In this document: in pieces, positions 1 through 50,238 of the stretch
Layout of the letters: each line of letters begins with the position of its first letter
Numbering within the stretch: the stretch's first letter is position 1
DNA from: a virus
DNA length: 50,238 nucleotides
Reading direction: 5' to 3' (one strand)
Virus record (IMG/VR): IMGVR_UViG_3300015360_000063
Location: 1-50,238 of that record
Notes under the pieces: generated by a model
What the model was told of the DNA's origin: nothing
Seen by the model: only the letters and a program-made list of their open reading frames with translations
The model's database searches: none
Program-made: the position numbers and the translations under genes

Positions 1-1221
1 GGAAAAGATATAGTATATGTTGCAGTGCCCGGAAAGAATACCGGATTTGCTGTCAATAAAAAGAATTTGAGCGGGCCAACAAACGCATCAGCAAAGTCAA
101 TACGCAATCTGACGTATGCTGTTAATGAAAAAGACTTAATAAAAAATTCTGTATCTGCAGTAAAAAATTCTGTATCTGCAGTAAAAAATTCTGTATCTGC
201 AGTAAAAAATTCTGTATCTAAATTATTACATAAATCTGTAAAAATACCATCTAATGTACAAGAGTTAATGTCGTCAGATGATTTAAAAAATTATGAAACA
301 CAGGAAAATATTAAAACACTGACATACCCAAAAATAAATTTAAAACGTCTTGATGCAATAAAATATGAAGCTAATTACATATTAGAAAAATCGAAAGACG
401 AGAAAAGCAAAGAAAAAAACGCTGACCTATTGAGAGTTTGGGAGATGGGCATTAAAAATGTCAATGACCACTTTCAAAAAGTCATAGACGTTAACAAAGT
501 TATGATAGATGTTAAAGGTGTTGTCAATGGTAAAACCGAAGAACTTGTTAAATCTAACCAGGAGACAATGACAAAATTGGAAAAGCTGGGTCTTGTTGAG
601 ACGGTTCCCGATGGAAGTAAATTTGATGTCAAAAAACTTTATGCTTTCGACTGTACTATCACAGGACAAAATAACACGGCCGAAAATATGGTTATTATGA
701 TGAGTCCTACTGTAGAATTCATTGAGAAACTTGATGGAAAGACATATTTTTGGTTCAAGCTTCTGGGTGCTTACAGTTATGACCTAAAATCAGATAAAAT
801 TATTCGTAAGAATATATTCAGTAATTTGACACAAAATCAAGAGATTATAAAGAATTATAATAATATTGGAAATTCATATTATGCGTGTTTAACTAATCTT
901 AGGTCTAATTCTAACGCATTTTATTTTGAAATATATTCAAACAAGGGTAGTTTCTTTTTTAACTTAAAAATTTATAACGATGTTGATGAAGTCAAAGACC
1001 AAATTCTTGCACAGAAAAAAAACAAATTTGTAGAAACACGAGCACAGATTGCGCGTAGTTCTAATTTCTTTAAAATTAAAATAAACCAGCGATTTTTGGC
1101 AGATGATGAGAATATAAAATCTGGTAAATATCCAGGAATAGACATGGCGTCATTAAACAAAGACAATGGTATTATAGCATCTAAAGCAAATCACGATAAA
1201 TTCATGGCACTCATAAACTAA
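1..1221 (+). CDS. Uncharacterised phage protein, 5' end outside window
   Basis: The reading frame is open from base 1, so the true start lies upstream; the first in-window start-like codon is a GTG at 25. About 407 residues are visible. Near the N-terminus a 7-residue unit KNSVSAV is repeated three times plus a partial fourth copy, encoded by a 21-bp tandem repeat. The rest is lysine-rich with a helical, coiled-coil-like middle and a beta-rich C-terminal half containing many aromatic residues. I do not recognise the family. Its stop overlaps the start of the next gene by one base (TAATG), so the two are probably translationally coupled. Position just before a tape-measure-like gene suggests a tail-associated role, which is inference. 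Confidence 0.8.
   Translation, partial: GKDIVYVAVPGKNTGFAVNKKNLSGPTNASAKSIRNLTYAVNEKDLIKNSVSAVKNSVSAVKNSVSAVKNSVSKLLHKSVKIPSNVQELMSSDDLKNYETQENIKTLTYPKINLKRLDAIKYEANYILEKSKDEKSKEKNADLLRVWEMGIKNVNDHFQKVIDVNKVMIDVKGVVNGKTEELVKSNQETMTKLEKLGLVETVPDGSKFDVKKLYAFDCTITGQNNTAENMVIMMSPTVEFIEKLDGKTYFWFKLLGAYSYDLKSDKIIRKNIFSNLTQNQEIIKNYNNIGNSYYACLTNLRSNSNAFYFEIYSNKGSFFFNLKIYNDVDEVKDQILAQKKNKFVETRAQIARSSNFFKIKINQRFLADDENIKSGKYPGIDMASLNKDNGIIASKANHDKFMALIN
141..219. repeat. 21-bp tandem repeat inside the first gene
   Basis: Three identical 21-bp units (141-161, 162-182, 183-203) and a partial fourth to 219. The unit is a multiple of three, so it encodes KNSVSAV repeats in frame. Perfect identity suggests recent expansion by slippage or recombination. 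Confidence 0.95.
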
Positions 1222-1613
1222 TGAAGAAATTTCAGTTATTCCTAGAAGAGGTAAAGAATATCAATTCCGATAAAGAGGTTAGACTCAAAGATTATCAGGA
1301 CAAGATAAACTATTACAATAGCAACAAGGGTAAGTTTACTGGTATTTTGACCACCAAGAAACAACCTGTGTGGGAAGACGAGGCAAACAAGATTATAAAT
1401 GGCAACAAGTACCTTGCGGACATGTGGAAGATTGGCAAAATGGACTTCACAATTAAACAGGACATGGATAAAATAAAGACTAACGAACTGAGTACCGAGG
1501 AGGAAAAGAAAATATCTTTAGACATCGCGTTACACCAGAAAGAGTTAAATAAGATGAAACAGGATTCACTCAAAGAGATACGGCAGGACCTAATCGATTT
1601 ACAGAAACTATGA
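1221..1613 (+). CDS. Small lysine-rich helical protein, unknown function
   Basis: 130 residues, highly charged, predominantly helical and probably coiled-coil in the second half. No recognisable motif. The start overlaps the preceding stop by one base and the stop is part of the terminator hairpin that follows, so this is the last gene of the upstream operon. Function unknown; co-transcription with a tail-region gene is the only contextual clue. Confidence 0.75.
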   Translation: MKKFQLFLEEVKNINSDKEVRLKDYQDKINYYNSNKGKFTGILTTKKQPVWEDEANKIINGNKYLADMWKIGKMDFTIKQDMDKIKTNELSTEEEKKISLDIALHQKELNKMKQDSLKEIRQDLIDLQKL

Positions 1614-1640
1614 AAAATGCGTCGATTGACGCATTTTTAA
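1613..1640 (+). terminator. Intrinsic terminator
   Basis: Perfect 11-bp stem (1613-1623 with 1628-1638) around the loop GATT, ending in a T-run. The stem starts on the last base of the preceding stop codon. Confidence 0.9.
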
Positions 1641-1659
1641 TTATAAAAAGTACTACAAA

Positions 1660-1671
1660 TTAATATATAAT
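1660..1671 (+). promoter_or_regulatory. Late-type promoter motif TTAATATATAAT
   Basis: Best copy of the motif that recurs before structural operons, sitting between a terminator and the tape-measure-like gene. It ends only two bases before the annotated ATG at 1674, so the transcript would be almost leaderless or the gene starts further in. No promoter assay is implied; the call is from recurrence. Confidence 0.5.
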
Positions 1672-1673
1672 TT

Positions 1674-4166
1674 ATGAATCAAGAATTTGAATACATAGCA
1701 GCACTCCAGGATTTCTCAAAATCACTGAAGTACTTCACCGACTCTATCAAAAACCAGGTCATAAACGAGAATAAAACCTTCAAAGACTCTATATCATCTA
1801 CTAAAGACCAGGCTAAAATGATGATGGAGATGGCAGAAGAGCTGAAAGTGATTTCTGCGACTACTGCTTCAACAAAAACAAACACCGAAGAGATTCTGGA
1901 TATTGTAAAAGGCATAAAACAAGAGAAAAAAAGCGGGATACTTGATAAGCTTTCTGGTGCCAAAGACAAGGCCAAATCTATGGCGGAAGGAATAAAAAGC
2001 GTGGCCTTAATGGCTGGCGCCATACTCGCAGTCGGTGCGGCATTCAAGATTATTGGTGACGTGGATTTTAAATCGGTACTGGCACTATCAGTAGCACTGC
2101 CGCTCATGGCTATGGCATTTAATCATGTGGGCGAATCGACAACATCTATTGGAGATTCTTTGATAATTGCCGGCAGTATTGTTATAATGTCTATGGGTAT
2201 TGCTATTGCCGGTGTAATATTATCAGATATACCGGAATTGTCATTCATGCAACTCGTATCGGCTGTCGGCGTTGCTGCGGCTGTTGGTGTTGCCGGTTAT
2301 CTTTTAGGAATGGCCGCTGAAAAAATAGGAACGAAAGGAATTGCTGCGATTTATTTAATTGCTCCAGCGTTACCACTGATTGCCTGGGGTATTGCCAAAG
2401 CTGCCGAAGAATTATCTGACATAAAACCGGTAACAACGAGCACGATAATATCAGCTGCCGGTGTCGGTATTGCCATGGGCTTAGCATTGATACCACTGGC
2501 ATACGCTGGGAAAATTATTGGAAATGACATTAATAGTTTATTTAAGCTTGCTGTCATAATGCCAGTTATCGCCGGCGCTATATATCTATCGGCATTAGCC
2601 TTAGAAAATACACCCGAAGTTGACGTATTCAAGACTATAAGTTCGACATTAGGAATAACTGTATCTATTGTCATATTTGGCGCAGGCATATGGGCACTTG
2701 ACAAATTGGGTATAAATGTGGGCACAGCGTTAAAAGGTAGTGTTTCAATGGCTATACTAGCAGGCGGTATTATGGCGGTGTCACACATAATCGCGCTGGG
2801 AAATTACACGAACCAGCCAAGTCTCGAATGGGGGCTGTCGGTCGGTCTGGTATTATTGGGCGGTGGTTTAATTGCCACGGCTTTAACATATATGGGCGGA
2901 TTAGGAGTCATTATACCGGGCACAATAGCCATGTTGGCTGTTGCAGCCGGCGTTATGGCAGCGTCGCATATTTTAGCATTTGGCGATTATGGGACTTACC
3001 CGAGTTTGGAATGGGCACAAGGTGTCGGCTTGTCGATGGGCGCTTTCGGTCTGGCTGCGGTCGCCTTAGGATTTGTCATGATGACCGGCGTAGGAGCCGT
3101 GGCATTAGGCTTTGGTATTTTAGGGATGGCCGGTATTGCGGCAGGTTTAGTAGCAGTATCTGCGATTATAGGTACTGGCAATTATACCGGAGGACCTAGT
3201 GTCGAATGGGCTACGGGTGTTGGTATGGCGCTGAAAGGTTTTACCGATGCGGTATCTGCGGTGAGTCCGTCAGGATGGGATTTAATATCCGGTAATACCA
3301 TGCAAGATAAAATAAATGCGCTGGTACAAATTGGAGCAGCTTTGCCGATGATAGCCGCTGTCATAAGCAAAGGAAATTACAGCGGTGGACCGACAGCGGA
3401 TTGGGGTATAGGTGTGGGTGCCGCGATAGCAGGTTTTGCTAATGCTACTGCGTCAATGGAAGATATTGATTTAGACGAGTTGCCTACACTATTACTATCA
3501 TTGATGCCAATAGCGAATTTAATGAAATATTTTGGTGCAACATTGAGCAGTGCGAAATTCGACAATTACCCGTCTGTGGATTGGGTCGATGGAATAAAAA
3601 CGTTTATAGAAGAATTTACAGAACTTGACATGGTCGATAATGCCGAAAATTCGGCAAAACAAATACTGTCATTGACTAAGAGCTATTTATTATTGGCCGG
3701 TTCGATCAATGTATTGGGCAAGGCGTTGAGTACGATAACTGCTGCACCGGACTTGACCGGCATTTATGGCGGGTTGGTCACATTGTCGTTAATTGACGGC
3801 GATAAGTTATCAGCTACATTAGACGTATTAAACGGTAAAAAAGACGAATTCCAGAATGTTCTCAGTATGATTCAGGCGCAGTCTTCTGTCAAGATAGACG
3901 AGAGCACTTTCGCATTCAACAAAGACAAAAACACCACGCCGCAGCAACAACCAAAGTCGTCAACGTCTTTGGGCCCGGCTTCTGTGTCTTCAGGACCGGT
4001 CGTAAAGGCGCTTCCGAAGCCTAATGCCGTCCCTGCTCAGCCGGATAAGCAGGAAAAACTGTTGAACCAATTGGTGACGCTCATGGGACAAATGAACAAT
4101 GTTTTAGGCGAAATAGCAGACAACACATCTCAAAAAATACACGAGTCAAACATTATTAGTAACTAA
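1674..4166 (+). CDS. Probable tape measure protein with ~64-residue repeats
   Basis: 830 residues. The N-terminal 110 are helical and charged. Residues about 110-640 are strongly hydrophobic and glycine/alanine-rich, with many membrane-like helices. The C-terminal 130 are polar, with a proline-rich linker and a final amphipathic helix. From about residue 375 a module with the signature G-(N/D)-Y-x(2-4)-P-(S/T)-x2-W recurs at roughly 375, 437, 502, 567 and 630, a regular 62-65 residue spacing. Long, helical, hydrophobic and repetitive architecture near other tail genes is typical of tape measure proteins, which set tail length and can help pass DNA through the membrane. No sequence-specific motif proves this. 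A late-type promoter box precedes it. Confidence 0.6.
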   Translation: MNQEFEYIAALQDFSKSLKYFTDSIKNQVINENKTFKDSISSTKDQAKMMMEMAEELKVISATTASTKTNTEEILDIVKGIKQEKKSGILDKLSGAKDKAKSMAEGIKSVALMAGAILAVGAAFKIIGDVDFKSVLALSVALPLMAMAFNHVGESTTSIGDSLIIAGSIVIMSMGIAIAGVILSDIPELSFMQLVSAVGVAAAVGVAGYLLGMAAEKIGTKGIAAIYLIAPALPLIAWGIAKAAEELSDIKPVTTSTIISAAGVGIAMGLALIPLAYAGKIIGNDINSLFKLAVIMPVIAGAIYLSALALENTPEVDVFKTISSTLGITVSIVIFGAGIWALDKLGINVGTALKGSVSMAILAGGIMAVSHIIALGNYTNQPSLEWGLSVGLVLLGGGLIATALTYMGGLGVIIPGTIAMLAVAAGVMAASHILAFGDYGTYPSLEWAQGVGLSMGAFGLAAVALGFVMMTGVGAVALGFGILGMAGIAAGLVAVSAIIGTGNYTGGPSVEWATGVGMALKGFTDAVSAVSPSGWDLISGNTMQDKINALVQIGAALPMIAAVISKGNYSGGPTADWGIGVGAAIAGFANATASMEDIDLDELPTLLLSLMPIANLMKYFGATLSSAKFDNYPSVDWVDGIKTFIEEFTELDMVDNAENSAKQILSLTKSYLLLAGSINVLGKALSTITAAPDLTGIYGGLVTLSLIDGDKLSATLDVLNGKKDEFQNVLSMIQAQSSVKIDESTFAFNKDKNTTPQQQPKSSTSLGPASVSSGPVVKALPKPNAVPAQPDKQEKLLNQLVTLMGQMNNVLGEIADNTSQKIHESNIISN

Positions 4167-4203
4167 TATCTAAACTTTTTCTGAATATATTTATATAATC
4201 TGT

Positions 4204-4602
4204 ATGATAAAACTATATCGTACAATAAAATTCTTCTTCATCTACAGAAAAAACGTATTGAAAAACCGTATATATCTTCAAGATAAATACGGCATGAATA
4301 TCAATATGATGCTAGAGATGTATACAACACTCACACTCGCAGACGCACCAAAGGATTTGAAAGAGAAACTAGGTAAAGCGTTAGTTGAGATGGAACTGAA
4401 AAAATTTATCGCGCTTGTCAACGCCGACCTACTGAAATTGGATCTGGACGAACTAGTGAATATCTACGAGATTAAGCGTATAAACGACGATAATTGGGGG
4501 ATAGCGTTCGGTTATAAACTAGCAAACAACACAAGACTCATACTATCGATGACCGTCGCGGTTCTAGCGGTTATTGCATCGCTGTGTGTATTAATATTCT
4601 AA
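4204..4602 (+). CDS. Small protein with C-terminal membrane anchor
   Basis: 132 residues. The N-terminus is basic and aromatic, the middle is amphipathic helix, and the last ~22 residues form a clear transmembrane segment ending at the C-terminus (tail-anchored layout). Family not recognised. It lies directly after the tape-measure-like gene with a short A/T-rich gap containing a TATATAAT-like box (about 4186-4199). A role at the membrane during infection or lysis is possible but unsupported. Confidence 0.7.
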   Translation: MIKLYRTIKFFFIYRKNVLKNRIYLQDKYGMNINMMLEMYTTLTLADAPKDLKEKLGKALVEMELKKFIALVNADLLKLDLDELVNIYEIKRINDDNWGIAFGYKLANNTRLILSMTVAVLAVIASLCVLIF

Positions 4603-4627
4603 ATCAAATAAACCTAAAATAAATAAC

Positions 4628-5122
4628 ATGAGCACAGAAAGTAAATTCTACGATTTGAGTGAAGACACTCTGTCACAAGTACAAGACATCATAGGAAAGA
4701 TGGCATTACCGTTTAGTATCAAGATTAAATACTTGGGCAACAGTAAGATGAAGAAATTGATAACACTCAAGAAGGCCAGCGACGAGCTATCTCACATCAA
4801 CACAATCGATTTGTTATTGTTCATAAACGAAGACTACCTATTGAAACTCGAAGGCACAAACGCAGAGATTCTTTTAACACAGGAATTAGACAGATTGCAT
4901 TTCGACATCGCTACCGGTAAGTTCAAAATCGCGAAATTCCCGTTACAAACTACAACTGGGGTTCTCAAGAAATACGGCATCGAGGCTGTTGCTGAGGCTA
5001 ATGAGCTTTCCGAACTTTTCTCACAACATTCTAAGGACGGGAAAGCGTCAGAGTTTGATGCAAACGCTACTGACGTCAAAGCCAAAGCAAAAAAGAAAAA
5101 AGATGTTGAGTTTTTAAACTAA
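4628..5122 (+). CDS. Metallopeptidase-like phage protein lacking the HExxH site
   Basis: 164 residues. The pattern of a beta-rich start, a segment reading LLLFINEDYLLKL and then an acidic helix resembles the phage putative-metallopeptidase domain family. In catalytic members the helix carries HExxH; here residues 84-93 read TQELDRLHFD, so both zinc-binding histidines are absent. This suggests a non-enzymatic derivative. The C-terminus is lysine-rich and disordered. Similarity is from memory of the family pattern, so the fold call is moderate and the role unknown. Confidence 0.55.
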   Translation: MSTESKFYDLSEDTLSQVQDIIGKMALPFSIKIKYLGNSKMKKLITLKKASDELSHINTIDLLLFINEDYLLKLEGTNAEILLTQELDRLHFDIATGKFKIAKFPLQTTTGVLKKYGIEAVAEANELSELFSQHSKDGKASEFDANATDVKAKAKKKKDVEFLN

Positions 5123-5162
5123 TAAATGATTCAATCGTATAAAAAATAAAATAAACACAATT

Positions 5163-5855
5163 ATGGAAAATAAATTAACACAGGAATCGGTCGTAACCAA
5201 CGAAAGCCAATATGTTGACACATTATCAGATGTCGCAAAAACAGCAGGCACCACAAACTTTTCGTTACTTTCAGACGAATCCAAATCTGCAATCGAAGAG
5301 AAAGACGCGGAAATTAAAAAATATTTAACAGAAGTGGTTCTTACTGACGAAAACCGTGATACAGCAGTGGATGCGGCTATCGAGTTATGGAATCAGTACA
5401 AAGATTTAGTTAAGAATGGCTATTGCTATTTCACATTAAACAACCTGGAGATACGCACGGTTGATAAGAAATTACATGTCAGTGTCGAATATGACACTGA
5501 GACTTTGTTCTACGGTTTACACTTGAAGAAATTCTTCATCGACACTTTACCTAATGCAAAGGGCGACGATTTCTTTACGCACGACATCAAAATCACGTTC
5601 TCTAATGCAATCGCATTGTATCATGTCTTATCGACAATACGTGTAAAGGGATTGAACAAAGATAATTATGCGTTCGCACATATGCTTTACAAGTTGAGCG
5701 AAATAAGTAAAGTGTACCAACACTATGACGCAGCGTCGACTAGACTCAACCAGTCTATCGGTCAATGGACCATGGGGTTAAATGCGGAGCAGGCTGTAGA
5801 ATTGCAGAATGCCGTAGCAGAAACTGTGAACGCGGAAGCAGAATCACAAGCATAA
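5163..5855 (+). CDS. Uncharacterised phage protein, 230 aa
   Basis: Acidic protein with a helical N-terminus, a central beta segment (about residues 85-125) and a helical C-terminal half ending in an alanine/glutamate-rich tail. No recognised motif. It is preceded by an A-rich leader without a Shine-Dalgarno sequence and followed by a terminator, closing a group that starts with the tape-measure-like gene. Structural or chaperone function would fit the position but cannot be shown. Confidence 0.75.
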   Translation: MENKLTQESVVTNESQYVDTLSDVAKTAGTTNFSLLSDESKSAIEEKDAEIKKYLTEVVLTDENRDTAVDAAIELWNQYKDLVKNGYCYFTLNNLEIRTVDKKLHVSVEYDTETLFYGLHLKKFFIDTLPNAKGDDFFTHDIKITFSNAIALYHVLSTIRVKGLNKDNYAFAHMLYKLSEISKVYQHYDAASTRLNQSIGQWTMGLNAEQAVELQNAVAETVNAEAESQA

Positions 5856-5870
5856 CTAACTAACAATAGA

Positions 5871-5896
5871 AAAATCCTTGAAAGAGGATTTTTTTA
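5871..5896 (+). terminator. Intrinsic terminator
   Basis: 8-bp stem AAAATCCT (5871-5878) with AGGATTTT (5885-5892), a 6-base loop, then a T-run. Confidence 0.85.
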
Positions 5897-5929
5897 TTCT
5901 AATAAATTAATAATAATAATAATAAAATC

Positions 5930-6424
5930 ATGAGCGAAGAAACACAAAATTTCCAGGAATGTGCACATTTAGAAATTAATAATAATTACCAAGAGCTTAG
6001 AAATAAAGGTGATGACGCGTTATCGTTGATTTTTAACATGCAAAAATCAATACAGGAGACCGTGTACAAATACGATTTTACTGAAATACAATCGACAATA
6101 GGTGAATTGAAAAAATTTATTGACTGGAACGAAGAAGCCATACGTGACGAAGACAGAGAAATGCAAAACGCCCTGACAGGCATTCACACATTTCCGAGCT
6201 GTTGGAAGCCGTGGAAATCAAAACACAATGAAGCCATGGCGAGACCTCTATCTGCTTTAACGAGTGACGAGTTAAAGGAACTACACATGGAGTGGATCGA
6301 TAAATTGCATTTTTTTATGAATGAAGCCATCGCGATAGGTTTAACGCCGGAATCAATTACAAATTATTATGTGTCAAAAAATTTACACAATATAGAAAGA
6401 CAGAACAAATTAGGCGGATACTAG
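5930..6424 (+). CDS. Uncharacterised helical phage protein, 164 aa
   Basis: Almost entirely helical, acidic, with a tryptophan-rich patch in the middle (around CWKPWKS). No known motif. It starts a new unit after the preceding terminator and ends in TAG. A 60-base gap separates it from the next small gene. Function unknown. Confidence 0.75.
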   Translation: MSEETQNFQECAHLEINNNYQELRNKGDDALSLIFNMQKSIQETVYKYDFTEIQSTIGELKKFIDWNEEAIRDEDREMQNALTGIHTFPSCWKPWKSKHNEAMARPLSALTSDELKELHMEWIDKLHFFMNEAIAIGLTPESITNYYVSKNLHNIERQNKLGGY

Positions 6425-6485
6425 GTAAAAGACGCATCTGTCGGACAAACCACTAATAAAAAAAATACAAAAAAAATACAAAATT

Positions 6486-6704
6486 ATGACAAAATCACTG
6501 ACGCACGAATTAGAATTAGATAGATTGAATTTATTATCGCATAAAATATCGGTAGCTAAAGAACTTTTGTCACTCAATCCCAGTGTAAACAAACCGTTGA
6601 TAAGTGTAGAATATGTTCTCGAGCACATCATAGGGATAACGCCGGAAGAGATTGCCGCGAATATGTCTGTATGGCACACGAACGAAAACCAAACTGATAT
6701 GTAA
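6486..6704 (+). CDS. Small uncharacterised protein, 72 aa
   Basis: 72 residues, helical, with an A-rich leader directly before the ATG as seen for other genes here. It lies between a confident gene and a strong terminator on the same strand, which supports it being expressed. The TPEEIAANM segment could be a short helix-turn-helix-like element, but this is weak. Function unknown. Confidence 0.6.
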   Translation: MTKSLTHELELDRLNLLSHKISVAKELLSLNPSVNKPLISVEYVLEHIIGITPEEIAANMSVWHTNENQTDM

Positions 6705-6807
6705 GTTATCTATCGCCCAAATGGCGAAAAGACTGGGGTGTCACTAGTTGACTCGTTCACAATCCCTCAAGTTGTGGGCCGTGTTCACGCGATATGGTTA
6801 TTATTTT

Positions 6808-6842
6808 AAATCCCTGGGTTAAACAAACTCGGGGATTTTTTA
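6808..6842 (+). terminator. Intrinsic terminator
   Basis: 9-bp stem AAATCCCTG (6808-6816) with CGGGGATTT (6830-6838), one G-T pair, 13-base loop, followed by T-rich sequence. The 100 bases before it (6705-6807) hold no gene that I can see. Confidence 0.85.
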
Positions 6843-6885
6843 TATAAAACAATATAATATACGGCATTAAAAGACTTAAAAGAAT

Positions 6886-8379
6886 ATGATAGTAAACTAC
6901 GAATACCTGAATGGCAAATTGATTGTGTCGTACATAAACACCAAGGGCAACCTGGAGTTTAAGAACTACAGCTGGCAGAACCCGACCGAATGGTGCGTAT
7001 GTTCTGACAAAGACCCGAACAAATCGGAGACAATGCACACATGGGACAACAAGCCGGTTAAAATCGGGCCGACGAGGTTCCCAACCAGATACGCGATCTA
7101 TGAATTTCTGATGAAACTGTCAGAATCTGAAAGGCTTGACATATTCTCGTACCAAGAACCAAAACTATTTTTTTGCGATATAGAGGTAGAGATTACCGAA
7201 GGCTTTCCGGAAGCGCACATTGCAAACAACAGGGTGACCGCGATGTGTTTCATAATCAAGAACAAGATATTACTGCTCGGGATAAAACAGATTGATGACT
7301 CTTGGGTAAAAAAAATGGAACAAGACATCAACGAATACTTTAAAGACTTCAATACCAAATATACTATCGAATGGTATTACTGTGATACCGAGCACGAGAT
7401 GCTGTCTTATTTCTTCAACGACCTTCTGAAGAAGATACCTGTACTAACGGGCTGGAATTTCATAGGATATGACTGGGTTTATTTGGTCACACGTGCGCGG
7501 AAGCTCGGCATAAACCCGAACGTTGCGTCGCCCACTGGCAAACTCATAAAACCATGGAAGAAACACCAGAATATGCAGAAACCGTCATTCGAAGAATTGC
7601 CCAAACACCGGTTGATTCTCGATTACATGGACATATTCGATAAATGGGACACGTCCATAAAGATCAAAGAATCGAAATCGCTAGATTTCGTCGCCGGCAA
7701 AATCTTGGGCATCAAAAAACTGGAATACCCGGGCACGCTGAAAGAGCTCTACGAAAAGGATTATTATAAATATCTATTGTACAACTGTGTCGACACCGCG
7801 CTCGTGCAACTGATCCACAATAAACAGAGGACTTTCGACATCATGCTGGCTATATCTAACCTCGCCAAAATTCCCATCGAAGACAGTCCTTCCGCCATAC
7901 GCGTGACGGAAGGCATATTTTTTACACAGTATTATCAGAAGGGAATTGTCATGGTGAAACAGAAACACGCCGCGGTGCTCGAAGCCGTCGAGGGCGATGT
8001 TGAGACAGAGGCCGAGTTGACCGGGGGCTATGTCAAGTACCCTGCGGTAGGGCTCAGACGATGGATCACAGTATTCGATTTCGCGTCACTGTACCCCACG
8101 ACAATGCGACAGTTCAACATCGCGCCGGAATCATTCCGCGGGATGAAAATAAACGACCACGAGGCACTGTTTAACGGCGTCAAGTATCAATTGCAGCCAA
8201 ACGACATCGTGCTCTTAAACGGAGCCGTATTCAAGAACGAGGACTCAGAGACCAAGCAAATCCTCACGTCAATCTTCGCAGACCGTAAAAAGCACAAGAA
8301 CACCGGACTGGACTTCATGAAACAGGAACAGCTGTTAAAGAACTATTATACAGAGAGATTCAATAAAACATACAAATAA
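6886..8379 (+). CDS. DNA polymerase, family B, N-terminal half (split gene)
   Basis: 497 residues matching the first part of a T4 gp43-type replicative polymerase. 3'-5' exonuclease motifs are visible: Exo I FCDIEVE (about 97-103), Exo II NFIGYD (about 191-196) and Exo III YNCVD (about 299-303). These are followed by TGGYVKYP (about 378) and palm motif A DFASLYP (about 398-404). The chain stops about 95 residues after motif A, before motif B (Kx3NSxYG) and motif C (YGDTDS). No continuation exists in any frame downstream, where a terminator follows. The other half must be encoded outside this window, as in known split family B polymerases of some T4-like phages. The two chains would have to assemble to give active enzyme. 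Confidence 0.9.
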   Translation: MIVNYEYLNGKLIVSYINTKGNLEFKNYSWQNPTEWCVCSDKDPNKSETMHTWDNKPVKIGPTRFPTRYAIYEFLMKLSESERLDIFSYQEPKLFFCDIEVEITEGFPEAHIANNRVTAMCFIIKNKILLLGIKQIDDSWVKKMEQDINEYFKDFNTKYTIEWYYCDTEHEMLSYFFNDLLKKIPVLTGWNFIGYDWVYLVTRARKLGINPNVASPTGKLIKPWKKHQNMQKPSFEELPKHRLILDYMDIFDKWDTSIKIKESKSLDFVAGKILGIKKLEYPGTLKELYEKDYYKYLLYNCVDTALVQLIHNKQRTFDIMLAISNLAKIPIEDSPSAIRVTEGIFFTQYYQKGIVMVKQKHAAVLEAVEGDVETEAELTGGYVKYPAVGLRRWITVFDFASLYPTTMRQFNIAPESFRGMKINDHEALFNGVKYQLQPNDIVLLNGAVFKNEDSETKQILTSIFADRKKHKNTGLDFMKQEQLLKNYYTERFNKTYK

Positions 8380-8415
8380 AGAACATCGCGTCAACACTTT
8401 TGCGACACACCAAAT

Positions 8416-8444
8416 AAAAAACCTGGTCTGAGACCAGGTTTTTT
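8416..8444. terminator. Bidirectional terminator, copy 1
   Basis: A-run, stem CCTGGTCT / AGACCAGG and T-run form a symmetric terminator between the converging polymerase and HNH genes. It works for either strand and is part of a 79-bp direct repeat. Confidence 0.9.
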
Positions 8445-8494
8445 ATTTGAAAGTTATGATTAGTATAAAATACCAGATTCATCTTCGATTTTGA
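8416..8494. repeat. 79-bp direct repeat, copy 1 (capsid 3' end duplicate)
   Basis: Identical over 79 bases to 9112-9190. It contains a terminator, the spacer, and the last ~10 codons plus stop of a minus-strand gene. Here those codons end the HNH endonuclease gene. Confidence 0.97.
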
Positions 8495-9053
8495 CAGCGT
8501 CATATTTATCACCCTTCGCGAGATTGTCTTCCCAATACAATGGCTGGAAATTAGTGTAGTGATTCAATAGTATTATATCGTCCTCAGTATGTGCCAACGA
8601 TATTGGTTTTATGTGGTCTAATTGCCAGTATGTGCCTTGATTATTCCACGTCATATGCTCATCAAACTTAGACTCTAAATGTTTTTTGAATTCATCAAAT
8701 GTACACCCCAAAATTTCAGTAGTTTTTTTTGACTTTATTGTAAATTTACGTTTGAACGCATTGCGTATAAGACAACGAATATTATCCTTCATCTTGAAGT
8801 GTGGGTCTGTGTTTAATTTAGCTTTGCGATATGCTATAACCTTGTTGACTATTGTCTCTTTATTATTAATATAATATGTTTTTTTATTATGCAAGTATGT
8901 CTGTTTATTTATATCATAGTCAGTTTTACGTAATTTCACTTTACATTCTTTACAATATGATTTTACACCGTATTTACCATTTTTACTATTGTGAAACATA
9001 TCAAGTATTTTTGGTATGTTACATTTCTTACATGTTTTAGTTATTGTTTCCAT
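8460..9053 (-). CDS. HNH endonuclease with zinc-finger N-terminus, probable homing type
   Basis: 197 residues. N-terminal CKKCNIPK and CKECK pairs look like a zinc ribbon. The C-terminal part carries the HNH core: WQLDHIKPIS, then NHYTNFQPLYWEDN and LAKGDK. This matches free-standing phage HNH nucleases that cut DNA and spread by homing. The final residues KIEDESGILY are identical to the end of the capsid protein downstream, because the 3' end of that gene is duplicated. The gene is inserted between the capsid gene and its original terminator, without harm to either. It is more A/T-rich than the neighbouring capsid gene, in keeping with a mobile origin. Confidence 0.9.
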   Translation of the reverse strand: METITKTCKKCNIPKILDMFHNSKNGKYGVKSYCKECKVKLRKTDYDINKQTYLHNKKTYYINNKETIVNKVIAYRKAKLNTDPHFKMKDNIRCLIRNAFKRKFTIKSKKTTEILGCTFDEFKKHLESKFDEHMTWNNQGTYWQLDHIKPISLAHTEDDIILLNHYTNFQPLYWEDNLAKGDKYDAVKIEDESGILY

Positions 9054-9111
9054 GTTATTATATATTAAATTAATCGTCCCTGAAAAAATATAAATAATAT
9101 TATAAGCAAAA

Positions 9112-9140
9112 AAAAAACCTGGTCTGAGACCAGGTTTTTT
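9112..9140. terminator. Bidirectional terminator, copy 2
   Basis: Same hairpin as at 8416, now directly after the capsid stop codon on the minus strand. This ends capsid transcripts before the HNH gene. Confidence 0.9.
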
Positions 9141-9190
9141 ATTTGAAAGTTATGATTAGTATAAAATACCAGATTCATCTTCGATTTTGA
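9112..9190. repeat. 79-bp direct repeat, copy 2 (capsid 3' end)
   Basis: Identical to 8416-8494. Here the coding part is the genuine end of the major capsid gene. Confidence 0.97.
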
Positions 9191-10895
9191 TAGCCATGTA
9201 TTGCTTCTCCGGAAAAAATCCAAATTCACAAATTGCAAAACGAGAGTACATGTACAGACGTGGTGCCATTGTTTTTTCTGAAGTGATTTCAACTGATTCA
9301 GCTAACATGTAAGCTAAGAATTTCAATCCTGGCTCTTCTTTCTTACCGATACGACCTAAGTAGATAGTTAAATCTGCTGGTCCCATGTATGGGTCAACGT
9401 AAAGTTTAATACCGTCGATTGTACCTGCTGGTTGTAATTGGTTTGGTCCTGCTAACTTGGCGTCTAATGGATTGATTGTATAACGCTCAACACCTTTCAG
9501 GATGCCTGCAACAGTACCAGAAGTTACAACGTAGTCAATGCCAGCGATACGGCCGTCATTTGCAACATAGTAAGATGCTTGTTGAACTTTTGACCACAAT
9601 TTACGTGAAATTGAAGCATTGTGTTCTCCACCTAAAGCTGCTGCTGTAGCTGTAACTGACATATCAAATATTTTACCATCTGTAATACCACCACCTGCTA
9701 AACCTGCTAACATTGCTGCTGGAGCTGCTGGAGCTGTAGCACGATTTTTTAATCCCATTTCCTTTACTTTGTCTACGATTTCTGTAGAGATTTTCTGAGA
9801 GATTTGGTTAACTAACTGTGCCTTAGTTTTTTCAACTACGTCAACACCGTACATACGTTTCCAGTCGCCGATTTCAGATAATCTTAAAGCTGCAGATACG
9901 TGAGCCACACCGATTTCAACTGATTTAGTGAAAGAGTTTGGCCCGATTTTACCGGCTTCGTCGATTTCCCATGCGCCACGAGTCATTGTCTTGTTGCGTC
10001 CTGTTGTGAAATCGTCGATGAAATCTTCGTTTAGAGAAACTAGAGCAACATTTGCTACTGCAGTTATTACATAAGACGCTGCTGAAAAGTTAGTATCGTC
10101 GATTGTACCAGCTGTTAATAATGCGCTGATAGCACCAGCAGTTGGGAATGTGTTTAATGCTTGGTTAAACTGCCATGCGCCAGCTGACGCTGAGTTTTGT
10201 TGGATATATGCACGGAACATTGGTAGACCGTCGATGCGTGAAAATCCTTTGAATTCAAACCATCCTAGTTTAGAACCGGCTGGAGCTACTCTAGAATCAT
10301 ATGATGCTTGTACAGCACCAAAAGCACCACCGCTAACGTGAAAATACAATTTGTTAGAAATACGACCGCGTAATTCAGTTGTACCAGTAAACACCATTTC
10401 TGCACGTAAGAACGCAACTAGAGTTGTGAAATTTGCGTCTGCAGTTGGGCGAAATTTGAAAGTTGAAGTTCTTTCATCTTCTACACCGTTAGCGTTAGCA
10501 ACGTCATCATAAGACCAATCAAAGTACAATAAATCTACGCGATTTGAGTTAACATTGATTGTCGGCAATAATTCCAAACCTGGGGTTTGTGCTGCAATCT
10601 TTAAAGACGCCGGTAATAAAGTTTGACCTAAATCTCCAGAACCTGATGTTCCCGGTAAACCTGGAATTGCAGATAAACCTGGGAATTGTACATTACCCAT
10701 ACCTGCGGTATTTGCCATGTTTGCATATGCAACATTTTCTTTTACCATACCAGCAGTAATTGCTGATGCATGCATTTCAGCATACTCACATAATTCGTTG
10801 ATACGTTCAACGTTAGTGATACCTAATTTTTCAACGATTGGTTTCCATTTTTTAAATGCTTTGTCCATATCGATTGCTAATTGAGAATTTCTCAT
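9156..10895 (-). CDS. Major capsid protein, T4 gp23-like
   Basis: 579 residues, close to the length of T4-type capsid proteins (~520). It has a helical N-terminal arm of about 70 residues likely to be removed on maturation (LCE around residue 36 is a plausible cleavage site, inferred). A glycine/proline-rich linker follows, then the beta-rich core with the helix SVEIGVAHVSAALRLSEIGD and WKRMYGVD, which resembles the conserved gp23 spine helix. It assembles the icosahedral shell. The gene lies downstream of the protease-scaffold and portal genes on the same strand, the reverse-map equivalent of the T4 order 20-21-22-23. A late-type promoter box lies 36 bases upstream. Confidence 0.85.
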   Translation of the reverse strand: MRNSQLAIDMDKAFKKWKPIVEKLGITNVERINELCEYAEMHASAITAGMVKENVAYANMANTAGMGNVQFPGLSAIPGLPGTSGSGDLGQTLLPASLKIAAQTPGLELLPTINVNSNRVDLLYFDWSYDDVANANGVEDERTSTFKFRPTADANFTTLVAFLRAEMVFTGTTELRGRISNKLYFHVSGGAFGAVQASYDSRVAPAGSKLGWFEFKGFSRIDGLPMFRAYIQQNSASAGAWQFNQALNTFPTAGAISALLTAGTIDDTNFSAASYVITAVANVALVSLNEDFIDDFTTGRNKTMTRGAWEIDEAGKIGPNSFTKSVEIGVAHVSAALRLSEIGDWKRMYGVDVVEKTKAQLVNQISQKISTEIVDKVKEMGLKNRATAPAAPAAMLAGLAGGGITDGKIFDMSVTATAAALGGEHNASISRKLWSKVQQASYYVANDGRIAGIDYVVTSGTVAGILKGVERYTINPLDAKLAGPNQLQPAGTIDGIKLYVDPYMGPADLTIYLGRIGKKEEPGLKFLAYMLAESVEITSEKTMAPRLYMYSRFAICEFGFFPEKQYMAIKIEDESGILY

Positions 10896-11141
10896 ATTTT
10901 TAATTTTCTGTATTTTTATTTTTTATTTTAATTATATATTAACGTTTTTCTCATTTTTTCTAATCTTTAAGATGCTATCGTTTTCTGTATCTTAATACTA
11001 AAATGAAAAAAATAATATGTGCTAAACATTCTTGTTTGTCATGTTTAATGTAATATTATATATGTTTCTTTTTTTGCGTGTTTTTGCCAAAACACACAAT
11101 TTGTTACATTTTATATAAAAAGTTTAAAATAATCAAAAATA
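10896..11141. other. Non-coding gap with capsid promoter
   Basis: About 245 A/T-rich bases between the capsid start and the protease-scaffold terminator. The minus-strand late-type box ATTATATATTAA (plus-strand reading) is at 10931-10942. A second ATATATAAT-like run lies near 11050. I see no gene here. Confidence 0.6.
10931..10942 (-). promoter_or_regulatory. Late-type promoter motif before capsid gene
   Basis: Reads TTAATATATAAT on the minus strand, identical to the box at 1660, ending about 36 bases before the capsid ATG. Confidence 0.55.
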
Positions 11142-11169
11142 AAAAGACCGTCACGAATGACGGTCTTTT
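11142..11169. terminator. Terminator after protease-scaffold gene
   Basis: Perfect 12-bp stem AAAAGACCGTCA (11142-11153) with its complement (11158-11169), loop CGAA. T-runs on both strands. It closes the minus-strand protease-scaffold gene. Confidence 0.9.
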
Positions 11170-11185
11170 ATTATGTTGTGTATGA

Positions 11186-13561
11186 TTACTTTGTATTAAA
11201 GTTCTCCATAGTCTTCATGAAAGAATTGATATACTTATCAGATAACACGTCATTGTCGACAGTGTTTGCTGATTCCTTAATCAAAATCGCTTCAGCACCC
11301 AATACAGATTTAGCAAACGGACGAGTACTCCAGAAATTTGCAATATCTGCGTTCGTGACTAAATTGAAATATTTAGATTCTGATATGATTGATAACTTTT
11401 GTTCTTGTGCCATGTTATTCCATGATTCAGTCAATGTCTTAGGTACGTTAGAGATTAATCTCTCGTCGTATGTCATTGTCTTCTCATTGATTACACGACC
11501 GATAACGTTCAATACATCTTGTGTGTTGTAGTATTCGCTATTGTATAATTCAAGAGTGATTGCAGCACGGTATGCACTTTCTAATAATTTGAAATCTTCG
11601 ATTTGTTGTTCAGATAAGAAATTGTAGAAATGTGGTCTCTGGTTTGCAAGTACCTTTTGTTTCTTAAGCTCAGATAATACGTGGCTAACTTTCTCAGCAA
11701 CATTTTCTTCTGGGTTTAAGACTTCGTATTGGTCGTGTCCTAATTCACTTGTATCTTCAGAACCCGATTTTTGAATAGTGATTTTATCGTCTGTAACTTC
11801 GATAACTACACCAGTCTCGTCAGTCCCCACAATCTTAACCAATGCAGACATAAGAGTGTCTTTCATGTTGTTAGGCCCGCCTTCTGGCTGAACATCAGTA
11901 ACATCATTGATATTAAGTGCCGCCGGTACATCTTGTGGTTGTACGTCAGATGTAGGCTCAGAACTTGTTACTACAGGTTCTTCTGTCGTCATAATTGTTG
12001 GTTCAACTTCAGTAACCCCAGCAGATTGCTCTTCTGTTGGTGTTTCAGTAAACTCTTCTTGGTTCTCGATGTTATTGATTACCTCTTGTTCTTCTTCAAT
12101 TCCTAAGAATTCAACAATAGTCTCTAGTGAATGTATTGCATTTGGTGCAGTATTCTCGTTTACTGGAAGTGATGACTTAACGCTTTCTACAACTTTAACA
12201 TTGTATGCAACAACACCGTCAACTTTCTCTGCGATATAATCTAAGAAAATTTGGTCTCTGTAACATTCGTTGGCTACGTATTCTAACATGCCTTGTGTGT
12301 CTTTAACCTCACCTGCGATACTCTCGGCAAATTTCTGTGCTATTTCTGTTTCCGCGGCAACGTTCTCAGCAAACTGCTGTGCTATTTCTGTTTCCGCGGC
12401 AACGTTCTCAGCAAACTGCTGTGCTATTTCTGTTTCCGCGGCAACGTTCTCAGCAAACTGCTGTGTTATTTCTGTTTCTGCAGCAACATATTCTAAGAAC
12501 TCTGCATTATTTGCCACGTTCTCAGCAATCTTAGTTACATTGTTTGCGATGTCTTCAGAGAACAAGATGTTTGCTTTAGCGTGTTCCGCAACATACTCAA
12601 TCATCTTCTCGTCAACTGATAATCTAGTTTCGATGTCGACCGTGTATTTGTTTAAGTTTTTTAATTGAGACGCGATATGATTAGAATACGCAGTATTCTC
12701 GTTAATCTCGTATTTCAACTTGCTATTGTCAGAAACCAACTTAGAGTTTTCTGATACCAAGTGAGATACCTTAGTTTTCAAGAATGATAAATATTCTTTT
12801 ACTGCTCCCATCTCTTCGTTTAAGATTTCATGTTTCTCCATTAATCCTTTAACTTCTGGAGCATACTTTCCATTACCTAATTTCGATAATATTTGGTGTT
12901 CTAATTTAGCCATTTCATTTGCTAAAATTCCTTCCATGTGTTTTAAATCCATTGCTGTTTTTCTGTCATTTTTATTGTCTAAAAATAAATTATTTACCTG
13001 GTCGTCCTTCATCTCATAGATGCGGTAAGGTACGTCAATAGTAGTTTTCAATCCAAAACTTTCATTAACACTAACACGTGCTGACGGAAAACCTGGGTCT
13101 ACAACAATGTCGTAAGTGAACAATTCTTTTAGTGCTACGTTTCCAGAACCGTCTGTAACGCCTGCGGCTCTTGAAGACACGAATAACGGGTAACCGTCAT
13201 TAATAATTGCACGGGCTTCTTTACCATAATGTGTGCTCAATAATGCAATAGAACCATCGACACGTTTAGAATTTTCGTTATGTATTAGAGATTCAATCGC
13301 GTGTGACACATTTTTACCTGCAATGTCAAAAACATCCGGATGATCAAATTCACCATATAATACACCTAACATTTTGCGTTTTTCTAATAATGCTGTCATG
13401 CATGGTATAAAATTTTTGGCGTTATAAAAACGTTTATTACGATTTTCTATATCGAATTCTGTAAATATACCACTTAGTAAGAATTTTGACGTAGAACTAG
13501 CTGATTCATTTTTTTTCAATGATTCTGTGCCATTCTCGACAATTAATACGTGTTTTTCCAT
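11186..13561 (-). CDS. Prohead protease fused to scaffold/core protein
   Basis: 791 residues. Residues ~25-190 match the T4 gp21 prohead protease (herpesvirus assemblin-like serine protease): GEFDHP (70-75) with His74, a second conserved His at NVSHAI (87), and the serine motif FVSSRAAG (127-134). The remaining ~600 residues are acidic and mostly coiled coil, with 14-residue repeats (QQFAENVAAETEIA type) at about residues 365-420, as expected for an internal scaffold. In T4 the protease (gp21) and scaffold (gp22) are separate, so this is a natural fusion that would deliver one protease per scaffold chain and be degraded on maturation. A near-perfect TATAAATA late box lies just upstream. Confidence 0.85.
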   Translation of the reverse strand: MEKHVLIVENGTESLKKNESASSTSKFLLSGIFTEFDIENRNKRFYNAKNFIPCMTALLEKRKMLGVLYGEFDHPDVFDIAGKNVSHAIESLIHNENSKRVDGSIALLSTHYGKEARAIINDGYPLFVSSRAAGVTDGSGNVALKELFTYDIVVDPGFPSARVSVNESFGLKTTIDVPYRIYEMKDDQVNNLFLDNKNDRKTAMDLKHMEGILANEMAKLEHQILSKLGNGKYAPEVKGLMEKHEILNEEMGAVKEYLSFLKTKVSHLVSENSKLVSDNSKLKYEINENTAYSNHIASQLKNLNKYTVDIETRLSVDEKMIEYVAEHAKANILFSEDIANNVTKIAENVANNAEFLEYVAAETEITQQFAENVAAETEIAQQFAENVAAETEIAQQFAENVAAETEIAQKFAESIAGEVKDTQGMLEYVANECYRDQIFLDYIAEKVDGVVAYNVKVVESVKSSLPVNENTAPNAIHSLETIVEFLGIEEEQEVINNIENQEEFTETPTEEQSAGVTEVEPTIMTTEEPVVTSSEPTSDVQPQDVPAALNINDVTDVQPEGGPNNMKDTLMSALVKIVGTDETGVVIEVTDDKITIQKSGSEDTSELGHDQYEVLNPEENVAEKVSHVLSELKKQKVLANQRPHFYNFLSEQQIEDFKLLESAYRAAITLELYNSEYYNTQDVLNVIGRVINEKTMTYDERLISNVPKTLTESWNNMAQEQKLSIISESKYFNLVTNADIANFWSTRPFAKSVLGAEAILIKESANTVDNDVLSDKYINSFMKTMENFNTK
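12339..12464. repeat. 42-bp tandem repeats in scaffold region
   Basis: Three essentially identical 42-bp units (12339, 12381, 12423) with degenerate units on both sides, encoding 14-residue coiled-coil repeats. The length is in frame and a multiple of two heptads. Confidence 0.95.
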
Positions 13562-13581
13562 ATTAAACTAAAAACTGATTT

Positions 13582-13596
13582 TTATTTATATATTTA
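13582..13596 (-). promoter_or_regulatory. Late-type promoter before protease-scaffold
   Basis: On the minus strand this reads TAAATATATAAATA, which contains TATAAATA, the T4 late promoter sequence, about 20 bases upstream of the ATG at 13561. Confidence 0.55.
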
Positions 13597-13630
13597 ATTA
13601 AAATAGTCCTTTTTTTCTATTAGACCATGA

Positions 13631-15355
13631 TTAAGCTACATCATCTCCGCCTGTGTCAGTCGGTGGCGTTTCTTCAGCCGCGGCTGTTTCAGCTCCAGTG
13701 TCAGTCGGTAGAGTTTCTTCAGCCGCGGCTGTTTCAGCTCCAGTGTCAGTCGGTAGAGTTTCTTCAGTCGCTGCTGTTTCAGCATCACCAGCTCCAGCAC
13801 CACCAGCGCCAGCATCGTTCTTCCAGAATTGCTCGTTCTCGGCCATCTGTTCGTCAGTAAACTCCATAATGTGTTTGGCAAGGAATCTCCAATGCAACAT
13901 TGGTTTATCATCTTCACGTTTCAGGTTACTCTGTAAATCATTTGCTATAGACGCTTTGGCCTGCATGTTTGATAACATCTTGGCTTTTATTAATTCCGAG
14001 TGTCCGTAGAAAATTATATTCAAGTCATTGTACAACTTATTGTCAGATTCTAGTTCCGGAAAATCTAAAAGCAGCTGTAAGATTAATGGTTTCAAGAGAA
14101 CGTCTTTGAACAAAGTTCTCAATCGCTCGATATATTGTTGGAAGTTGTAGTCGTCGTGTGTCAATTCGCCGCCCAGGCTGTAGATGTTACCGCCACCAGT
14201 GCTATTGTCAAGTCTGGTAAACGGGAACTTAGAAGCACGCTTCAATGCGTTGTGAAACCATATTAACATGGTGTTCTCGTTCAGGTCATGACCTCCAGGC
14301 TCGATGATACTCATTTCCGGTTTCGCATCGCCCGGATTAGGCAACCAGTATTCCTTAGAATATGGCAAGTCCTTGCTTCCGTCAATGTAAATCAAACCGG
14401 TCGTATCGTCAAACGCTATATGGTCTTTGTAATCCGCGATAAGCGTCGCAATCTCTTGTTCTGCTTGCATCGGTGACAACCCCTGTGTCGGGATGATGAA
14501 CTGCTTGTGCATTGTTGCGTTGATTAAGTTGAAAAGCAACTTGGCGCGTTCGATGCTTTTTAGTTCGTTATAAGGCCTGATTAAAGGTTCTACATAACTG
14601 GTTTCCATATAATTCGAAGAACCCGAGTAAGACACATAGATAATCTCTGCATCCAATAGTATCCTTCTGTTCTGTTCGTCGTACGGATACTGTATCCACA
14701 ATTTCAGACCAGACTCAGGGTCGATTATTGGTATGACAGTAAGCGGGTCAATCTTCTGGAATCCAGCGATATTCTTACCCTTCTTATCGTATATAATCTC
14801 ACGGCACAGGAATCCCTCTACTATCCAGTCTCTGCAAATATCCCAGGCGAGTGAGCCGTCTGCAAAACCGCTTATGGTGTATATGTTCTCGAATATGTCT
14901 TTTATCTTTTTTCTCACTGCAATAGGATAAGACTCCGGTAAGTCGACGATCTCACAGAATTTCTTGTCCTTTCCGTATACAATCATCTCGTTTGCCATCT
15001 TGGTAACGAAATATCTAATCTCCACCTTAGACGCGTATTCTCTCAGAATAGGAATCTTGGTTATATAGTCTCCAGACAATGCGGCAATCGTTTGTCTCTC
15101 TTGCATTATAGCGTGGACCTTGCGACTGAACACTGTGTAATTGTATCCGCTGCTGTCAGTTATGGCTGAAGTGTCTTCGTTCGCGTGAATACCTTTCGCG
15201 TTTTTAATAGCAGCTTCTTGGTAATTACGACCGAACAACGATAGTCGAGCTACACGGCTATTGAAAAACGTCTGATTGTTCGTAGATAGACTATCTAGTA
15301 TAGTAGAGCCGGTCGAACCACTCTGTTGTCTATATGGATTATACCCTGATGCCAT
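13631..15355 (-). CDS. Portal protein, T4 gp20-like
   Basis: 574 residues, similar in length to T4 gp20 (524). The central segment with PLIRPYNELKSIERAKLLF and the following region is the conserved portal core that packs the helical wing and stem. The dodecameric portal sits at one capsid vertex, and is the docking site for the terminase and neck. The last ~60 residues carry three 15-residue repeats (ETAAAEETLPTDTGA type) encoded by a 45-bp tandem repeat, an acidic disordered tail not typical of portals. The gene precedes the protease-scaffold gene in the same direction, as in T4. Confidence 0.85.
   Translation of the reverse strand: MASGYNPYRQQSGSTGSTILDSLSTNNQTFFNSRVARLSLFGRNYQEAAIKNAKGIHANEDTSAITDSSGYNYTVFSRKVHAIMQERQTIAALSGDYITKIPILREYASKVEIRYFVTKMANEMIVYGKDKKFCEIVDLPESYPIAVRKKIKDIFENIYTISGFADGSLAWDICRDWIVEGFLCREIIYDKKGKNIAGFQKIDPLTVIPIIDPESGLKLWIQYPYDEQNRRILLDAEIIYVSYSGSSNYMETSYVEPLIRPYNELKSIERAKLLFNLINATMHKQFIIPTQGLSPMQAEQEIATLIADYKDHIAFDDTTGLIYIDGSKDLPYSKEYWLPNPGDAKPEMSIIEPGGHDLNENTMLIWFHNALKRASKFPFTRLDNSTGGGNIYSLGGELTHDDYNFQQYIERLRTLFKDVLLKPLILQLLLDFPELESDNKLYNDLNIIFYGHSELIKAKMLSNMQAKASIANDLQSNLKREDDKPMLHWRFLAKHIMEFTDEQMAENEQFWKNDAGAGGAGAGDAETAATEETLPTDTGAETAAAEETLPTDTGAETAAAEETPPTDTGGDDVA
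13653..13783. repeat. 45-bp tandem repeats at portal 3' end
   Basis: Three units starting at 13653, 13698 and 13743, nearly identical, in frame, encoding the acidic 15-residue C-terminal repeats of the portal protein. Confidence 0.95.
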
Positions 15356-15366
15356 GTTTTATTGGT

Positions 15367-16110
15367 TTAAAATAATTTTTTTATTAATTGTAAAGACTTT
15401 TCTAGATTGTCGTTCCTGGTACTGACGTCCGAATGTGCCTTTGTCAGTTCTTTCTCCATGCTTCTGTAATCTCCGAGTATCTCTTTTATCAGTTTGTTCT
15501 GTCTTTCTTCCTGTTCTTTAATCTTTTTGTTCCATATGTCTATCAGTTTCTGGTCATCGACGCCAGTCAATCTGGCAGTGGACATCGTAAGAAACGTCGG
15601 CAATATGTTCATCGATATTTCGTAGGTCTTGTTCACCAACTTACTGTCGAATCTGCGTATGCTCCACTCGAAACCAATCGAGTGCAATAATTTATATATA
15701 TTAGCGAAATCGATATTCTCAAACGCTTTTTGTTCTTCTGTATTTTTATTAGTGTTTTCTCCGAGTGTTTTTATGTTGAAGTTGCATAGGCTGTTGAAGA
15801 ATACCGTCCTGATGCTCACAGGTATGAAATTTATGGATACCGCGTATAAGTACCTGGTACTGTCCTGGTCAGTCCAATCAATCACAAACAATGGATTGAA
15901 CTTCTCCATCTTGCTAGACTTCCCAGACAGGTCGTAGAACATGAAATAGAACTTACCTTTCTGTATGTTAGACATGTTTATAGGTACTATCTCCTCGGAA
16001 TGCCCGTTGAGCCCGGCAGTCATGTACTCGGCATTGACTTGGTACATGTTAGAACCGATTTCCTGGAACTGTTTTTTTATCGTATCTTTTAGGTAGTCTG
16101 TTTCCATCAT
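15367..16110 (-). CDS. Uncharacterised head/neck-region protein with coiled-coil C-terminus
   Basis: 247 residues. The segment GKFYFMFYDLSGKS..FNPLFVIDW followed by a beta-rich YAVSINFIPVSIRTVFF resembles a protein seen next to the portal or head genes in many T4-like phages (consensus like Y-x-F-x-YDP-x-P-x-F-P), sometimes labelled DNA end protector. I am not certain of that label. The C-terminal 60 residues form a coiled coil. Start and stop overlap those of neighbours (ATGA with the head completion gene), so it is in the same operon as gp4 and portal. Confidence 0.65.
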   Translation of the reverse strand: MMETDYLKDTIKKQFQEIGSNMYQVNAEYMTAGLNGHSEEIVPINMSNIQKGKFYFMFYDLSGKSSKMEKFNPLFVIDWTDQDSTRYLYAVSINFIPVSIRTVFFNSLCNFNIKTLGENTNKNTEEQKAFENIDFANIYKLLHSIGFEWSIRRFDSKLVNKTYEISMNILPTFLTMSTARLTGVDDQKLIDIWNKKIKEQEERQNKLIKEILGDYRSMEKELTKAHSDVSTRNDNLEKSLQLIKKLF

Positions 16111-16598
16111 GGTTTAAGTTTTGAAAGATGCTCCTCTGTCACCAACCAGAATTTTATGTCACGGTTCTTACACCACTCCATGGCATAGACCCACTTATAT
16201 TTGTTCTTCTGCCATGCCTGTATCTCGTATTCTAGTGATTTCAATTTCTTCTCAGATATGTCTCCTGAAGGAACTATGGGTTCCCTTATCTCTTTCTCTG
16301 GCTTCACTTCGACCAAGAACTTGTTCATGAACCCGTCGACGTCTTTGTTGGCTGTCTCTAGGTAGAAATCCGGTATGTACATGTGTCCCTTGCCCATCCT
16401 ATCGTTATACGATATTTTGAAAACCTCGCTTCCCCATTTCAATACTCCAGGATTCAAATCACAATACACCATGAATTTATACTCCCATGACGAACGATAC
16501 ACGATGTCGACCGGGTTCCCGATATACTTTATCGGATTCTGTATCTTGTAAAATCCCTGGTGGAATCTTGTCTGTTGGTTCGGGACGTGTTTACTCAT
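16107..16598 (-). CDS. Head completion protein, T4 gp4-like nuclease fold
   Basis: 163 residues from the ATG at 16598, which leaves an 8-base overlap with the upstream gene. A longer form from 16640 would overlap by 50. The pattern NPVDIVYRSSWEYKFMVYCD, then LKWGSEVFKISY, YIPDFYLE and FLVEVKPEKE is characteristic of T4 gp4-type head completion proteins. They have a restriction-enzyme-like fold (the E of RSSWE, D of PDF, E-x-K of VEVKP). They act after packaging to allow tail joining. It overlaps the following gene by ATGA. Confidence 0.85.
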   Translation of the reverse strand: MSKHVPNQQTRFHQGFYKIQNPIKYIGNPVDIVYRSSWEYKFMVYCDLNPGVLKWGSEVFKISYNDRMGKGHMYIPDFYLETANKDVDGFMNKFLVEVKPEKEIREPIVPSGDISEKKLKSLEYEIQAWQKNKYKWVYAMEWCKNRDIKFWLVTEEHLSKLKP

Positions 16599-17187
16599 CT
16601 GTTTTTTCTCTGATTGTCTCAGGTTCTTTGCCTGGGACAATCTTTATTTTTTTACCGTCTGACTTGGAATATATCCAATACGCAATTTTCTTGTTTAGTG
16701 GCTTTTCTAATTCTTTCTCATACCCAGAACCCTTGCCTGGTAAGCAATACGCTATCGTGACATGTGCATGATAATCTGGGAAATTTGACTTGTATGGGAA
16801 CATGGATGTGACCATCTTGTTGAGTATGTTGAGCTCTTCCGATTTGACATCCCACTTGACCACATCGTATTTATCGTTCTTGAACAGCGAAATTTTAGAC
16901 ACTTCGATTGATGGTCCATCAATCATGGTGAATAGTTTAACTACTTCCGATTCTTCTATCTTATCGTCTTCTAACCCGTACAAGACGGTGACGTGCGGTT
17001 CTATCTCTAGCCCGTACGCGTTGTCTTCGTCATTGTATAGGTCTCCTTCTTCTATGTCAGGGTTACTGAACGCGGAGTCGAGGTAGCCCATGATACATCC
17101 AGAGCTATACGATTGATTTTCAGTTTTTTCGTTCATTTTACGAAAATGTCTGTTGAATTCTAATCTCGATAAAATATTTATATTCAT
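16591..17187 (-). CDS. 2H phosphoesterase superfamily protein
   Basis: 198 residues with two HxT motifs, HVT at 65-67 (EPHVTVLYGL) and HVT at 142-144 (YHAHVTIAYCLPG), spaced as in 2H phosphoesterases. This superfamily cleaves 2',3'-cyclic or 2'-5' phosphodiester bonds, and includes RNA-repair enzymes and the T4 anti-CBASS protein Acb1, which degrades cyclic nucleotide signals. An anti-defence or RNA-repair role is therefore plausible but cannot be decided from sequence. It sits between the late sigma factor and gp4 in the minus-strand operon. An internal ATG at 17136 is an alternative start. Confidence 0.75.
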   Translation of the reverse strand: MNINILSRLEFNRHFRKMNEKTENQSYSSGCIMGYLDSAFSNPDIEEGDLYNDEDNAYGLEIEPHVTVLYGLEDDKIEESEVVKLFTMIDGPSIEVSKISLFKNDKYDVVKWDVKSEELNILNKMVTSMFPYKSNFPDYHAHVTIAYCLPGKGSGYEKELEKPLNKKIAYWIYSKSDGKKIKIVPGKEPETIREKTDE

Positions 17188-17206
17188 CTCATTTTATGTG
17201 TGTTTT

Positions 17207-17602
17207 TTATACGTTGTACATGCCCTGGCCGTTGTTGACCGAATTGATGCTTATACACTTTATATATTTCTGTTCTTCTTTTTTTAATCCCTTTTTCATA
17301 TAAAAATAATTAATACTTTCCGTCGTGGAACGTTTATGGATTTCTGTAAAGTATGCGAACGCATTCTCGGTCTTTTCTGGGTTGAAGCTCAACCAATTGT
17401 TAAGCATGTTGAATAGCGATGTCTGTAATGCGTCTTCCTTGTCTTCATGTAGGTAATATGGCTTCTTGCGTATGGCGTTGTACGCCAGATCGACAATCAT
17501 TTTTTCTGCAGGCTTTGTCAATTTACCCTTGCCTTTAGATAGCAATATCTGATAAGTGAATTTCTTAGCGTTAACCGGATTTTTTTCTTCTATAGTCGAC
17601 AT
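17207..17602 (-). CDS. Late-transcription sigma factor, T4 gp55-like
   Basis: 131 residues. The region LTKPAEKMIVDLAYNAIRKKPYY, then DALQTSLFNMLNNW and FNPEKTENAFAYFTEIHKR follows the core-binding and -10-recognition helices of T4-type gp55, including the conserved F-x-P-E-K-x2-N-(A/P)-F-x-Y-F signature. gp55 directs host RNA polymerase to late promoters of TATAAATA type. It is consistent with the TTAATATATAAT boxes found before the structural operons. It is shorter than T4 gp55 (185 aa), lacking much of the C-terminal clamp-interacting tail. A TATAAATA sequence lies ~30 bases upstream. Confidence 0.7.
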   Translation of the reverse strand: MSTIEEKNPVNAKKFTYQILLSKGKGKLTKPAEKMIVDLAYNAIRKKPYYLHEDKEDALQTSLFNMLNNWLSFNPEKTENAFAYFTEIHKRSTTESINYFYMKKGLKKEEQKYIKCISINSVNNGQGMYNV

Positions 17603-17631
17603 GTATTATACGAATACTTTTTATTATATCT

Positions 17632-17639
17632 TATTTATA
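17632..17639 (-). promoter_or_regulatory. TATAAATA box upstream of the sigma gene
   Basis: Exact T4-type late promoter octamer on the minus strand, 30 bases before the sigma-factor ATG. This would let the factor drive its own operon. Confidence 0.4.
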
Positions 17640-17662
17640 GTGTCATAAACGTTGCATGTTTA

Positions 17663-17699
17663 AAAAAATGGCCACTTAGATTCTAAGTGGCCATTTTTT
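17663..17699 (-). terminator. Strong terminator after the 425-aa gene
   Basis: 18-bp near-continuous stem (17663-17680 with 17682-17699) with A- and T-runs at the ends. It separates the 425-aa gene from the sigma-factor operon. Confidence 0.9.
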
Positions 17700-17722
17700 A
17701 ATCTATTTGTAGAAATTTAACC

Positions 17723-19000
17723 TTATTTACTTAATTTGGTCTTCGTATTCCTCAACGCATTTAATTCTTCAGACAGTTTATGCTTCTTACTCAATAAGCT
17801 ATTGTATAAATCTTCCAATACCTTGTTTTCTTTGACTAATTCAGTTTCTTCTTTGATTTGATTAATGCCCTTTTCAACGTCCTTTAATTTCTCCATTACT
17901 ATTTTTTCCTTGTTCTGAATGTCGATTTTAGCTTTCGTCTCATCTGATAGCTGATTCTCATAAAAGAACGTCAAATCAGCGCCTAATTCATGCATTACAT
18001 TTTCTATCAACGGCATCGCATTTTCGAATGTGTAATAAGAATTACCCATATACTTGTCGATGCGGTACTGTGAAATTTTGCCATTGAAGTTGAATACGAA
18101 ACACTCGTATGCTGTGTTCATTATGTTAGACACGCGTTTAACTGTGTCAATCTTCATGAACTTATCCAAGTTATTGAAGGTCTCATTCAACACAGGGTAA
18201 AACGCTTTGCCCATGAATGGAACAACAGCTGAGTTGAAAAGAGTCTCTAACGTAGTGCCCTTGTCAGCTTCTGATTCGTTTAAGTAGATTTTTTTGTTCG
18301 CAGTATCAAAACTGACAATAAGTCCTTCTGCGATATTGAAAACGATACGGCTTTCGCTGAACTCTGCCTTTTGTACGGCTTGTTCAAGCAAACGCAGTTT
18401 CTTCAACTGTACGTCATCGCTGATGTGATTTTCTGCCAATGTTGCTGTAATGCCCTCTGTGTTAAGCAGGAACCATTTATTGGCAACGTAAGTAAGGTAT
18501 CCCTCTTTCAATTGTAAAACAATCGAGAACACGTCGTCAATCTTACCACCTTTAGAGATAAAATTCTGTTTAGCCTGTGGCGTAGTAGCCATCTCGTATA
18601 AAAACAATTTGACTTCCGGAATCCACTCGTACAATTTCAAGTCGTTCAGAATCTTTATCTTACGGTCTTCGTCAGATAATTGGTTGATGCAGTCCATTAT
18701 GGAATGTAATGCGTTCTCGTATAGGAACGTGTATTCCTTTCTGGCAACTTTCTTGTATAAATCTTTCAAGTTATACAATAACGGCTGTTCAGATAAGATT
18801 GAATCAACGTCGTCTAGAAAAGTTGTTACGCTCTCGTAGAATCTATACTTTTCCAACATAGTCGACAGTGAACCGTAGATTTCCTTTTCTGAATAATTAT
18901 CGCACAAATCTATGTGCTCAGTAAAGATTTGAGAAACTTCTGTTTGCTCAATGTCTAAATCCTTACAATATTCAAATATTTTTAATTTTAGTGACTTCAT
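17723..19000 (-). CDS. Uncharacterised protein, 425 aa, C-terminal coiled coil
   Basis: Helical N-terminal half, a beta-containing middle (about 200-330), and a long charged coiled coil in the last 85 residues. No family recognised. It has its own late-type promoter box upstream (19028-19039) and its own terminator, so it is a single-gene late unit. This and its place among head/neck genes suggest a virion or assembly protein, by inference only. Confidence 0.75.
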   Translation of the reverse strand: MKSLKLKIFEYCKDLDIEQTEVSQIFTEHIDLCDNYSEKEIYGSLSTMLEKYRFYESVTTFLDDVDSILSEQPLLYNLKDLYKKVARKEYTFLYENALHSIMDCINQLSDEDRKIKILNDLKLYEWIPEVKLFLYEMATTPQAKQNFISKGGKIDDVFSIVLQLKEGYLTYVANKWFLLNTEGITATLAENHISDDVQLKKLRLLEQAVQKAEFSESRIVFNIAEGLIVSFDTANKKIYLNESEADKGTTLETLFNSAVVPFMGKAFYPVLNETFNNLDKFMKIDTVKRVSNIMNTAYECFVFNFNGKISQYRIDKYMGNSYYTFENAMPLIENVMHELGADLTFFYENQLSDETKAKIDIQNKEKIVMEKLKDVEKGINQIKEETELVKENKVLEDLYNSLLSKKHKLSEELNALRNTKTKLSK

Positions 19001-19027
19001 AGTTTAGCCAGTGGTATACTATTTTTT

Positions 19028-19039
19028 ATTATATATTAA
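19028..19039 (-). promoter_or_regulatory. Late-type promoter motif
   Basis: Minus strand reads TTAATATATAAT, 28 bases before the 425-aa gene. Confidence 0.55.
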
Positions 19040-19110
19040 CATTTTAAACGGAAAAAATATATATTTATCCTATTAATATCGTATTTATATATGAAATATA
19101 TATTCTTTGT

Positions 19111-19824
19111 TTAATTCAGTGGCTGATTAGGATTTTGCCAAATTTGCATAATCCATTGCACCGCAGCATTAGCCTTGAACCTGTTTTCCAGGTCGAATAT
19201 CGGATAAAACGTGTGAATATCGAAGTTATACGTAGTTTTCAACGTCTGCACGTCTCCGAATTTGAATTCCCTAGCCATAGGGTTCTCCGTGTCGGAGACG
19301 AAATTGAACACCGCGTTTATGGGAACTTTAGCATAGTCATATGTGAAATATTTATAAATCCACATATTATCCATGTACGTCTGCCACGCCTTGAACACGT
19401 CTATCTCGTTGTCGACGATAGTATCGAGTGTGAAGCTCAATTTTATGGGTACCGCTTTGGTCTGCGTAACAATCTGTTGCAGCTCGCCGTCTATGTCTCT
19501 ATTCAGGTTTATCCATATGTTCGGGTTGGTGAACTCGTCAGCCTTTATGGACCACGACTTGAGCGTGACTACGCCACGAGGTATATGGTCTGTGTTCATG
19601 TTAACGCGCTTGTCCGGAATGTCGTCGTAAAATGCGTCCAATATGTACCTGTTGTCACCAGTCAGCGAGTAATGTATGGGCAGAACGACCTCTATCGGTC
19701 CGTTCTCTCCGACGTTAGTCCATTTGAATCTGCCACGCAAAAAACCCAAGAACCCGACAATGACGTCTCGTAGATATACATCCGAATAATTTGTCTTGTC
19801 TAAAAACTTCTCATTATTGACCAT
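19111..19824 (-). CDS. Tail sheath stabiliser/terminator, T4 gp15-like (tentative)
   Basis: 237 residues. The layout of an early helix, a segment PIEVVLPIHYSLTG with a downstream series of beta strands, a RGVVTLKSWSIKADEF strand and a long helix with FKAWQTYMDNMW recalls T4-type gp15, which caps the tail tube and sheath and joins the neck. The match is to overall pattern rather than strong motifs. Late-type promoter box at 19843-19854. Alternative: another neck protein such as gp13/gp14. Confidence 0.45.
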   Translation of the reverse strand: MVNNEKFLDKTNYSDVYLRDVIVGFLGFLRGRFKWTNVGENGPIEVVLPIHYSLTGDNRYILDAFYDDIPDKRVNMNTDHIPRGVVTLKSWSIKADEFTNPNIWINLNRDIDGELQQIVTQTKAVPIKLSFTLDTIVDNEIDVFKAWQTYMDNMWIYKYFTYDYAKVPINAVFNFVSDTENPMAREFKFGDVQTLKTTYNFDIHTFYPIFDLENRFKANAAVQWIMQIWQNPNQPLN

Positions 19825-19842
19825 CTTGTGTCGGTATTTCTA

Positions 19843-19854
19843 ATTATATATTAA
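19843..19854 (-). promoter_or_regulatory. Late-type promoter motif
   Basis: Minus strand reads TTAATATATAAT, about 20 bases before the gp15-like start. The remaining divergent gap to 20053 is A/T-rich with no other clear element. Confidence 0.55.
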
Positions 19855-20053
19855 TGAATATGTGATATAATTATAGTAATATTTTTAGATATATCATATG
19901 TGTCCATTAAACTTATAACCACATTTTAAACATTTCAATTATTATCTGTATAAAGATGTCCAGTTTTGAGACGAATCGACCCAACTATTAAAAATTATTT
20001 TAAAACAAAAAAGACGTTTCATCGTATAATCAATATAACGTAAATACCAAACC

Positions 20054-21010
20054 ATGATAATCAAAAAATTATATACCGAGAGATACAGGCCCAAAAGCAT
20101 AGATGCCATGATATTACTCCCGAGAATACAGAAGGAACTAATAAACGAAGACGGCGAGGTGCAGCTCAGTGGGAATTACCTTTTGAGTAGTTCTCCGGGA
20201 ACCGGCAAGACTAGTCTGGCAGACGTTTTGGTTCCCGAAGGGGCACTCAAGGTTAACGCGTCGTATAACTCTTCGGTCGAAGACTTGAAGGAAGAGGTAA
20301 TCGACTACTGTAAGACTGCCGATATATTTGGCAGTACGACATTAGACGGTTACAAGATAGTGTATCTTGACGAGTTCGATGGAGTTTCTGCAAAGTACCA
20401 GGAGGCGCTGAGGGGTTTCATAGAAGATTTTTCTGACCGTGTCAGGTTCATAGCGACATGTAACAATCTTTCTAAGATAAGCCCAGCAATGCTCTCGCGC
20501 TTCACTGTTCTGAAATTCGACCCAGAGAACCAAGAGGAGACGGATTACCTAAAAGACAACTACTTCGAGAGATGCGTGCTGGTCAGGGAGAAGAACAAAT
20601 TAAACATCACAGATGAGCAATTGCGTTCCATTATAAATATAACATTTCCTGATTTCAGGAGCGTCATGAATACACTACAGTCTATAGAGAAGACTGGCGG
20701 GTATAACAAGATGTCAAATTCAAACATAAATGTAGACCTGTACAATATCATATTCCAGGCGATAAAGGAAGACAAGACGTATTATTGGGTTATCGAAAAT
20801 TTTGGCGACAAGGTCGAAAACTTGTTGAAGATGTGCGGCAGGCCTCTGGCGACATACATCTTCGAGTTCAAACCGGACATGATGAACAGGGTGCCAAGGA
20901 TTATGAAGATAGTAAACGAGTCATTGAACGAATTGACGAACACACCAGACCCAGTAGTGCTGGCGCTTTCGTGCATATATAGTATACAGGAAGTAATAAA
21001 TACAAAATAA
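20054..21010 (+). CDS. Sliding-clamp loader ATPase subunit, T4 gp44-like
   Basis: 318 residues, the length of T4 gp44 (319). AAA+ features: the N-terminal YRPK motif, Walker A SSPGTGKT (46-53), Walker B IVYLDEFD (about 102-109), sensor 1 ATCN (about 134-137) and LSRF (about 147) carrying the arginine finger. The gp44/gp62 complex opens the gp45 clamp and places it on primed DNA, for both replication and activation of late transcription. First gene of a plus-strand replication operon. Confidence 0.93.
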   Translation: MIIKKLYTERYRPKSIDAMILLPRIQKELINEDGEVQLSGNYLLSSSPGTGKTSLADVLVPEGALKVNASYNSSVEDLKEEVIDYCKTADIFGSTTLDGYKIVYLDEFDGVSAKYQEALRGFIEDFSDRVRFIATCNNLSKISPAMLSRFTVLKFDPENQEETDYLKDNYFERCVLVREKNKLNITDEQLRSIINITFPDFRSVMNTLQSIEKTGGYNKMSNSNINVDLYNIIFQAIKEDKTYYWVIENFGDKVENLLKMCGRPLATYIFEFKPDMMNRVPRIMKIVNESLNELTNTPDPVVLALSCIYSIQEVINTK

Positions 21011-21017
21011 CAAAAAT

Positions 21018-21308
21018 ATGGATACAGCATGGAAACAAATGATGGAAACTAACGTTGGCGATTACATCACCAAGGTTGATTTCAAGAACCCAGAATTTTC
21101 GATAAACGAATTCAAACTGGAGCTATCTAAAATTCTTGGCATAAAACCGGCAGTAAAGCTGAAATGGAACACACAAGAGAAAGTTAACGAACTACTGAAG
21201 GCGTCAGGCGTGAAAAACCACACCGAGATAGTAGAGAAAGTGCAGCAAGTCAACATAATTATCGTGGACGAGAACAACACTCCAATCGAATTCAAATTCA
21301 TAATATAA
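21018..21308 (+). CDS. Small protein in clamp-loader/RNase H operon, 96 aa
   Basis: 96 residues, helical N-terminus and a short beta-rich C-terminus. No motif recognised. It lies seven bases after the clamp loader and abuts the RNase H gene with no gap, so it is almost certainly co-expressed. A replication-linked or regulatory role is a contextual guess. Confidence 0.75.
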   Translation: MDTAWKQMMETNVGDYITKVDFKNPEFSINEFKLELSKILGIKPAVKLKWNTQEKVNELLKASGVKNHTEIVEKVQQVNIIIVDENNTPIEFKFII

Positions 21309-22298
21309 ATGGCAAATTTAATTTTCGACGGAAATTATATTCTTCACAAGAATGTAGCATCGCTACACAAGATGAATCGCTTATACGGTGATTTCTGGGC
21401 GTCGCTTGACAACAACATAACAAAATATGTTGCCATGTCTAAGTGGGACAATGTTTTCATAGTTTCCGACAGCCGGAAACCGTCTTGGCGCAAGGAACAG
21501 TTAGAACAGTACAAGGGTAAGAGAAAACCTCTCGAGGGTGTCGACATGAAGTGGGTGTACGAACAGTATGCGTTATGGAAGAAAGAGAAGAAAGAGAAGT
21601 ACAATGTCATAGAAAAGGAGAGCATAGAGGGGGATGACTGGATTTCTGCGATCATGCGGAAATCAAACAGGAGTGGGCATTCTAATGTCGTGATTTCTTC
21701 GGACGGCGATATGCCACAATTGTTGGGATATAAAATAAACGGAGACAAGTCGTGGATCAACATCCAGATAAACGATCACTCGGGCCAGGAAAACGTTTAC
21801 CTACCATTGGGTTGGGAACTCTGGCTGAAGGAATTCGACGAGAACAGGAGCAGCGACGTGTTCAACTTGGATAACGGTTTCGAGTGGATGAATTTTTTCA
21901 AACGAATAACAGGTCAGTGGCAGTACACCGAGATAAATCCGATGGAACGACTATTTGTCAAACTTGTTGAGGGTGACAAGAGCGATAATATCAACTCGAT
22001 ATACGAGAAGATTACATCAACCGGTAAAGTACAAGGTATCGGTAAAGCAGGGGCACAAAAGATTTGGAATTTCTATAAGGAAAATTACAAGGACTATTTC
22101 AGCACTAACGACGTGAATCTCCCAGATAACATAATCAATTGTATCGAGCGTATAAAAAATGTAGTCATGTCAGATGAACGCAAGGAAGTGGTAAAAAATA
22201 ATCTGAAAAGAAACATACGGTTGATAGAATTACATTACAGACACTTGCCTGATTGGGTAGTCGAAGAGATAGTAGACGAATTGAATGAGAAAGTATAA
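21309..22298 (+). CDS. RNase H / 5'-3' exonuclease, T4 rnh-like (FEN/PIN fold)
   Basis: 329 residues against 305 in T4 RNase H. Acidic metal-binding motifs are present in order: FDGNY (D7), EGDDWI (about 107-112), SSDGDM (about 130-135) and EGDKSDNI (about 220-227), followed by a helix-hairpin-helix GIGKAGAQK (about 243). It removes RNA primers and trims flaps on the lagging strand. Position behind the clamp loader supports the replication role. Confidence 0.9.
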   Translation: MANLIFDGNYILHKNVASLHKMNRLYGDFWASLDNNITKYVAMSKWDNVFIVSDSRKPSWRKEQLEQYKGKRKPLEGVDMKWVYEQYALWKKEKKEKYNVIEKESIEGDDWISAIMRKSNRSGHSNVVISSDGDMPQLLGYKINGDKSWINIQINDHSGQENVYLPLGWELWLKEFDENRSSDVFNLDNGFEWMNFFKRITGQWQYTEINPMERLFVKLVEGDKSDNINSIYEKITSTGKVQGIGKAGAQKIWNFYKENYKDYFSTNDVNLPDNIINCIERIKNVVMSDERKEVVKNNLKRNIRLIELHYRHLPDWVVEEIVDELNEKV

Positions 22299-22404
22299 TC
22301 ACATAGCGGTTATAACACTTGGTAAGCCTAACACTTTATACGTTAATCGAATTGACGGCACCAGGGTTTAATTAAAAAGTTTAAAAAAAAACAATATTAA
22401 ATAA

Positions 22405-23073
22405 ATGGAAGAATCAGTTCTGACCGAATTTGTCCGAAAAGATTTAGAGTCTATCGGGTTTACTACATATGCCGAGGTATGTGTCAGGGGTGGCGGCGAC
22501 AAGCGTTGCGACATGTATGGCAGGATAGAAGACAAGGACAATCCAAACTTCGGGCACACCATAGCGTTCGAGGCTAAGTTGTCGTTCAACTTTAAGGTGT
22601 TGGAACAGGCGTATTTTTGGAAGGAACGCGCGAATGAGGTTTACGTCATAGTTCCGACGACATTCAAGAACATGACAACTAGGAAATTCGCCCGCGACAT
22701 ATGTAAGCTGCTGGGCGTTGGGGTGATGGAAGTTAACGTGAAATCCGAGAAGTACCACGTGACGGTCAAGCCGACATGGTGTTCCAACCCGAAATTCCCT
22801 ACACTTTACGAAGAACAGAAGTTCATCATCGCGTCGAACTCACAGAATAATTATACGACGCCGTTCAAGATAACCGTGAAGAGATTGAACGAATATATGA
22901 AGGACAGGGACAAGGCGCTTCTGACACAGGTTGTTAAAAACATAGAACACCATTACAAGGGCGACATGGCGGCGGTGAGAGCGATAAAGTTTCTCATAGA
23001 GAAAAATATCATCCAGGAATTTTATATATCTAAAGAAAACAATAAAATTGTAATAAAGAAACATGGATTTTAA
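22405..23073 (+). CDS. PD-(D/E)XK-like nuclease, unknown substrate
   Basis: 222 residues. The N-terminal ~110 show a restriction-like core: D36 in RCDMYGR, then AFEAKL with E56 and K58, followed by LEQAYFWKERANEVYVIVP. This matches the strand-helix pattern of PD-(D/E)XK enzymes. The C-terminal ~90 residues look like a small helical, winged-helix-type domain. Candidates include a recombination or resolvase-like enzyme; no specific family is recognised. It overlaps the next gene by 11 bases. Confidence 0.65.
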   Translation: MEESVLTEFVRKDLESIGFTTYAEVCVRGGGDKRCDMYGRIEDKDNPNFGHTIAFEAKLSFNFKVLEQAYFWKERANEVYVIVPTTFKNMTTRKFARDICKLLGVGVMEVNVKSEKYHVTVKPTWCSNPKFPTLYEEQKFIIASNSQNNYTTPFKITVKRLNEYMKDRDKALLTQVVKNIEHHYKGDMAAVRAIKFLIEKNIIQEFYISKENNKIVIKKHGF

Positions 23074-23458
23074 GGGACTAGTTAATATATTCTTCTTTTC
23101 TAAGAAAGATTGGAACCAGGTGACGGACGCGGATAAGGAATCTTTATTCTTCATATTCAACCGGTATATGGCCAAGAAATACCCAAAAAAATCACAGTTC
23201 TTCAACAAGAAGAACGTGGACAAGGCGACAGCGATGGACATCTGGTTCATACAGATGAAGAAGGAAACGAGGATTCCGTCGTGGTTCTGGCCGGGACCTA
23301 CCAAGCGTAAAGACCCAGGCATAAAAGATTGGCAGTTGATACAGGAGTTTTGGAAACTCGGTTTAAATGATATATATGTATTATGCGATATGTTTCCAGA
23401 CGAAACTAAAGCCGAGATAAAACGGATTCAATCAATAAACGAAGAGACATTAAGATGA
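23063..23458 (+). CDS. Clamp loader small subunit, T4 gp62-like (tentative)
   Basis: 131 residues. The order FNRYMAKKYP, a basic helix, then KKETRIPSWFWPGP and DW resembles the short N-terminal pattern N-R-(Y/F)-(L/M)-(A/S) plus a (K/R)-R-x-P-x-W block of gp62-like subunits in divergent T4-like phages. gp62 bridges the four gp44 subunits. It is shorter than T4 gp62 (187). Presence of a gp44 gene 2 kb upstream makes such a partner expected. The call is pattern-based. Confidence 0.45.
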   Translation: MDFKGLVNIFFFSKKDWNQVTDADKESLFFIFNRYMAKKYPKKSQFFNKKNVDKATAMDIWFIQMKKETRIPSWFWPGPTKRKDPGIKDWQLIQEFWKLGLNDIYVLCDMFPDETKAEIKRIQSINEETLR

Positions 23459-23871
23459 GCAAACAAGAAGGGAATATTGTAGATTTTTGGGACAATAAAC
23501 ATTATTACACGACACCCGAACTTTTGAAAGAGAAGGCCCGGGAATTCTATACTGAGGAATTCATAGACAATTACGCGAAGTGGGCGGGCAATCTGGCAGA
23601 ATTAAATACTGACATAAAAACGCACTTGGAATCCAAAAATTTTCCGATGGCATATTGGGAAGAGATGAAGTACGATTGGTTCTGTGAAAATATAAACCAG
23701 TTGATACATGAATGGATTACTATCAATAGTGACATCATCCTGGCGGATATTCCAATCATAACTGAGAAACTCATCGCTGATTATATTGCCATTTGCCTTA
23801 CAAAATTTGCAGAACAACAGTACACAATCGGTGCTCTTGTTGAATCGATAAAAAGAGCCATTGTAATATAA
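23455..23871 (+). CDS. Uncharacterised helical protein, 138 aa
   Basis: 138 residues, helical, several tryptophans and aromatic pairs. No motif recognised. Start overlaps the previous stop by ATGA and the stop directly precedes the next ATG, so it belongs to a tightly packed operon. Confidence 0.75.
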   Translation: MSKQEGNIVDFWDNKHYYTTPELLKEKAREFYTEEFIDNYAKWAGNLAELNTDIKTHLESKNFPMAYWEEMKYDWFCENINQLIHEWITINSDIILADIPIITEKLIADYIAICLTKFAEQQYTIGALVESIKRAIVI

Positions 23872-25551
23872 ATGAGCAGCATACCTTTCGCGTTCGACGT
23901 GGATAAATTAAATAACTTTGTCAATGGCGATATTGGCATAGCTGACGCAATACACAAGGCGCAGATTTCTCCGATATTAGACGCCATTAAATTGCCCAAG
24001 GATAAGGAGATGTTCCTTAAATTACAAAAGCCAAACCGCAAGGCGGGGATATGGGCTATGGAGAAGTCCATCATATCTTCCATGCTGGAATCGCAGAAAC
24101 CATTTATAGAATTGGCAAAGATATGTCTTGAGCTTTTCGGCTCTTTAGAGACGGTCGTAGCAATACTCGCGGGTGGGCCGAATCCAGAGAACATAAGCGG
24201 TTCTTTTTCAAACGGTTTCAAGGAAAATAAAGCAAAGATGGCGACATTCAAGACCGGACAAGAACCGGCACCGCCGCCGCCGCCGGGGCCGCCTCCACCG
24301 CCGAAACCGACTAACATATTTCTCGGCAAGTACCAAAGAAACAATGTCGTAGGCAACGTTAACCAGGTGGGTAGTGGCCCGGAGAGAGGTGAGTTCTATC
24401 CAGGTTACTATTGGACCCAATGGCAAAATTATAACGAATTTTATAATTCAGAAAACCTCAAGTTACAGAACGACATAGCTGACGTTCCGGCTGACCTGAA
24501 ACCTGATATTATACAGGGCCGGTTCAGCAGCATAGGTGACGAATGGAACGGTATGGAAGACGAAAACCAGCTGAAGAAGAAATACCTGAGTGTGCTAGGT
24601 CCCAGTAATAACATGTTCCACTATTTTAAACCAATCGAGATAAATTATCAGAATAATCCCGTAGAGATTGACCTCGAGGGAGAATATGACATAAAGGTGG
24701 ACATGAGTCAGCAAGACCTTAACCAGTATTTCTACATATATGCAGTGATAAAACCGGAAGCAGTTCCTCCGGCACCTGGACAGCCAGCACAGCCAGCGAG
24801 TTTCGCGGGCACCCCGGTAACACAGTTGATTCTGGCAGTAAAGACATTCTTGAAAAGGGTACTGCCTATAATAATAAAGAAACTGATACCGCTCATAGTC
24901 GCGTTACAGAAGATAATGTCTGGCCCCGTCGATTTCTTGGGTGCCATACTCATGGACAAACTTAAGGAACATTTCGAGATGCTCGACCCTGCACTGAAGA
25001 GCAAGCCCAAAGACGACCCGGACAGAAGTAAATATTGGTCCGGCGACAAATTCGTCATGGATGGAATCGCGGCATTGGACGTGGGACTGTTGAAAATAAC
25101 GCTCGGGCTGAAAGACGGACTGCCGAATTTCAAAGTCGGCAAGGACGCGATTCCACCGGATGTTAAAGAGAATCCGATACTGAAACAGATAGCTAACATA
25201 GTGGCGCTACCGTTGAATTTTCTGAAGGGAATTCTGGATGCGTTCAAGGACCTGTTGAAGAACCTGTTCGTGGTGCCGAAACTGCCTTCGGTAATGTCAG
25301 ATTTCATATCGTTCAAGTGGGTGAAAGATTTAATGTCGATAGAAAAAATTATGGAATTCCTCGGTGCTACCGGCGGAGACTTGACGAAGATACCGTTTCT
25401 GACAATACCCAGTGCTGGGAATTTAAGTCTTGTGCCAGATATGGTTAAGGCGTTCATGAAGATGATAATACATTTTATTAACGGCTTTATAGGAATACCG
25501 AATACAATATTGAATGTCGAACTGGTACCAAAAATACCAGTTCCAGAATAA
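23872..25551 (+). CDS. Large proline-rich protein, probable structural
   Basis: 559 residues. A helical N-terminal region is followed by a proline-rich linker of PPPPPGPPPPPKP type near residue 135, then an aromatic, tryptophan-rich segment (YPGYYWTQWQNYNEFY). A second proline/alanine linker (near 305) and a long C-terminal region with amphipathic or hydrophobic helices follow. I do not recognise a family. The multi-domain, linker-rich design resembles virion or baseplate proteins, but it sits in the replication operon and could also interact with membranes. It ends at a strong terminator. Confidence 0.75.
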   Translation: MSSIPFAFDVDKLNNFVNGDIGIADAIHKAQISPILDAIKLPKDKEMFLKLQKPNRKAGIWAMEKSIISSMLESQKPFIELAKICLELFGSLETVVAILAGGPNPENISGSFSNGFKENKAKMATFKTGQEPAPPPPPGPPPPPKPTNIFLGKYQRNNVVGNVNQVGSGPERGEFYPGYYWTQWQNYNEFYNSENLKLQNDIADVPADLKPDIIQGRFSSIGDEWNGMEDENQLKKKYLSVLGPSNNMFHYFKPIEINYQNNPVEIDLEGEYDIKVDMSQQDLNQYFYIYAVIKPEAVPPAPGQPAQPASFAGTPVTQLILAVKTFLKRVLPIIIKKLIPLIVALQKIMSGPVDFLGAILMDKLKEHFEMLDPALKSKPKDDPDRSKYWSGDKFVMDGIAALDVGLLKITLGLKDGLPNFKVGKDAIPPDVKENPILKQIANIVALPLNFLKGILDAFKDLLKNLFVVPKLPSVMSDFISFKWVKDLMSIEKIMEFLGATGGDLTKIPFLTIPSAGNLSLVPDMVKAFMKMIIHFINGFIGIPNTILNVELVPKIPVPE

Positions 25552-25560
25552 ATACTAATC

Positions 25561-25594
25561 TTAAAAGCCTTGCAATGCAAGGCTTTTAATTTTT
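25561..25594 (+). terminator. Intrinsic terminator
   Basis: Stem TTAAAAGCCTT (25561-25571) with AAGGCTTTTAA (25579-25589), loop GCAATGC, then a T-run. Ends the replication operon. Confidence 0.9.
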
Positions 25595-25630
25595 ATTGTA
25601 AATATATTTTTATTATCCGTTTATTATCCG

Positions 25631-25640
25631 TATATTTACA
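25631..25640 (+). promoter_or_regulatory. Host-like promoter box TATATTTACA
   Basis: Fits the Bacteroidota -7 element TAnnTTTG closely and follows a direct repeat TTTATTATCCG (two copies, about 25608-25630). Starts a new unit just after a terminator. Confidence 0.45.
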
Positions 25641-25647
25641 TCGTTGA

Positions 25648-25950
25648 ATGTTAAAAACAAAAACTATGAAAAACTTTGATGTATTAATGGCTGAAGATAA
25701 GCAGGGTACTCTCAATTTGATAAAAATGCTTTACGAAAGTAAAAATAGAAAAGCGAAGATGTATTTTCACTCGACGTCGATTTTTTTCATAGTATCATTG
25801 TCATTAACATTTTTATATACTGAACTTCTTACGTATATGTTTTTCTGGTTCGCAACGACTGTATATTCAATTTTAGGTCTAGTCTTGGCATTCAAGGCAC
25901 ACAAAGTGGCCAGGGGGTATAAGTTGATAATCGATACATATAATAATTAA
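25648..25950 (+). CDS. Small membrane protein, two transmembrane helices
   Basis: 100 residues from the ATG at 25648; an internal ATG at 25666 gives a 94-residue form. Two adjacent transmembrane segments (about 48-64 and 67-86) follow a charged N-terminal 45 residues, with a short basic C-terminus. This resembles holin-like or membrane-remodelling proteins in layout only. It is the first gene of an accessory cluster behind a host-like promoter, suggesting early expression. Confidence 0.7.
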   Translation: MLKTKTMKNFDVLMAEDKQGTLNLIKMLYESKNRKAKMYFHSTSIFFIVSLSLTFLYTELLTYMFFWFATTVYSILGLVLAFKAHKVARGYKLIIDTYNN

Positions 25951-25963
25951 AAAAATAAATAAA

Positions 25964-26986
25964 ATGGGTGGATTAGCGCTTAAAAATTGTATAACAAGAA
26001 GATACAACAAAGACGAATTTGATTTAATTACTCCGATAATTAAATCAAAATTATTAAAAATATTCAGTAAATGTGATATGCCACAATATTTCGAATCAAA
26101 ACTCAGTTTTGGCGATGCCGATTTTGTGTGTTGTGTTGACAGTAATATTTCGAGCAATTTTGATTTTAAAAAATTCATATTGGACGAATTTGATTCCAAA
26201 GAAATATTCCAAAATACCAATGTGTATTCTTTTGAATATAATGAATTACAAGTCGATATGATACTCATGCCGTCAGAAAGTTATGATACATCATTACGAT
26301 ATTTTGCATTTAACGATTTGGGAAATCTTATTGGAAAAGTTGCACACAAGTTCGGGCTCAAGTGGGGCTTTGACGGTCTAATCATGCCGTACAGAATCGA
26401 CGGCAAATTTCTGGGCGAAATAGTTGTCACGAAAGACCATCGCGAGGCGCTTTCTTTTCTCGGCTTTGACGTAGACCGATACGACGCGACATTTGACACA
26501 CTAGACGAGATATTCGACTTCGTGACCGGTTCCAAATACTTCAATCCGTGGATGTTTGATTTCGAGACATTAAACCGCATCAACCGTGACCGTGACAAGA
26601 AGCGCAAGACTTACTCGTCATTCGTGGAGCACGTCGCACCGATGAAGGAAAAGGGCAAGGATGCGTACCACTATTTCTACACTGACAAGAAGGCGTACCT
26701 GGGCCTGATAGACCACTTCTTCCCTGGGTTCATGAAAGAATGGAGAGAGTTGGAAAAGAAAGAAGAGCGCAAGAGATTAGTCAGTTCTTTTTTTAATGGC
26801 AATATCGTAATGACGTACTTTGGCCTGAATGGTGTGTCTCTCGGTGGCGCGATAGGTAACTTCGAGAAGAGCTTCGGATCCAGAGCCGCACTCGAGGATT
26901 ACATTTTAGAGACAGCCGATACTGAAATAATAATAGGACTATTTGCTAAGGTAAATGGTTTGACCGTACCCGAAAAGATAAATTAG
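25964..26986 (+). CDS. Nucleotidyltransferase-like protein (Pol beta superfamily, tentative)
   Basis: 340 residues. LSFGDADFV places D51 and D53 as a D-x-D pair, and LQVDMIL gives D98 on a following strand. This is the acidic triad spacing of nucleotidyltransferases, although the classical G-S loop before the first Asp is altered to F-G. The remainder is helical and basic (RNRDRDKKRKTY). It might add nucleotides to RNA, or modify a host component. The 5' third is distinctly more A/T-rich than the rest, which could reflect a mosaic origin. Confidence 0.5.
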   Translation: MGGLALKNCITRRYNKDEFDLITPIIKSKLLKIFSKCDMPQYFESKLSFGDADFVCCVDSNISSNFDFKKFILDEFDSKEIFQNTNVYSFEYNELQVDMILMPSESYDTSLRYFAFNDLGNLIGKVAHKFGLKWGFDGLIMPYRIDGKFLGEIVVTKDHREALSFLGFDVDRYDATFDTLDEIFDFVTGSKYFNPWMFDFETLNRINRDRDKKRKTYSSFVEHVAPMKEKGKDAYHYFYTDKKAYLGLIDHFFPGFMKEWRELEKKEERKRLVSSFFNGNIVMTYFGLNGVSLGGAIGNFEKSFGSRAALEDYILETADTEIIIGLFAKVNGLTVPEKIN

Positions 26987-26988
26987 AC

Positions 26989-27333
26989 ATGAAGAGATTA
27001 TTCGACACAGAGAATCCGAATCCTAGCGAGTTCAAGATCGGTGACATCATATGTACATACAACGCGGGTTTCCACGTTCTAATTAACATAAAACACAGAT
27101 TCTGTACACATGTGTATCATGATAGCTACCACAAGAGTAAGCCTGATATGGACCCAAACAGATTAAACGTCGGCGAGTACTCTCCGAATTTTATGTGCGC
27201 CAAGATTGACCCGGGCACAGGCAAGATAACTATAATACACAAGGATGACATGGAAAATCCTGTAGAGTTTGAGAAGGCTTCCAAATATGTGAATACGTTT
27301 TCAATTAAAAAATATATAGGATATGGAAAATAA
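26989..27333 (+). CDS. Uncharacterised protein, 114 aa
   Basis: 114 residues, beta-rich with several histidines and cysteines in the first half (CTYNAGFHVL..HRFCTHVYHD). It resembles small SH3-like or cysteine/histidine-containing phage proteins, but no family is recognised. It starts two bases after the preceding stop. Confidence 0.7.
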   Translation: MKRLFDTENPNPSEFKIGDIICTYNAGFHVLINIKHRFCTHVYHDSYHKSKPDMDPNRLNVGEYSPNFMCAKIDPGTGKITIIHKDDMENPVEFEKASKYVNTFSIKKYIGYGK

Positions 27334-27589
27334 AATGACACTTGCTGAAATATGCGAGACACTTTTATCGGTTGGACTGCACATTGTGTATTCGGATTCC
27401 GAGAAAATTATAGGTAGGTTTCAAGACACATCAATGATTTTTGTATATTACAATATCAGTAAGGTAGTAGAGAAACCGGTGCTACAAATTCACAGAGAAC
27501 ACAACATGCCGGTAATCGGTACCGGCAAAGAATTCTATTATACCGACAAGAAAACGTTAGTAAACCTGGTTTTGAACACCAGAAAATAA
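27323..27589 (+). CDS. Uncharacterised protein, 88 aa
   Basis: Starts at 27323 (overlapping the upstream gene by 11 bases) or, equally likely, at the in-frame ATG 27335 two bases after the upstream stop (84 aa). Alpha-beta composition, no motif. Last gene before a new promoter. Confidence 0.65.
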   Translation: MENKMTLAEICETLLSVGLHIVYSDSEKIIGRFQDTSMIFVYYNISKVVEKPVLQIHREHNMPVIGTGKEFYYTDKKTLVNLVLNTRK

Positions 27590-27612
27590 TTTTTTAATTC
27601 AAAATAAAATAG

Positions 27613-27622
27613 TATATTTACA
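27613..27622 (+). promoter_or_regulatory. Host-like promoter box TATATTTACA
   Basis: Identical decamer to the box at 25631, immediately before the nuclease ATG. A leader of only a few bases is implied. Confidence 0.45.
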
Positions 27623-27624
27623 AC

Positions 27625-28245
27625 ATGACTTCAAAATTACTTTTAATTATATTTTTGTTCATGTCCGTGTTAGGGAGTTCACAGAAGATTGATACTGTCC
27701 TGGCTTCACCCATACTGAATTCCTACATGTGCATAAAATACAAGCAACCATTATTTGTCAGTTACTTATTGTACAACGGCGGTGGCGATGAGTCGAGGTC
27801 CGGACTGAGTTTCAGGTCTATAAGGGGCATAACTTCGAATGCCGGGGAATACTCGCATTCGGGATATGACCAGGGACACATGGCGAGCGCTGAAGATTTT
27901 GCGAATGACTCGGTGAACATAAGACTGACTTTCTATTTCTACAACTGTCTACCACAGACACCAAGTTTAAACAGGGGAATGTGGAAGAACTGGGAGACGA
28001 AAGTGAGGGAAGAGAGCCAGAACGATTCGTTACTTATAATATGCGGTGGTTACGACTTCAGGCCAGTGGGTAAACTGTTCGTACCTACGAAGTGTTTCAA
28101 GGTCGTGAAGAACTTAACCACCGATGTGATAACACACGTACTGATATTCACAAACACTGCATCAGGCAATACGTGGACAGAGTCCACTCTCGAAGTATTG
28201 GTAAAACAGTCAAAGTATGTCAAACTGAAAGAACTTGTAAAATGA
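27625..28245 (+). CDS. Secreted DNA/RNA non-specific endonuclease
   Basis: 206 residues. Residues 1-20 are a signal peptide (hydrophobic run then VLGSSQ). The catalytic signature of the bacterial/mitochondrial non-specific nuclease family follows: YDQGHMAS (81-88) in place of DRGH with general base H85, then N107, Q111, N116 and W120 to E124 giving the metal-binding Asn and the N-x-W-x2-W-E helix. Family members cut single- and double-stranded DNA and RNA. Export suggests action in the periplasm or outside the cell, perhaps against competing phage DNA or released host DNA. It overlaps the next gene by ATGA. Confidence 0.85.
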   Translation: MTSKLLLIIFLFMSVLGSSQKIDTVLASPILNSYMCIKYKQPLFVSYLLYNGGGDESRSGLSFRSIRGITSNAGEYSHSGYDQGHMASAEDFANDSVNIRLTFYFYNCLPQTPSLNRGMWKNWETKVREESQNDSLLIICGGYDFRPVGKLFVPTKCFKVVKNLTTDVITHVLIFTNTASGNTWTESTLEVLVKQSKYVKLKELVK

Positions 28246-28724
28246 CGACAAAATTTCTGACGGACGTAAATGGTAGTCCTTATATCGGCACTACCGTCCC
28301 ACTAAACATGTCAGACAGAAACCACGTGTCGCTTTCCGGTCTCTTGAAAATCGTCGAAGACCGTAAGTTGATCACTGATTTCGGCGCGTGTAATCGCAAT
28401 CTGCTTAAACGTAATGCTGGGGAATACCATATTACAGTGTTCAACGTCATGGAGTGGAATAAGGGCAGAATACACGGGGACGTCATAGGTGAGCTCGTAC
28501 GTACTCCTGATTTTAGGTACCTTGGTGTAGGTTCCATAAGTGACGGTGAACGAACAACGTATTTTATACCTGTAGAGTCGGCTATCCTGGACTCCATACG
28601 CGAGTCCTACGGATACGAAAAACGGCATATGCACATTACCATAGGTTTCACATCCAAAGACCTCTTTCATGCGCCAAAAAATGTGGCAAATATATACGAG
28701 ACTGCCGACGTCATGTCGCAGTAG
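28242..28724 (+). CDS. Second 2H phosphoesterase-like protein
   Basis: 160 residues from the ATG at 28242, which overlaps the nuclease stop (ATGA). Longer upstream starts would lie inside the nuclease gene. Two HxT motifs are present: HIT 63-65 (EYHITVF) and HIT 131-133 (HMHITIGF), the catalytic pair of 2H enzymes. It differs clearly from the protein at 16591. Being coupled to a secreted nuclease gene, it may process cyclic-phosphate RNA ends or signalling nucleotides. This is inference. Confidence 0.7.
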   Translation: MTTKFLTDVNGSPYIGTTVPLNMSDRNHVSLSGLLKIVEDRKLITDFGACNRNLLKRNAGEYHITVFNVMEWNKGRIHGDVIGELVRTPDFRYLGVGSISDGERTTYFIPVESAILDSIRESYGYEKRHMHITIGFTSKDLFHAPKNVANIYETADVMSQ

Positions 28725-28756
28725 AATACTTGGAAACACTGTATTCTGAGATTTTT
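28723..28756 (+). terminator. Possible weak terminator
   Basis: 7-bp stem AGAATAC / GTATTCT with an 11-base loop and an ATTTTT run a few bases after it. Weaker than the other terminators here. Confidence 0.35.
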
Positions 28757-28791
28757 AGCATTTTATATTTTTATTTGTCGCAAATAACTCA

Positions 28792-28801
28792 TATATTTAC
28801 A
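28792..28801 (+). promoter_or_regulatory. Host-like promoter box TATATTTACA
   Basis: Third copy of the decamer, with TTTG about 18 bases upstream as a possible -33 element, just before the ATG at 28804. Confidence 0.5.
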
Positions 28802-28803
28802 CT

Positions 28804-29193
28804 ATGCAATTATTCAATAGACTATATCAGACCACATTTGTTAATGTAGATTTATCTAAAATCCCTAACGAATTGCAACAAGAATGTTTCTTGTTCAACA
28901 AGAGCATCCTCAATGACGCATTCGGAGATTTCGAATACAGCGTGATGAACCCGTACCAGCTGCAGGAATTCATCAGCTTGCAGTCGAAGACCGGAATAGA
29001 ATACGACATAACTGACATCAGTGAGAAAGTTTTGATGGGAGAGTTCGTGATTGACCCACAGTTTGCCAAACCACTCGGCGATTTCATGGAATCATATGAG
29101 ACTCTGGAGAAGACCACAGACTTGGTGTTGGAAAAGATATTCAAACACGGTATACTGAAGATGAATGCAGTGGACAAGAAAATCCTAAAGTGA
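28804..29193 (+). CDS. Uncharacterised protein, 129 aa
   Basis: 129 residues, helical, acidic. No recognised motif. It has its own host-like promoter and a strong terminator, so it is an independent transcription unit. Confidence 0.75.
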   Translation: MQLFNRLYQTTFVNVDLSKIPNELQQECFLFNKSILNDAFGDFEYSVMNPYQLQEFISLQSKTGIEYDITDISEKVLMGEFVIDPQFAKPLGDFMESYETLEKTTDLVLEKIFKHGILKMNAVDKKILK

Positions 29194-29205
29194 TTGAAAT
29201 AAACA

Positions 29206-29246
29206 CAATAAAAAAGGCGAACATTAAATGTTCGCCTTTTTTATTG
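29206..29246. terminator. Bidirectional terminator
   Basis: Palindrome of about 41 bases with core AAAAAAGGCGAACAT and its complement, A- and T-runs on both sides, between converging genes. Confidence 0.92.
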
Positions 29247-29261
29247 TATTGTTTTAAAAAA

Positions 29262-30185
29262 TTATCCCATCATCGGGCTACCGTTGAATAATCCCTTACC
29301 GTTAGGGTCAATCACGAAAGTCTTCGTAACAACGTCGTAAGTGATATTATAAGATTTCAGCAATGGAATACCATCGCCAGTAAACATCTTCAGCGCCTTA
29401 ACTGCTTTAGCTATAAGGTCAGCATCCATGCCCTGTTTTGTGAATAATTTGGAGTACTGTGCAACCATGTCCTTACGTTTGTTGAAGAACTCTTCAGCTG
29501 CTGGTGTGGCTTTGAATGCGTTGTCTAATATGTAAGTCTTCTTACCAAAACCGAATAACTCGTTCACTACGTCGTTGTTCGTATCTAAGACTGATTCTGT
29601 GACGTACTTACCGTATTTACTTAAGTATAAATCAGATTTTGCTGCGATGTCATCTATTAATGCTTTATTCGCTTGTAATTCTTTAACCTTGTCAACAATA
29701 AATTTTTTCAGTTGGTCTTTACTTATTTTTTCAATCTCGTCTTTATACTTGAAATATAAATATGCGCGTAATGCCTTTTTGGCATTGGCCTTGTCGGTAA
29801 GTGAAACACTAGCCCATAGTGCTGCGGTGGCAGCACCTAACATTAGGAATATGATTATTCCGGTAGAAAATGAAGAAGAGTTGAAGTTACCGGCTTCTTG
29901 ACCGAAAGTGTTTATCGCACTCGTGATGGTGTCGATGAAACTCTCATTAGTAGATGTAGTGTCCTTGATGTCAGCTTCAACTTCAGCTTCAACTTTTGCT
30001 GGGTTCAATCCGAGTTCAGCAGCAACACCGTCAACTAACGATTTAAGCTCTGCTGCTTGTGATGCTGCATCTGGTTGTGCGTTATCTGCTACAGTGGCTT
30101 CGACCTTAACATTGTCATTCACCATACTTAAATTTTCTTGCTGTTTTTTCTTTTCAGCTAAGAATGCGGTTAATTTTGTTATCAT
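29262..30185 (-). CDS. Membrane-anchored protein, 307 aa
   Basis: Acidic, low-complexity N-terminal 100 residues (alanine, glutamate, aspartate), one clear transmembrane segment (about 107-128), then a helical 175-residue domain. Family not recognised. It follows another low-complexity gene on the same strand behind a late-type promoter box, so it may be a virion-associated or envelope-interacting late product. Confidence 0.75.
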   Translation of the reverse strand: MITKLTAFLAEKKKQQENLSMVNDNVKVEATVADNAQPDAASQAAELKSLVDGVAAELGLNPAKVEAEVEADIKDTTSTNESFIDTITSAINTFGQEAGNFNSSSFSTGIIIFLMLGAATAALWASVSLTDKANAKKALRAYLYFKYKDEIEKISKDQLKKFIVDKVKELQANKALIDDIAAKSDLYLSKYGKYVTESVLDTNNDVVNELFGFGKKTYILDNAFKATPAAEEFFNKRKDMVAQYSKLFTKQGMDADLIAKAVKALKMFTGDGIPLLKSYNITYDVVTKTFVIDPNGKGLFNGSPMMG

Positions 30186-30209
30186 ATGATTTTGTTTATA
30201 ATTTATTTT

Positions 30210-30635
30210 TTATTGTGGGTTTTGAATTTCTGCTGTTGGTTCATCCGTTGCGGTTTGAACTGGTTCTGGCTGTACTGGTGTCTCTTCGACTGTAGGTACT
30301 GGAGTTATTGCTTCCGCTGGGTTAACCTCTGTTTGAACTTCCCCGGGGGTTTTAGCTTTCTCACCTAATATCGCGTTTACTGGAAGTGACTGGATGTTAA
30401 CGAATGTTGCGTTAATGTAGCTTACGAACATCTCAGCCAAATCAACGTCTGACCAATTTTCTTTAGGGTCAATATCGTGGTCTTTCTTTGCCTTCGATAC
30501 GAACGCGTTTATCAGTGATTTAGGTATGTCTATCGTCGCCTTAACCTTGTATATGTCACCCATTTTGAATACCGATTCGTTTACAGAACCCAATTTCTCA
30601 GCAATTACTCGATCTTTGTTTTTTAAATATTCCAT
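30210..30635 (-). CDS. Small acidic protein with Pro/Glu/Thr-rich tail
   Basis: 141 residues. The first ~90 form a folded alpha-beta domain; the last ~50 are a disordered proline, glutamate and threonine tail. No family recognised. Late-type promoter box at 30659-30669. Operon with the 307-aa gene downstream. Confidence 0.7.
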   Translation of the reverse strand: MEYLKNKDRVIAEKLGSVNESVFKMGDIYKVKATIDIPKSLINAFVSKAKKDHDIDPKENWSDVDLAEMFVSYINATFVNIQSLPVNAILGEKAKTPGEVQTEVNPAEAITPVPTVEETPVQPEPVQTATDEPTAEIQNPQ

Positions 30636-30658
30636 TTAAAGTTAAATATCTATTTTTT

Positions 30659-30669
30659 ATTATATATTG
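30659..30669 (-). promoter_or_regulatory. Late-type promoter motif
   Basis: Minus strand reads CAATATATAAT, 24 bases upstream of the 141-aa gene. Confidence 0.45.
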
Positions 30670-30690
30670 TTTTAAAATTTATAGTTTTCG

Positions 30691-31434
30691 TTATTTGGCT
30701 AATTTATATCCGACATAACCGCCACCGACAAATGCCACACCGATTGCTGTACAGATAATCGAAGACTTGTTCTTTTCCAGCCATCTGCCAAGCCTGGTCC
30801 GTTTCTGTTCTGCAGGTATCGTATAGTTCAGCATCTGGTTTACTTTTAGCTCAGGGTCGTCTATTTTATACTTCACGACTATTGATTTGTCCTTGTTTCT
30901 CTCGAATGTTGTCATTACATTGAATTTATAGTCGTATGTTAACATGAATTCAGGTTTCTTCTTAAGTGTCAATATGCCGGACCATTTCAATTTCTTGGTG
31001 GTGTCATTCTGCGCGAAAGGTAACTGTGCGCCGAGTTTATAAGATATTGAGTCACCGCGTATACTGCCAGGGTTTGCGCCTTTCAGGATTGCTAAATCTG
31101 AACCTTGTTTCTGAAATTCTGCGTTGGTTGCGGTTATGAGACCTTTAATCTTGCTTAGCTCGCTGTAGTACTTCTGTTGGCTCTCTGTCAATGACTTGAA
31201 TGCCTCTGAATTTATGAATTGGTCTAGGTATATCTCGGGCGACTTCTTGGAATATTCGGTGATTCCTTTCTTTATTGTGACGTGTATGCTGTCGTTCATG
31301 GCAGCAATTGCCCGCTCGTATGTGTCGAATTTCTCTGACATATTGTTCACCTTGTTTATGAAGAACATCCCACCGAATACAAGTATCAGTATTATTATGA
31401 TACCGTAAAATATGTCTTTCTTAGTAATTTCCAT
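30691..31434 (-). CDS. Two-ended membrane protein, 247 aa, spanin- or DUF-like
   Basis: An N-terminal transmembrane helix (about 8-28), a long polar region with a coiled coil and beta strands, a basic stretch and a C-terminal hydrophobic helix (about 225-244) with glycines. Similar layouts occur in uncharacterised Bacteroidota phage proteins sometimes placed with lysis genes. An inner-membrane spanin-like role is possible but not shown. Late-type promoter at 31452-31463. Confidence 0.7.
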   Translation of the reverse strand: MEITKKDIFYGIIIILILVFGGMFFINKVNNMSEKFDTYERAIAAMNDSIHVTIKKGITEYSKKSPEIYLDQFINSEAFKSLTESQQKYYSELSKIKGLITATNAEFQKQGSDLAILKGANPGSIRGDSISYKLGAQLPFAQNDTTKKLKWSGILTLKKKPEFMLTYDYKFNVMTTFERNKDKSIVVKYKIDDPELKVNQMLNYTIPAEQKRTRLGRWLEKNKSSIICTAIGVAFVGGGYVGYKLAK

Positions 31435-31451
31435 GATTGGTTAGATTTTTA

Positions 31452-31463
31452 GTTATATATTAA
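31452..31463 (-). promoter_or_regulatory. Late-type promoter motif
   Basis: Minus strand reads TTAATATATAAC, 17 bases before the 247-aa gene. Confidence 0.5.
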
Positions 31464-31513
31464 AATGTATCATTTATCCCAGATATTTTAAAAAAAAATA
31501 AGACGTCATAAAT

Positions 31514-31525
31514 AAAATATATAAT
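31514..31525 (+). promoter_or_regulatory. Late-type promoter motif
   Basis: AAAATATATAAT, 23 bases before the ATG at 31549. It forms a divergent pair with the box at 31452. Confidence 0.5.
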
Positions 31526-31548
31526 AGTAAGAAATAAACCAAACATCC

Positions 31549-33417
31549 ATGGCAGTTAGCTCTAGATTTATACAAGTACACCCTGACGCATTAATCGAAT
31601 GGGTATGGGACGACCAGTTCAACTACGAAGACGAATACAGTGTCATACGCGATATTCAGAACAATACGACGTCGTTCACGTTCAGTAAGAATGCCAATGA
31701 CCCGTTGAACTACAATAAGATACCTCAGCAGTTGTATCTTATAGATTCGCTAATAAATAAATACGGCATCGCCAATCCGGAAACAAAGACGTTCTTGCAA
31801 GAGAGCAAATATGCAAATAACCAACCCAGCAAATTTGATAAAGTAAAAATATGGTTTCCAATACATTATACATTTCCTAACAGCACGGGGTTTTTCGTGA
31901 AATTGTCAGGATTGAATTATGAAAATTCAGTGCCATATAATTTCGCAAATTATTTTCTAGACATAACCCAGGGCAGCGAACTGTCTAAGATTTACAACGA
32001 ATCACAACCGTTTAGACTCAATGGTAGGCTTTGGGGAAAATCTGTGACTATATATGTGCCGTCGCTTTACGATGAATCCAGACAGCGAGTCAACAACGCA
32101 CCAAGACTGGGTACGATAAACTACAACCTGACGTCTGGCGTCCTGGGACTGTCTCAGACAAGTCCGATATTCTTGGATTTCAGGTTTCTGACAACAAAAT
32201 CTACCGTATTGGGAGAGACCACATACCTAGCTACACCACCGCTCATAACTAGCATACCACAGGCGCCGGAGTATAATAATCTCGGTGTATCTATAGATGC
32301 TGCAAAAGATGGTGACTATTACCTAATAAACGGTATTTATAACGGCAGTATTGGAGAATTCGATATGTTCATGGAAGCATTGGCACAGACTGGCAAGCGC
32401 AGTTACATATTGTATACGGTTACGCCGATTGAAGAGAACTTGCCACAGGACCCTCTGGATATTTACGTCTATCAAGACTTTTTTAAGCAGATAAGCTACA
32501 GGCCGATATTCAAATTTGCAAACACTTCGGCAGCAATACGGGTAGACATGAAGATTATAAATGCAGTAGATTCGTCAGTTGTTACAAAGTCTTCGGAAAT
32601 CGCACTAATAGGCAACAGTGTCGCAAAATACGGAAAATACGTCACGTCAATCAATGTGAGTGGCGCTATTAAACCAAAATTATATAATTCCAAACCAGAT
32701 ACGCTTGTATTGCCGTCTATGGAATTATTGAACTCACACTTGAAGCGTAAAGTAAATAATGTCAAGACCGAGATAAAATACATACCTTACCCGGTATTGA
32801 CCAATGCAGTAAATATTGTTGCACAGGACGTCACTAAACCAAACAGAGACGGTACGTTTTTTGGATTCGGTGACTTGAAACTAATACTAACACCTTTTGA
32901 CAATATCTTTAAAATGAAAGTTGCTAAGCAAGTGTCAAGTACGACATTTGAGCCATTTGTCTTTCCTAGCAATAACTCAATAATGCAATTAATATTCAAG
33001 TCTGCGACTACTGAATTGAGAGTACCGTTATACATGGAGTCTAACGAGGTGCGTTTAGATGGCGGCATTCTTGTATTCAAGATTACCGCAACCAGCCAAC
33101 CACAACTGAAAAAAATATATCAGACTAATAAGAATTTTTACATCACAATAACTACAAACGGTGTCGAAACTGTTGTCTATGACGGAGTGTTTGCGTTGTT
33201 GTCTGAATCACCGAGGGTTCCTAAAAGTACATCAGTCTCGGGTGCATTTCCACAATTAGCCATTAGGCCGAACCTGAACATATCGGCGTTGGATACAGTC
33301 TTAAACAGCGTTGAAAATCTACCTGCAAATCTAAACGTCATAAATAAAGGTGACAGTATGATAACACAGATTGTAAACACTCCACTTAATGCGCTGCAAT
33401 TTAAAAGATTATTATAA
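31549..33417 (+). CDS. Probable tail/baseplate protein, 622 aa
   Basis: Beta-rich throughout with many aromatic residues and few charged helices, typical of virion surface or baseplate proteins. No specific family recognised. It ends in NALQFKRLL and is followed three bases later by the tube-like gene, in an operon behind a late-type promoter. The context supports a tail or baseplate role; identity with a particular T4 gp is not claimed. Confidence 0.65.
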   Translation: MAVSSRFIQVHPDALIEWVWDDQFNYEDEYSVIRDIQNNTTSFTFSKNANDPLNYNKIPQQLYLIDSLINKYGIANPETKTFLQESKYANNQPSKFDKVKIWFPIHYTFPNSTGFFVKLSGLNYENSVPYNFANYFLDITQGSELSKIYNESQPFRLNGRLWGKSVTIYVPSLYDESRQRVNNAPRLGTINYNLTSGVLGLSQTSPIFLDFRFLTTKSTVLGETTYLATPPLITSIPQAPEYNNLGVSIDAAKDGDYYLINGIYNGSIGEFDMFMEALAQTGKRSYILYTVTPIEENLPQDPLDIYVYQDFFKQISYRPIFKFANTSAAIRVDMKIINAVDSSVVTKSSEIALIGNSVAKYGKYVTSINVSGAIKPKLYNSKPDTLVLPSMELLNSHLKRKVNNVKTEIKYIPYPVLTNAVNIVAQDVTKPNRDGTFFGFGDLKLILTPFDNIFKMKVAKQVSSTTFEPFVFPSNNSIMQLIFKSATTELRVPLYMESNEVRLDGGILVFKITATSQPQLKKIYQTNKNFYITITTNGVETVVYDGVFALLSESPRVPKSTSVSGAFPQLAIRPNLNISALDTVLNSVENLPANLNVINKGDSMITQIVNTPLNALQFKRLL

Positions 33418-33420
33418 GCT

Positions 33421-34029
33421 ATGAATCTTAGTACACTTAACAACCAATTTCACTACAACTTACCGCTGGATTTTATACCGCCGGGGTATGAGGACCGCTA
33501 CATGAAACTGTTGGGCGACAAGCGTAAATTGTATTCATCTGTATTAGACTATCTCAATTCAACTATACAGAGCATATCTATGCCAGGCGTTACTTTTCCT
33601 CTTGTTTCGAACCCACAGATATTACACACAAAAAAAATAAAATGGAAGACCGTCGGTAACATATATGATATGTTTGACGAGACCGTTACCGTTAAATTTC
33701 TGAACGTCGACGGAAACATGAATTACATAATATTTATGGACATACTCGTGAATCATTATCTGAGAGTGGATAAGTCTTATGACGCACCTTTGATAGTGAC
33801 TGTAATAGACCAAAACAGGAATGCATTATACCATATACAGTTCAGGAGTGTCATTTGGACTGGCATAGGTCCTAACGAATTTGCGTTCAATGATCAGATA
33901 GTACAGACCAAAAACTTCACCATGACGTTCGAATATAATTTCATAGATTTTGAATACGTCGCAGACAAAGTCGACATCATCACAAAAAACGGATATAACA
34001 ATTTGACTAACCTACAACCGCCTAACTAA
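33421..34029 (+). CDS. Tail tube-type protein (T4 gp19/gp54-like fold, tentative)
   Basis: 202 residues. A helix with LDYLNSTIQSISMPGV followed by beta strands, a long helix (YIIFMDILVNHYLRV) and paired strands ending in FTMTFEYNFIDFEY matches the tube-fold layout shared by contractile tail tube and tube-initiator proteins. The S-x-S-M-P-G-V element is typical of tube N-terminal strands. Stop overlaps the start of the next gene by one base. Confidence 0.5.
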   Translation: MNLSTLNNQFHYNLPLDFIPPGYEDRYMKLLGDKRKLYSSVLDYLNSTIQSISMPGVTFPLVSNPQILHTKKIKWKTVGNIYDMFDETVTVKFLNVDGNMNYIIFMDILVNHYLRVDKSYDAPLIVTVIDQNRNALYHIQFRSVIWTGIGPNEFAFNDQIVQTKNFTMTFEYNFIDFEYVADKVDIITKNGYNNLTNLQPPN

Positions 34030-34370
34030 TGGATGCTTATAAGTTTAACAGAAATTTCATAACAATAATAAAGATTTTCAACAGGCACCCAAACATGCTG
34101 CTCAATTTTTTGACTAAAAACGGAGCGTTCGCCGAGACATTCAAAAAGAAATTAGCCAGGGCTATACTGAAGGATAAGCCACACTTCACAAACGTGGAGA
34201 CTATGATAGAATATTACGTACATTTAATGGACACCGAAGAGCCTGATGCCGAAGACATGTCGCAGGTGTGGAATAACAAGTTATATCTTGCCATTTCAGA
34301 ACAACGTTTCGAGGATGCCGTCGGGATAAGAGATTACATGAACAAACGAGGATATAAAATTTTGATTTGA
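34029..34370 (+). CDS. Small protein with UVR-like C-terminal motif
   Basis: 113 residues, helical. The C-terminal KLYLAISEQRFEDAVGIRDYM fits the UVR helical-hairpin pattern (x-A-(L/I)-x4-F/Y-E-x-A-x-x-(L/I)-R-D), a protein-protein contact element in UvrB, UvrC and McsA. Starts on the last base of the tube-like gene. Role unknown. Confidence 0.65.
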   Translation: MDAYKFNRNFITIIKIFNRHPNMLLNFLTKNGAFAETFKKKLARAILKDKPHFTNVETMIEYYVHLMDTEEPDAEDMSQVWNNKLYLAISEQRFEDAVGIRDYMNKRGYKILI

Positions 34371-34392
34371 TTTTTAAACAAACAATAATACC

Positions 34393-34403
34393 ACATATAT
34401 AAT
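34393..34403 (+). promoter_or_regulatory. Late-type promoter motif
   Basis: ACATATATAAT about 51 bases before the S1-like gene. Confidence 0.4.
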
Positions 34404-34454
34404 AACGTATAACAATTCACAATCATTCAGTATTAACGAAAAAAATAAAAAACT

Positions 34455-35549
34455 ATGACCATTCAAAATGTAGGAAACGCGTCGGCATCGGCATTAGATT
34501 TCGATTTTGCGACAAAAGACGTCTACAAAGAAACAAACCCGTTCGGACAAGCATTAATGGAGTTCGACGCACGCACGGGCATTAAGCCCGACATAAAAGT
34601 CGGTGTAAAAGTGACTGGAACATTAATCTCCAAGAGCGATAAATACGCTTTCGTAGATTTCAAAGGAAAGACATCTGTATGCATTGATGTGACGTCACAG
34701 GAATCGTTGTTACTGGCAAAAATCGAAGTTGGCTCAGAAATCACAGTACTGATAACCTCAGTCACTGACAAAGACACATTCGAAATAGGCGGTTCATTAT
34801 ATCAATTAAAGATGATTGAGATGACTGACTTCTTGGACAGCGTTTATGACAGACGCGGGGGGCTTACCGGTATTCCATCGGAACTTAACCATGCCGGTTA
34901 TAACGTAACCATTAACATCGAGGACCAACAGTTGAGTCTGTTCATGCCACACTTATTGACTGATGTCAATAAATTACCTGACCCTAGCTCAATCATAGGA
35001 ACTGAAATTGAATTCTGTCTAGAACGGGTGAGAAAAGACGGCAATACGTCTTATATTGCATCCAGAAAGGCATTTCTATTGAACATGGCAGTCAAAGAAA
35101 AGCGCAACCTGAAGAAAGGTGGACAATACGACGGATTTGTGACGGGTTGTACTGATTTTGCCGTATTCGTGCAGTTTAATAAGTGTCTTACCGGAATGAT
35201 TCACAAGTCGAATCTTACAGAACAAGCTGTCGCGTTATTGCCAAATATCCCAGCAGGAACGACAATTGAGTTTTATGTCAAAGACATAATGAAAGACAAA
35301 TTGTTCTTGACACAGGTAATCAGAGATTCTTTATGGGATTCCATAGCAATCAACGACGTATTGCCAGGAACAATTTCGAGCATAAAAGATTTCGGAGTTA
35401 TGGTCGATTTAGATTACGAGACTAAAGGCCTATTACACAAGTCAGTGTTACCAAATCCGGTCAATTCGTATAATAAAGGCGACAAAGTCAATGTCATTGT
35501 CACAAACGTGAACAAAAACAACAGACAGATAACTCTAGCTCTAAAATAA
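34455..35549 (+). CDS. S1-domain RNA-binding protein, ribosomal protein S1-like
   Basis: 364 residues made of consecutive OB/S1-type units. Unit 1 is at about 49-118 (GVKVTGTLISKSDKYAFVDF). A degenerate unit lies at about 140-215. The clearest two are at about 222-290 (YDGFVTGCTDFAVFVQF..GMIHKS) and about 297-364 (LPGTISSIKDFGVMVDLD..GLLHKS, ending ITLALK). The G-x-(V/I)-x3-x-x-(F/D)-(F/G)-(A/V)-F-V core and the G-(M/L)-(I/L)-H-K-S turn are diagnostic. S1 recruits mRNAs lacking strong Shine-Dalgarno signals to the 30S subunit. A phage copy could bias translation to phage messages or act in transcription antitermination. The gene ends one base before the next gene starts. Confidence 0.85.
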   Translation: MTIQNVGNASASALDFDFATKDVYKETNPFGQALMEFDARTGIKPDIKVGVKVTGTLISKSDKYAFVDFKGKTSVCIDVTSQESLLLAKIEVGSEITVLITSVTDKDTFEIGGSLYQLKMIEMTDFLDSVYDRRGGLTGIPSELNHAGYNVTINIEDQQLSLFMPHLLTDVNKLPDPSSIIGTEIEFCLERVRKDGNTSYIASRKAFLLNMAVKEKRNLKKGGQYDGFVTGCTDFAVFVQFNKCLTGMIHKSNLTEQAVALLPNIPAGTTIEFYVKDIMKDKLFLTQVIRDSLWDSIAINDVLPGTISSIKDFGVMVDLDYETKGLLHKSVLPNPVNSYNKGDKVNVIVTNVNKNNRQITLALK

Positions 35550-35993
35550 ATGAAGAGCGAGATAATTGAGCTGCTACAAGAAGTAGCAACAGAAGAGGGT
35601 GGTGTTTTCACCACCCTTTTTGGTTCAGAAGAATCTGAAGTGCACCACACGCTGAACATAAACTGGATATTCAACAAGACCGAGATGAAAGAAAGTCTGT
35701 TCATAGTACTTGAGCACATAATATCGCAAGTGCTGCAGTCTTATAATGTCAGTAAATATGAGCCTACAAAATATTACTTTGAGGGAAAGTATAAGATGAT
35801 ACTTTTCGAGGACGGGCCTACAGTAAACCGGTTGTTGCCCATAAACTATGAAATCAATGACCCTAATATAAAATTTGCAGACCTTGAGAATTACTTGGAT
35901 GATATTGACATCACGGATAATGGCCAGCACATATATTTCAAGTGGTCTTTTCCAATCTATAAAATAAAACAGGATTCATTAAATACCTTTTAA
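35550..35993 (+). CDS. Uncharacterised protein, 147 aa, with a terminator hairpin in its 5' end
   Basis: 147 residues, alpha-beta, no recognised motif. The ATG directly follows the S1-like stop. Codons ~16-24 contain a GC-rich perfect hairpin plus T-run (35596-35621) that looks exactly like an intrinsic terminator, so expression may depend on read-through or on ribosomes disrupting the hairpin. A second terminator follows the gene. Confidence 0.75.
   Translation: MKSEIIELLQEVATEEGGVFTTLFGSEESEVHHTLNINWIFNKTEMKESLFIVLEHIISQVLQSYNVSKYEPTKYYFEGKYKMILFEDGPTVNRLLPINYEINDPNIKFADLENYLDDIDITDNGQHIYFKWSFPIYKIKQDSLNTF
35596..35621 (+). terminator. Intragenic terminator-like hairpin
   Basis: 9-bp GC-rich stem AGGGTGGTG (35596-35604) with CACCACCCT (35609-35617), loop TTTT and five T residues (35617-35621). 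It lies 47 bases after the S1-like stop but inside the next coding sequence. Confidence 0.75.
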
Positions 35994-36010
35994 ACATTGT
36001 ACAAACCGTC

Positions 36011-36048
36011 AGAAAACCTGCAAATTAATTTGTAGGTTTTCTATTTTT
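36011..36048 (+). terminator. Intrinsic terminator
   Basis: 14-bp stem (36011-36024 with 36029-36042, one G-T pair), loop TTAA, T-rich tail. Directly followed by a late-type promoter box. Confidence 0.88.
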
Positions 36049-36057
36049 ATATATAAT
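36045..36057 (+). promoter_or_regulatory. Late-type promoter motif
   Basis: TTTTATATATAAT overlapping the most upstream ATG (36056) of the terminase paralogue, which argues that translation really begins at 36086. Confidence 0.5.
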
Positions 36058-36085
36058 GTATACAAATAAATCAAAATATCGACAT

Positions 36086-36985
36086 ATGAGAATTTTTAAA
36101 ACAGAAGACATAAACAGGATAATTGAAAAAATTAATCTGGGACATAAAATGTCTAGGAAAAATAATATTTTTTTCAGACACCAAGAAGGCACGTTAGATG
36201 ACGACATTTCTGTGTTATTATCGCAAGACGAGCTTATAGAATATGGCAAGTGTGCCAATGATATTTGTTATTTTATTGAGTCATGCTGTGGTGTGAAATT
36301 GAGACAGTATCAGAAAGAATGGATAGACAATTTCATGAACAACAGGTTCATGATATATTGCACATCGAGACAGACCGGGTATTCCGCCGTCATGGCCGCG
36401 GTGTATTTGCACTACATGATATTCAATAAAAATAAAACCATATTAGTCGTATCGAATAAATGCGCGTCTGCCGTAGAATTTATGCACAAACTGTTTAAAC
36501 ATTATCAGAGAATACCATATTGGATTAAACCTGGCATTGTCACAAAAAATAATAAAAATCTTAAATTTAATAACGGTAACCAAATACGCATGCGGTCCGG
36601 AATAAAAAGTAAACCCACCGAGTTTAGTATTGATTTGTTATCATATATGGAGTTTTCGCATATCCCACAGTCAACACCAGATATGCAATATAACAACACG
36701 TTAGTGCCTGAACTATGTGCAAACACAGAATCTAAGATATGTATACAATCACAACCGGCCGGTTTTGACAGCTTTTATCAATTGATTAACGACTCAGAAC
36801 GTAAACCTAACGACCCAATGAAGAATATCTACAAGACTGTAAAGACATATTGGTGGGAAGTAGACGGGAGAGATGACACATGGAGACAACGTGAGATAAA
36901 CATTATCGGCGCCGACGCATTTGCGCGGGAATATGACCTACAGTTTGTATCGAAAGCCGTTGTACAGACGACAATAAAAATATAA
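36086..36985 (+). CDS. Degenerate terminase ATPase paralogue (P-loop-dead)
   Basis: 299 residues from the ATG at 36086 (309 from 36056, which overlaps the promoter box). It aligns along its whole length with the ATPase domain of the adjacent terminase, including FxKCAxDIxYF, R-(Q/D)-Y-Q, the long helix after the P-loop, KPG(I/L)-x-(N)-x-(N)-x-K and a shared block after it. The catalytic motifs are altered: Walker A SRQTGYS instead of SRQTGKT (Lys and Thr lost), Walker B LLSYMEFSHIP instead of FLYMDEFAHIP (Asp lost), and coupling motif SQPAG instead of STPNG. There is no nuclease domain. The intact frame suggests a retained, non-hydrolysing role, for example as a terminase partner. This is inference. 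Confidence 0.8.
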   Translation: MRIFKTEDINRIIEKINLGHKMSRKNNIFFRHQEGTLDDDISVLLSQDELIEYGKCANDICYFIESCCGVKLRQYQKEWIDNFMNNRFMIYCTSRQTGYSAVMAAVYLHYMIFNKNKTILVVSNKCASAVEFMHKLFKHYQRIPYWIKPGIVTKNNKNLKFNNGNQIRMRSGIKSKPTEFSIDLLSYMEFSHIPQSTPDMQYNNTLVPELCANTESKICIQSQPAGFDSFYQLINDSERKPNDPMKNIYKTVKTYWWEVDGRDDTWRQREINIIGADAFAREYDLQFVSKAVVQTTIKI

Positions 36986-36994
36986 CTAACTGAA

Positions 36995-37513
36995 ATGGGA
37001 AGACATAAGAAAGAGAAAGACCCGATAGAGAAACAGTTTGTATTCACAACAGACGCTGTAAATGACATACGGGAAAAACAGTCGCAAGGCTTTGACATAC
37101 CTAGGTACATGAACCCGTGGTTCAAAAAAGAAATGGGCGTGAGAAGAACCGGTTGTGTATTCGGGTGGACCCAAGAAGAAATAGACGAGTTCACGAAATG
37201 TGCATTAGACATACACTATTTCGCGAACACATACTGTCACATAAAATCCGAAGACGGCCAGATCAGGCAGATGAAATTACGGGATTACCAATATAAAGTG
37301 CTTGACGCGTACACTAAAAACAGATTCACGTTGAACATGTCGTCAAGGCAAACAGGCAAGTGTATAGGTCCTATAACCAACGTGTCGTGTATGATAAATA
37401 ATGCGGTCGTAGAACTACCCATGTTCAAATTGCTGTTTGAGTACAGAGAAAACAAAACATTTTACGACTATATAAAATACCCGATATATTGGGTGTTATG
37501 GAAATTAAACTAA
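36995..37513 (+). CDS. Terminase large subunit N-terminal extein plus N-intein fragment
   Basis: 172 residues. Residues 1-122 are the start of a T4 gp17-like terminase, ending in MSSRQTGK, the first part of the Walker A P-loop. Residue 123 (Cys, codon at 37361) begins an intein: CIGPITNVS matches intein block A with the nucleophilic Cys1. The intein sequence runs 50 residues, then stops before block B. The rest of the intein and terminase is encoded by the gene at 37699. Protein trans-splicing would join Lys122 to Thr of the second chain and restore SRQTGKT. The split between blocks A and B is that of the atypical split inteins with a short N-fragment, such as AceL-TerL. Confidence 0.85.
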   Translation: MGRHKKEKDPIEKQFVFTTDAVNDIREKQSQGFDIPRYMNPWFKKEMGVRRTGCVFGWTQEEIDEFTKCALDIHYFANTYCHIKSEDGQIRQMKLRDYQYKVLDAYTKNRFTLNMSSRQTGKCIGPITNVSCMINNAVVELPMFKLLFEYRENKTFYDYIKYPIYWVLWKLN

Positions 37514-37698
37514 TTAAAAGAATAAAGCATACGCACCAATTGAAATAATACGGTTACATACAAACTGCAACTAATGACGAATTTGATACTGTAATTATAT
37601 AAGACGCCAATACAGATTTATATGTATCACAGATGATAATAAACAAAATTGATGAAATAAAAATAAAAAGATGTATAAATCTTATACAATCGTAATGC
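37514..37698 (+). pseudogene. Decayed intein segment between the two terminase pieces
   Basis: 185 bases. In the frame of the downstream C-intein gene this region reads as protein-like stretches (for example from 37549 and from 37603, the latter 30 codons) interrupted by TAA codons at 37546, 37600 and 37693; the upstream N-intein is in a different frame. It therefore looks like the former middle of a contiguous intein, now fixed as a break by a frameshift and nonsense changes. An A-rich run at about 37655-37672 may serve as the translation start region of the second gene, and a 7-bp hairpin TGTATAA/TTATACA follows it. Confidence 0.55.
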
Positions 37699-39933
37699 AT
37701 GAAAAAAATCATAAATAGAATTCTATTTGACATAATTGAAAAGATAGAGTCATATCAGTACAGAAATACCACTTTAGACCAAGACTGTGTATTAAAAAAA
37801 ACAAAAAACATTACATTCACTGACAAAAAAGATTTGTACGTGGATTCGCCGGAAGGCTGGGTTAAGGTGACTGAAATAAACGAGACACAACCATATAAAA
37901 TATGGTTTATGAAAACAGAAAATGGCAAAGAACTGTTTTGCGCCGATAACCATATCGTGTTCGATAGCTTGGGTCAAGAAATATTAGTTAAAGAATTAAG
38001 TGTAGGCCAACACATAATCACTCGTGACGGATTCGAAAAGATTACTGTTATGTATGTGTACAATACTTCCAATAGTATGATAGATTTGACCGTAGGCGGC
38101 AAAGAAATGAGGTATTACACAAATGATATTTTGAGTCATAACACGATATGCGCGGCAATAACACTACTACATTATTCTATTTTTAATACAAATAAAGGTA
38201 TAATGGTTGTAGCGAATAAGGGCGAGACGGTTATAGAGATTTTGGACAAGATTAAAAATATATACAAGTTACTGCCATTCTTTCTTAAGCCGGGGCTTAT
38301 AAACTGGAACACCAAATCCATAGTTTTTGACAACGGCTGTCGTATAAAATCACAGGCACGTTCAAAAGAACCGGCGATCGGTTTTACGATAGACTTTCTC
38401 TATATGGACGAGTTTGCTCACATTCCGAGGAGTATAATAAACCACTATTACAAGGCCGTTATACCCACAGTGTCGTCCATCAAGAATTCTAAGGTGGTCA
38501 TAACGTCGACACCAAACGGCGCCAATCTGTTCAAAGATTTGGTCATGGGCGCGTCGTTGCCTAATGGGCATGCAGACAAGAATATGTACAGCCTGATAAA
38601 GGTGCTGTGGTATCAAGTACCAGACGGCAAATTTGAAGACGGTACGACCGGGACAAGATTCGACGCACGGCTTTACCCATTGGCATTTGAAATGGCGACA
38701 CACAAGTTCAGTGTCGAGAAGCTCGTGAAACACCTACAAGGTCTCAATTTCAAGGTAGCTATAGAACAGGAGACTACTGATACTGGCAATAAAGATTTCG
38801 TACGTATATTATACAAGGACGGCGTCACAGATGTCGAATCGATCAAGAAGATGGATTTAGACGGACTGAATGTTGCGAAGATTTGTACTATAACGAACTG
38901 GAAAGAGCAGGAGACTAAACTGATCGGTGGCGAAGAGGCATTCAACCAGGAATACGGATGCCAGTTCATTGCCGGGTCTAAGCGGGTGTTGAGCGCGCCA
39001 AAGGCGAAGGAGCTCGAAGCGCGTACCGAAGTTTATAAGACCAGAGAGATTGAGATTCTGACAAAGAGACTGCGATTCACGTATAACGAGCTGCGTTGGG
39101 CACCTGATTATATAGAGCACGAGAGAAACAACTACTACTGGGTTTCCATGATGGATGTGTCAGAGGGTTTGGGACTGGATGACTCGGTAATCAATCTGTT
39201 CAGGCTGATGGTGAGGCCCAAATCTTGGTTGTTGGAAAACAAGATCAAGACGATGTACGACGCGTTCTACCTAAAACAGACGGGCATATACAATTTTAAC
39301 CGATTAGACCACAAGAAGGAACTGCCTGAGTTATTTTACATGTTACATTTCGAGTACTTAAATCCCGAACGCGTTAAATCCGTTGTAGAATACAACGGGC
39401 CGGGTTCCACGTTCATAGTGGCGCTCAACCAGGTGTTTGACGGAAACAACGATTTCGGTAGTCACGTGCTAGTCAGGTATAAACATAGGACGGATGACAA
39501 CACAAAAAAAATGGGTCTTAAGGTCAGCCGTAACAAAAAAGAGCTGGTGAAATCGTACATAGACTGTATCGAGACGGACATGCTGTATGTAGACGAGAAT
39601 ATCACGCTGGACCAGATGGATAATTTCATAAAGGTTGACACCAGGAGCGGTGACGTGACGTATCGTGCTGACGCAGGACACGACGATATAGTTATGACGT
39701 TAGTCGGCGGCGCCACATATTTTGATACCCAGGATTATAAAAATATGTGTTTTAACTATTATAACGAGCTTTCTGGAGAGTACCAGGGGTTAATTGACAA
39801 GGCATTAGACCTGGAACACAATCCTAATGCTATATCGTATAAGAGCATGAGCGCGGCTCTGGCCAAAAGTAAGAAATCAATAAGCCGTACAAACAGATTT
39901 TCTGGTGGACGAGGCCGTTTTATGGGGAAATAA
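37699..39933 (+). CDS. C-intein fragment plus terminase large subunit C-terminal extein
   Basis: 744 residues. Residues 1-148 are the C-intein: block B-like GKELFCADNHIVFD, block F-like MIDLTVGGKEMRYYTND and block G ILSHN with the terminal His-Asn, followed by Thr149 (codon 38143) as the +1 residue. The remaining 596 residues are the terminase: Walker B FLYMDEFAHIP (about 233), coupling motif STPNG, and the RNase H-like nuclease with MMDVSEG (about 485), VVEYNGPG and GHDDIVMT (about 661). Relative to the paralogue upstream, an extra ~80 residues are inserted before the ATPase end. With the N-piece the spliced terminase would be 718 residues. It packages DNA into the prohead at the portal. Confidence 0.88.
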   Translation: MKKIINRILFDIIEKIESYQYRNTTLDQDCVLKKTKNITFTDKKDLYVDSPEGWVKVTEINETQPYKIWFMKTENGKELFCADNHIVFDSLGQEILVKELSVGQHIITRDGFEKITVMYVYNTSNSMIDLTVGGKEMRYYTNDILSHNTICAAITLLHYSIFNTNKGIMVVANKGETVIEILDKIKNIYKLLPFFLKPGLINWNTKSIVFDNGCRIKSQARSKEPAIGFTIDFLYMDEFAHIPRSIINHYYKAVIPTVSSIKNSKVVITSTPNGANLFKDLVMGASLPNGHADKNMYSLIKVLWYQVPDGKFEDGTTGTRFDARLYPLAFEMATHKFSVEKLVKHLQGLNFKVAIEQETTDTGNKDFVRILYKDGVTDVESIKKMDLDGLNVAKICTITNWKEQETKLIGGEEAFNQEYGCQFIAGSKRVLSAPKAKELEARTEVYKTREIEILTKRLRFTYNELRWAPDYIEHERNNYYWVSMMDVSEGLGLDDSVINLFRLMVRPKSWLLENKIKTMYDAFYLKQTGIYNFNRLDHKKELPELFYMLHFEYLNPERVKSVVEYNGPGSTFIVALNQVFDGNNDFGSHVLVRYKHRTDDNTKKMGLKVSRNKKELVKSYIDCIETDMLYVDENITLDQMDNFIKVDTRSGDVTYRADAGHDDIVMTLVGGATYFDTQDYKNMCFNYYNELSGEYQGLIDKALDLEHNPNAISYKSMSAALAKSKKSISRTNRFSGGRGRFMGK

Positions 39934-39953
39934 TCAAAATCCTAATTTAATTG

Positions 39954-39966
39954 TTTAATATATAAT
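39954..39966 (+). promoter_or_regulatory. Late-type promoter motif
   Basis: TTTAATATATAAT, 21 bases upstream of the tail sheath ATG. Good match and a typical leader length. Confidence 0.6.
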
Positions 39967-39987
39967 AAAAAAGTATCAAATTATACT

Positions 39988-42900
39988 ATGAGTATTAACT
40001 TATCAGACTATAATCGTGCTGGCGTTTTTATCGAAGAGAGAAATAATTCAGTAATAGATAGACCAGCAGCCCAAGAAGCTGTAGTCAATTTTATACCCGG
40101 GTTTTCTAGAAAAGGCACGGTATTTAATCGTCCCGTTCTGATCAAAACCAAATCCGATAGAACGACATATTTCGGAGAAATTGATCGTTTTCTTGAAAAG
40201 AAGAGTTCATATTTTCACAGAACTATAGAAATCGCATTACAGACAGCGCCAGTATGGGCATTAAATATACTAAAGACTACGTCTTTGGACAAACTAAATT
40301 ATGCTTCGGTTTCGTTATCTGCACAATATGATAACACCCCAGTAGCACAACGTCAGTATGACGATTTCTTCAACAAGTCGGGTTTCTGGCAGCGTGACAC
40401 TGAATCGTTTTTATTCTTTGCGCGTAACTCACAACGCATGTTACATTTCACCAATGTTAGTGACAAGAAAATAACAATTTTCATGTTCAAATCTAGCATT
40501 CCTGGATACGACATCACCGCAGAGTTATGGTACGGCGGTAGAGAGAAAGTTCCAACATGGATGAGCCCGTCAGATTTCATATCTGATTATATGGTTAGAG
40601 TTGTTGCTGTAAATGGCGACTGGTCAAACTATGTGACACTGGCGTCTGACCCTAACTGGAGCAAGTATTTCGCTTCTAGTGGTTTGAGAAAGAATAAAGT
40701 TGACGATTTCATTCGTGACAAAGGCGTTACCAAATTAGGTGACTACACTGGTTCATTGATTCCATTCTTCAGAGACAATAAGAACAACAATGTCTTCATC
40801 GAGACTCTGGTAAACTTAGAAACTGACCGTACGGGATTATTTGCAGCGTTCGACATCGACAACGTTGAAACAGATTTTACTAGTGGTAACATTGACATAA
40901 TTGGTCAAACACTTGTAGATATAGATAAACCTAAAATCAATTTCATGTCTTATCAGGACACAATCGAAGAAACTGATTTCTACGATAACATGCCATTAGA
41001 TACTCGTGGCAACGTAATCGGTATCAGCAATATACTTACACGTACCACAAACAATACGAACGGTTTATTGTCAGGTATGGGCGTGGCTCTGGGCGGTTCA
41101 TTCTCTACTACTGCTACACCATCGCTTACAGTGACTGGCGGTACTGCCAATATCAATAACCTCACATTGACTGTTCCGACATTGGCGATTAACTTATTGC
41201 CACTGGTTGCTCCAGCATTAGGCGTAAATTACCGCGTAGCCGCGATTTATGTCGACGCGACTAGTGTGATTCAAGTTGCTACAGGCACTGTGATAAATAT
41301 CGCAGGACCATTACTGACAGAAGCAAATGCCGTTTTAGGCGGATTAACATATCCTGCATCGATGTCAAACAATGCTATAGTGCTAGGATATGTATTCAGC
41401 ACAGTAGATAACAGTAGCGTACACTCTAATGCCTATGTGTCGGTTGCCCTAGGAATAGGAGCTGGCTCTTATGTGCCTTTGTCTATTGGTCTTGCGGGTC
41501 TTGACATTGTTGTTGCTAATACGGCAACTAACATCTTGGATATAACATTCAATCAGACGGCGACAGCGACAAAAGCAAATTACAGAGCGTGGAGAAGAGT
41601 TTTATTCTTTAACGAATTGGTAACTAAGTACGTTCTTACTAATTCTGTGATAATCGATTCATTAGGAGCTAAAATAGATTTATCTGCTGCAATGTGGACT
41701 GACAATTACTCTGCTGGTGCAGGCGACAAGAACATCGTCATCACAACGACAAGTGTTGACATCAAGACACAGTCTTATGCTTCTGGAAAATTCGTGTTCT
41801 TCTACAATGACAATGAATTCGTAATGAATACAACAGGTCTTGAGACTAGAAGCAATGCTTCAGGTACTGCAAACTACGGTATTGTTGCTAAGAATTCAGA
41901 GATGTACCAAGATTTCTATAACGGTATGATTAACACTGGTGATCACTTCTTCGTAAAGAAGGCTGTGACCACATCGATGAAGTTTGTAAACTACACAAAT
42001 GTTTCTAACCCGACAAGCGTTGGAAGTTGGATTATAATGAACTCGGCTGATTCCCTAGCATTAGGAATAGGTGCCGGTTCAAACAATTTTCGCTTGTTGA
42101 TACAGTCACACCCGGTTAACGCCGGAGACTTCTTGTTAACTACCGGTTACGGTTACGACGCTGTCCCAGTGGTCGGTACACCGGAATTCGGTTTACAGGG
42201 CGATGGATTTTTAGCTGTCGGTGAGGTCGCATATCAAGTAAACAATCTAGTATCTACATACGTGACAACCCAGACTATAGATGCATTCGATTACAACGCT
42301 AAGGCGTACTTGAAAATGTATTTCGTTGGTGCCATCATGAAAGTAGAGTTCATGGCGGATAACACGTTAATTACCCCATTCACTGTACCTGGCGGTTTAT
42401 TGTCAATCAATACAACAATCAATGTATACTCTGGAGAAGCAGCTTACGAACAGACACTCGAGATTGAACAGCACGCGGCATACACGATAACAGACACTAA
42501 GGTGTTAATCGATTTAGTTCGTTACCCTGAAGTTAAAGTCGGCGATTATGTTAAGGCGTTCATCGACTCTGGTTCTTTACAACCTGGGCAGTTTCCTAAG
42601 AAATTCTCGAGAATCATCAAGAAAACACCATGGTCCGGAAACGTGGCGCACAACGTACAATATGCAGAGATTACATTGGACATCAAATTGGCCATTCAGT
42701 TATACGGTTCTGACATGCAGACTACACGCTATACTAAAATCGAAGATTACATCGATACTTACAAGGCGATCTCTCTGGGCGGTTTTGCGGTACAGTCTGC
42801 TTCAATTCCTGATGGAACGGAAGCTCGTCAATCTGAGATATTAGATATAATCGGAAAAAACACTGCATTGTATTATGCCATCACTAACAAGAATAAATTT

Positions 42901-43818
42901 AACTTCCGTTATTTAATCGATAGTTTCGGTTTGGGCTTAACGGAGTTCTCTAAGCAACAATTAGCTGACATAACTGGTAAACGTAAGAACTGTATTGGTT
43001 TCTTAAATATGCCGAGCGTCAAATACTTTAAGTCTTCTTCAAACCCATCGTTCATAAATACAGACGGTACATTAAACTTAGAATATGTCAGATTGGGCGG
43101 TAATCCAGGAGCAAATCCGGCATTCGTATACAGCTTCGCACAGGGTGCAGGTAAAGACGACGGTCGTGATACCACCGGTTACTTCTTCCCATATGTGACT
43201 GTTAACGATGACGGAAGACCATTGATATTCCCACCAGCGTCATATTGTGCTAATACATACATGAGAAAATTAAATTCTCCTATCGCCGGTATTTACAACT
43301 GGACGGTTGCTGCTGGTACTGAAGACGGGAAAATCTTAGGTATAGCAAATGTTGAGATGGACTTCACTGAGAAAGATTTGGAGAACATGTATACAATGGG
43401 CGCGAATCCATTAATGTATGCTAAGAACAAAGGTTTCTACATAGAGACTGAGTGGACTGCATTGACATCGCCCTTGTCTGCTTTATCATACTTACACGTC
43501 AGAGAAATCTTAATTGATCTAGAGAACGAGTTATATGCAATGTTGTTGAAATACCAATGGAAATTCAACACGCCTGCTATACGTGCTAAAATCAAGCGTG
43601 AGGCTGATGAAATCTGTCAGAGATACGTTGACCGTTCTGCCTTATTCGCATACAACAACGTAATCGACGAGACTAACAACACACCGACACTAATAGATAA
43701 CCAGTTCGGTCTATTGGAGACTTATATTGAGCCGGTTAAATCAATGGGTATAATTGTTAACGTGATTAATGTTATGACGACTGGTGGAATTGCCGGTTCT
43801 ACGGGATTTGGCGTTTAA
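39988..43818 (+). CDS. Tail sheath protein, T4 gp18-like, unusually large
   Basis: 1276 residues, about twice T4 gp18 (659). The N-terminus (YNRAGVFIEERNNSVI, FIPGFSRKGTVFNRPVLI) is the conserved sheath start. The C-terminus (AMLLKYQWKFNTPAIRAKIKREAD through ETYIEPVKSMGIIVNVI) is the sheath core and extended C-arm. The extra length is in the middle (roughly residues 300-900), beta-rich, glycine/threonine-rich and low in charge, most likely surface domains on the outside of the tail. The sheath contracts to drive the tube into the cell. It follows the terminase as gp18 follows gp17 in T4. Confidence 0.88.
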   Translation: MSINLSDYNRAGVFIEERNNSVIDRPAAQEAVVNFIPGFSRKGTVFNRPVLIKTKSDRTTYFGEIDRFLEKKSSYFHRTIEIALQTAPVWALNILKTTSLDKLNYASVSLSAQYDNTPVAQRQYDDFFNKSGFWQRDTESFLFFARNSQRMLHFTNVSDKKITIFMFKSSIPGYDITAELWYGGREKVPTWMSPSDFISDYMVRVVAVNGDWSNYVTLASDPNWSKYFASSGLRKNKVDDFIRDKGVTKLGDYTGSLIPFFRDNKNNNVFIETLVNLETDRTGLFAAFDIDNVETDFTSGNIDIIGQTLVDIDKPKINFMSYQDTIEETDFYDNMPLDTRGNVIGISNILTRTTNNTNGLLSGMGVALGGSFSTTATPSLTVTGGTANINNLTLTVPTLAINLLPLVAPALGVNYRVAAIYVDATSVIQVATGTVINIAGPLLTEANAVLGGLTYPASMSNNAIVLGYVFSTVDNSSVHSNAYVSVALGIGAGSYVPLSIGLAGLDIVVANTATNILDITFNQTATATKANYRAWRRVLFFNELVTKYVLTNSVIIDSLGAKIDLSAAMWTDNYSAGAGDKNIVITTTSVDIKTQSYASGKFVFFYNDNEFVMNTTGLETRSNASGTANYGIVAKNSEMYQDFYNGMINTGDHFFVKKAVTTSMKFVNYTNVSNPTSVGSWIIMNSADSLALGIGAGSNNFRLLIQSHPVNAGDFLLTTGYGYDAVPVVGTPEFGLQGDGFLAVGEVAYQVNNLVSTYVTTQTIDAFDYNAKAYLKMYFVGAIMKVEFMADNTLITPFTVPGGLLSINTTINVYSGEAAYEQTLEIEQHAAYTITDTKVLIDLVRYPEVKVGDYVKAFIDSGSLQPGQFPKKFSRIIKKTPWSGNVAHNVQYAEITLDIKLAIQLYGSDMQTTRYTKIEDYIDTYKAISLGGFAVQSASIPDGTEARQSEILDIIGKNTALYYAITNKNKFNFRYLIDSFGLGLTEFSKQQLADITGKRKNCIGFLNMPSVKYFKSSSNPSFINTDGTLNLEYVRLGGNPGANPAFVYSFAQGAGKDDGRDTTGYFFPYVTVNDDGRPLIFPPASYCANTYMRKLNSPIAGIYNWTVAAGTEDGKILGIANVEMDFTEKDLENMYTMGANPLMYAKNKGFYIETEWTALTSPLSALSYLHVREILIDLENELYAMLLKYQWKFNTPAIRAKIKREADEICQRYVDRSALFAYNNVIDETNNTPTLIDNQFGLLETYIEPVKSMGIIVNVINVMTTGGIAGSTGFGV

Positions 43819-43840
43819 CATCTGAACGACAGTAATTTTT

Positions 43841-43873
43841 AAAATGGGAAATAAATTTATTTCCCATTTTTTA
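43841..43873. terminator. Bidirectional terminator
   Basis: Palindrome AAAATGGGAAATAAA / TTTATTTCCCATTTT (43841-43870) with flanking A- and T-runs, between the converging sheath and minus-strand genes. Confidence 0.9.
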
Positions 43874-43965
43874 TTTAAACAAATCTGGATTATTTGGTAC
43901 ATGTGAATTTATCAATATTTGAACAAGTTGATAAATCAGTGGCACTACACACAATGAGAAATTAG

Positions 43966-44157
43966 TTATTCGGTTGTCCCGGTGTCTTCGATTGTTATGT
44001 TATTTTGGTCGAGAATGCCTAGAATCTGGTTTTGTATTTTCTTCGTCACAAATTTAATTATAGTGTGTTCTGTGCCCGATGGCCGATGGAACGCTGTTCC
44101 GTCGATTACGTGTTTGACGGTGTTAAAGTCGGTGTTGTTCATCTTAAATATTCGCAT
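43966..44157 (-). CDS. Small uncharacterised protein, 63 aa
   Basis: 63 residues, no motif. Its start overlaps the end of the upstream gene by 14 bases, suggesting translational coupling. Followed (on its strand) by a hairpin region TTTATCAA/TTGATAAA near 43912-43940. Moderate support only. Confidence 0.5.
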   Translation of the reverse strand: MRIFKMNNTDFNTVKHVIDGTAFHRPSGTEHTIIKFVTKKIQNQILGILDQNNITIEDTGTTE

Positions 44158-44398
44158 CTTGTTTCAGTTTTAGTTTATTATTGATTTGTTCTTCCAATTG
44201 TCCCAATCTGTATTTTGTGTAATCTTCGTTACTGTTGTGATTTACGTCGATGACGTATAAAAACAGTGTCAGCACGATTGATAGATCTGTTTTTACAGCG
44301 CACACAATGTTTATTGCGATAAACACTGAGGCTGCATATGCCAGACAGTAAAATAAGTTGAACCAAAGAAAGTCTATTTTTTTTTTCTGTTTTTCCAT
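44144..44398 (-). CDS. Small membrane protein, 84 aa
   Basis: 84 residues with two likely transmembrane helices (about 9-34 and 37-51) after a basic N-terminus, and a charged helical C-terminus. A host-like box TATATTTACA lies on the minus strand at 44443-44452. Function unknown. Confidence 0.6.
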   Translation of the reverse strand: MEKQKKKIDFLWFNLFYCLAYAASVFIAINIVCAVKTDLSIVLTLFLYVIDVNHNSNEDYTKYRLGQLEEQINNKLKLKQDANI

Positions 44399-44442
44399 GA
44401 TGTGAATGTAAACAAAATTTTTGAATAAAAAAAATATTTTTT

Positions 44443-44452
44443 TGTAAATATA
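44443..44452 (-). promoter_or_regulatory. Host-like promoter box TATATTTACA
   Basis: Same decamer as at 25631, 27613 and 28792, here on the minus strand, 45 bases before the 84-aa gene. Confidence 0.45.
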
Positions 44453-44461
44453 TTGTATGTC

Positions 44462-45100
44462 TTAATAACAGTGCTTCTCGAGTAATCTGAACTGTTCTTC
44501 GGTTACTGTGAAGCCCTTCGACATCTTGTTGGAGAAGCACATAAGTACCTCTTCCACTTGATATGCTGCATTCTTGGGCTTGTTCCACTTGCGTAAATTC
44601 TTGACGGCTACGTACGATAGATGGTAGGCATTGCTCTTCCGGGCGTATCTCTCCAAATCTATTATGTCGTCGAGACCGTATTTCTTTATCTTCTCGATGG
44701 CCCGCATGTCACAGTCGCGTTCGAGCAGTATTATCTTCTTAATCATCTCGTCGAGAATCTTTGGCTTCAGCTCCACGATTTTGTTAAGCCACAGGTCCAC
44801 AATCGCACTACCGTCGACCTCACCGTAATAGTTGGAGTTCCACACTGCAGCGCCTTCGACGAACTGGTCCAGGTGACAACTCTCGTGTATCAGTATCTCC
44901 AGCCACTCGATGACATCCTTGCCCTTGGCGACTGCCAACTCGCCATTTGTGGAATCAAAATACCCCGAAACCGGCATGTCGGCATTACCGGCATACGGGA
45001 TGGTCGCACTATTTGTCGTTATTATCTTTATCTTGTGTTTCTTACATTTGGACTGCAGATCCTTGTCAAATCTGACCATGCCTCTGTGTGATGTCTTCAT
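44462..45100 (-). CDS. Putative zinc metallopeptidase (HExxH)
   Basis: 212 residues from the ATG at 45100; a GTG at 45124 would add eight residues. ILIHESCHLDQF carries HExxH at 72-76, and ERDCDMRAIEK about 50 residues later supplies a possible third ligand glutamate or aspartate, a gluzincin-like arrangement. The rest is basic and helical. It could cut a host or virion protein. No specific family is recognised. It is the last gene below the tRNA cluster on the same strand. Confidence 0.7.
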   Translation of the reverse strand: MKTSHRGMVRFDKDLQSKCKKHKIKIITTNSATIPYAGNADMPVSGYFDSTNGELAVAKGKDVIEWLEILIHESCHLDQFVEGAAVWNSNYYGEVDGSAIVDLWLNKIVELKPKILDEMIKKIILLERDCDMRAIEKIKKYGLDDIIDLERYARKSNAYHLSYVAVKNLRKWNKPKNAAYQVEEVLMCFSNKMSKGFTVTEEQFRLLEKHCY

Positions 45101-45143
45101 ACCATTTATATGACCGATGTACACTTATGTTTAGTCTTGGTTG

Positions 45144-45229
45144 GGGTAGAGACGAGACTCGAACTCGCATGACTTTTTACGGTCTCCGGGTCACAACCGG
45201 GCTGGATTCCATTACCAGATACACTACCC
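45144..45229 (-). tRNA. tRNA-His (GTG), long variable arm
   Basis: About 86 nt. Anticodon loop TTGTGAC on a CCGG stem, T-arm GCGAG-TTCGAGT-CTCGT, acceptor GGGTAGTG/CTCTACCC with one T-T mismatch, and an encoded G-1 paired with C73, a tRNA-His hallmark. Unusual 16-nt variable region (GAC..GTC stem possible), unlike normal tRNA-His. Confidence 0.65.
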
Positions 45230-45246
45230 GTGTATGGGTCATTTTT

Positions 45247-45322
45247 GGGTGTAGAGTGGGACTCGAACCCACGGCATCTCGTACCACAAACGAGCGCTCT
45301 GCCAAACTGAGCTATAAACACC
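45247..45322 (-). tRNA. tRNA-His (GTG)
   Basis: Anticodon arm CTCGT-TTGTGGT-ACGAG, D-arm GCTC..GAGC, T-arm GTGGG-TTCGAGT-CCCAC, normal 5-nt variable loop, G-1 opposite C73. Acceptor has two mismatches. Confidence 0.85.
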
Positions 45323-45345
45323 ATATTACTCATTCTAAGAACTTT

Positions 45346-45428
45346 TGTTACTGTAACAGGACTCGAACCTACGTTGCAGAATTAACTCGACAGATTAACA
45401 ATCTGGACCGTTTGGGCACTACGGCAAC
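45346..45428 (-). tRNA. tRNA-Asn (GTT), long variable arm
   Basis: About 83 nt. Anticodon loop TTGTTAA with CAGA/TCTG stem, T-arm GTAGG-TTCGAGT-CCTGT, and a ~17-nt variable region with a GTT/AAC stem. The acceptor GTTGCCG/CAGTAAC appears extended by two pairs. The D-arm is hard to fold, so ends are approximate. Confidence 0.55.
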
Positions 45429-45440
45429 ACTGAAATGTTG

Positions 45441-45512
45441 CGGATATGGATGGGTTCGAACCAACGACCTACCGGTTAACAGCCGGTTGCTCTACCACTG
45501 AGCTACATATCC
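45441..45512 (-). tRNA. tRNA-Asn (GTT)
   Basis: Canonical cloverleaf: acceptor GGATATG/CATATCC with discriminator G, D-arm GCTC..GAGC, anticodon arm ACCGG-CTGTTAA-CCGGT, and a normal short variable loop. Confidence 0.92.
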
Positions 45513-45592
45513 TTATGATTTAATTCTATATTATCGCTATTATCACTATTATCGCTGTCTTCCATGACGTTTTCGTTTTTATTTATTTTTTG

Positions 45593-45663
45593 TGACCCCG
45601 GATGGAATCGGACCATCATCTTGCGGTTAAAAGCCGCAAGCTCTACCATTGAGCTACGAAGTC
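45593..45663 (-). tRNA. tRNA-Lys (TTT)
   Basis: Anticodon arm TGCGG-CTTTTAA-CCGCA, T-arm GATGG-TCCGATT-CCATC, acceptor GACTTCG/CGGGGTC (two G-T pairs), discriminator A. Confidence 0.92.
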
Positions 45664-45680
45664 ATTACATTATTTCTTCG

Positions 45681-45752
45681 TGCACCCAGAAGGACTCGAA
45701 CCTTCAGCCTTCCGGTTAAGAGCCGGAAGCTCTACCATTGAGCTATAAGTGC
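45681..45752 (-). tRNA. tRNA-Lys (CTT)
   Basis: Anticodon arm TCCGG-CTCTTAA-CCGGA, T-arm GAAGG-TTCGAGT-CCTTC, acceptor GCACTTA/TGGGTGC, discriminator A. Closely similar to the Lys(TTT) gene beside it, so probably a duplication. Confidence 0.92.
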
Positions 45753-45836
45753 ATAATCTTATTAGAGACCTGACCCACAGTTTATGGTTCAAGTCTTATC
45801 GTTTTCGTTTCACAGGTTTCATCTTTTTCATAATAT

Positions 45837-46202
45837 TTATGGTTTTAATCCGTTATTATATCTTTCAATTCGATAATTATTTCTTATTGTATTTTTATTT
45901 TTACCTTTATTTTTACCACAATATGTTGGTTGTAATGCATCACAGTTTTTACATACCAATTGGCAGTTATTCAATCTCCAATTGTCTGAATTTCCATCAA
46001 TATGGTCAAATGTCAAGGGTATTAATTGATTTAACCAGTGTGTATTTTTACATATTTTATATTTATGTCCTTGTATCTCAATTAAAAACTGTTTTGCTCT
46101 TCTTACTTGATACACTGCATTTGTTTTTAAATTTAAACAATCAAAAAATACTTCTTCTCGTAATACTTTTTCTTTATACTCTTCTTTTATTGGTATACTC
46201 AT
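45837..46202 (-). CDS. HNH endonuclease inserted in the tRNA cluster
   Basis: 121 residues. TFDHIDGNSDNWRLNN followed by CQLVCKNCDALQPTYCGKNKGK is the HNH core with the usual H-N pairs and a CxxC zinc-binding element. This type is common as free-standing homing nucleases in phages. It lies between tRNA-Lys(CTT) and tRNA-Trp, with different, more A/T-rich composition, as expected for a mobile gene. Confidence 0.85.
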   Translation of the reverse strand: MSIPIKEEYKEKVLREEVFFDCLNLKTNAVYQVRRAKQFLIEIQGHKYKICKNTHWLNQLIPLTFDHIDGNSDNWRLNNCQLVCKNCDALQPTYCGKNKGKNKNTIRNNYRIERYNNGLKP

Positions 46203-46218
46203 TCATTTTTATTTTTAG

Positions 46219-46289
46219 CACTTAGACTAGGATTCGAACCCAGAACGATGAGGTTGGAGCTCATCATGTTACCGTTACACTATCTAAGT
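46219..46289 (-). tRNA. tRNA-Trp (CCA)
   Basis: Perfect acceptor ACTTAGA/TCTAAGT with discriminator G, anticodon arm ATGAG-CTCCAAC-CTCAT, T-arm CTGGG-TTCGAAT-CCTAG (one mismatch). Confidence 0.9.
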
Positions 46290-46336
46290 ATGTTTTGCTG
46301 AGAGATTTGGTTTAATACACAGTCCAGCAGCATTTG

Positions 46337-46409
46337 TACGACTTCTTGGTTATGCACCAAGCTCTTTGGATTTTCAGTCCAACGCTTTCACTAGATTAGC
46401 TTAAGCCGC
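46337..46409 (-). tRNA. tRNA-Phe (GAA), aberrant T-loop
   Basis: Acceptor GCGGCTT/AAGTCGT, D-arm GCT..AGC, anticodon arm TTGGA-CTGAAAA-TCCAA, T-stem CTTGG/CCAAG. The T-loop is TGCATAA instead of the usual TTCRAN, losing the T55 and A58 needed for the D/T-loop contact, so it may be degenerate or folded differently. Confidence 0.7.
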
Positions 46410-46416
46410 ATATAAA

Positions 46417-46449
46417 ATAAAAAACCCTGAGTGATTAGACTCAGGGTTT
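46417..46449 (-). terminator. Terminator on the minus strand
   Basis: 11-bp stem AAACCCTGAGT (46422-46432) with ACTCAGGGTTT (46439-46449), loop GATTAG; the T-run lies on the minus strand. It ends the small unit that starts near 46609. Confidence 0.88.
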
Positions 46450-46473
46450 AGTATAGTATTAAAATATTTTATT

Positions 46474-46560
46474 TTAACATAGACATAAGCATCCCGAGTC
46501 ATGGTTTCTAAACCAGAACTTAAAATTATTATTATGTTTATTTATGTTAGAAGTTGTCAT
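46474..46560 (-). CDS. Possible 28-residue peptide
   Basis: A short frame, MTTSNINKHNNN onward, ending GCLCLC, of 28 codons. It is flanked by a good host-like promoter box (46609-46618) and a strong terminator (46417-46449), forming a self-contained unit of about 190 nt. No homology is claimed; the unit could instead be a small RNA. Confidence 0.3.
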   Translation of the reverse strand: MTTSNINKHNNNFKFWFRNHDSGCLCLC

Positions 46561-46608
46561 TATTGTAATATTATATAGTAAATTTCTATTGCTTGTTTTT
46601 AATTATAC

Positions 46609-46618
46609 TGCAAATATA
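46609..46618 (-). promoter_or_regulatory. Host-like promoter box TATATTTGCA
   Basis: Exact match to the Bacteroidota -7 consensus TAnnTTTG on the minus strand, between the glycosylase stop and the 28-codon frame. Confidence 0.5.
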
Positions 46619-46659
46619 TGCATTTGTTTTGATATTCGGAAATATATTTTCATTTATTT

Positions 46660-47097
46660 TCAATTATTTTCAATTATGGTCAGCAGATATGCCTTCAACT
46701 CCTTGTCATTAGGCTTGGTATCATAGCGTTTCAGGACGAAAATATCCCAGGAGTCTTCGGCATATTTCCCTATGCCATAACATTCGCTGGGCCTGACCCA
46801 TTCCTTGTGTGTGAAGTCGTGGGAGAACTTCCTTATGGTAACAGCACGTCTCCTGTGTAATCCCAGAGGCCTTATGATATTCTCTATGGCAGGCAACATG
46901 CCATTGGACGCGCTCTCCGGTGTCGGATACTCGTCGAAGAACTTGTAGATGACTTTGTGCACTTGTGTGCCTGTGGTCTGGTTCAACATGATACATCCTA
47001 TGAATATCTTCCAGGGCTCGGTGATGAATATTTGTTGAATCATCTGTCCGTGTTTCTCTATCGCGGTCTGTTGTCTAATCCTATTCGTAATGTGCAT
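46660..47097 (-). CDS. HhH-GPD DNA glycosylase, MBD4-like
   Basis: 145 residues from the ATG at 47097; a longer frame would run back through a terminator and into a tRNA. EPWKIFIGCIMLNQTTGTQV (27-46), PLGLHRRRAVTIRKFS (77-92) and YGIGKYAEDSW (107-117) form the helix-hairpin-helix-Gly/Pro-Asp core. D131 in KPNDKELKAYL is the candidate catalytic aspartate. The pattern is closest to the catalytic domain of MBD4, which removes T or U mispaired with G. No iron-sulphur cysteines are present, unlike MutY or Nth. A role in repairing deaminated or modified phage DNA is inferred. Confidence 0.8.
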   Translation of the reverse strand: MHITNRIRQQTAIEKHGQMIQQIFITEPWKIFIGCIMLNQTTGTQVHKVIYKFFDEYPTPESASNGMLPAIENIIRPLGLHRRRAVTIRKFSHDFTHKEWVRPSECYGIGKYAEDSWDIFVLKRYDTKPNDKELKAYLLTIIENN

Positions 47098-47126
47098 GAC
47101 GCAATTATGCGTATAATTGTGACAAA

Positions 47127-47153
47127 ATAAAAAGACCCAGATAAATCTGGGTC
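47127..47153 (-). terminator. Terminator after tRNA-Met
   Basis: 8-bp stem GACCCAGA (47134-47141) with TCTGGGTC (47146-47153) and a minus-strand T-run, directly beyond the tRNA-Met 3' end. Confidence 0.9.
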
Positions 47154-47157
47154 TGTG

Positions 47158-47232
47158 TAGCGTCAATGGGAGTCGAACCCAATATCTGTAGGGTTATGGG
47201 CCCTCAATGATTATCCGTTTCACTCTGCCGCA
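47158..47232 (-). tRNA. tRNA-Met (CAT), initiator-like anticodon stem
   Basis: Anticodon arm GAGGG-CCCATAA-CCCTA: three G-C pairs as in initiator tRNAs, though position 33 is C instead of T. Acceptor TGCGGCA/TGACGCT has a T-T mismatch at 1-72, another initiator-like trait, plus one G-A mismatch. D-loop carries GG. Could be initiator-like, elongator, or an Ile tRNA read after lysidine modification. Confidence 0.8.
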
Positions 47233-47346
47233 GAACTTAAAAATGCAATTCCTCACACAATTAAATTGATTGAGCTATTCACTGTATGCACCCCGTACTG
47301 TACACATACTTTTTGATTTAACCTGGGGATAGCTTGTAGCTTTTTT

Positions 47347-47359
47347 ATTATATATAAAA
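47347..47359 (-). promoter_or_regulatory. Late-type promoter motif
   Basis: Minus strand reads TTTTATATATAAT, upstream of tRNA-Met and just after the terminator of the putative large RNA. Confidence 0.45.
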
Positions 47360-47382
47360 CATTTCTGTTCATGCAATTAAAT

Positions 47383-47416
47383 AATAAAAAAAATAAACTA
47401 GCATCACTCGTTTATT
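47383..47416 (-). terminator. Terminator of the putative large RNA
   Basis: 7-bp stem AATAAAC (47392-47398) with GTTTATT (47410-47416), 11-base loop, and a run of T on the minus strand. Confidence 0.65.
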
Positions 47417-48010
47417 TAATGAGATATGACTTAACATTTACAGTTAATTGACACACCTGTCCAGTAAGACAGTTCATACCCCCTTTGCCCGTATAATCAT
47501 TGTCAGGATTATACACTGATACTACGGTGTTCTTTCTAAGTTTTCGGCCGGCATGCTAATTACACACCCAGCTTATTCACTTCTAATTCATTTACATGTT
47601 GGGATGCAAACAAATTGCTCTTTTGGAGTCAATACAAAAGTTATTATCTTTTGTAGATAGGCACATCAGAACCACGTAGTTTAATTTTGTCGAAAGCCGA
47701 CTTTCCAACCCTGAAATTTTATGATTTGCATCATATGTATATCATCAGATAGGAATAGATTTTGTGCTTCTTAAGGATAAATTAACAAATCCCCATAATT
47801 ATTCAGTCTACTACACGAGCATTAGCGATGCTCGCTCTACAACTAAATCACTGGTCTCTTTAGTGGTCGCTAAACCCTTTGTAAGACCGGCAAATTTATG
47901 TGCAACTCTATCAGGCATAAACCACCTTACCAGTTCTATCTCACGACCGAACGCTGATTGCACTTGCCTTTGTATATCGCTATTGCTAGTGTTCTGGTTC
48001 AGCAATAAAC
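47385..48010 (-). ncRNA. Candidate large structured RNA (~630 nt), GOLLD/ROOL-like setting
   Basis: No credible gene lies here, yet the stretch is full of stable inverted repeats. These are: CGAGCAT/ATGCTCG (47816-47834); GTATAATC/GATTATAC (47491-47514); TACAAAAG/CTTTTGTA (47633-47655); TTTAG/CTAAA (47859-47874) nested in GGTCT/AGACC; ATTGCT/AGCAAT (47982-48006); ATGAT/ATCAT closed by a loop that reads GCAA on the minus strand, a GNRA tetraloop (47722-47735); and a long-range helix of 6+5 bp pairing 47889-47905 with 47958-47968. A terminator ends it on the minus strand, next to a tRNA. The 64- and 110-codon frames crossing it on opposite strands look incidental. Sequence identity to a known RNA class was not tested. 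Confidence 0.55.
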
Positions 48011-48120
48011 CAAAATTTAATATCCGTACAACTCGGAAATATTTTATAAAGAACGTTTTTTACTTACTTTACAATTATAAGTGTTATATGTCATAAACAG
48101 AAATATGTTTAATAAAATAT

Positions 48121-48474
48121 TTATTTCTGGTCGATTATTTTTTTTATCTCGTCATCGACAGTGTTGTTACATGTCGTGTGTAAGGGTATCGTGTAAATAT
48201 GGAAATACTCATTTGGCGGTATTATGATGCCTTGAGAACTCGCCCACCACATCCTGTCGGTCGCGATTATTTCCATTACCGGGTCTTTCTTTTCTATATT
48301 CTGATTGATATTATCACGTATAATATCAAGAGCGTCTTCAGATATGTGTAAGTCCAAACGGTTGAAACCCGAAAATAATATGCCCGTCCCTATGCTCTTT
48401 AATTTCGTGCCGTATTGCAATACCGTGATAATTAACCACTTATTATGTGTCTTAATCTCTACCGAATGTGTCAT
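48121..48474 (-). CDS. Uncharacterised protein, 117 aa
   Basis: 117 residues, alpha-beta, with a tryptophan pair (RMWWASSQG). No family recognised. It is 14 bases downstream of the next minus-strand gene, so the two probably form an operon. Confidence 0.7.
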   Translation of the reverse strand: MTHSVEIKTHNKWLIITVLQYGTKLKSIGTGILFSGFNRLDLHISEDALDIIRDNINQNIEKKDPVMEIIATDRMWWASSQGIIIPPNEYFHIYTIPLHTTCNNTVDDEIKKIIDQK

Positions 48475-48488
48475 AGTTTATTTGGTTA

Positions 48489-49175
48489 TTAATAATTCTG
48501 AAATTTACTGGCTCTGACATCTTGGATTTTCACTTTCATGATCGACGCGTAACGCGAACGTACAGAATCGCGCGATAAATGTTTGGCAAATATGTGGATC
48601 TCGTTATTGCCGTTTTTGTGATAAACCACCCAGTTCAGTGGTTCAGTGGCCGATTTTTTCGCGTGATTCTCGGTGTAAAAAACGAATAACGGGTCGCGCT
48701 GATTTACCGGGTTTTCCGTTAATATATTATTAGAGGGTTCTGCGAATGCGCCAGCGCCAGCGTGTAAAGGCTTTGTAGGTGTAAGTTGCGATAATAATGA
48801 TTTTCCATCAAGCGTTTTGCATTCTGGCAACAACACTCCATCACTGTGATATAATGGTGGGGTTGTCGGAAAATCATTCGTTTCGGTGTTATTTTTCATT
48901 TTTGCGGCTCTTGAGTATTCTGGATTTGCATCCAGAAATGTTTGACTGAATGAGTATGTGTTATATCCCAGACTGACAACGTTGCGGTCATATTTATACG
49001 TGTCGTTATCGTCGGCCGTGTAGATTGCCTCAACCGTCTCGTGGACTTCGCCCTGGTTCGCAAAGTAGTCTAATTCTCTCAATTGATTTTTTATCTCCAG
49101 CGTGGTCGTCTGACCGTTTGTGTGAATCAGTAAGTCCATTACCGATTGTACTGCGAATTCCGTTAGTTTCTTCAT
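48489..49175 (-). CDS. Uncharacterised protein with N-terminal winged-helix-like region, 228 aa
   Basis: 228 residues. Residues ~1-75 (HTNGQTTTLEIKNQLRELDY and onward, ending in an SLGYNTYSF strand) look like a small winged helix-turn-helix. A disordered proline-rich middle and a C-terminal alpha-beta domain (about 165-228) follow. It might bind DNA or RNA; no specific family is claimed. Confidence 0.7.
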   Translation of the reverse strand: MKKLTEFAVQSVMDLLIHTNGQTTTLEIKNQLRELDYFANQGEVHETVEAIYTADDNDTYKYDRNVVSLGYNTYSFSQTFLDANPEYSRAAKMKNNTETNDFPTTPPLYHSDGVLLPECKTLDGKSLLSQLTPTKPLHAGAGAFAEPSNNILTENPVNQRDPLFVFYTENHAKKSATEPLNWVVYHKNGNNEIHIFAKHLSRDSVRSRYASIMKVKIQDVRASKFQNY

Positions 49176-49258
49176 TTTTGATGCTTTTAAAGCTGGTTAT
49201 TTTTTATACTTATTATACAGTTATACGGTTAAAAAGTTTAACACAAAAATAATATTAA

Positions 49259-49558
49259 TCAGTTGATATACAGGCCATTGCCTATTGCCGGGTCTTCGTT
49301 GATGCCGCCGCAGTCGAACATGTCGATGTCTGGCGTCGAATGTCCCACGGGCTTGTAAGGCACTGCGACCATCCTGATAACGAAGTCGACCTCGTCAGAC
49401 TCCTCGCCGACGACCATCAGAGTCTTGAATAACTGGTAGTGTGGGTATTGTGACAGAAATTCCATTGTCTTCTGTATAGCCTCGTCTACGGAAACTGACC
49501 GTATGTATGCCTTCCCTGGTTTCGAGAATCCTATGGCATCTGTGAAATATAAGTTCAT
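49259..49558 (-). CDS. Uncharacterised protein, 99 aa
   Basis: 99 residues, alpha-beta with an acidic C-terminus. No family recognised. Divergent from the next plus-strand gene, with an A/T-rich promoter gap (49559-49614) holding a TTTAATATATAA run. Confidence 0.7.
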   Translation of the reverse strand: MNLYFTDAIGFSKPGKAYIRSVSVDEAIQKTMEFLSQYPHYQLFKTLMVVGEESDEVDFVIRMVAVPYKPVGHSTPDIDMFDCGGINEDPAIGNGLYIN

Positions 49559-49614
49559 ATTTTAATATATAAAGTATTGAATAAATAATACATATACACA
49601 ATTATATACATAAT

Positions 49615-50238
49615 ATGGATAACTTAAAAAACAAAATAGAAAAAATATTCGAAGCGCCGATACCCGACTCGCAAATGCCGTCTTCACACTACATGACGGA
49701 TGACAGGGCGTTCAGGGCGGCGACCAAGAATGTCGCACCGTTATTGAAGCAGATACAGGACTACATAACGAATATGTCTTGGTCGGAGATAACATTTCAG
49801 ACTACCGGGAGTAAGAATACCGTGGTTTTGCCAATGCCTCTTCTGGCGCTGATGTCTAAAATGTATTTGGCGAATTCCGAGTATCACAGGCCTATCGAGG
49901 TTTACGGTGCTGGCGAACGCCAACTCACTAGCATTGAAAAAGGACTATATAACAAAATCGCGCATTTCAATCTCTCCGCAGTTACAGTGGACGCTAACGA
50001 TCCTTTGGGTACATCAACGTCCGGGGTTTACGTATTTAAAGGAGTTCAAGGCACAGGCTCGGCATTTCATATCAATATGACGTGTGGCCATGCTGGAGAC
50101 AGGACACATTTCCCGAATAACGGTATAAACAAAGGCCTGAAGGGGTTAGGACAAAAATTGTACCGTAAGTTGATCAATACATATGGATGGGTACAGACGA
50201 ATTCTGGCGGTAGTGGTATAAAGGATTTGATGTGGGAC
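49615..50238 (+). CDS. Uncharacterised protein, 3' end outside window
   Basis: An ATG at 49615 opens a frame that stays open to the last base (208 codons). Codon use and composition match the neighbouring genes. The C-terminal visible part, NKGLKGLGQKLYRKLI, resembles the acetyl-CoA-binding turn of GNAT acetyltransferases, but the rest is not clearly GNAT. No firm function. It follows an A/T-rich promoter-like gap. Confidence 0.8.
   Translation, partial: MDNLKNKIEKIFEAPIPDSQMPSSHYMTDDRAFRAATKNVAPLLKQIQDYITNMSWSEITFQTTGSKNTVVLPMPLLALMSKMYLANSEYHRPIEVYGAGERQLTSIEKGLYNKIAHFNLSAVTVDANDPLGTSTSGVYVFKGVQGTGSAFHINMTCGHAGDRTHFPNNGINKGLKGLGQKLYRKLINTYGWVQTNSGGSGIKDLMWD

Follow-up and report, generated by a model that had tools for sequence, protein, structure and literature searches.

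A free-standing HNH endonuclease gene behind a gp23-type phage capsid gene, flanked by two copies of the capsid gene's end and terminator

Our analysis of a 50,238-base stretch of viral DNA (the window) indicates that a homing-type, free-standing HNH endonuclease gene has probably entered just behind the major capsid gene in a huge phage of the gp23 type, duplicating about 80-88 bp of its target. The insertion relative to an empty site in the nearest relative (L004), the duplication itself, the in-frame junction and the intact reading frames are direct observations. As we picture it, an HNH gene entered immediately 3' of the capsid gene, and the copy of the target on the capsid side would preserve the coding end and terminator of that gene. 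The copy at the far end would supply the HNH frame with its last 12 codons, stop codon and terminator, and would also keep a terminator between the two convergent transcription units. The features of the locus are collected in the table.

Table. Features of the capsid/HNH locus (window coordinates)
Feature	Position	Strand	Evidence
Major capsid protein gene, gp23-like, 579 aa	9156..10895	-	Pfam Gp23 3.8e-13; PHROG 138 major head protein 4e-9; ~39% identical to huge-phage relatives over 99%
Capsid-gene terminator, near-perfect 39-nt palindrome with longer T run	9107..9145	-	Fold -19.6 kcal/mol, z -6.8; terminator scan 9112-9140
Repeat copy A, at the original position, comprising capsid codons 568-579, the stop codon and the terminator	9107..9194	-	86/88 vs 8411-8498; capsid tail kept in relatives
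Inserted unique segment, 608 bp, G+C 0.288: 53-bp leader and HNH codons 1-185	8499..9106	-	Missing from empty site in L004
Free-standing gene for a 197-aa HNH endonuclease with a zinc motif (CxxC..CxxC) at the N-terminus and HNH at the C-terminus	8460..9053	-	PHROG 1035 endonuclease VII 3e-20; weak Pfam HNH; conserved residues; model
Final 12 codons and stop of HNH frame, copied from capsid	8460..8498	-	HNH relatives' ends; low pLDDT
Repeat copy B: copied capsid tail, stop, terminator	8411..8498	-	Match to copy A
Terminator-like hairpin, 39-nt palindrome, one unpaired center, between convergent HNH and polymerase genes	8411..8449	.	Folds on both strands, -25.1 / -24.5 kcal/mol
Convergent ORF for a family B DNA polymerase, 497 aa, covering the exonuclease and the beginning of the polymerase domain	6886..8379	+	Pfam DNA_pol_B_exo1, DNA_pol_B; same position in L004, 69% identical

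The core of the repeat is a pair of directly oriented, identical 79-bp segments (8416-8494 and 9112-9190), and with mismatches allowed it extends to the full span of copies A and B, which are 98% alike. The longest exact repeat obtained in 500 trials with first-order Markov sequences of the stretch was 16 bp, and among the exact direct repeats of the window the 79-bp pair ranks second, behind a longer tandem array within a gene. The repeat is present in exactly two copies in the window, both at the capsid/HNH locus, and each copy consists of the last 12 codons and stop codon of the capsid gene together with the 39-nt palindromic terminator. The repeat encodes, in the same frame, both the C-terminus of the capsid protein (..MAIKIEDESGILY) and that of the HNH protein (..YDAVKIEDESGILY). 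The 79-bp identity that gives the two genes the same end had been pointed out in an earlier note on this DNA, and sequence comparison bears it out. That note also had both proteins ending in KIEDESGILY; the common tail is confirmed, and its actual length is 12 codons with one I/V difference, slightly above the 10 residues given.

The capsid gene adjoins the genes for a head maturation protease (11186-13561) and a portal protein (13631-15355), all on the minus strand, and its best matches among phage records, at about 39% identity, come from uncultured huge phages of 635-735 kb. In relatives with a readable 3' end nearly all capsid proteins finish with the pattern EKQYM.I.V.D or one close to it, and this retention indicates that the tail originally belongs to the capsid. 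The nearest relative, a 123-kb contig (L004) with a 76% identical capsid protein, has the same gene order as the window, namely portal, protease, capsid, terminator and convergent polymerase, with nothing HNH-like in between and no HNH match on the whole contig. Its capsid ends in the orthologous tail MAIKVEDASGILF, and tail and terminator occur in a single copy; thus, a direct repeat of the target flanks the insert in the window and the empty site has one orthologous copy. This contig supplies the comparison with HNH-less relatives that the earlier note had proposed as a means of defining the empty site, and it upholds the claim that the HNH gene came in at the 3' end of the capsid gene and that this end was duplicated in the process.

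The 3' end was readable in another 24 capsid loci, representing about 17 distinct sequences; in these the stop codon is followed by a terminator-like hairpin with a T run, and none of them has an HNH gene behind the capsid gene. Given the empty site in L004 and these additional loci lacking it, the HNH gene is best regarded as a newcomer, its presence being sporadic with an empty site in a relative. The orthologous capsid end of L004 is about 80% identical over 64 bp, as against 98% between the two copies in the window, which suggests that the duplication is either recent in this lineage or has been kept alike by recombination; we favor an insertion that would be recent. No relative was found with an HNH gene at this site in the absence of the repeat, an observation of little power since none has an HNH gene there. 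Over 73 aa, an ORF of L004 at 8809-9915 (minus strand) matches residues 278-350 of the portal protein encoded on the same contig at 71% identity, and by eye the N-terminus of the ORF resembles the capsid start; these could be gene fragments copied into a neighboring ORF.

The occupied arrangement is represented by one metagenome contig and the close empty-site relatives by one contig in the collections searched, and a degenerate capsid-tail pattern run against the viral contigs matched L004 alone, drawing in no more occupied loci. With a single metagenome contig an assembly error is conceivable, in which misjoined reads would have made the repeat copies or the junction, and an exact repeat of 79 bp is within the range able to confuse short-k assembly. 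However, the in-frame junction, the two differences at the repeat edges and the flanks collinear with L004 on both sides fit a real locus, and a misjoin is not expected to yield an open frame that ends at the usual C-terminus of the family plus 12 codons. We therefore consider an artefact quite improbable.

Several observations bear on the identity of the protein encoded by the newcomer. Beyond its best family match, which is to PHROG 1035, the match to the Pfam HNH profile is weak (E 0.064, below the cut-off), and the HNH catalytic motif is intact, with DH146-147, N168, N177 and K180 invariant across 35-36 diverse relatives. An AlphaFold model, the alignment for which left out the locus L027 (see below), has a mean pLDDT of 88. 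For residues 91-193, HNH domains are among the nearest solved folds, with Z <5; a Foldseek search of the model against the PDB gave no match at E 0.001, and a sequence search against solved structures gave nothing meaningful. Among predicted viral proteins the model recovered 54 matches, several of them named HNH endonucleases and one an intron encoded endonuclease. The label of PHROG 1035, endonuclease VII, represents a point of likeness to F-CphI and the Endo VII-motif (DHHRN) homing endonucleases (PMC6083498). However, the central DHDH motif of that family (PMC6083498) is missing, the corresponding sequence being WQLDHIKPIS, of the HNH type, and both CxxC pairs are N-terminal instead of flanking the motif; membership of that family was rejected on these grounds.

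A scan of 6800-11300 against Rfam, with matches up to E 1 considered, recovered no intron family around the HNH gene. A group I intron was rejected, there being no Rfam ribozyme core and just 53 bp ahead of the ORF, and so was an intron or intein housing the gene, as there is no Rfam intron and the HNH gene is a separate ORF with a stop between two terminators. The gene can thus be described as free-standing, in that its ORF lies outside any detected intron or intein. The inserted segment also differs in composition, being A+T-rich, with a G+C of 0.288 against 0.403 for the capsid gene and 0.447 for the polymerase ORF.

The HNH frame is composite in origin: codons 1-185 (8499-9053) are its own and codons 186-197 are capsid-derived. 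Its relatives end near KxNK, soon after a conserved DN..K..K stretch, and 25 residues follow the QPL motif here as against a median of 14 in the relatives, in which no tail of the KIEDESGILY type was found. The tail of the HNH protein, as judged from these sequences, is derived from the capsid gene. Residues 183-191 and 194-197 of the model have pLDDT <50, which, in a region where the alignment has no depth, serves as supporting evidence that the 12-residue tail may be a disordered add-on. It could be imagined that the capsid C-terminal peptide has a function on the HNH protein, whereby it would attach to capsid or scaffold and so bring the nuclease to the head or into it, with a role in packaging or injection, for example, as the 12 residues have been kept in frame and are identical at the protein level save for the single I/V change. 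We find this very hard to credit: the copies are too alike for conservation to signal selection, the tail is disordered in the model, no relative carries such a tail, and the HNH frame had to end somewhere. The tail would more simply be a neutral by-product of the insertion.

The hairpin at the far end (8411-8449, -25.1 kcal/mol) has a z of -8.3, compared to -6.8 for the capsid-side copy (9107-9145). The terminator scan flagged the latter and left the former unflagged, probably because the A/T arms lengthen its stem and no separate T run follows. The far-end hairpin, which folds on the plus strand as well, may also serve the convergent polymerase gene. The outer boundary of the repeat coincides exactly with the outer edge of this palindrome, and the capsid-side palindrome has a single base difference from it that disrupts one of the outer pairs and makes the T run longer. 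The sole two mismatches between the copies sit at the edges facing the insert, and beyond these the short matches TTTG and GCT remain at the junctions. On one reading, the true duplication would be 79 bp and TTTG and GCT would be brief homologies at the junctions, of the sort seen in template switching or end joining; edge mismatches of this kind accompanied by such matches are what would be expected of microhomology joining. The duplication might accordingly have originated in break repair or in replication template switching with little homology. Both terminators and the capsid and HNH frames are intact in the sequence, and the earlier view that capsid, terminator and new gene all stay functional is to that extent supported at the structural level.

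When the repeat is collapsed in silico the capsid protein is unchanged, with the same 579 aa, and any stretch of the collapsed site, up to a length of 80 bp, can still be found in the occupied locus. Homing enzymes normally spare their own genome, as the insertion breaks their site. Given this persistence, the insertion here destroys no cleavage site of ordinary size, and an enzyme cutting there would also cut its own genome; hence the enzyme is unlikely to have its target precisely here unless the site is protected in some other way, and the earlier suggestion that the HNH enzyme cuts the uninterrupted capsid 3' end is disfavored. This bears on classical intronless homing, in which the enzyme would recognize and cut that end and the gene would be copied in by homologous repair. 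A homing-type HNH gene does adjoin a conserved essential gene, and homing genes of the free-standing class are often neighbors of the gene that they target (PMC2988022, PMC10448857). Yet no site of normal length is protected by the insertion, and the process needs a donor already carrying the HNH gene between capsid ends, so that it can account for the spread of the gene but not for how the duplication arose. We regard it as unlikely, while the site-preservation argument may leave room for an enzyme that cuts elsewhere. Under the preferred explanation, insertion with duplication of the target, recombination between the 79-bp identical arms could restore the empty site, and such precise excision would be plausible on structural grounds.

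To place the repeat in context we surveyed 129 non-redundant HNH relatives, drawn from both viral contigs and phage records, for flanking direct repeats, with 99.9% of a cross-locus null as the threshold. Five of the 129 loci exceeded it, the window included, and the score of the window was 153 bits against 46 for the next best. No repeat comparable to that of the window was seen among these relatives. Since relatives elsewhere lack a comparable repeat, the duplication does not appear to be the regular mode of entry of this HNH group. As duplicated gene tails the other four were rejected: those of L095 (47 bp) and L027 (15 bp) are intergenic, promoter-like motifs with further weaker copies, that of L058 (31 bp) lies in two paralogous ORFs, and that of L048 (14 bp) is short and intergenic; in none of the four is a protein tail shared.

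L027 (LR745206) is the most suggestive of these other loci. Its 15-bp repeat, TCTGTAAAGAATCCA, flanks an HNH gene ahead of the protease gene, and the HNH stop falls within it; L026, a relative with an empty site, carries this sequence once, with one mismatch. The motif also occurs elsewhere in the L027 genome at up to 2 mismatches, in 9 places versus 3 for a reversed control, and a weaker version lies upstream of the protease gene in L015; these additional copies suggest that the repeat may be a promoter. It is thus doubtful that the HNH group inserts by a defined target-duplicating process, with the copy completing the nuclease's own frame and L027 as a possible second case; a general duplication mechanism for the group is not established. 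A motif near TCTGTAAARAATCCACC, which precedes protease and capsid genes by about 80 bp in these huge phages (L027 2031, 2710 and 4916; L026 2739; L015 2733), is a candidate late promoter element. The related HNH genes L027 2015-2716 and L112 3001-3633, 60% identical to each other, are found in two huge phages at the same position, ahead of the head protease gene, and L026 and L029 show no match to HNH genes of this type before the protease gene.

Homing-type nuclease genes are often found near phage capsid, terminase and other essential genes (PMC10448857), and segD of T4 lies between genes 23 and 24 (PMC2988022). The window resembles the free-standing seg/mob homing genes of T4-like phages in having a small intron-less nuclease gene beside a conserved essential head gene (PMC2988022, PMC10448857). 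However, segD is of the GIY-YIG type and in opposite orientation, whereas the gene described here is of the HNH type and in the same orientation, with the target's tail and terminator duplicated. Restriction-modification genes of Helicobacter pylori are known to have inserted with long duplications of their target (Nobusato et al. 2000, via PMC1643837, PMC3031569); as far as these accounts describe them, such insertions share with the window a nuclease-type gene, a long direct target duplication and an empty site in a relative. They would differ in that the window has a phage HNH gene and 80-88 bp, with a duplication that completes the newcomer's frame and supplies its terminator. In the ShiLan insertion element an HNH gene lies inside a phage methylase gene and its start resembles the target residues beside the site (PMC11855218), about 11 of which recur at the insert edge, roughly 66-76% alike (PMC11855218). 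The ShiLan HNH frame lies within the gene, out of frame with it, and has its own stop inside the insert (PMC11855218); in contrast, the insert in the window lies behind the gene, its repeat is 98% identical and the HNH stop comes from the repeat. Our search of non-subscription literature found no description of a homing-type gene whose end and terminator were copied from its neighbor. The insertion would thus belong to a known kind of selfish-gene insertion, with the copying of the newcomer's end and terminator from the neighbor as its new aspect.

Other features of the window were noted in passing. The head protease gene contains a 42-bp tandem repeat (12280-12529), with a similar repetitive stretch (..YSEYLAENLDKNI..) in the protease genes of relatives. 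The terminase large subunit is spread over two plus-strand ORFs, the first of which (36995-37513) ends ..SSRQTGK/CIGPITNVSC.. and the second of which (37699-39933) reads ..DNHIVF.. and ..ILSHN/TICAAITLL.. before terminase sequence resumes; by eye, the pair resembles an intein, split or interrupted, that sits at the ATP-binding motif. Another partial copy of the terminase lies at 36056-36985, and six tRNA genes (His x2, Asn, Lys x2, Trp) are clustered on the minus strand at 45143-46289.

The locus can be viewed as a freeze-frame of a homing-type nuclease gene settling without harm behind an essential, highly expressed gene: with the coding end and terminator of the target copied, both genes would keep an end, and the nuclease gene now carries the tail of its host gene as an in-frame fusion. 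The site-preservation argument sets an origin of this kind, through duplication, apart from classical homing at this position, and the arrangement predicts that the nuclease gene may be lost precisely through recombination between the 79-bp arms.

Follow-up and report, generated by a model that had tools for sequence, protein, structure and literature searches.

The S1 gene and its neighbours in the window

The window, by which we mean the whole stretch of viral DNA analysed (a 50,238-base fragment, IMG/VR record IMGVR_UViG_3300015360_000063), carries an intact ORF at positions 34455–35549 of the plus strand that runs from ATG to TAA and encodes 364 amino acids. The gene and its immediate surroundings comprise the following features:

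31549–33417, plus strand: putative virion protein, 622 aa, a conserved neighbour with synteny in 25 loci
33421–34029, plus strand: tail tube/terminator-like protein, 202 aa, a conserved neighbour (synteny)
34029–34370, plus strand: UVR-type-motif protein, 113 aa, all-helical
34371–34454, plus strand: leader of the S1 gene, 84 nt, A-rich, without a Shine–Dalgarno (SD) core
34455–35549, plus strand: phage S1 gene, 364 aa, colinear with bS1 domains 1–4, domains 5–6 absent
35550–35993, plus strand: 147-aa protein directly after S1 with zero gap, from a family found in 4 loci
36011–36042, plus strand: terminator-like hairpin of 14 pairs

The hairpin would end a run of genes extending from 31549 to 35993; seven hairpins were found against 3.7 expected in shuffled sequences, each of them individually weak. 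Searches of Pfam and PHROGs gave no family match for the 622-aa protein. For the 202-aa protein, a relative in locus L004 matches a PHROG tail tube family (E = 1.2e-4), and T4 gp3 is matched weakly at the profile level (E = 0.0039).

Several features were noted further downstream in the window. At 36056–36985 lies a 309-aa paralogue of the terminase ATPase domain in which the Walker A lysine is replaced (SRQTGYS), just before the real large terminase (36995–37513 and 37699–39933). The latter looks split by a split intein inside its Walker A motif: the first ORF ends SSRQTGK/CIGPITNVS... and the next starts with an intein C-part ending SHN/TICAAITLLHY, the splice sites (slashes) being placed by eye. 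An unusually long tail sheath of 1276 aa follows at 39988–43818, its best sheath-family match starting only at about residue 894, and six tRNA genes, two His (GTG), one Asn, two Lys (TTT, CTT) and one Trp, are found on the minus strand at 45143–46289.

Domain anatomy of the phage S1 protein

An S1-domain HMM search, a check proposed in an earlier note made from the sequence alone, matched Pfam S1 (PF00575) with E = 2.4e-20 over the whole 364-aa protein, two stretches being significant by themselves. Against PDB sequences, phmmer aligned the protein with E. coli bS1 (E = 2.7e-27) over bS1 residues 24–347, that is, domains 1–4. An AlphaFold2 (AF2) model built from a 56-sequence family alignment (mean pLDDT 87.6, pTM 0.69) has four OB barrels, at residues ∼52–114, 136–203, 224–286 and 302–363, and an N-terminal helix at 29–41; considering the pTM, the arrangement of the domains is less sure than the domains themselves. 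The predicted parts map onto the gene as follows:

34539–34577, plus strand: N-terminal helix, residues 29–41 (AF2), located where the uS2-stacking helix of bS1 lies
34608–34796, plus strand: OB domain 1, residues 52–114 (AF2), predicted ribosome-docking type
34668–34670, plus strand: codon of Lys72 within OB domain 1, equivalent of bS1 Lys43
34860–35063, plus strand: OB domain 2, residues 136–203 (AF2), predicted docking type, aromatic pocket Y149/F163 retained
35124–35312, plus strand: OB domain 3, residues 224–286 (Pfam/AF2), predicted RNA-contact residues F235, F238, H250 and K282
35358–35543, plus strand: OB domain 4, residues 302–363 (Pfam/AF2), RNA-contact set partly eroded, M316 replacing Phe

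The earlier note had read at least three, probably four S1/OB units with diagnostic turns. The model bears out four units, but the turn G-(M/L)-(I/L)-H-K-S occurs only in units 3 (GMIHKS) and 4 (GLLHKS); units 1 and 2 are without it, the same as bS1 domains 1 and 2. A degenerate F-D-W-type motif (LDF, residues 14–16) precedes the N-terminal helix.

In Foldseek, the top match of the model was 9gut_B, the bS1 of the 30S mRNA delivery complex (E = 4.1e-22). With VIA, the whole model superposed on 9gut_B with Z = 15.1 over 321 residues (rmsd 10.1) and its domains 1–3 on 9gux_B with Z = 12.9 over 241 residues (rmsd 5.4), while the single-domain rows of VIA barely probed the model outside residues 276–364. 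Three phage proteins in BFVD named S1 or S1-motif also match the model, and no PHROGs family was found for the protein. Four domains are predicted in the window S1 and three in Lak S1, compared with six in the bS1 of Bacteroidota hosts. Six domains are not a strict criterion for bS1, and four-domain bS1 proteins occur in some other bacteria. A generic OB fold is ruled out by the colinear homology to bS1 over four domains, and from its sequence we firmly assign the protein as bS1-derived, in line with the earlier note, which had called it ribosomal protein S1-like.

A single clade of phage S1 proteins

In INPHARED, the window S1 matched 27 of 50,697 records: six huge-phage assemblies (462–735 kb), 15 Lak records and six others, the last including CAKLQH020000011 (L091), MT835478 (L009) and MT839544 (L092). 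No cultured relative was found in INPHARED, where the relatives are metagenome assemblies. L009, L091 and also L090 (MT835643) are labelled phage in INPHARED; they were dropped as bacterial by their neighbouring genes and carry host bS1. L092 has an IspH-like fusion context. The closest named relatives are LR756504, LR745206, LR756501, LR756502, LR756500 and the Lak genomes; we take the LR records to be assemblies of the Al-Shayeb et al. 2020 study.

A scan of IMG/VR with the single window protein as query returned no relative, whereas a profile scan gave at least 537 tblastn-positive stretches. From these at least 537, the best 80 were picked by similarity to Mahaphage S1 (L010–L089), and each has an intact S1 ORF of 357–430 aa. 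Adding the window and the seven named records brings the set to 88 loci and 70 distinct proteins. A scan of genome contigs added one relative, on L093, a phage-like contig of 254 kb from the bin of a Bacteroidetes MAG; it has the look of a huge phage, with GroEL-like, ribonucleotide reductase and gp32-like proteins around the S1 gene. Second S1 matches in the Mahaphages were set aside as RNase R-like rather than further phage S1 proteins; in the huge phages L148, L149 and L150, such RNase R-like proteins with an S1 domain are encoded at a distance from the S1 gene. The phage S1 is not rare in this phage group. The rarity asserted in the earlier note finds no support in the number of IMG/VR stretches, and S1 in SD-poor huge phages had already been published (Al-Shayeb 2020, PMC7162821).

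A quick tree with SH-aLRT support only was computed from 80 rows, 43 of phage type (62 of the 70 proteins kept as representatives by script, of which 19 were dropped) and 37 of bacterial type (from 55 including PhiMa05, with 3 excluded and 15 dropped by hand). The phage proteins, those of Lak and the window included, form one clade (SH-aLRT 100) whose stem measures 2.39 changes per column, which rules out a recent capture from a host. Since the clade attaches among bS1 sequences without resolution, where long branches meet, we name no donor from the tree. The FDW motif, which 23 of the 70 phage proteins and 25 of 54 bacterial rows share and whose sampled carriers all fall in one subclade, gives a hint of a Bacteroidia-type donor; in the tree, 'Bacteroidia' and 'other' are our own labels, assigned from motif and identity. 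Pairwise dN/dS within the family is mostly 0.06–0.25, indicating purifying selection (one near-identical pair at ∼1 is uninformative).

Considering that Lak phages grow on Prevotella, that L093 was binned with a Bacteroidetes MAG, and that the largest Mahaphages have Bacteroidetes as predicted hosts (Al-Shayeb 2020, PMC7162821), the hosts of the phage group are probably Bacteroidota. Hosts of this kind have an S1 of their own: all 99 genomes sampled from the phylum to which G001, the genome of a Bacteroidetes MAG, belongs have bS1, nearly always at full length.

Association of the S1 gene with tail genes

A tail-module-type gene lies upstream of S1 on the same strand in 79 of the 88 loci, with a median gap of 125 nt. 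The nine exceptions are six loci with too little upstream sequence, two Lak genomes, whose S1 genes sit outside the tail block, and one locus (L015) with such genes on the opposite strand. Three settings were distinguished. In setting (a), represented by 28 loci including the window, S1 stands beside the tail tube/terminator-like protein. In setting (b), also 28 loci, it follows large putative virion proteins that match no named family and whose tail nature is suggested by their size and position. In setting (c), 23 loci, S1 lies between a gp5-like hub (hub/gp5 spike) upstream and amidoligase, gp25 and gp6 genes downstream; in one locus of this lineage (L062:9204–10496), an Amidoligase_2-like gene (PF12224, E = 2.5e-6) is directly 3' of S1, inside the baseplate block. 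Profile comparisons among the neighbours of lineages a, b and c found no homology, so descent of the three tail blocks from one block is without support, although the UVR-type-motif family, which precedes S1 in 35 of the 88 loci, all in settings (a) and (b), links the first two.

Given its location in a tail/virion gene block, S1 would be co-expressed late with the tail genes. The same location could mean that the product is itself a virion or tail-assembly protein, with S1/OB domains reused structurally or as a chaperone, or that S1 is packaged and injected for early infection. Tail-module-type genes next to S1 on its own strand (79 of 88 loci), with genes on both sides in lineage c, are consistent with this, and packaging was raised as a possibility for phage bS21 (Chen 2022, PMC9723584). 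Late timing alone, however, fits the gene position equally well, Lak keeps the family outside the tail block, and a purely structural role needs neither the uS2-pocket lysine nor the domain-3 RNA set, each of which is kept in at least 66 of the 70 proteins (see below). We therefore think a virion role unlikely.

Docking and RNA-contact residues across the family

In E. coli, bS1 is fixed to uS2 by its N-terminal helix and by Lys43 of domain 1, and bS21 acts as a clamp holding bS1 on the 30S (D'Urso 2023, PMC10123108). Lys43 is the lysine that enters the uS2 zinc pocket, and its equivalent in the window protein is Lys72. Among the 70 phage proteins this column holds K in 50 and R in 18 (K/R in 68 of 70), compared with K in 51 of 51 bS1 sequences (25/25 and 26/26) and P in both non-ribosomal S1 paralogues, the only two negative controls. 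The Phe5/Phe9 columns, which in bS1 stack on uS2, are hydrophobic or Tyr in most phages, and two alignments disagree on the matching residues of the window protein. In the OB2 pocket, the Phe130 equivalent and an aromatic at Phe120 are present in 70 of 70 phage proteins, whereas the bacterial Lys117 is lost, with P in 54 of 70.

The domain-3 residues F235, F238, H250 and K282 we take to be equivalents of RNA-contacting residues in E. coli bS1. At the columns of Y205, F208, H219 and R254, the family has an aromatic in 68 of 70, F in 70 of 70, H in 66 of 70 and K/R in 66 of 70. Domain 4 is less well kept: the second aromatic (F293) is Phe in only 20 of 70 and L in 47 of 70, and H305 is His in 48 of 70. 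From its sequences, the family reads as one in which the docking half and one strong RNA-binding domain are kept and one RNA-binding domain is weakened. In the E. coli initiation complexes tested by Duval 2013 (PMC3858243), domains 1–3 were essential and sufficient, domain 4 stimulated and domains 5–6 were dispensable; the predicted phage domains 1–4 (1–3 in Lak) match this sufficient core.

A truncated S1 might instead serve as a decoy or inhibitor that occupies uS2, blocks host bS1 and shuts off host translation. Domains 5–6 are indeed missing and domain 4 is eroded, and translation fell to ∼5% when E. coli ribosomes carried viral bS21 (Mizuno 2019). We consider a decoy very unlikely: the domain-3 RNA site is nearly invariant, E. 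coli bS1 without domains 5–6 supports growth (Duval 2013, PMC3858243), and location in a late block speaks against early shut-off. Quite unlikely, in our estimate, is a role off the ribosome as an RNA chaperone or an RNA-decay or replication factor, much as host S1 acts with Qbeta replicase or T4 RegB. Although bS1 has such roles (PMC13157829, PMC10123108) and, of five distinct non-Lak huge-phage records, three also encode RNase R-like proteins, these genes lie away from S1. The phage proteins moreover retain domains 1–2 with their docking residues, and in E. coli this pair of domains chiefly binds ribosomes, RNA binding being undetectable (PMC10123108).

Shine–Dalgarno sites, leaders and bS21

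The earlier note's observation that genes here lack SD sequences was confirmed. Of the 37 window ORFs that start with ATG and reach at least 120 aa, none has an SD core (0.01 in shuffled sequences), and the leaders, A/U-rich in the earlier note, are A-rich, with 53% A and 6% G. With the same script, the SD fraction was 0.62 of 29 ORFs for T4, 0.25 of 28 for crAss001 and 0.01–0.05 for the huge-phage, Lak and IMG/VR relatives. From the relatives together with the missing SD sites, we infer a Bacteroidota host for the window phage.

In Bacteroidia ribosomes the anti-SD is hidden in a pocket of bS21, bS18 and bS6, and in Flavobacterium the gain in initiation from added bS1, seen for one SD-less mRNA, was no more than roughly twofold (McNutt 2023, PMC9976891). 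Since Bacteroidota ribosomes ignore SD sequences, their absence alone is no proof that a phage S1 promotes initiation.

A phage bS21 is encoded in four of the seven named records and in 11 of 22 further contigs, many of which are fragments; none was found in the 50-kb window fragment. Proximity of the S1 and S21 genes (Fisher p = 0.013, 15 records; 11 on opposite strands) is suggestive only, since the records are related and the S1 positions on contigs were approximated.

Discussion

We consider it likely that the window gene encodes a late-expressed minimal bS1 that docks on the 30S subunit of a Bacteroidota host and favours the SD-less, A-rich mRNAs of the phage. Such a minimal bS1 would consist of the N-terminal docking segment and OB domains 1–4. 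The gene would go back to a single, ancient uptake of a bacterial rpsA and would since have been passed down as a phage gene within a large group of phages. Its product would be made late, together with the tail proteins, and would dock on uS2 at the mRNA exit channel of the host 30S, replacing host bS1 or acting alongside it, so that domains 3–4 may capture SD-less, A-rich phage leaders for virion production. Phage S1 and phage bS21, the latter encoded in many of these phages, may jointly rebuild the 30S platform.

What the sequence supports is the homology and order of domains 1–4, the loss of domains 5–6, the kept lysine and domain-3 residues, purifying selection and the tail/virion location. 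Late timing, uS2 docking, ribosome occupancy and mRNA preference are what we infer; displacement of host S1 and a preference for phage messages, both raised in the earlier note, would likewise belong to this reading. The minimal-bS1 reading is weakened by the loss of OB2 Lys117 and the erosion of domain-4 RNA residues in most members, by the degenerate N-terminal motif of the window protein, by the lack of bS21 in the fragment and by the location of Lak S1 outside the tail block. In addition, SD absence is expected in Bacteroidota anyway, and the bS1 effect in Flavobacterium was about twofold (PMC9976891).

Compared with a Bacteroidota bS1 (L090, 597 aa, six S1 domains), the phage S1 has the same N-terminal segment and order of domains 1–4, the uS2-docking lysine, the domain-3 RNA-contact residues and, in some members, the FDW N-terminal motif. 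It differs in ending after domain 4, in an identity of ∼30% or less, in forming its own deep clade, in the loss of OB2 Lys117 and in two phage-only motifs, FMPxxLAGxNKL and LTGMIHK.

S1 proteins with up to six domains were described in a few huge phages by Al-Shayeb 2020 (PMC7162821) and tied to poor SD usage; they were proposed to act in initiation, whether on the ribosome or away from it, and a 'true' rpS1 was considered hard to confirm. The Mahaphage and Lak S1 proteins of that study belong to the same family and clade as the window S1 and likewise come from SD-poor genomes. The idea linking phage S1 to SD-poor genomes had thus been published before, and the earlier note re-derived it. Unlike the present work, the main-text passages of that paper on S1 make no mention of S1 gene position or docking residues. 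Phage bS21 of Bacteroidota phages (Chen 2022, PMC9723584) resembles phage S1 as a 30S platform protein with its gene in a structural-gene region, and a late takeover of translation was proposed for it; it is a different protein, and S1 terms are absent from the main text of that paper. The bS1 of the Microcystis jumbo phage PhiMa05/MaAM05 (PMC13157829; MW495066) also has a four-domain length (359 aa) and comes from a jumbo phage, but its gene lies in an ispH-rpsA-rplU-rpmA cluster and not beside tail genes. In the 80-row tree it falls outside the phage S1 clade, on a long, unsure branch, and is apparently a separate acquisition. In the main texts of open-licence papers, no report of tail-gene linkage or docking-residue conservation of phage S1 was found; as far as that literature was searched, the family size, single origin, steady tie to tail genes and retained docking lysine are new.

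A broader picture can be offered only tentatively. An ancient group of Bacteroidota phages might build a late, phage-specialised 30S platform, in which a minimal bS1, with or without bS21, replaces the host pair at the exit channel and the ribosomes select SD-less, A-rich virion mRNAs; with S1 wired into the tail operon, both would be switched on together. Such remodelling of the Bacteroidota mRNA-entry platform is testable, since both a specific residue (Lys72) and a specific partner (bS21) can be named.

S1 domains were set aside by Mizuno 2019 for 'functional ambiguity'. With the order of domains 1–4 and the uS2-docking lysine taken together, a ribosomal phage S1 can be recognised by a simple check of its sequence, which the present family passes. 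These naturally trimmed S1 proteins also offer a tool for asking which part of S1 is needed for SD-less initiation. If our reading is true, the phage may use S1 to steer host ribosomes to its own late messages.

Follow-up and report, generated by a model that had tools for sequence, protein, structure and literature searches.

The window analysed here, a 50,238-base IMG/VR virus record, carries just upstream of its large terminase gene (terL) what its residues and a predicted structure indicate is a genuine, recurrent TerL-derived pseudo-ATPase, equivalent to the N-terminal ATPase domain of large terminases of the T4 type, its fold kept. Similar proteins accompany a full TerL in five further huge-phage genomes, several of the carriers being distantly related. 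We put at about an even chance the reading that the paralogue is under selection and acts on the packaging motor as a partner that does not hydrolyse ATP. The features of the region are as follows.

36011–36042, + strand: terminator-like hairpin, 14 pairs then a T run, 3' of the upstream 147-aa gene (z −5.6)
36050–36057, + strand: TATATAAT promoter-like box, a motif enriched 5' of this phage's genes
36086–36985, + strand: predicted pseudo-ATPase, TerL ATPase-domain paralogue; 299 aa from Met11, 309 aa if the start is 36056
36365–36385, + strand: Walker A equivalent SRQTGYS; P-loop Lys replaced by Tyr, Thr by Ser
36635–36655, + strand: Walker B equivalent LLSYMEF; Asp replaced by Met, Glu kept
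36749–36763, + strand: motif III (coupling motif) equivalent SQPAG, replacing STPNG; Thr and Asn lost
36995–37360, + strand: active TerL, N-extein, ending at SRQTGK
37361–37513, + strand: N-terminal half of split intein, 50 aa plus stop
37699–38142, + strand: C-terminal half of split intein, 148 aa, ending HN
38143–39933, + strand: active TerL, C-extein, with the rest of the ATPase domain and the nuclease domain

The frame of the paralogue (36056–36985, 309 codons) is open and intact, as a preliminary description had stated, and ends 9 bp upstream of terL. Translation probably starts at Met11 (36086, 299 aa) rather than at the first ATG (36056), because the promoter-like box overlaps that ATG, Met11 lines up with the initial Met of the paralogue in phage LR756501, and residues 1–8 have low confidence in the AlphaFold2 model. 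The box begins 36 bp 5' of Met11, a spacing also found at other window genes. It is one of 21 such sites in the window (e.g. 31518, 34396, 36050 and 39959), and TATATAA is present in 14 of 46 upstream regions compared with about one expected. The hairpin at 36011–36042 closes the preceding unit. Three relatives (L101, L103 and L104), whose TerLs are 67–70% identical to that of the window and whose gene order is the same, have a similar hairpin and the same or nearly the same box directly 5' of terL, with the paralogue absent; the window paralogue therefore leads terL's unit. It sits between the promoter-like box and terL, either as a gain in this lineage or through loss in the relatives. The box earlier described as the paralogue's own is thus present, but in these relatives it fronts terL. 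Further upstream, at 34455–35549, the structural gene block encodes a protein with S1 RNA-binding domains, a position conserved in the same three relatives.

Homology to the TerL ATPase domain extends well beyond short motifs, as had been proposed: residues 13–297 align (33% identity, E 1e-48) to the TerL that the window itself encodes, and TerL profiles are matched (PHROG 5989, E 1.6e-33; PHROG 2, E 3e-15), with a Pfam Terminase_6N match (E 0.002) below the cutoff. The AlphaFold2 model, built on a 36-row alignment, is confident (pLDDT 87.8, pTM 0.86). Its best solved matches are T4 gp17 structures (3cpe, 2o0j and 2o0h; Z about 27.7, 263–268 residues, 2.3–3.0 Å), that to 3cpe covering 267 residues at 2.6 Å and 23% identity (Z 27.8); the P74-26 and HK97 TerLs come next. 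Model residues 14–301 correspond to gp17 residues 69–360, and the paralogue therefore stops at the boundary between ATPase and nuclease domains. The protein thus has neither a nuclease domain nor an intein, in agreement with the preliminary description. Compared with a TerL of the T4 gp17 type it has the ASCE ATPase fold and lacks the P-loop Lys, an intact Asp–Glu pair in Walker B, STPNG and a C-terminal RNase H-like nuclease domain. Nor does it resemble a gp16-type small terminase (a small helical oligomer of gp16-like sequence), since it has an ATPase fold.

That all of its catalytic motifs are degraded, as first described, holds only in part. The Walker A Lys (now Y), the Walker B Asp (now M) and the Thr and Asn of STPNG are lost, but seven of the 11 conserved motif residues remain: R, Q and G of Walker A, E of Walker B, and S, P and G of motif III. 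A test for motif erosion within single proteins was negative: in the window protein the motifs are not significantly more eroded than its remaining conserved residues, of which 29 of 40 are kept (Fisher p 0.41). The lost residues are key for phosphate binding, magnesium binding and coupling in P-loop ATPases and in gp17, and from their loss the window paralogue is predicted to be unable to hold ATP in the normal way.

Profile scans yielded about 230 TerL-related loci. ATPase-only TerL paralogues occur together with a full TerL in LR756501, LR756504, LR756500 and two IMG/VR phages. The copy in LR756501 (735 kb) has 390 aa, with orthologues on the short contigs L020 (83% identical) and L311 (69%), on which no TerL was seen. 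In LR756504 (636 kb) the paralogue runs across the record end; in LR756500 (462 kb) it has 270 aa and lies directly 3' of a split-intein TerL. The IMG/VR copies have 245 aa (3300020048_006428; orthologue L298, 98%) and 308 aa (3300042308_001616; orthologue L303, 96%). Together with the window copy these form a proposed group of six ATPase-only pseudo-TerLs, defined by absence of the P-loop Lys and motif III Thr and by a full TerL in the genome, and their frames are intact throughout. No paralogue was seen in LR756502 (642 kb) or LR745206 (635 kb), no second TerL copy in whole-record searches of a further 48 contigs (20–95 kb, all fragments), and no orthologue of the window copy in single-protein scans of IMG/VR and GTDB genomes. 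Four other candidates (L300, L301, L312 and L313) proved to be normal TerLs and were rejected as paralogues, as was gp87 of Sphingomonas phage PAU, that phage's real TerL.

Only two of 52 near-invariant TerL columns are lost in all six paralogues, namely the P-loop Lys and the motif III Thr. The Lys, kept in 33 of 33 aligned TerLs, has become Y, I, M, I, V and T. About 0.15 such columns would be expected under independent losses, a comparison that overstates the surprise as four of the copies may share an origin; for the same reason, and given the long tree branches, the losses in the six copies do not count as six independent events. The signal of catalytic loss lies in its recurrence across genomes, not in erosion within the window protein. 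These patterns also bear on whether the protein still uses ATP through a non-canonical P-loop, or serves as an N-terminal TerL fragment complementing the intein-split TerL. That the window copy retains SRQ-G and the Walker B Glu, and that four of the six carriers have a split-intein TerL, would suit such a role; but the Lys is missing from every copy, and LR756504 and 3300042308_001616 combine the paralogue with an unsplit TerL, so that we regard this reading as very improbable.

The window's active TerL (36995–37513 plus 37699–39933) is split by an intein at the junction SRQTGK|T, and homologous splits were found in LR756501, LR756500, L104 and others. P-loop intein splits are common among huge-phage TerLs (many of L104–L149); in LR756501 (L017) the two intein halves lie about 12 kb apart, and in LR756500 (L309/L314) an endonuclease-like ORF lies between them. 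The suggestion that the paralogue displays the empty insertion site needs qualifying: it has no intein, but because the Lys at the junction is altered it is not a clean empty site, and the intein-free TerLs of L101 and L103 are better examples.

The history of the copies was examined in a tree built with the motif columns removed. The LR756501 paralogue group is sister to LR756501's own TerL (98/97) and thus appears to be a separate duplication. The window, LR756504, LR756500 and 3300020048_006428 copies cluster (84/80; 99/94 without the window copy), and the 3300042308_001616 copy, with its very long branch, falls outside them. Long branches meet in this tree, and a common origin for all copies is not rejected by the AU test (p 0.24). 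The tree does not favour recent copying of terL within the window's phage, yet the AU test does not reject descent of the window copy from the window TerL lineage by duplication (p 0.34). Most huge-phage TerLs carry an insert of roughly 70–110 residues between the end of a GR..T stretch and a conserved W..GG.F.QE stretch; it is present in the window TerL (38143–39933) and in L004, L006, L007 and L017, and missing from the LR756500 TerL, from T4-like TerLs (e.g. L300) and from the majority of pseudo-TerLs. The four clustered paralogues all lack it, and this common absence would fit an old origin.

Whether such copies are maintained was approached through dN/dS (Nei–Gojobori) for paralogues with orthologue pairs. 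Values were 0.137 (LR756501/L020), 0.128 (LR756501/L311), 0.211 (L020/L311) and 0.117 (3300042308_001616/L303), with 0.35 for 3300020048_006428/L298, a pair with few changes. These paralogues are thus mostly under purifying selection, four of five comparisons falling at 0.12–0.21. A TerL pair (L101/L103) gave 0.139 and the genes neighbouring the paralogue in the LR756501/L020 pair 0–0.08; constraint on the paralogue is therefore similar to that on this TerL pair and weaker than on its own neighbours. Selection on the window copy we infer from its kind, i.e. from its relatives' paralogues, as it has no known orthologue. The claim of selection rather than decay is accordingly supported for the kind, with five further genomes sharing the same key losses; no relative with a pseudogene copy was found. 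A functionless duplicate in slow decay would account for the window copy's long branch (1.47 changes per column), for motifs no more eroded than the remainder of the protein, and for the absence of an orthologue in the IMG/VR and GTDB scans. We consider this distinctly unlikely, given intact frames in six genomes, the confident predicted fold, the same two residues lost in every copy, and orthologue pairs 83–96% identical with dN/dS of 0.12–0.14 (the 98% pair, with few changes, being the one at 0.35).

Gene location speaks less uniformly. The paralogue adjoins terL only in the window and LR756500 and lies far from it in the other four phages, and because its location is not conserved, operon linkage with terL is not general. 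This wider placement, with the copies of LR756501 and 3300042308_001616 neighbouring non-packaging genes, could point to a TerL fold put to another use away from the packaging ring, perhaps in a protein that binds DNA or RNA or is coupled to replication and no longer uses ATP; the ATPase fold is common to superfamily 2 helicases. Against such a job stand the window and LR756500 copies, which lie within the terminase/tail-sheath block, and the fold itself, to which gp17 is the closest match by a wide margin over non-terminases. We therefore treat it as a possible but rather unlikely explanation.

It had also been proposed that the paralogue substitutes for the small terminase subunit (TerS), and the other carriers argue against this. 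A gp16-like candidate family of 205–260 aa adjoins TerL in LR756502, LR745206, LR756504, LR756500, 3300020048_006428 and 3300042308_001616, and in LR756501 a member is present away from TerL. All five other paralogue-bearing phages therefore encode a candidate, beside TerL in four. The LR756500 member has a weak match to a PHROG terminase small subunit (E 2.6e-4), and since the family profile matches T4-like gp16 only weakly (hhalign probability 51%), the family remains a candidate. Its loci include L004:7312–7926, L007:10323–10952, L318, L319, L320 and L321, which are unannotated and too diverged for Pfam. If these candidates are TerS, the pseudo-ATPase would not be a TerS substitute where a phage encodes the two. 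The 50-kb window showed no gp16-like protein, a point that would favour substitution, but the window is a fragment, and the paralogue-free relatives G002–G004, likewise fragments, show none either. As a gp16-like candidate and a full TerL coexist with the paralogue in five other phages, replacement of TerS is highly unlikely.

A further alternative concerns bacterial defence. STAND proteins of the Avs1–3 type detect TerL, and a TerL look-alike without bound ATP might occupy such a sensor without triggering it. The model does match the TerL in an Avs3 complex (8dgc, Z 19.9), and scattered presence with fast divergence would agree with an arms race; but nothing ties these phages to hosts that carry Avs, and the idea is drawn from known Avs biology. 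We judge a decoy function more doubtful still than slow decay of the gene.

The motor role that we put at about an even chance draws on the predicted fold, the lost residues, intact frames, recurrence, purifying selection on the paralogues with orthologue pairs, coexistence with TerL and a TerS candidate, and the position in the terL block, which together suggest it. The paralogue would be made together with TerL and would occupy one or more places of the TerL ring at the portal, or alternatively bind the same partners as TerL, namely portal, small terminase and DNA. Whether seated within the ring, capping the portal or holding on to TerS or DNA, it might tune initiation, speed, pausing or release while a genome of several hundred kb is packaged. 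More tentatively, and in our estimation rather improbably, the ring could be heteromeric, with ATP-dead, nuclease-less subunits as fixed non-firing positions beside active TerL, an arrangement that would have arisen on more than one occasion during genome growth to several hundred kb. T4 motors doped with ATPase-defective gp17 can carry one to three dead subunits and still package, though at lower speed and with more frequent pauses (PMC8589836), and by analogy ring mixing of pseudo-ATPase and TerL may be plausible; work cited in the same paper reports that a dead subunit stops packaging where the motor is strictly coordinated, as in lambda. A main doubt about a motor role is that four of the six copies lie far from terL.

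Tailed-phage packaging motors are treated as rings of one ATPase, and whether every subunit has to fire has been studied with engineered dead ones. A spare ATPase copy predicted to be unable to hold ATP normally, yet kept intact by selection where this can be tested, suggests that a dead subunit may be built into these motors or may control them. A natural dead subunit recurring in the largest phages would give the question of whether all subunits must fire a biological case, and a heteromeric ring, if true, would be the first natural mixed terminase motor. A recurrent pseudo-ATPase clearly concerns those who study packaging motors. Huge-phage trees, moreover, use TerL as their standard marker, and unrecognized paralogues can therefore enter such trees as false TerLs. 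Searches of open-access papers for inactive or duplicate terminases turned up nothing relevant, and a TerL-derived pseudo-ATPase is apparently undescribed in the literature searched.

Among known systems, the N-terminal ATPase domain of T4 gp17 (2o0h, 2o0j, 3cpe) shares with the paralogue the whole-domain fold, Q motif, SRQ-G, Walker B Glu and subdomain II; unlike gp17, the paralogue lacks the P-loop Lys, Walker B Asp, motif III Thr and Asn and the nuclease domain, and has a complete TerL encoded beside it. AceL-TerL is a natural TerL of the split-intein type, and the active TerL beside the paralogue is divided at its P-loop in a broadly similar manner, whereas the paralogue has no intein and has lost the junction Lys. 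The internal-start gp17 products of T4 (annotated in NC_000866) are likewise truncated terminase products additional to the full one, but they retain ATPase and nuclease activity and lack the N-terminus, whereas the paralogue lacks the C-terminal nuclease and has a predicted dead site. T4 motors doped with ATPase-defective gp17 Q163A (PMC8589836) also place an inactive terminase subunit beside active ones, an experimental precedent for tolerance; those subunits are engineered full-length point mutants, whereas the paralogue is a natural ATPase-only protein.

Follow-up and report, generated by a model that had tools for sequence, protein, structure and literature searches.

How can the packaging ATPase of a phage work when its P-loop is divided between two genes? 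This question is raised by a 50,238-nt stretch of viral DNA (IMG/VR record IMGVR_UViG_3300015360_000063, positions 1 to 50,238; hereafter the window), in which the gene for the terminase large subunit (TerL) is broken within its Walker A motif. The TerL is a T4 gp17-type terminase of a large T4-related phage. The window also holds a T4-like structural set, with an unusually long tail sheath (39988-43818; 1276 aa), a head maturation protease inside a 791-aa ORF, and major head and portal proteins; besides the tail sheath, the ORFs of this set lie at 11186-13561, 9156-10895 and 13631-15355. Such a set suggests that the window probably covers only part of the genome of a larger myophage.

The first of the two genes (36995-37513, + strand; 172 aa) encodes as N-extein the first 122 TerL residues (36995-37360), which end in SSRQTGK, the Walker A motif up to its Lys (codon 37358-37360). 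The frame reads on across the junction (SSRQTGK/CIGPITNVSC) into a 50-aa N-intein (37361-37513) with Cys1 (37361-37363), block A, a helix (TFYDYIKYPIYWVLWKL) and a TAA stop (37511-37513). A gap of 185 nt follows (37514-37698), which has 25% G+C, is no multiple of three and is stopped in all three frames. The second gene (37699-39933, + strand; 744 aa) begins with an ATG at 37699 and encodes a 148-aa C-intein (37699-38142) with a helix (MKKIINRILFDIIEKIESYQYRN), block B (CADNHIVF), and blocks F and G through to the terminal YYTNDILSHN. It continues as a C-extein of 596 TerL residues (38143-39933), from TICAA through Walker B (YMDEFAHIP) and the nuclease domain to the stop, with a reading frame free of lesions through Walker B to the C-terminus; its Thr+1, at 38143, is the Walker A Thr. 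The N half matched phrog_5989 (terminase large subunit; E 5.5e-18), and the C half matched Pfam Terminase_6N (E 1.2e-15) and phrog_36964 (2.3e-24). The locus consists, then, of two genes that each join an extein half to an intein half, with no continuous frame between them, and excision of the intein would leave a 718-residue TerL (122 + 596 residues) with an SRQTGKT P-loop. A sequence-only reading had described the same arrangement: a TerL frame running to SRQTGK at 37360, a Cys-led intein stopped after 50 residues, a second gene opening with a 148-residue C-intein (blocks B, F, G and terminal HN) followed by TICAA, and a rebuilt SRQTGKT in a product of 718 residues. Coordinates and translations agree with it throughout, apart from the gap, which it had put at 186 bases. 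We found no second intact TerL within the window. Scans of the gap for promoters, terminators and RNA folds gave nothing above shuffles, and a search for the exact window junction in other IMG/VR contigs returned none, so that a single contig supports it.

Directly upstream of TerL (36056-36985, + strand) lies an ATPase-domain-only TerL paralog, in which the P-loop reads SRQTGYS, with the Lys lost, and the Walker B region reads SYMEFSHIP, with the Asp lost. Lys-less counterparts with MGIS or MGIT occur in LR756500 (L016 5937-6746), LR756501 (near 700.8 kb), L112 and L179. These paralogs may form one old clade (support 74/82), and the window paralog is possibly an inactive motor subunit.

The intein itself has all the positions of a class 1 intein: Cys1, block B with its His (CADNH), the block F Asp (MIDLTV), the penultimate His and terminal Asn, and Thr+1, the last of these forming an SHN/T junction at 38134-38145. 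Block A lies in the N half and everything from block B onward in the C half, which places the break between blocks A and B. The C-intein was recognized by a family HMM (E 1.8e-53) and, as a profile, by the solved inteins gp41-1 (2e-9) and VidaL (2.3e-9); its match to Pfam Intein_splicing stayed below threshold. The 50-aa N-intein on its own had no match in 50,697 phage records.

We modelled the fold on a contiguous relative, L003 (906 codons), which has an uninterrupted intein at the same site. The L003 sequence matches both window halves end to end, with about 50% identity in the intein, where 24 of 49 aligned residues of the N-intein are identical. Rows from phage records were left out of the alignment for this model, and mixed alignments of N and C fragments, which misplaced the N rows, were not used for it. 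The model (mean pLDDT 92.8, pTM 0.84) shows a HINT fold to which helices 34-48 and 53-66 add a helical hairpin. Foldseek returned the VidaL intein as best PDB match (E 2e-10, TM 0.82 by target), and all of the best 50 matches listed were inteins or intein-like domains. The HINT fold that the sequence-only reading had asked to see is thus predicted for this relative, with the VidaL intein as its nearest solved fold. The end of the window N-fragment maps to about residue 50 of L003 (a mapping that is noisy for divergent rows), in the turn of the hairpin, so that each window half carries one helix at the break. We infer from the model that these helices would pair, helping the fragments to find each other.

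As a single query, the C-intein gave nothing confirmed among viral contigs, and an alignment of five C-inteins was needed; searched against IMG/VR, it found 105 relatives, of which 80 were kept. A scan of bacterial and archaeal genomes found none. After removal of duplicates, 51 distinct TerL loci from many metagenomes were split at the same place, with Cys1 after GK. The N-fragments, conserved across these relatives, measure 42-73 aa, and the C-fragments, each with its own ATG, mostly 145-157 aa; since the halves were defined by a GKC pattern and a Met start, their constancy is partly built in. Block B, the HN end and the +1 residue played no part in that definition, and the +1 residue is Thr in 48 of the 51, as in the window, and Ser in the other 3. 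The claim that the insertion falls exactly between the Walker A Lys and Thr is borne out by the window sequence and by about 50 relatives. Three family members are contiguous, and seven related TerLs have an empty site with an uninterrupted SRQ(T/V/I)GKT; four of these seven are the window's nearest extein kin, at ~67% identity. By these comparisons, the window locus is no isolated case: it belongs to a large family of TerL inteins that are split, and its own split is probably inherited.

Some loci depart from this common layout. In a 735-kb phage (LR756501.1; L015, L019 and L027), 12.4 kb separate the TerL halves, a stretch occupied by other ORFs that are methyltransferase-like and radical-SAM-like by eye, and the C-intein ends in NLN/T without the penultimate His, as also happens in L081 and L097. 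In LR756500.1 (L016 3959-4399), the C-intein ends in SSQ/T, with Gln for Asn, and a homing endonuclease gene (HEG) is still present between the halves. In an isolate, Vibrio phage vB_VmeM-32 (L018, KU160494.1 1102-3216, and L109/L192, 79947-80624, - strand), a different intein splits TerL at the same Lys/Cys site (SRQLGK/C): one gene carries a 35-residue N-intein, and the C-intein with the remaining TerL lies ~77 kb away on the opposite strand. This C half has a second, complete intein at Walker B.

In most split relatives, L008, L016 and L045 among them, the gap is taken up by an ORF for a Vsr/EDxHD-like homing endonuclease. By length, the gaps fall into four groups: 11-284 nt (11 loci), a short gap like that of the window; 538-589 nt, with a shortened ORF; about 970-1240 nt, holding a single sense ORF (about 310-420 aa); and 1.6-1.8 kb, where most contain a 575-aa ORF, antisense in three. 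Gap ORFs of about 330 aa combine an N-terminus resembling Ros/MucR with a C-terminus of the DUF559/MTES_1575 kind; for L033 and L045, the DUF559 match exceeds its cut-off. A model of the gap ORF resembles Vsr (probability 1.00) and the homing endonuclease I-Bth0305I (0.98), at weak E-values. Because of these domain matches and the Vsr/I-Bth0305I-like model, the ORFs of about 330 aa are very probably EDxHD-type homing endonucleases. Their stop commonly overlaps the ATG of the C half, by 8 or 25 nt, an arrangement typical of genes whose translation is coupled. The 575-aa ORF (DUF7487) lies antisense between the intein halves in L080 (2756-4483), L086 (4239-5966) and L106 (4260-5984) and in sense in L037 (4263-5984), and in L086 part of it weakly resembles an MTES_1575-like nuclease; it is presumed to be a second type of homing gene at the same spot.

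No HEG was found in the window, in keeping with the earlier remark that no homing domain remains. In other short gaps (L066, L108 and L102), HEG 3' ends are still recognizable, the L066 remnant being 92% identical to the HEG of L105. In the window gap, a stretch directly before the C-half start (KIDEIKIKRCINLIQS, stop at 37693-37695) resembles an HEG end by a position-restricted PSSM, a score reached by 9 of 5000 shuffles (p about 0.002). The full-profile HEG HMM was insignificant on this gap (353 of 2000 shuffles), as was a C-terminal HMM. With the position-restricted PSSM pointing to it and the HMMs not, the window gap no more than hints at an HEG remnant.

We asked how the split and the HEG have fared over time from a tree of the inteins, in which 54 of 57 family members are split. 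The 12 short-gap members are all separate on this tree, and supported branches force at least 11 changes, which argues that HEG loss has recurred while the split stayed. The three contiguous members require three changes and lie dispersed among the split ones, a distribution that suggests, on this unrooted tree, that the ancestor was split and that fusions have been rare. Contiguous L003 is the sister of the window (100/100); a recent break in the window's own lineage is thus less parsimonious but possible. Extein and intein trees conflict, L066 pairing with L104 by extein and with L105 by intein, as expected of mobile inteins. Between L066 and L105, dN and dS were 0.076 and 0.377 for the N-intein and 0.041 and 0.252 for the C-intein. 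Between the window and L003, differences by codon position were 44/35/87 in the C-intein, clearly favouring position 3, and 21/15/27 in the N-intein, favouring it less strongly. These substitution patterns indicate that split inteins without an HEG remain under constraint, that is, purifying selection.

A broken gene is one alternative account: a formerly contiguous intein interrupted by an indel or insertion, or by an assembly error, would leave a dead TerL or a wrong contig. The contiguity of the nearest intein relative, L003, is what such a history would predict, and the window junction does rest on one contig. Against this, the same split recurs at the same place in 51 distinct loci from many metagenomes, both exteins are intact across 718 codons in a window without another intact TerL, the codon-position pattern indicates constraint, and one indel cannot yield 185 extra nt with stops in every frame. 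Because the split recurs, the exteins are intact and no other intact TerL is present, we consider a broken gene or assembly slip very unlikely. Still less likely, in our judgement, is that a small intron of group I or II fills the gap within a contiguous intein gene, the mRNA being joined before translation. There is precedent for it in ICP1 and Jug phages, where self-splicing introns that have HEGs close by interrupt the TerL genes (PMC10448857; PMC12363816). However, even a permissive threshold brought up no Rfam intron in this part of the window, none was found in 137 kb from 13 relatives, and the 185-nt, 25% G+C gap folds no better than shuffles (z 0.71). Gaps of 11 nt in L044 and 18 nt in L031 are far below intron size, and in LR756501 other ORFs occupy the 12.4 kb that separate the halves. 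With no intron model matched, gaps as short as 11-18 nt and this 12-kb separation, RNA splicing is unlikely.

We give the lowest probability, a very small one, to a third account, in which the halves associate without splicing, by non-covalent complementation or with cleavage only. The altered C-intein ends of some relatives, LN/T without penultimate His in L015, L081 and L097 and SQ/T in L016, would be compatible with it. In the window, though, all catalytic positions are intact, and the HEG-less inteins of the family are under purifying selection. The site of the break also speaks against it: by established P-loop chemistry, an unspliced, Cys-bearing tail between the Lys and Thr of the P-loop would destroy the Walker A loop.

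We therefore favour protein splicing, and regard it as very likely that the two genes are halves of one TerL, interrupted by a class 1 intein that is naturally split, splices in trans and no longer has its homing endonuclease. The N half and the C half would each be translated separately. The helix at the end of the N-intein and that at the start of the C-intein would probably pair as a helical hairpin, uniting the fragments into a HINT domain. Cys1 would then attack the Lys-Cys bond, Thr+1 would take over the N-extein, and cyclization of the terminal Asn would release a TerL with a seamless SRQTGKT P-loop. Such an element would have descended from split inteins with a free-standing Vsr/EDxHD-type HEG between their halves; in the window phage the HEG would have been lost, leaving a non-homing, still split intein on whose splicing TerL presumably depends. 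From P-loop chemistry, one would not expect ATP to bind to a P-loop that is broken between Lys and Thr, and packaging should accordingly require splicing.

The sequence-only reading had likened this architecture to that of the AceL-TerL intein. AceL-TerL (25/104 residues, Cys1/Cys+1) and GOS-TerL (37/115, Ser1/Cys+1) are atypically split inteins covered by a review (PMC11766414, which treats Thiel 2014 and the GOS-TerL report); the PolB16 OarG split intein is 15/168, and inteins are usually split at about 100-120/35-40 aa. The likeness holds insofar as all three TerL inteins are metagenomic class 1 inteins in a phage TerL, broken between blocks A and B into a short N-fragment and a long C-fragment. 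It fails in the N-fragment, which has 50 aa in the window (42-73 in the family) vs 25 and 37; in the +1 residue, which is Thr and not Cys; and in the hairpin at the split, too much for the 25-aa AceL-TerL fragment to hold. The window N-fragment also lies outside the 15-37 aa range in the literature on atypically split inteins. Because a GK/T site must have Thr or Ser at +1, the AceL-TerL and GOS-TerL inteins should occupy a different site in TerL. With 50/148 residues and Cys1/Thr+1, the window intein fits neither the atypical nor the usual split class, and by its sequence it is other than the AceL-TerL intein itself.

Contiguous inteins are known from the same Lys/Thr site of the Walker A motif, in TerL1-a of mycobacteriophages (PMC5050341) and in Ackermannviridae such as Klebsiella phage Magnus (ARQSGK/C...HN/T). 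The HINT core of the Klebsiella phage inteins is about 40% identical over window C-intein residues 44-148, whereas contiguous P-loop inteins offer no match to the hairpin of the window or to C-intein residues 1-43, the LDENDISKK-type segment. VidaL (PDB 6vgv), the family's best structural match, is shorter, at 145 residues vs 193, and its sequence match starts at L003 residue 77, past the hairpin. An HEG between intein halves is known from the split intein of MIJ3 PolB. Dassa, in 2009, reportedly described genes fractured at split inteins and accompanied by homing endonucleases that are free-standing. The present family resembles these in that the host gene is broken inside the intein and in that, for most relatives of the window, a Vsr/EDxHD-type HEG separates the two halves. 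It differs in that the window has lost the HEG, in that one relative has its halves 12.4 kb apart, and in the place of the split, which is a hairpin between blocks A and B and not the usual endonuclease position. Among open-licence papers, we found no published description of a family of split TerL inteins in the P-loop.

Protein engineers value naturally split inteins whose N-fragment is short, yet only a handful of these have been characterized. A family of more than 50 members at one site offers a third kind of split position, in a helical hairpin with an N-fragment of about 50 aa, and the hairpin suggests a modular means to drive fragment association. The series of gaps, from HEG, degraded HEG and short remnant to fusion, 12-kb separation and empty site, exposes the life cycle of a split intein and allows one to ask why splits outlast the loss of homing. 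We tentatively suggest, as a proposal that may well prove wrong, that a large clade of P-loop TerL inteins in giant phages is ancestrally split at a lineage-specific hairpin zipper and has repeatedly lost the HEG while the split persisted, and that trans assembly of TerL, with the genes separated by as much as 12 kb, is a stable trait and may time the start of packaging. TerL is a standard phage marker, and in metagenomic phages of this kind a seemingly fragmentary TerL gene may be functionally whole.

Follow-up and report, generated by a model that had tools for sequence, protein, structure and literature searches.

A candidate new class of large ornate RNA beside the tRNA genes of a contractile-tailed phage

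A hairpin-rich stretch of about 0.6 kb beside the tRNA genes of a virus (a 50,238-base virus record, herein referred to as the window) raises the question of whether it encodes a large ornate RNA and, if so, whether that RNA is a divergent ROOL or GOLLD or the representative of a class of its own. To our knowledge, very few classes of large ornate cage-forming RNA have been described, and the function of the cages is unknown. A new class at a GOLLD-type site in the lineage of the largest phages would hence provide an independent handle on why phages keep such RNAs beside tRNAs; features common to the classes beyond sequence, such as location, size, kissing loops and partners, should point to function.

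The phage is contractile-tailed, with tail sheath, terminase, portal and head proteins encoded in the window. Among annotated phages, tail sheath and portal place it closest to the uncultured phages LR745206, LR756504, LR756502 and LR756501/LR756503 (634-735 kb, 38-43% protein identity), followed by LR756500 (462 kb, 31%) and, further off, Flavobacterium phage MaF61 and the Lak phages. Judged by the size of these nearest annotated relatives (634-735 kb), the window is a member of a huge-phage lineage. A 735-kb phage has been described in a study of huge phages (PMC7162821), to which we take the LR records to belong, although the accession link is presumed only. IMG/VR holds further sheath relatives (L002-L007; 53-67% identity, contigs of 8.8 to 314 kb), and a tail-sheath search of GTDB returned zero carriers. 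The large terminase is apparently split across several frames, one with a weak Terminase_6N match (36056-36985); a second terminase frame (37699-39933) opens with ~140 residues that lie ahead of the Terminase_6N domain and close with an intein-like SHNT junction. S1 RNA-binding domains occur in a protein at 34455-35549.

The sequence-only reading had placed a structured RNA at 47385-48010, in a stretch without a convincing gene. Its view of the coding content stands: the 64- and 110-codon frames have no family match, neither is open, let alone conserved, in the homologue described below, and no relatives of the 64-aa frame were found in IMG/VR; we therefore reject a coding explanation. The G+C content is indeed above that of the flanks (37.1% versus 30.2% and 20.0%). 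The minus strand of 47385-48010 folds to -166.7 kcal/mol, compared with -144.2 +/- 7.3 for 120 dinucleotide shuffles (z -3.1, with 2 of the 120 as low), and the plus strand reaches a z of -1.9; however, such single-sequence energies are weak evidence, since several nearby tRNA-bearing segments of 300 bases score equal or better.

The features of the locus are collected in table 1. The proposed location was correct and the 5' boundary was not, homology reaching to ~48059. The 5' end given here is the limit of homology and the 3' end is the terminator-like hairpin; neither has been mapped experimentally. It is possible that the conserved 5' block, of which no second exact copy exists elsewhere in the window, is a promoter or the RNA 5' end, but its role is unknown. 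The predicted terminator is represented by a terminator-like hairpin with a T run, which a simple terminator scan requiring shorter loops and more G-C pairs did not report; the homologue lacks the T run of the window at the corresponding 3' place. The tRNA-Met-like gene downstream is ~85% identical to the tRNA-Met of a Levilactobacillus phage. Just 5' of tRNA-Met, three related phages share the 12-mer GTGAGGAATTGC (window 47245-47256(-), L016 and L080); it may be a processing or promoter signal, although its role is unknown. Homing-endonuclease-like genes sit amid the tRNA arrays (HNH at window 45837-46202(-), NUMOD3/GIY-YIG at L016 3208-4077(-)), and the window encodes an HhH-GPD DNA repair-like protein among the tRNAs (46660-47166(-)).

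Table 1. Positions of the RNA, its predicted elements and neighboring genes in the window (L016 is the homologous stretch of a second virus)
Feature	Position	Strand	Evidence or remark
p117 and p228 genes	48121..49175	-	Upstream of the RNA; synteny anchors common to the homologue
Large structured non-coding RNA	47386..48059	-	~674 nt; homologue L016:~2000-2740(-), covariation, folding energy
Conserved 5' block AAAACGTTCTTT..TAAAATA	48040..48059	-	Near-identical in window and L016 save a 6-nt insertion
H1, UCCG/CGGA hairpin	48023..48037	-	Paired in both sequences, invariant
H2, 8-bp hairpin	47992..48015	-	8/8 pairs kept; 2 double and 1 single compensatory changes
Two-part nested helix	47889..47968	-	Outer 47968-47964/47893-47889 (5 bp), inner 47963-47958/47905-47900 (6 bp)
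H3, GNRA (GUGA)-capped hairpin	47936..47949	-	Core invariant; one flanking pair varies
H4, long-range 20-bp helix	47461..47933	-	47933-47914/47480-47461; 20 consecutive pairs including G-U in window
H5, stem GGUCU/AGACC	47853..47888	-	Invariant apical loop GGUUUAGCGACC
Candidate kissing pair	47822..47873	-	UUAGCGA (47873-47867) with UCGCUAA (47828-47822); 7-nt perfect complement, invariant loops
H6 and H7, two stacked 8-bp helices	47801..47848	-	Conserved internal loop GUAGA/GUAGU, loop UCGCUAA
H8, GGGAU/AUCCU hairpin	47774..47793	-	Invariant in both; alternative partner AUCCC at 47605-47601
H9, long-range helix	47523..47678	-	47678-47668/47533-47523; 9/9 scored pairs kept, 6 double compensatory changes
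H10, 6-bp hairpin	47633..47655	-	After invariant GTGCCTATC; 6/6 pairs kept, 4 double changes
H11, 13-bp hairpin, CCCAA loop	47585..47616	-	13/13 pairs kept; 2 double and 2 single changes
H12, possible pseudoknot UGCCU/(G/A)GGCA	47486..47663	-	5/5 pairs kept, one single-sided change
Terminator-like hairpin and T run	47386..47416	-	AATAAAC-GAGTGATGCTA-GTTTATT-TTTTTT, read directly from the sequence; paired in window MFE
tRNA-Met-like gene (CAT)	47158..47232	-	Directly downstream of the RNA; 25.5 bits, short of the cut-off of 29 for tRNAs
tRNA array (His, His, Asn, Lys, Lys, Trp and a tRNA at 46337-46409)	45143..46409	-	

A homologue of the region exists in a second virus. When the region was compared by blastn with the whole records of the relatives, the sole match was to IMGVR_UViG_3300037606_000137 (G005, 110 kb), in two collinear segments (77% over 125 nt, E 1.8e-18, and 82% over 43 nt). 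The extended stretch of G005 (L016) contains conserved blocks from the 5' AAAACGTTCTTT to window ~47485, and the 3' part is more diverged. Gene order is the same in both viruses, with p228 and p117 upstream (p228 is 44% identical to L016:5708-6259(-), and a p117-like ORF lies at L016:5286-5648(-)), followed by the RNA and then tRNA-Met. Placement beside tRNAs, which had been remarked upon for the window alone, is real and common to the homologue, which is flanked by tRNA-Ser and tRNA-Met.

Comparison of the two sequences provides the strongest evidence for a conserved fold. We aligned the window and L016 by MAFFT, without structural information, and listed the stems that both sequences can form: three stems have at least four double compensatory changes (column-shuffle mean 0.06, 0/200), stems common to both reach 13 bp (7.6 in column shuffles, 0/200), and no column shuffle attained the highest count in a single stem, five double changes. 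A 12-helix structure on this sequence-only alignment has 98.8% of 160 cells paired and 23 compensatory double changes, whereas slid controls, in which partners were moved by 1-3 columns, retain 35-47% of pairs and 2-5 double changes; as the 12-helix structure was picked on the same alignment, the column-shuffle test is the less biased of the two. G-U pairs fill 13 of the 104 scored cells of the best helices, where the other strand would have A.C mismatches, and we therefore assign the RNA to the minus strand. The covariation counts are small in absolute terms because only two sequences are known, and two sequences cannot tell which helices are universal. Support is weak or alignment-dependent for H4, H5, H8 and H12 (H4 and H5 need structural re-alignment), and H1, H8 and the candidate loop pair, being invariant, remain untested by covariation. 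Within the limits of two sequences, the covariation check that had been suggested for the structured-RNA claim was passed, and a covariation-supported complex fold without a conserved frame qualifies the locus as a large ornate structured RNA. On this comparative evidence, we have little doubt that a real structured RNA occupies the locus.

Two elements proposed from the window alone recur in the homologue. The nested 6+5 bp helix is present: its outer part keeps 4/5 pairs with 2 double changes, and in its inner part, on the plain alignment, 4 of 5 scored pairs persist and 1 double change occurs. The GNRA-type hairpin (GUC-GUGA-GAU, 47947-47938) does not vary between the two sequences, apart from the flanking pair 47949-47936, which changes from C-G to U-A. 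In the ungapped core formed by H6 and H7, neither sequence loses any of the 16 pairs, and 7 double compensatory changes occur. Plain alignment mis-registers H5, keeping 80% of its cells; read from the sequences, the homologue has GGAUA/UAUCC, which amounts to three compensatory changes if the stems are aligned by structure. The counterpart of H4, which would cross the two-part helix, is a 10-of-11-pair helix at the corresponding place of the homologue that is not aligned column by column. The loop cores UUAGCGA and UCGCUAA are predicted to be unpaired in both sequences, and the stem carrying UCGCUAA varies by compensation while its loop stays invariant. Since shuffling the invariant letters produces a non-overlapping, G+C-containing complement of this kind in 147 of 5000 cases, the contact is suggestive and not proof; it could be an intra- or intermolecular kissing interaction. 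Some kissing or pseudoknot contact is likely, though not proved.

Pattern scans (three of viral sequences, one of GTDB), protein-guided scans and two covariance models all failed to reveal a third member. The 12 loci beyond G005 that we inspected from motif scans of IMG/VR and GTDB have no similarity outside the motif, and many are coding-like; the p228-guided search returned G005 only. Over 20 records, the covariance models (R1 and R2) recovered the window and G005 only, two weak W05 matches being rejected as sited in long open frames; a W03 blast match was rejected as well, showing no further similarity upon inspection. Phage and plasmid collections yielded only the tRNA-Met or chance-level matches, and the tRNA clusters of L002 and of a 314-kb relative with a similar cluster (G003) contain no homologue. 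Upstream of tRNA-Met, L002:10935-11557 and L080:4104-5046 are non-coding and hold tRNA-like, partly degenerate sequences without a homologue of the RNA. That the other relatives searched yielded no homologue indicates that the RNA is uncommon in the lineage and perhaps dispensable. It is either rare or fast-evolving; exact-motif scans are blind to a fast-diverging homologue, which could have been missed.

Does the RNA belong to a known family? No Rfam family exceeds its cut-off in the region or the homologue, permissive thresholds giving only sub-threshold matches (e.g., to eukaryotic snoRNAs). The tmRNA, RNase P, group I/II intron and HEARO models, which the sequence-only reading had listed for searching, do not match, nor does ARAGORN find a tmRNA. 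With the ROOL model (RF03087), neither the window nor any of 19 other records gives a match at E<=1, and the region and its homologue stay without one even at E<=10; likewise, the model of the conserved 3' domain of GOLLD (RF02032) fails to match the window and G005 at E<=1 and the region and homologue at E<=10. These negatives are informative because both models find their own members in controls: 130 bits for the ROOL of L. salivarius, and 287 and 275 bits for GOLLDs of LR745206 and LR756502. Indeed, GOLLD occurs inside the tRNA arrays of these 634- and 642-kb phages (L074:3376-3781 in LR745206 and L075:3186-3592 in LR756502), where the match lies between tRNA-Met and another tRNA in LR745206 and ends ~10 nt before a tRNA in LR756502. 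Related phages thus carry a known cage-forming RNA at the type of site that, in the window, is taken by an RNA without recognisable kinship to it. In the partial literature collection available, we found nothing relevant joining huge phages and GOLLD, an unrelated plant review aside.

The best reading is that the RNA represents a new, rare class and not a divergent ROOL or GOLLD; of the two possibilities first entertained, a divergent member or a new class, only the latter is supported. A highly diverged GOLLD or ROOL beyond the reach of the Rfam models would share the size class and genomic niche seen here, and GOLLD is present in relatives; however, we consider it improbable given the failure of both models in the region and homologue beside strong scores in the controls, the lack of significant blastn similarity to the GOLLDs of LR745206 and LR756502, and the fact that, by eye, the conserved motifs of the RNA are not seen in the displayed GOLLD or ROOL consensus, nor the motifs of the conserved 3' region of GOLLD in the RNA. 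A very long structured leader or attenuator controlling the tRNA-Met transcript would likewise precede tRNA-Met immediately and be separated from it by a terminator-like hairpin, but the RNA is larger and has more helices than the leaders known to us, we noticed no conserved anti-terminator pairing and the T run is missing from the homologue, making this a highly improbable explanation. It is scarcely credible that the hairpins are incidental features of a decayed gene or of successive degenerate tRNA genes: the two frames exist in the window and degenerate tRNA-like stretches do occur in the tRNA clusters of relatives, yet neither frame is conserved, no tRNA model matches inside the region and the double compensatory changes contradict decay, under which they are unexpected.

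We favor, with moderate confidence, the hypothesis of a new class of large, ornate non-coding RNA of huge phages (~0.67 kb) that stands alone, is transcribed from the tRNA island and self-assembles like ROOL and GOLLD; expression, oligomerisation and function are inferred. Minus-strand transcription from the tRNA island would be ended by the RNA's own terminator just before tRNA-Met, giving a discrete transcript to ~47386, an inference that rests on the terminator-like hairpin. If the analogy with GOLLD and ROOL holds, the RNA would accumulate during infection, and self-association through conserved hairpin loops, possibly UUAGCGA with UCGCUAA, may yield a homo-oligomeric RNA particle that is presumed to serve the phage tRNA or translation programme. 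The RNA would thereby occupy the niche that GOLLD holds in the related 634- and 642-kb phages. It probably acts like GOLLD and ROOL, that is, as an abundant, self-assembling RNA expressed with tRNAs, although this is an inference from analogy. A new-class RNA that forms no cage, being instead a monomer or protein-partnered (e.g., a regulator, decoy, ribosome-associated RNA or tRNA-processing scaffold), fits all of the fold evidence equally well; large RNAs are not all oligomeric, the raiA motif being a monomer (PMC12286853), and the kissing may be intramolecular. We regard a non-cage RNA as unlikely, if far from negligible: the GOLLD parallel in related phages and the complementary invariant loops favor assembly somewhat, and nothing excludes the alternative. 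More specifically, the self-assembling RNA could be a third, evolutionarily unrelated class of phage cage-forming RNA that replaced GOLLD in one huge-phage lineage, a proposal that we advance only tentatively. If true, large self-assembling RNAs would be a recurrent, exchangeable solution tied to phage tRNA islands.

Among known systems, OLE RNA is likewise a large ornate bacterial RNA of similar length, but no Rfam model matches the window RNA, and OLE is a cellular RNA of Bacillota and not a tRNA-associated phage RNA. GOLLD is closer in kind, as a large ornate phage RNA with many hairpins at a tRNA-island site near tRNA-Met, although many of its members exceed 0.8 kb, compared with about 0.67 kb here. 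The location typical of ROOL and GOLLD is found for the window RNA, with its tRNA array and adjacent tRNA-Met, and likewise in G005; GOLLD env-38 was itself first found downstream of a Met-tRNA (PMC12286853). ROOL resembles the window RNA in length (~0.6 kb), in its association with phages and tRNA islands, and in its long-range helices and kissing loops (PMC12286853). Both known RNAs assemble into RNA-only cages with kissing loops and are found close to phage tRNA islands (PMC12286853); the ROOL cage is a homo-octamer and that of GOLLD a 14-mer, GOLLD being induced during phage lysis. ROOL is as abundant as 16S rRNA in one strain and GOLLD rises during lysis (PMC12286853, PMC5643018).
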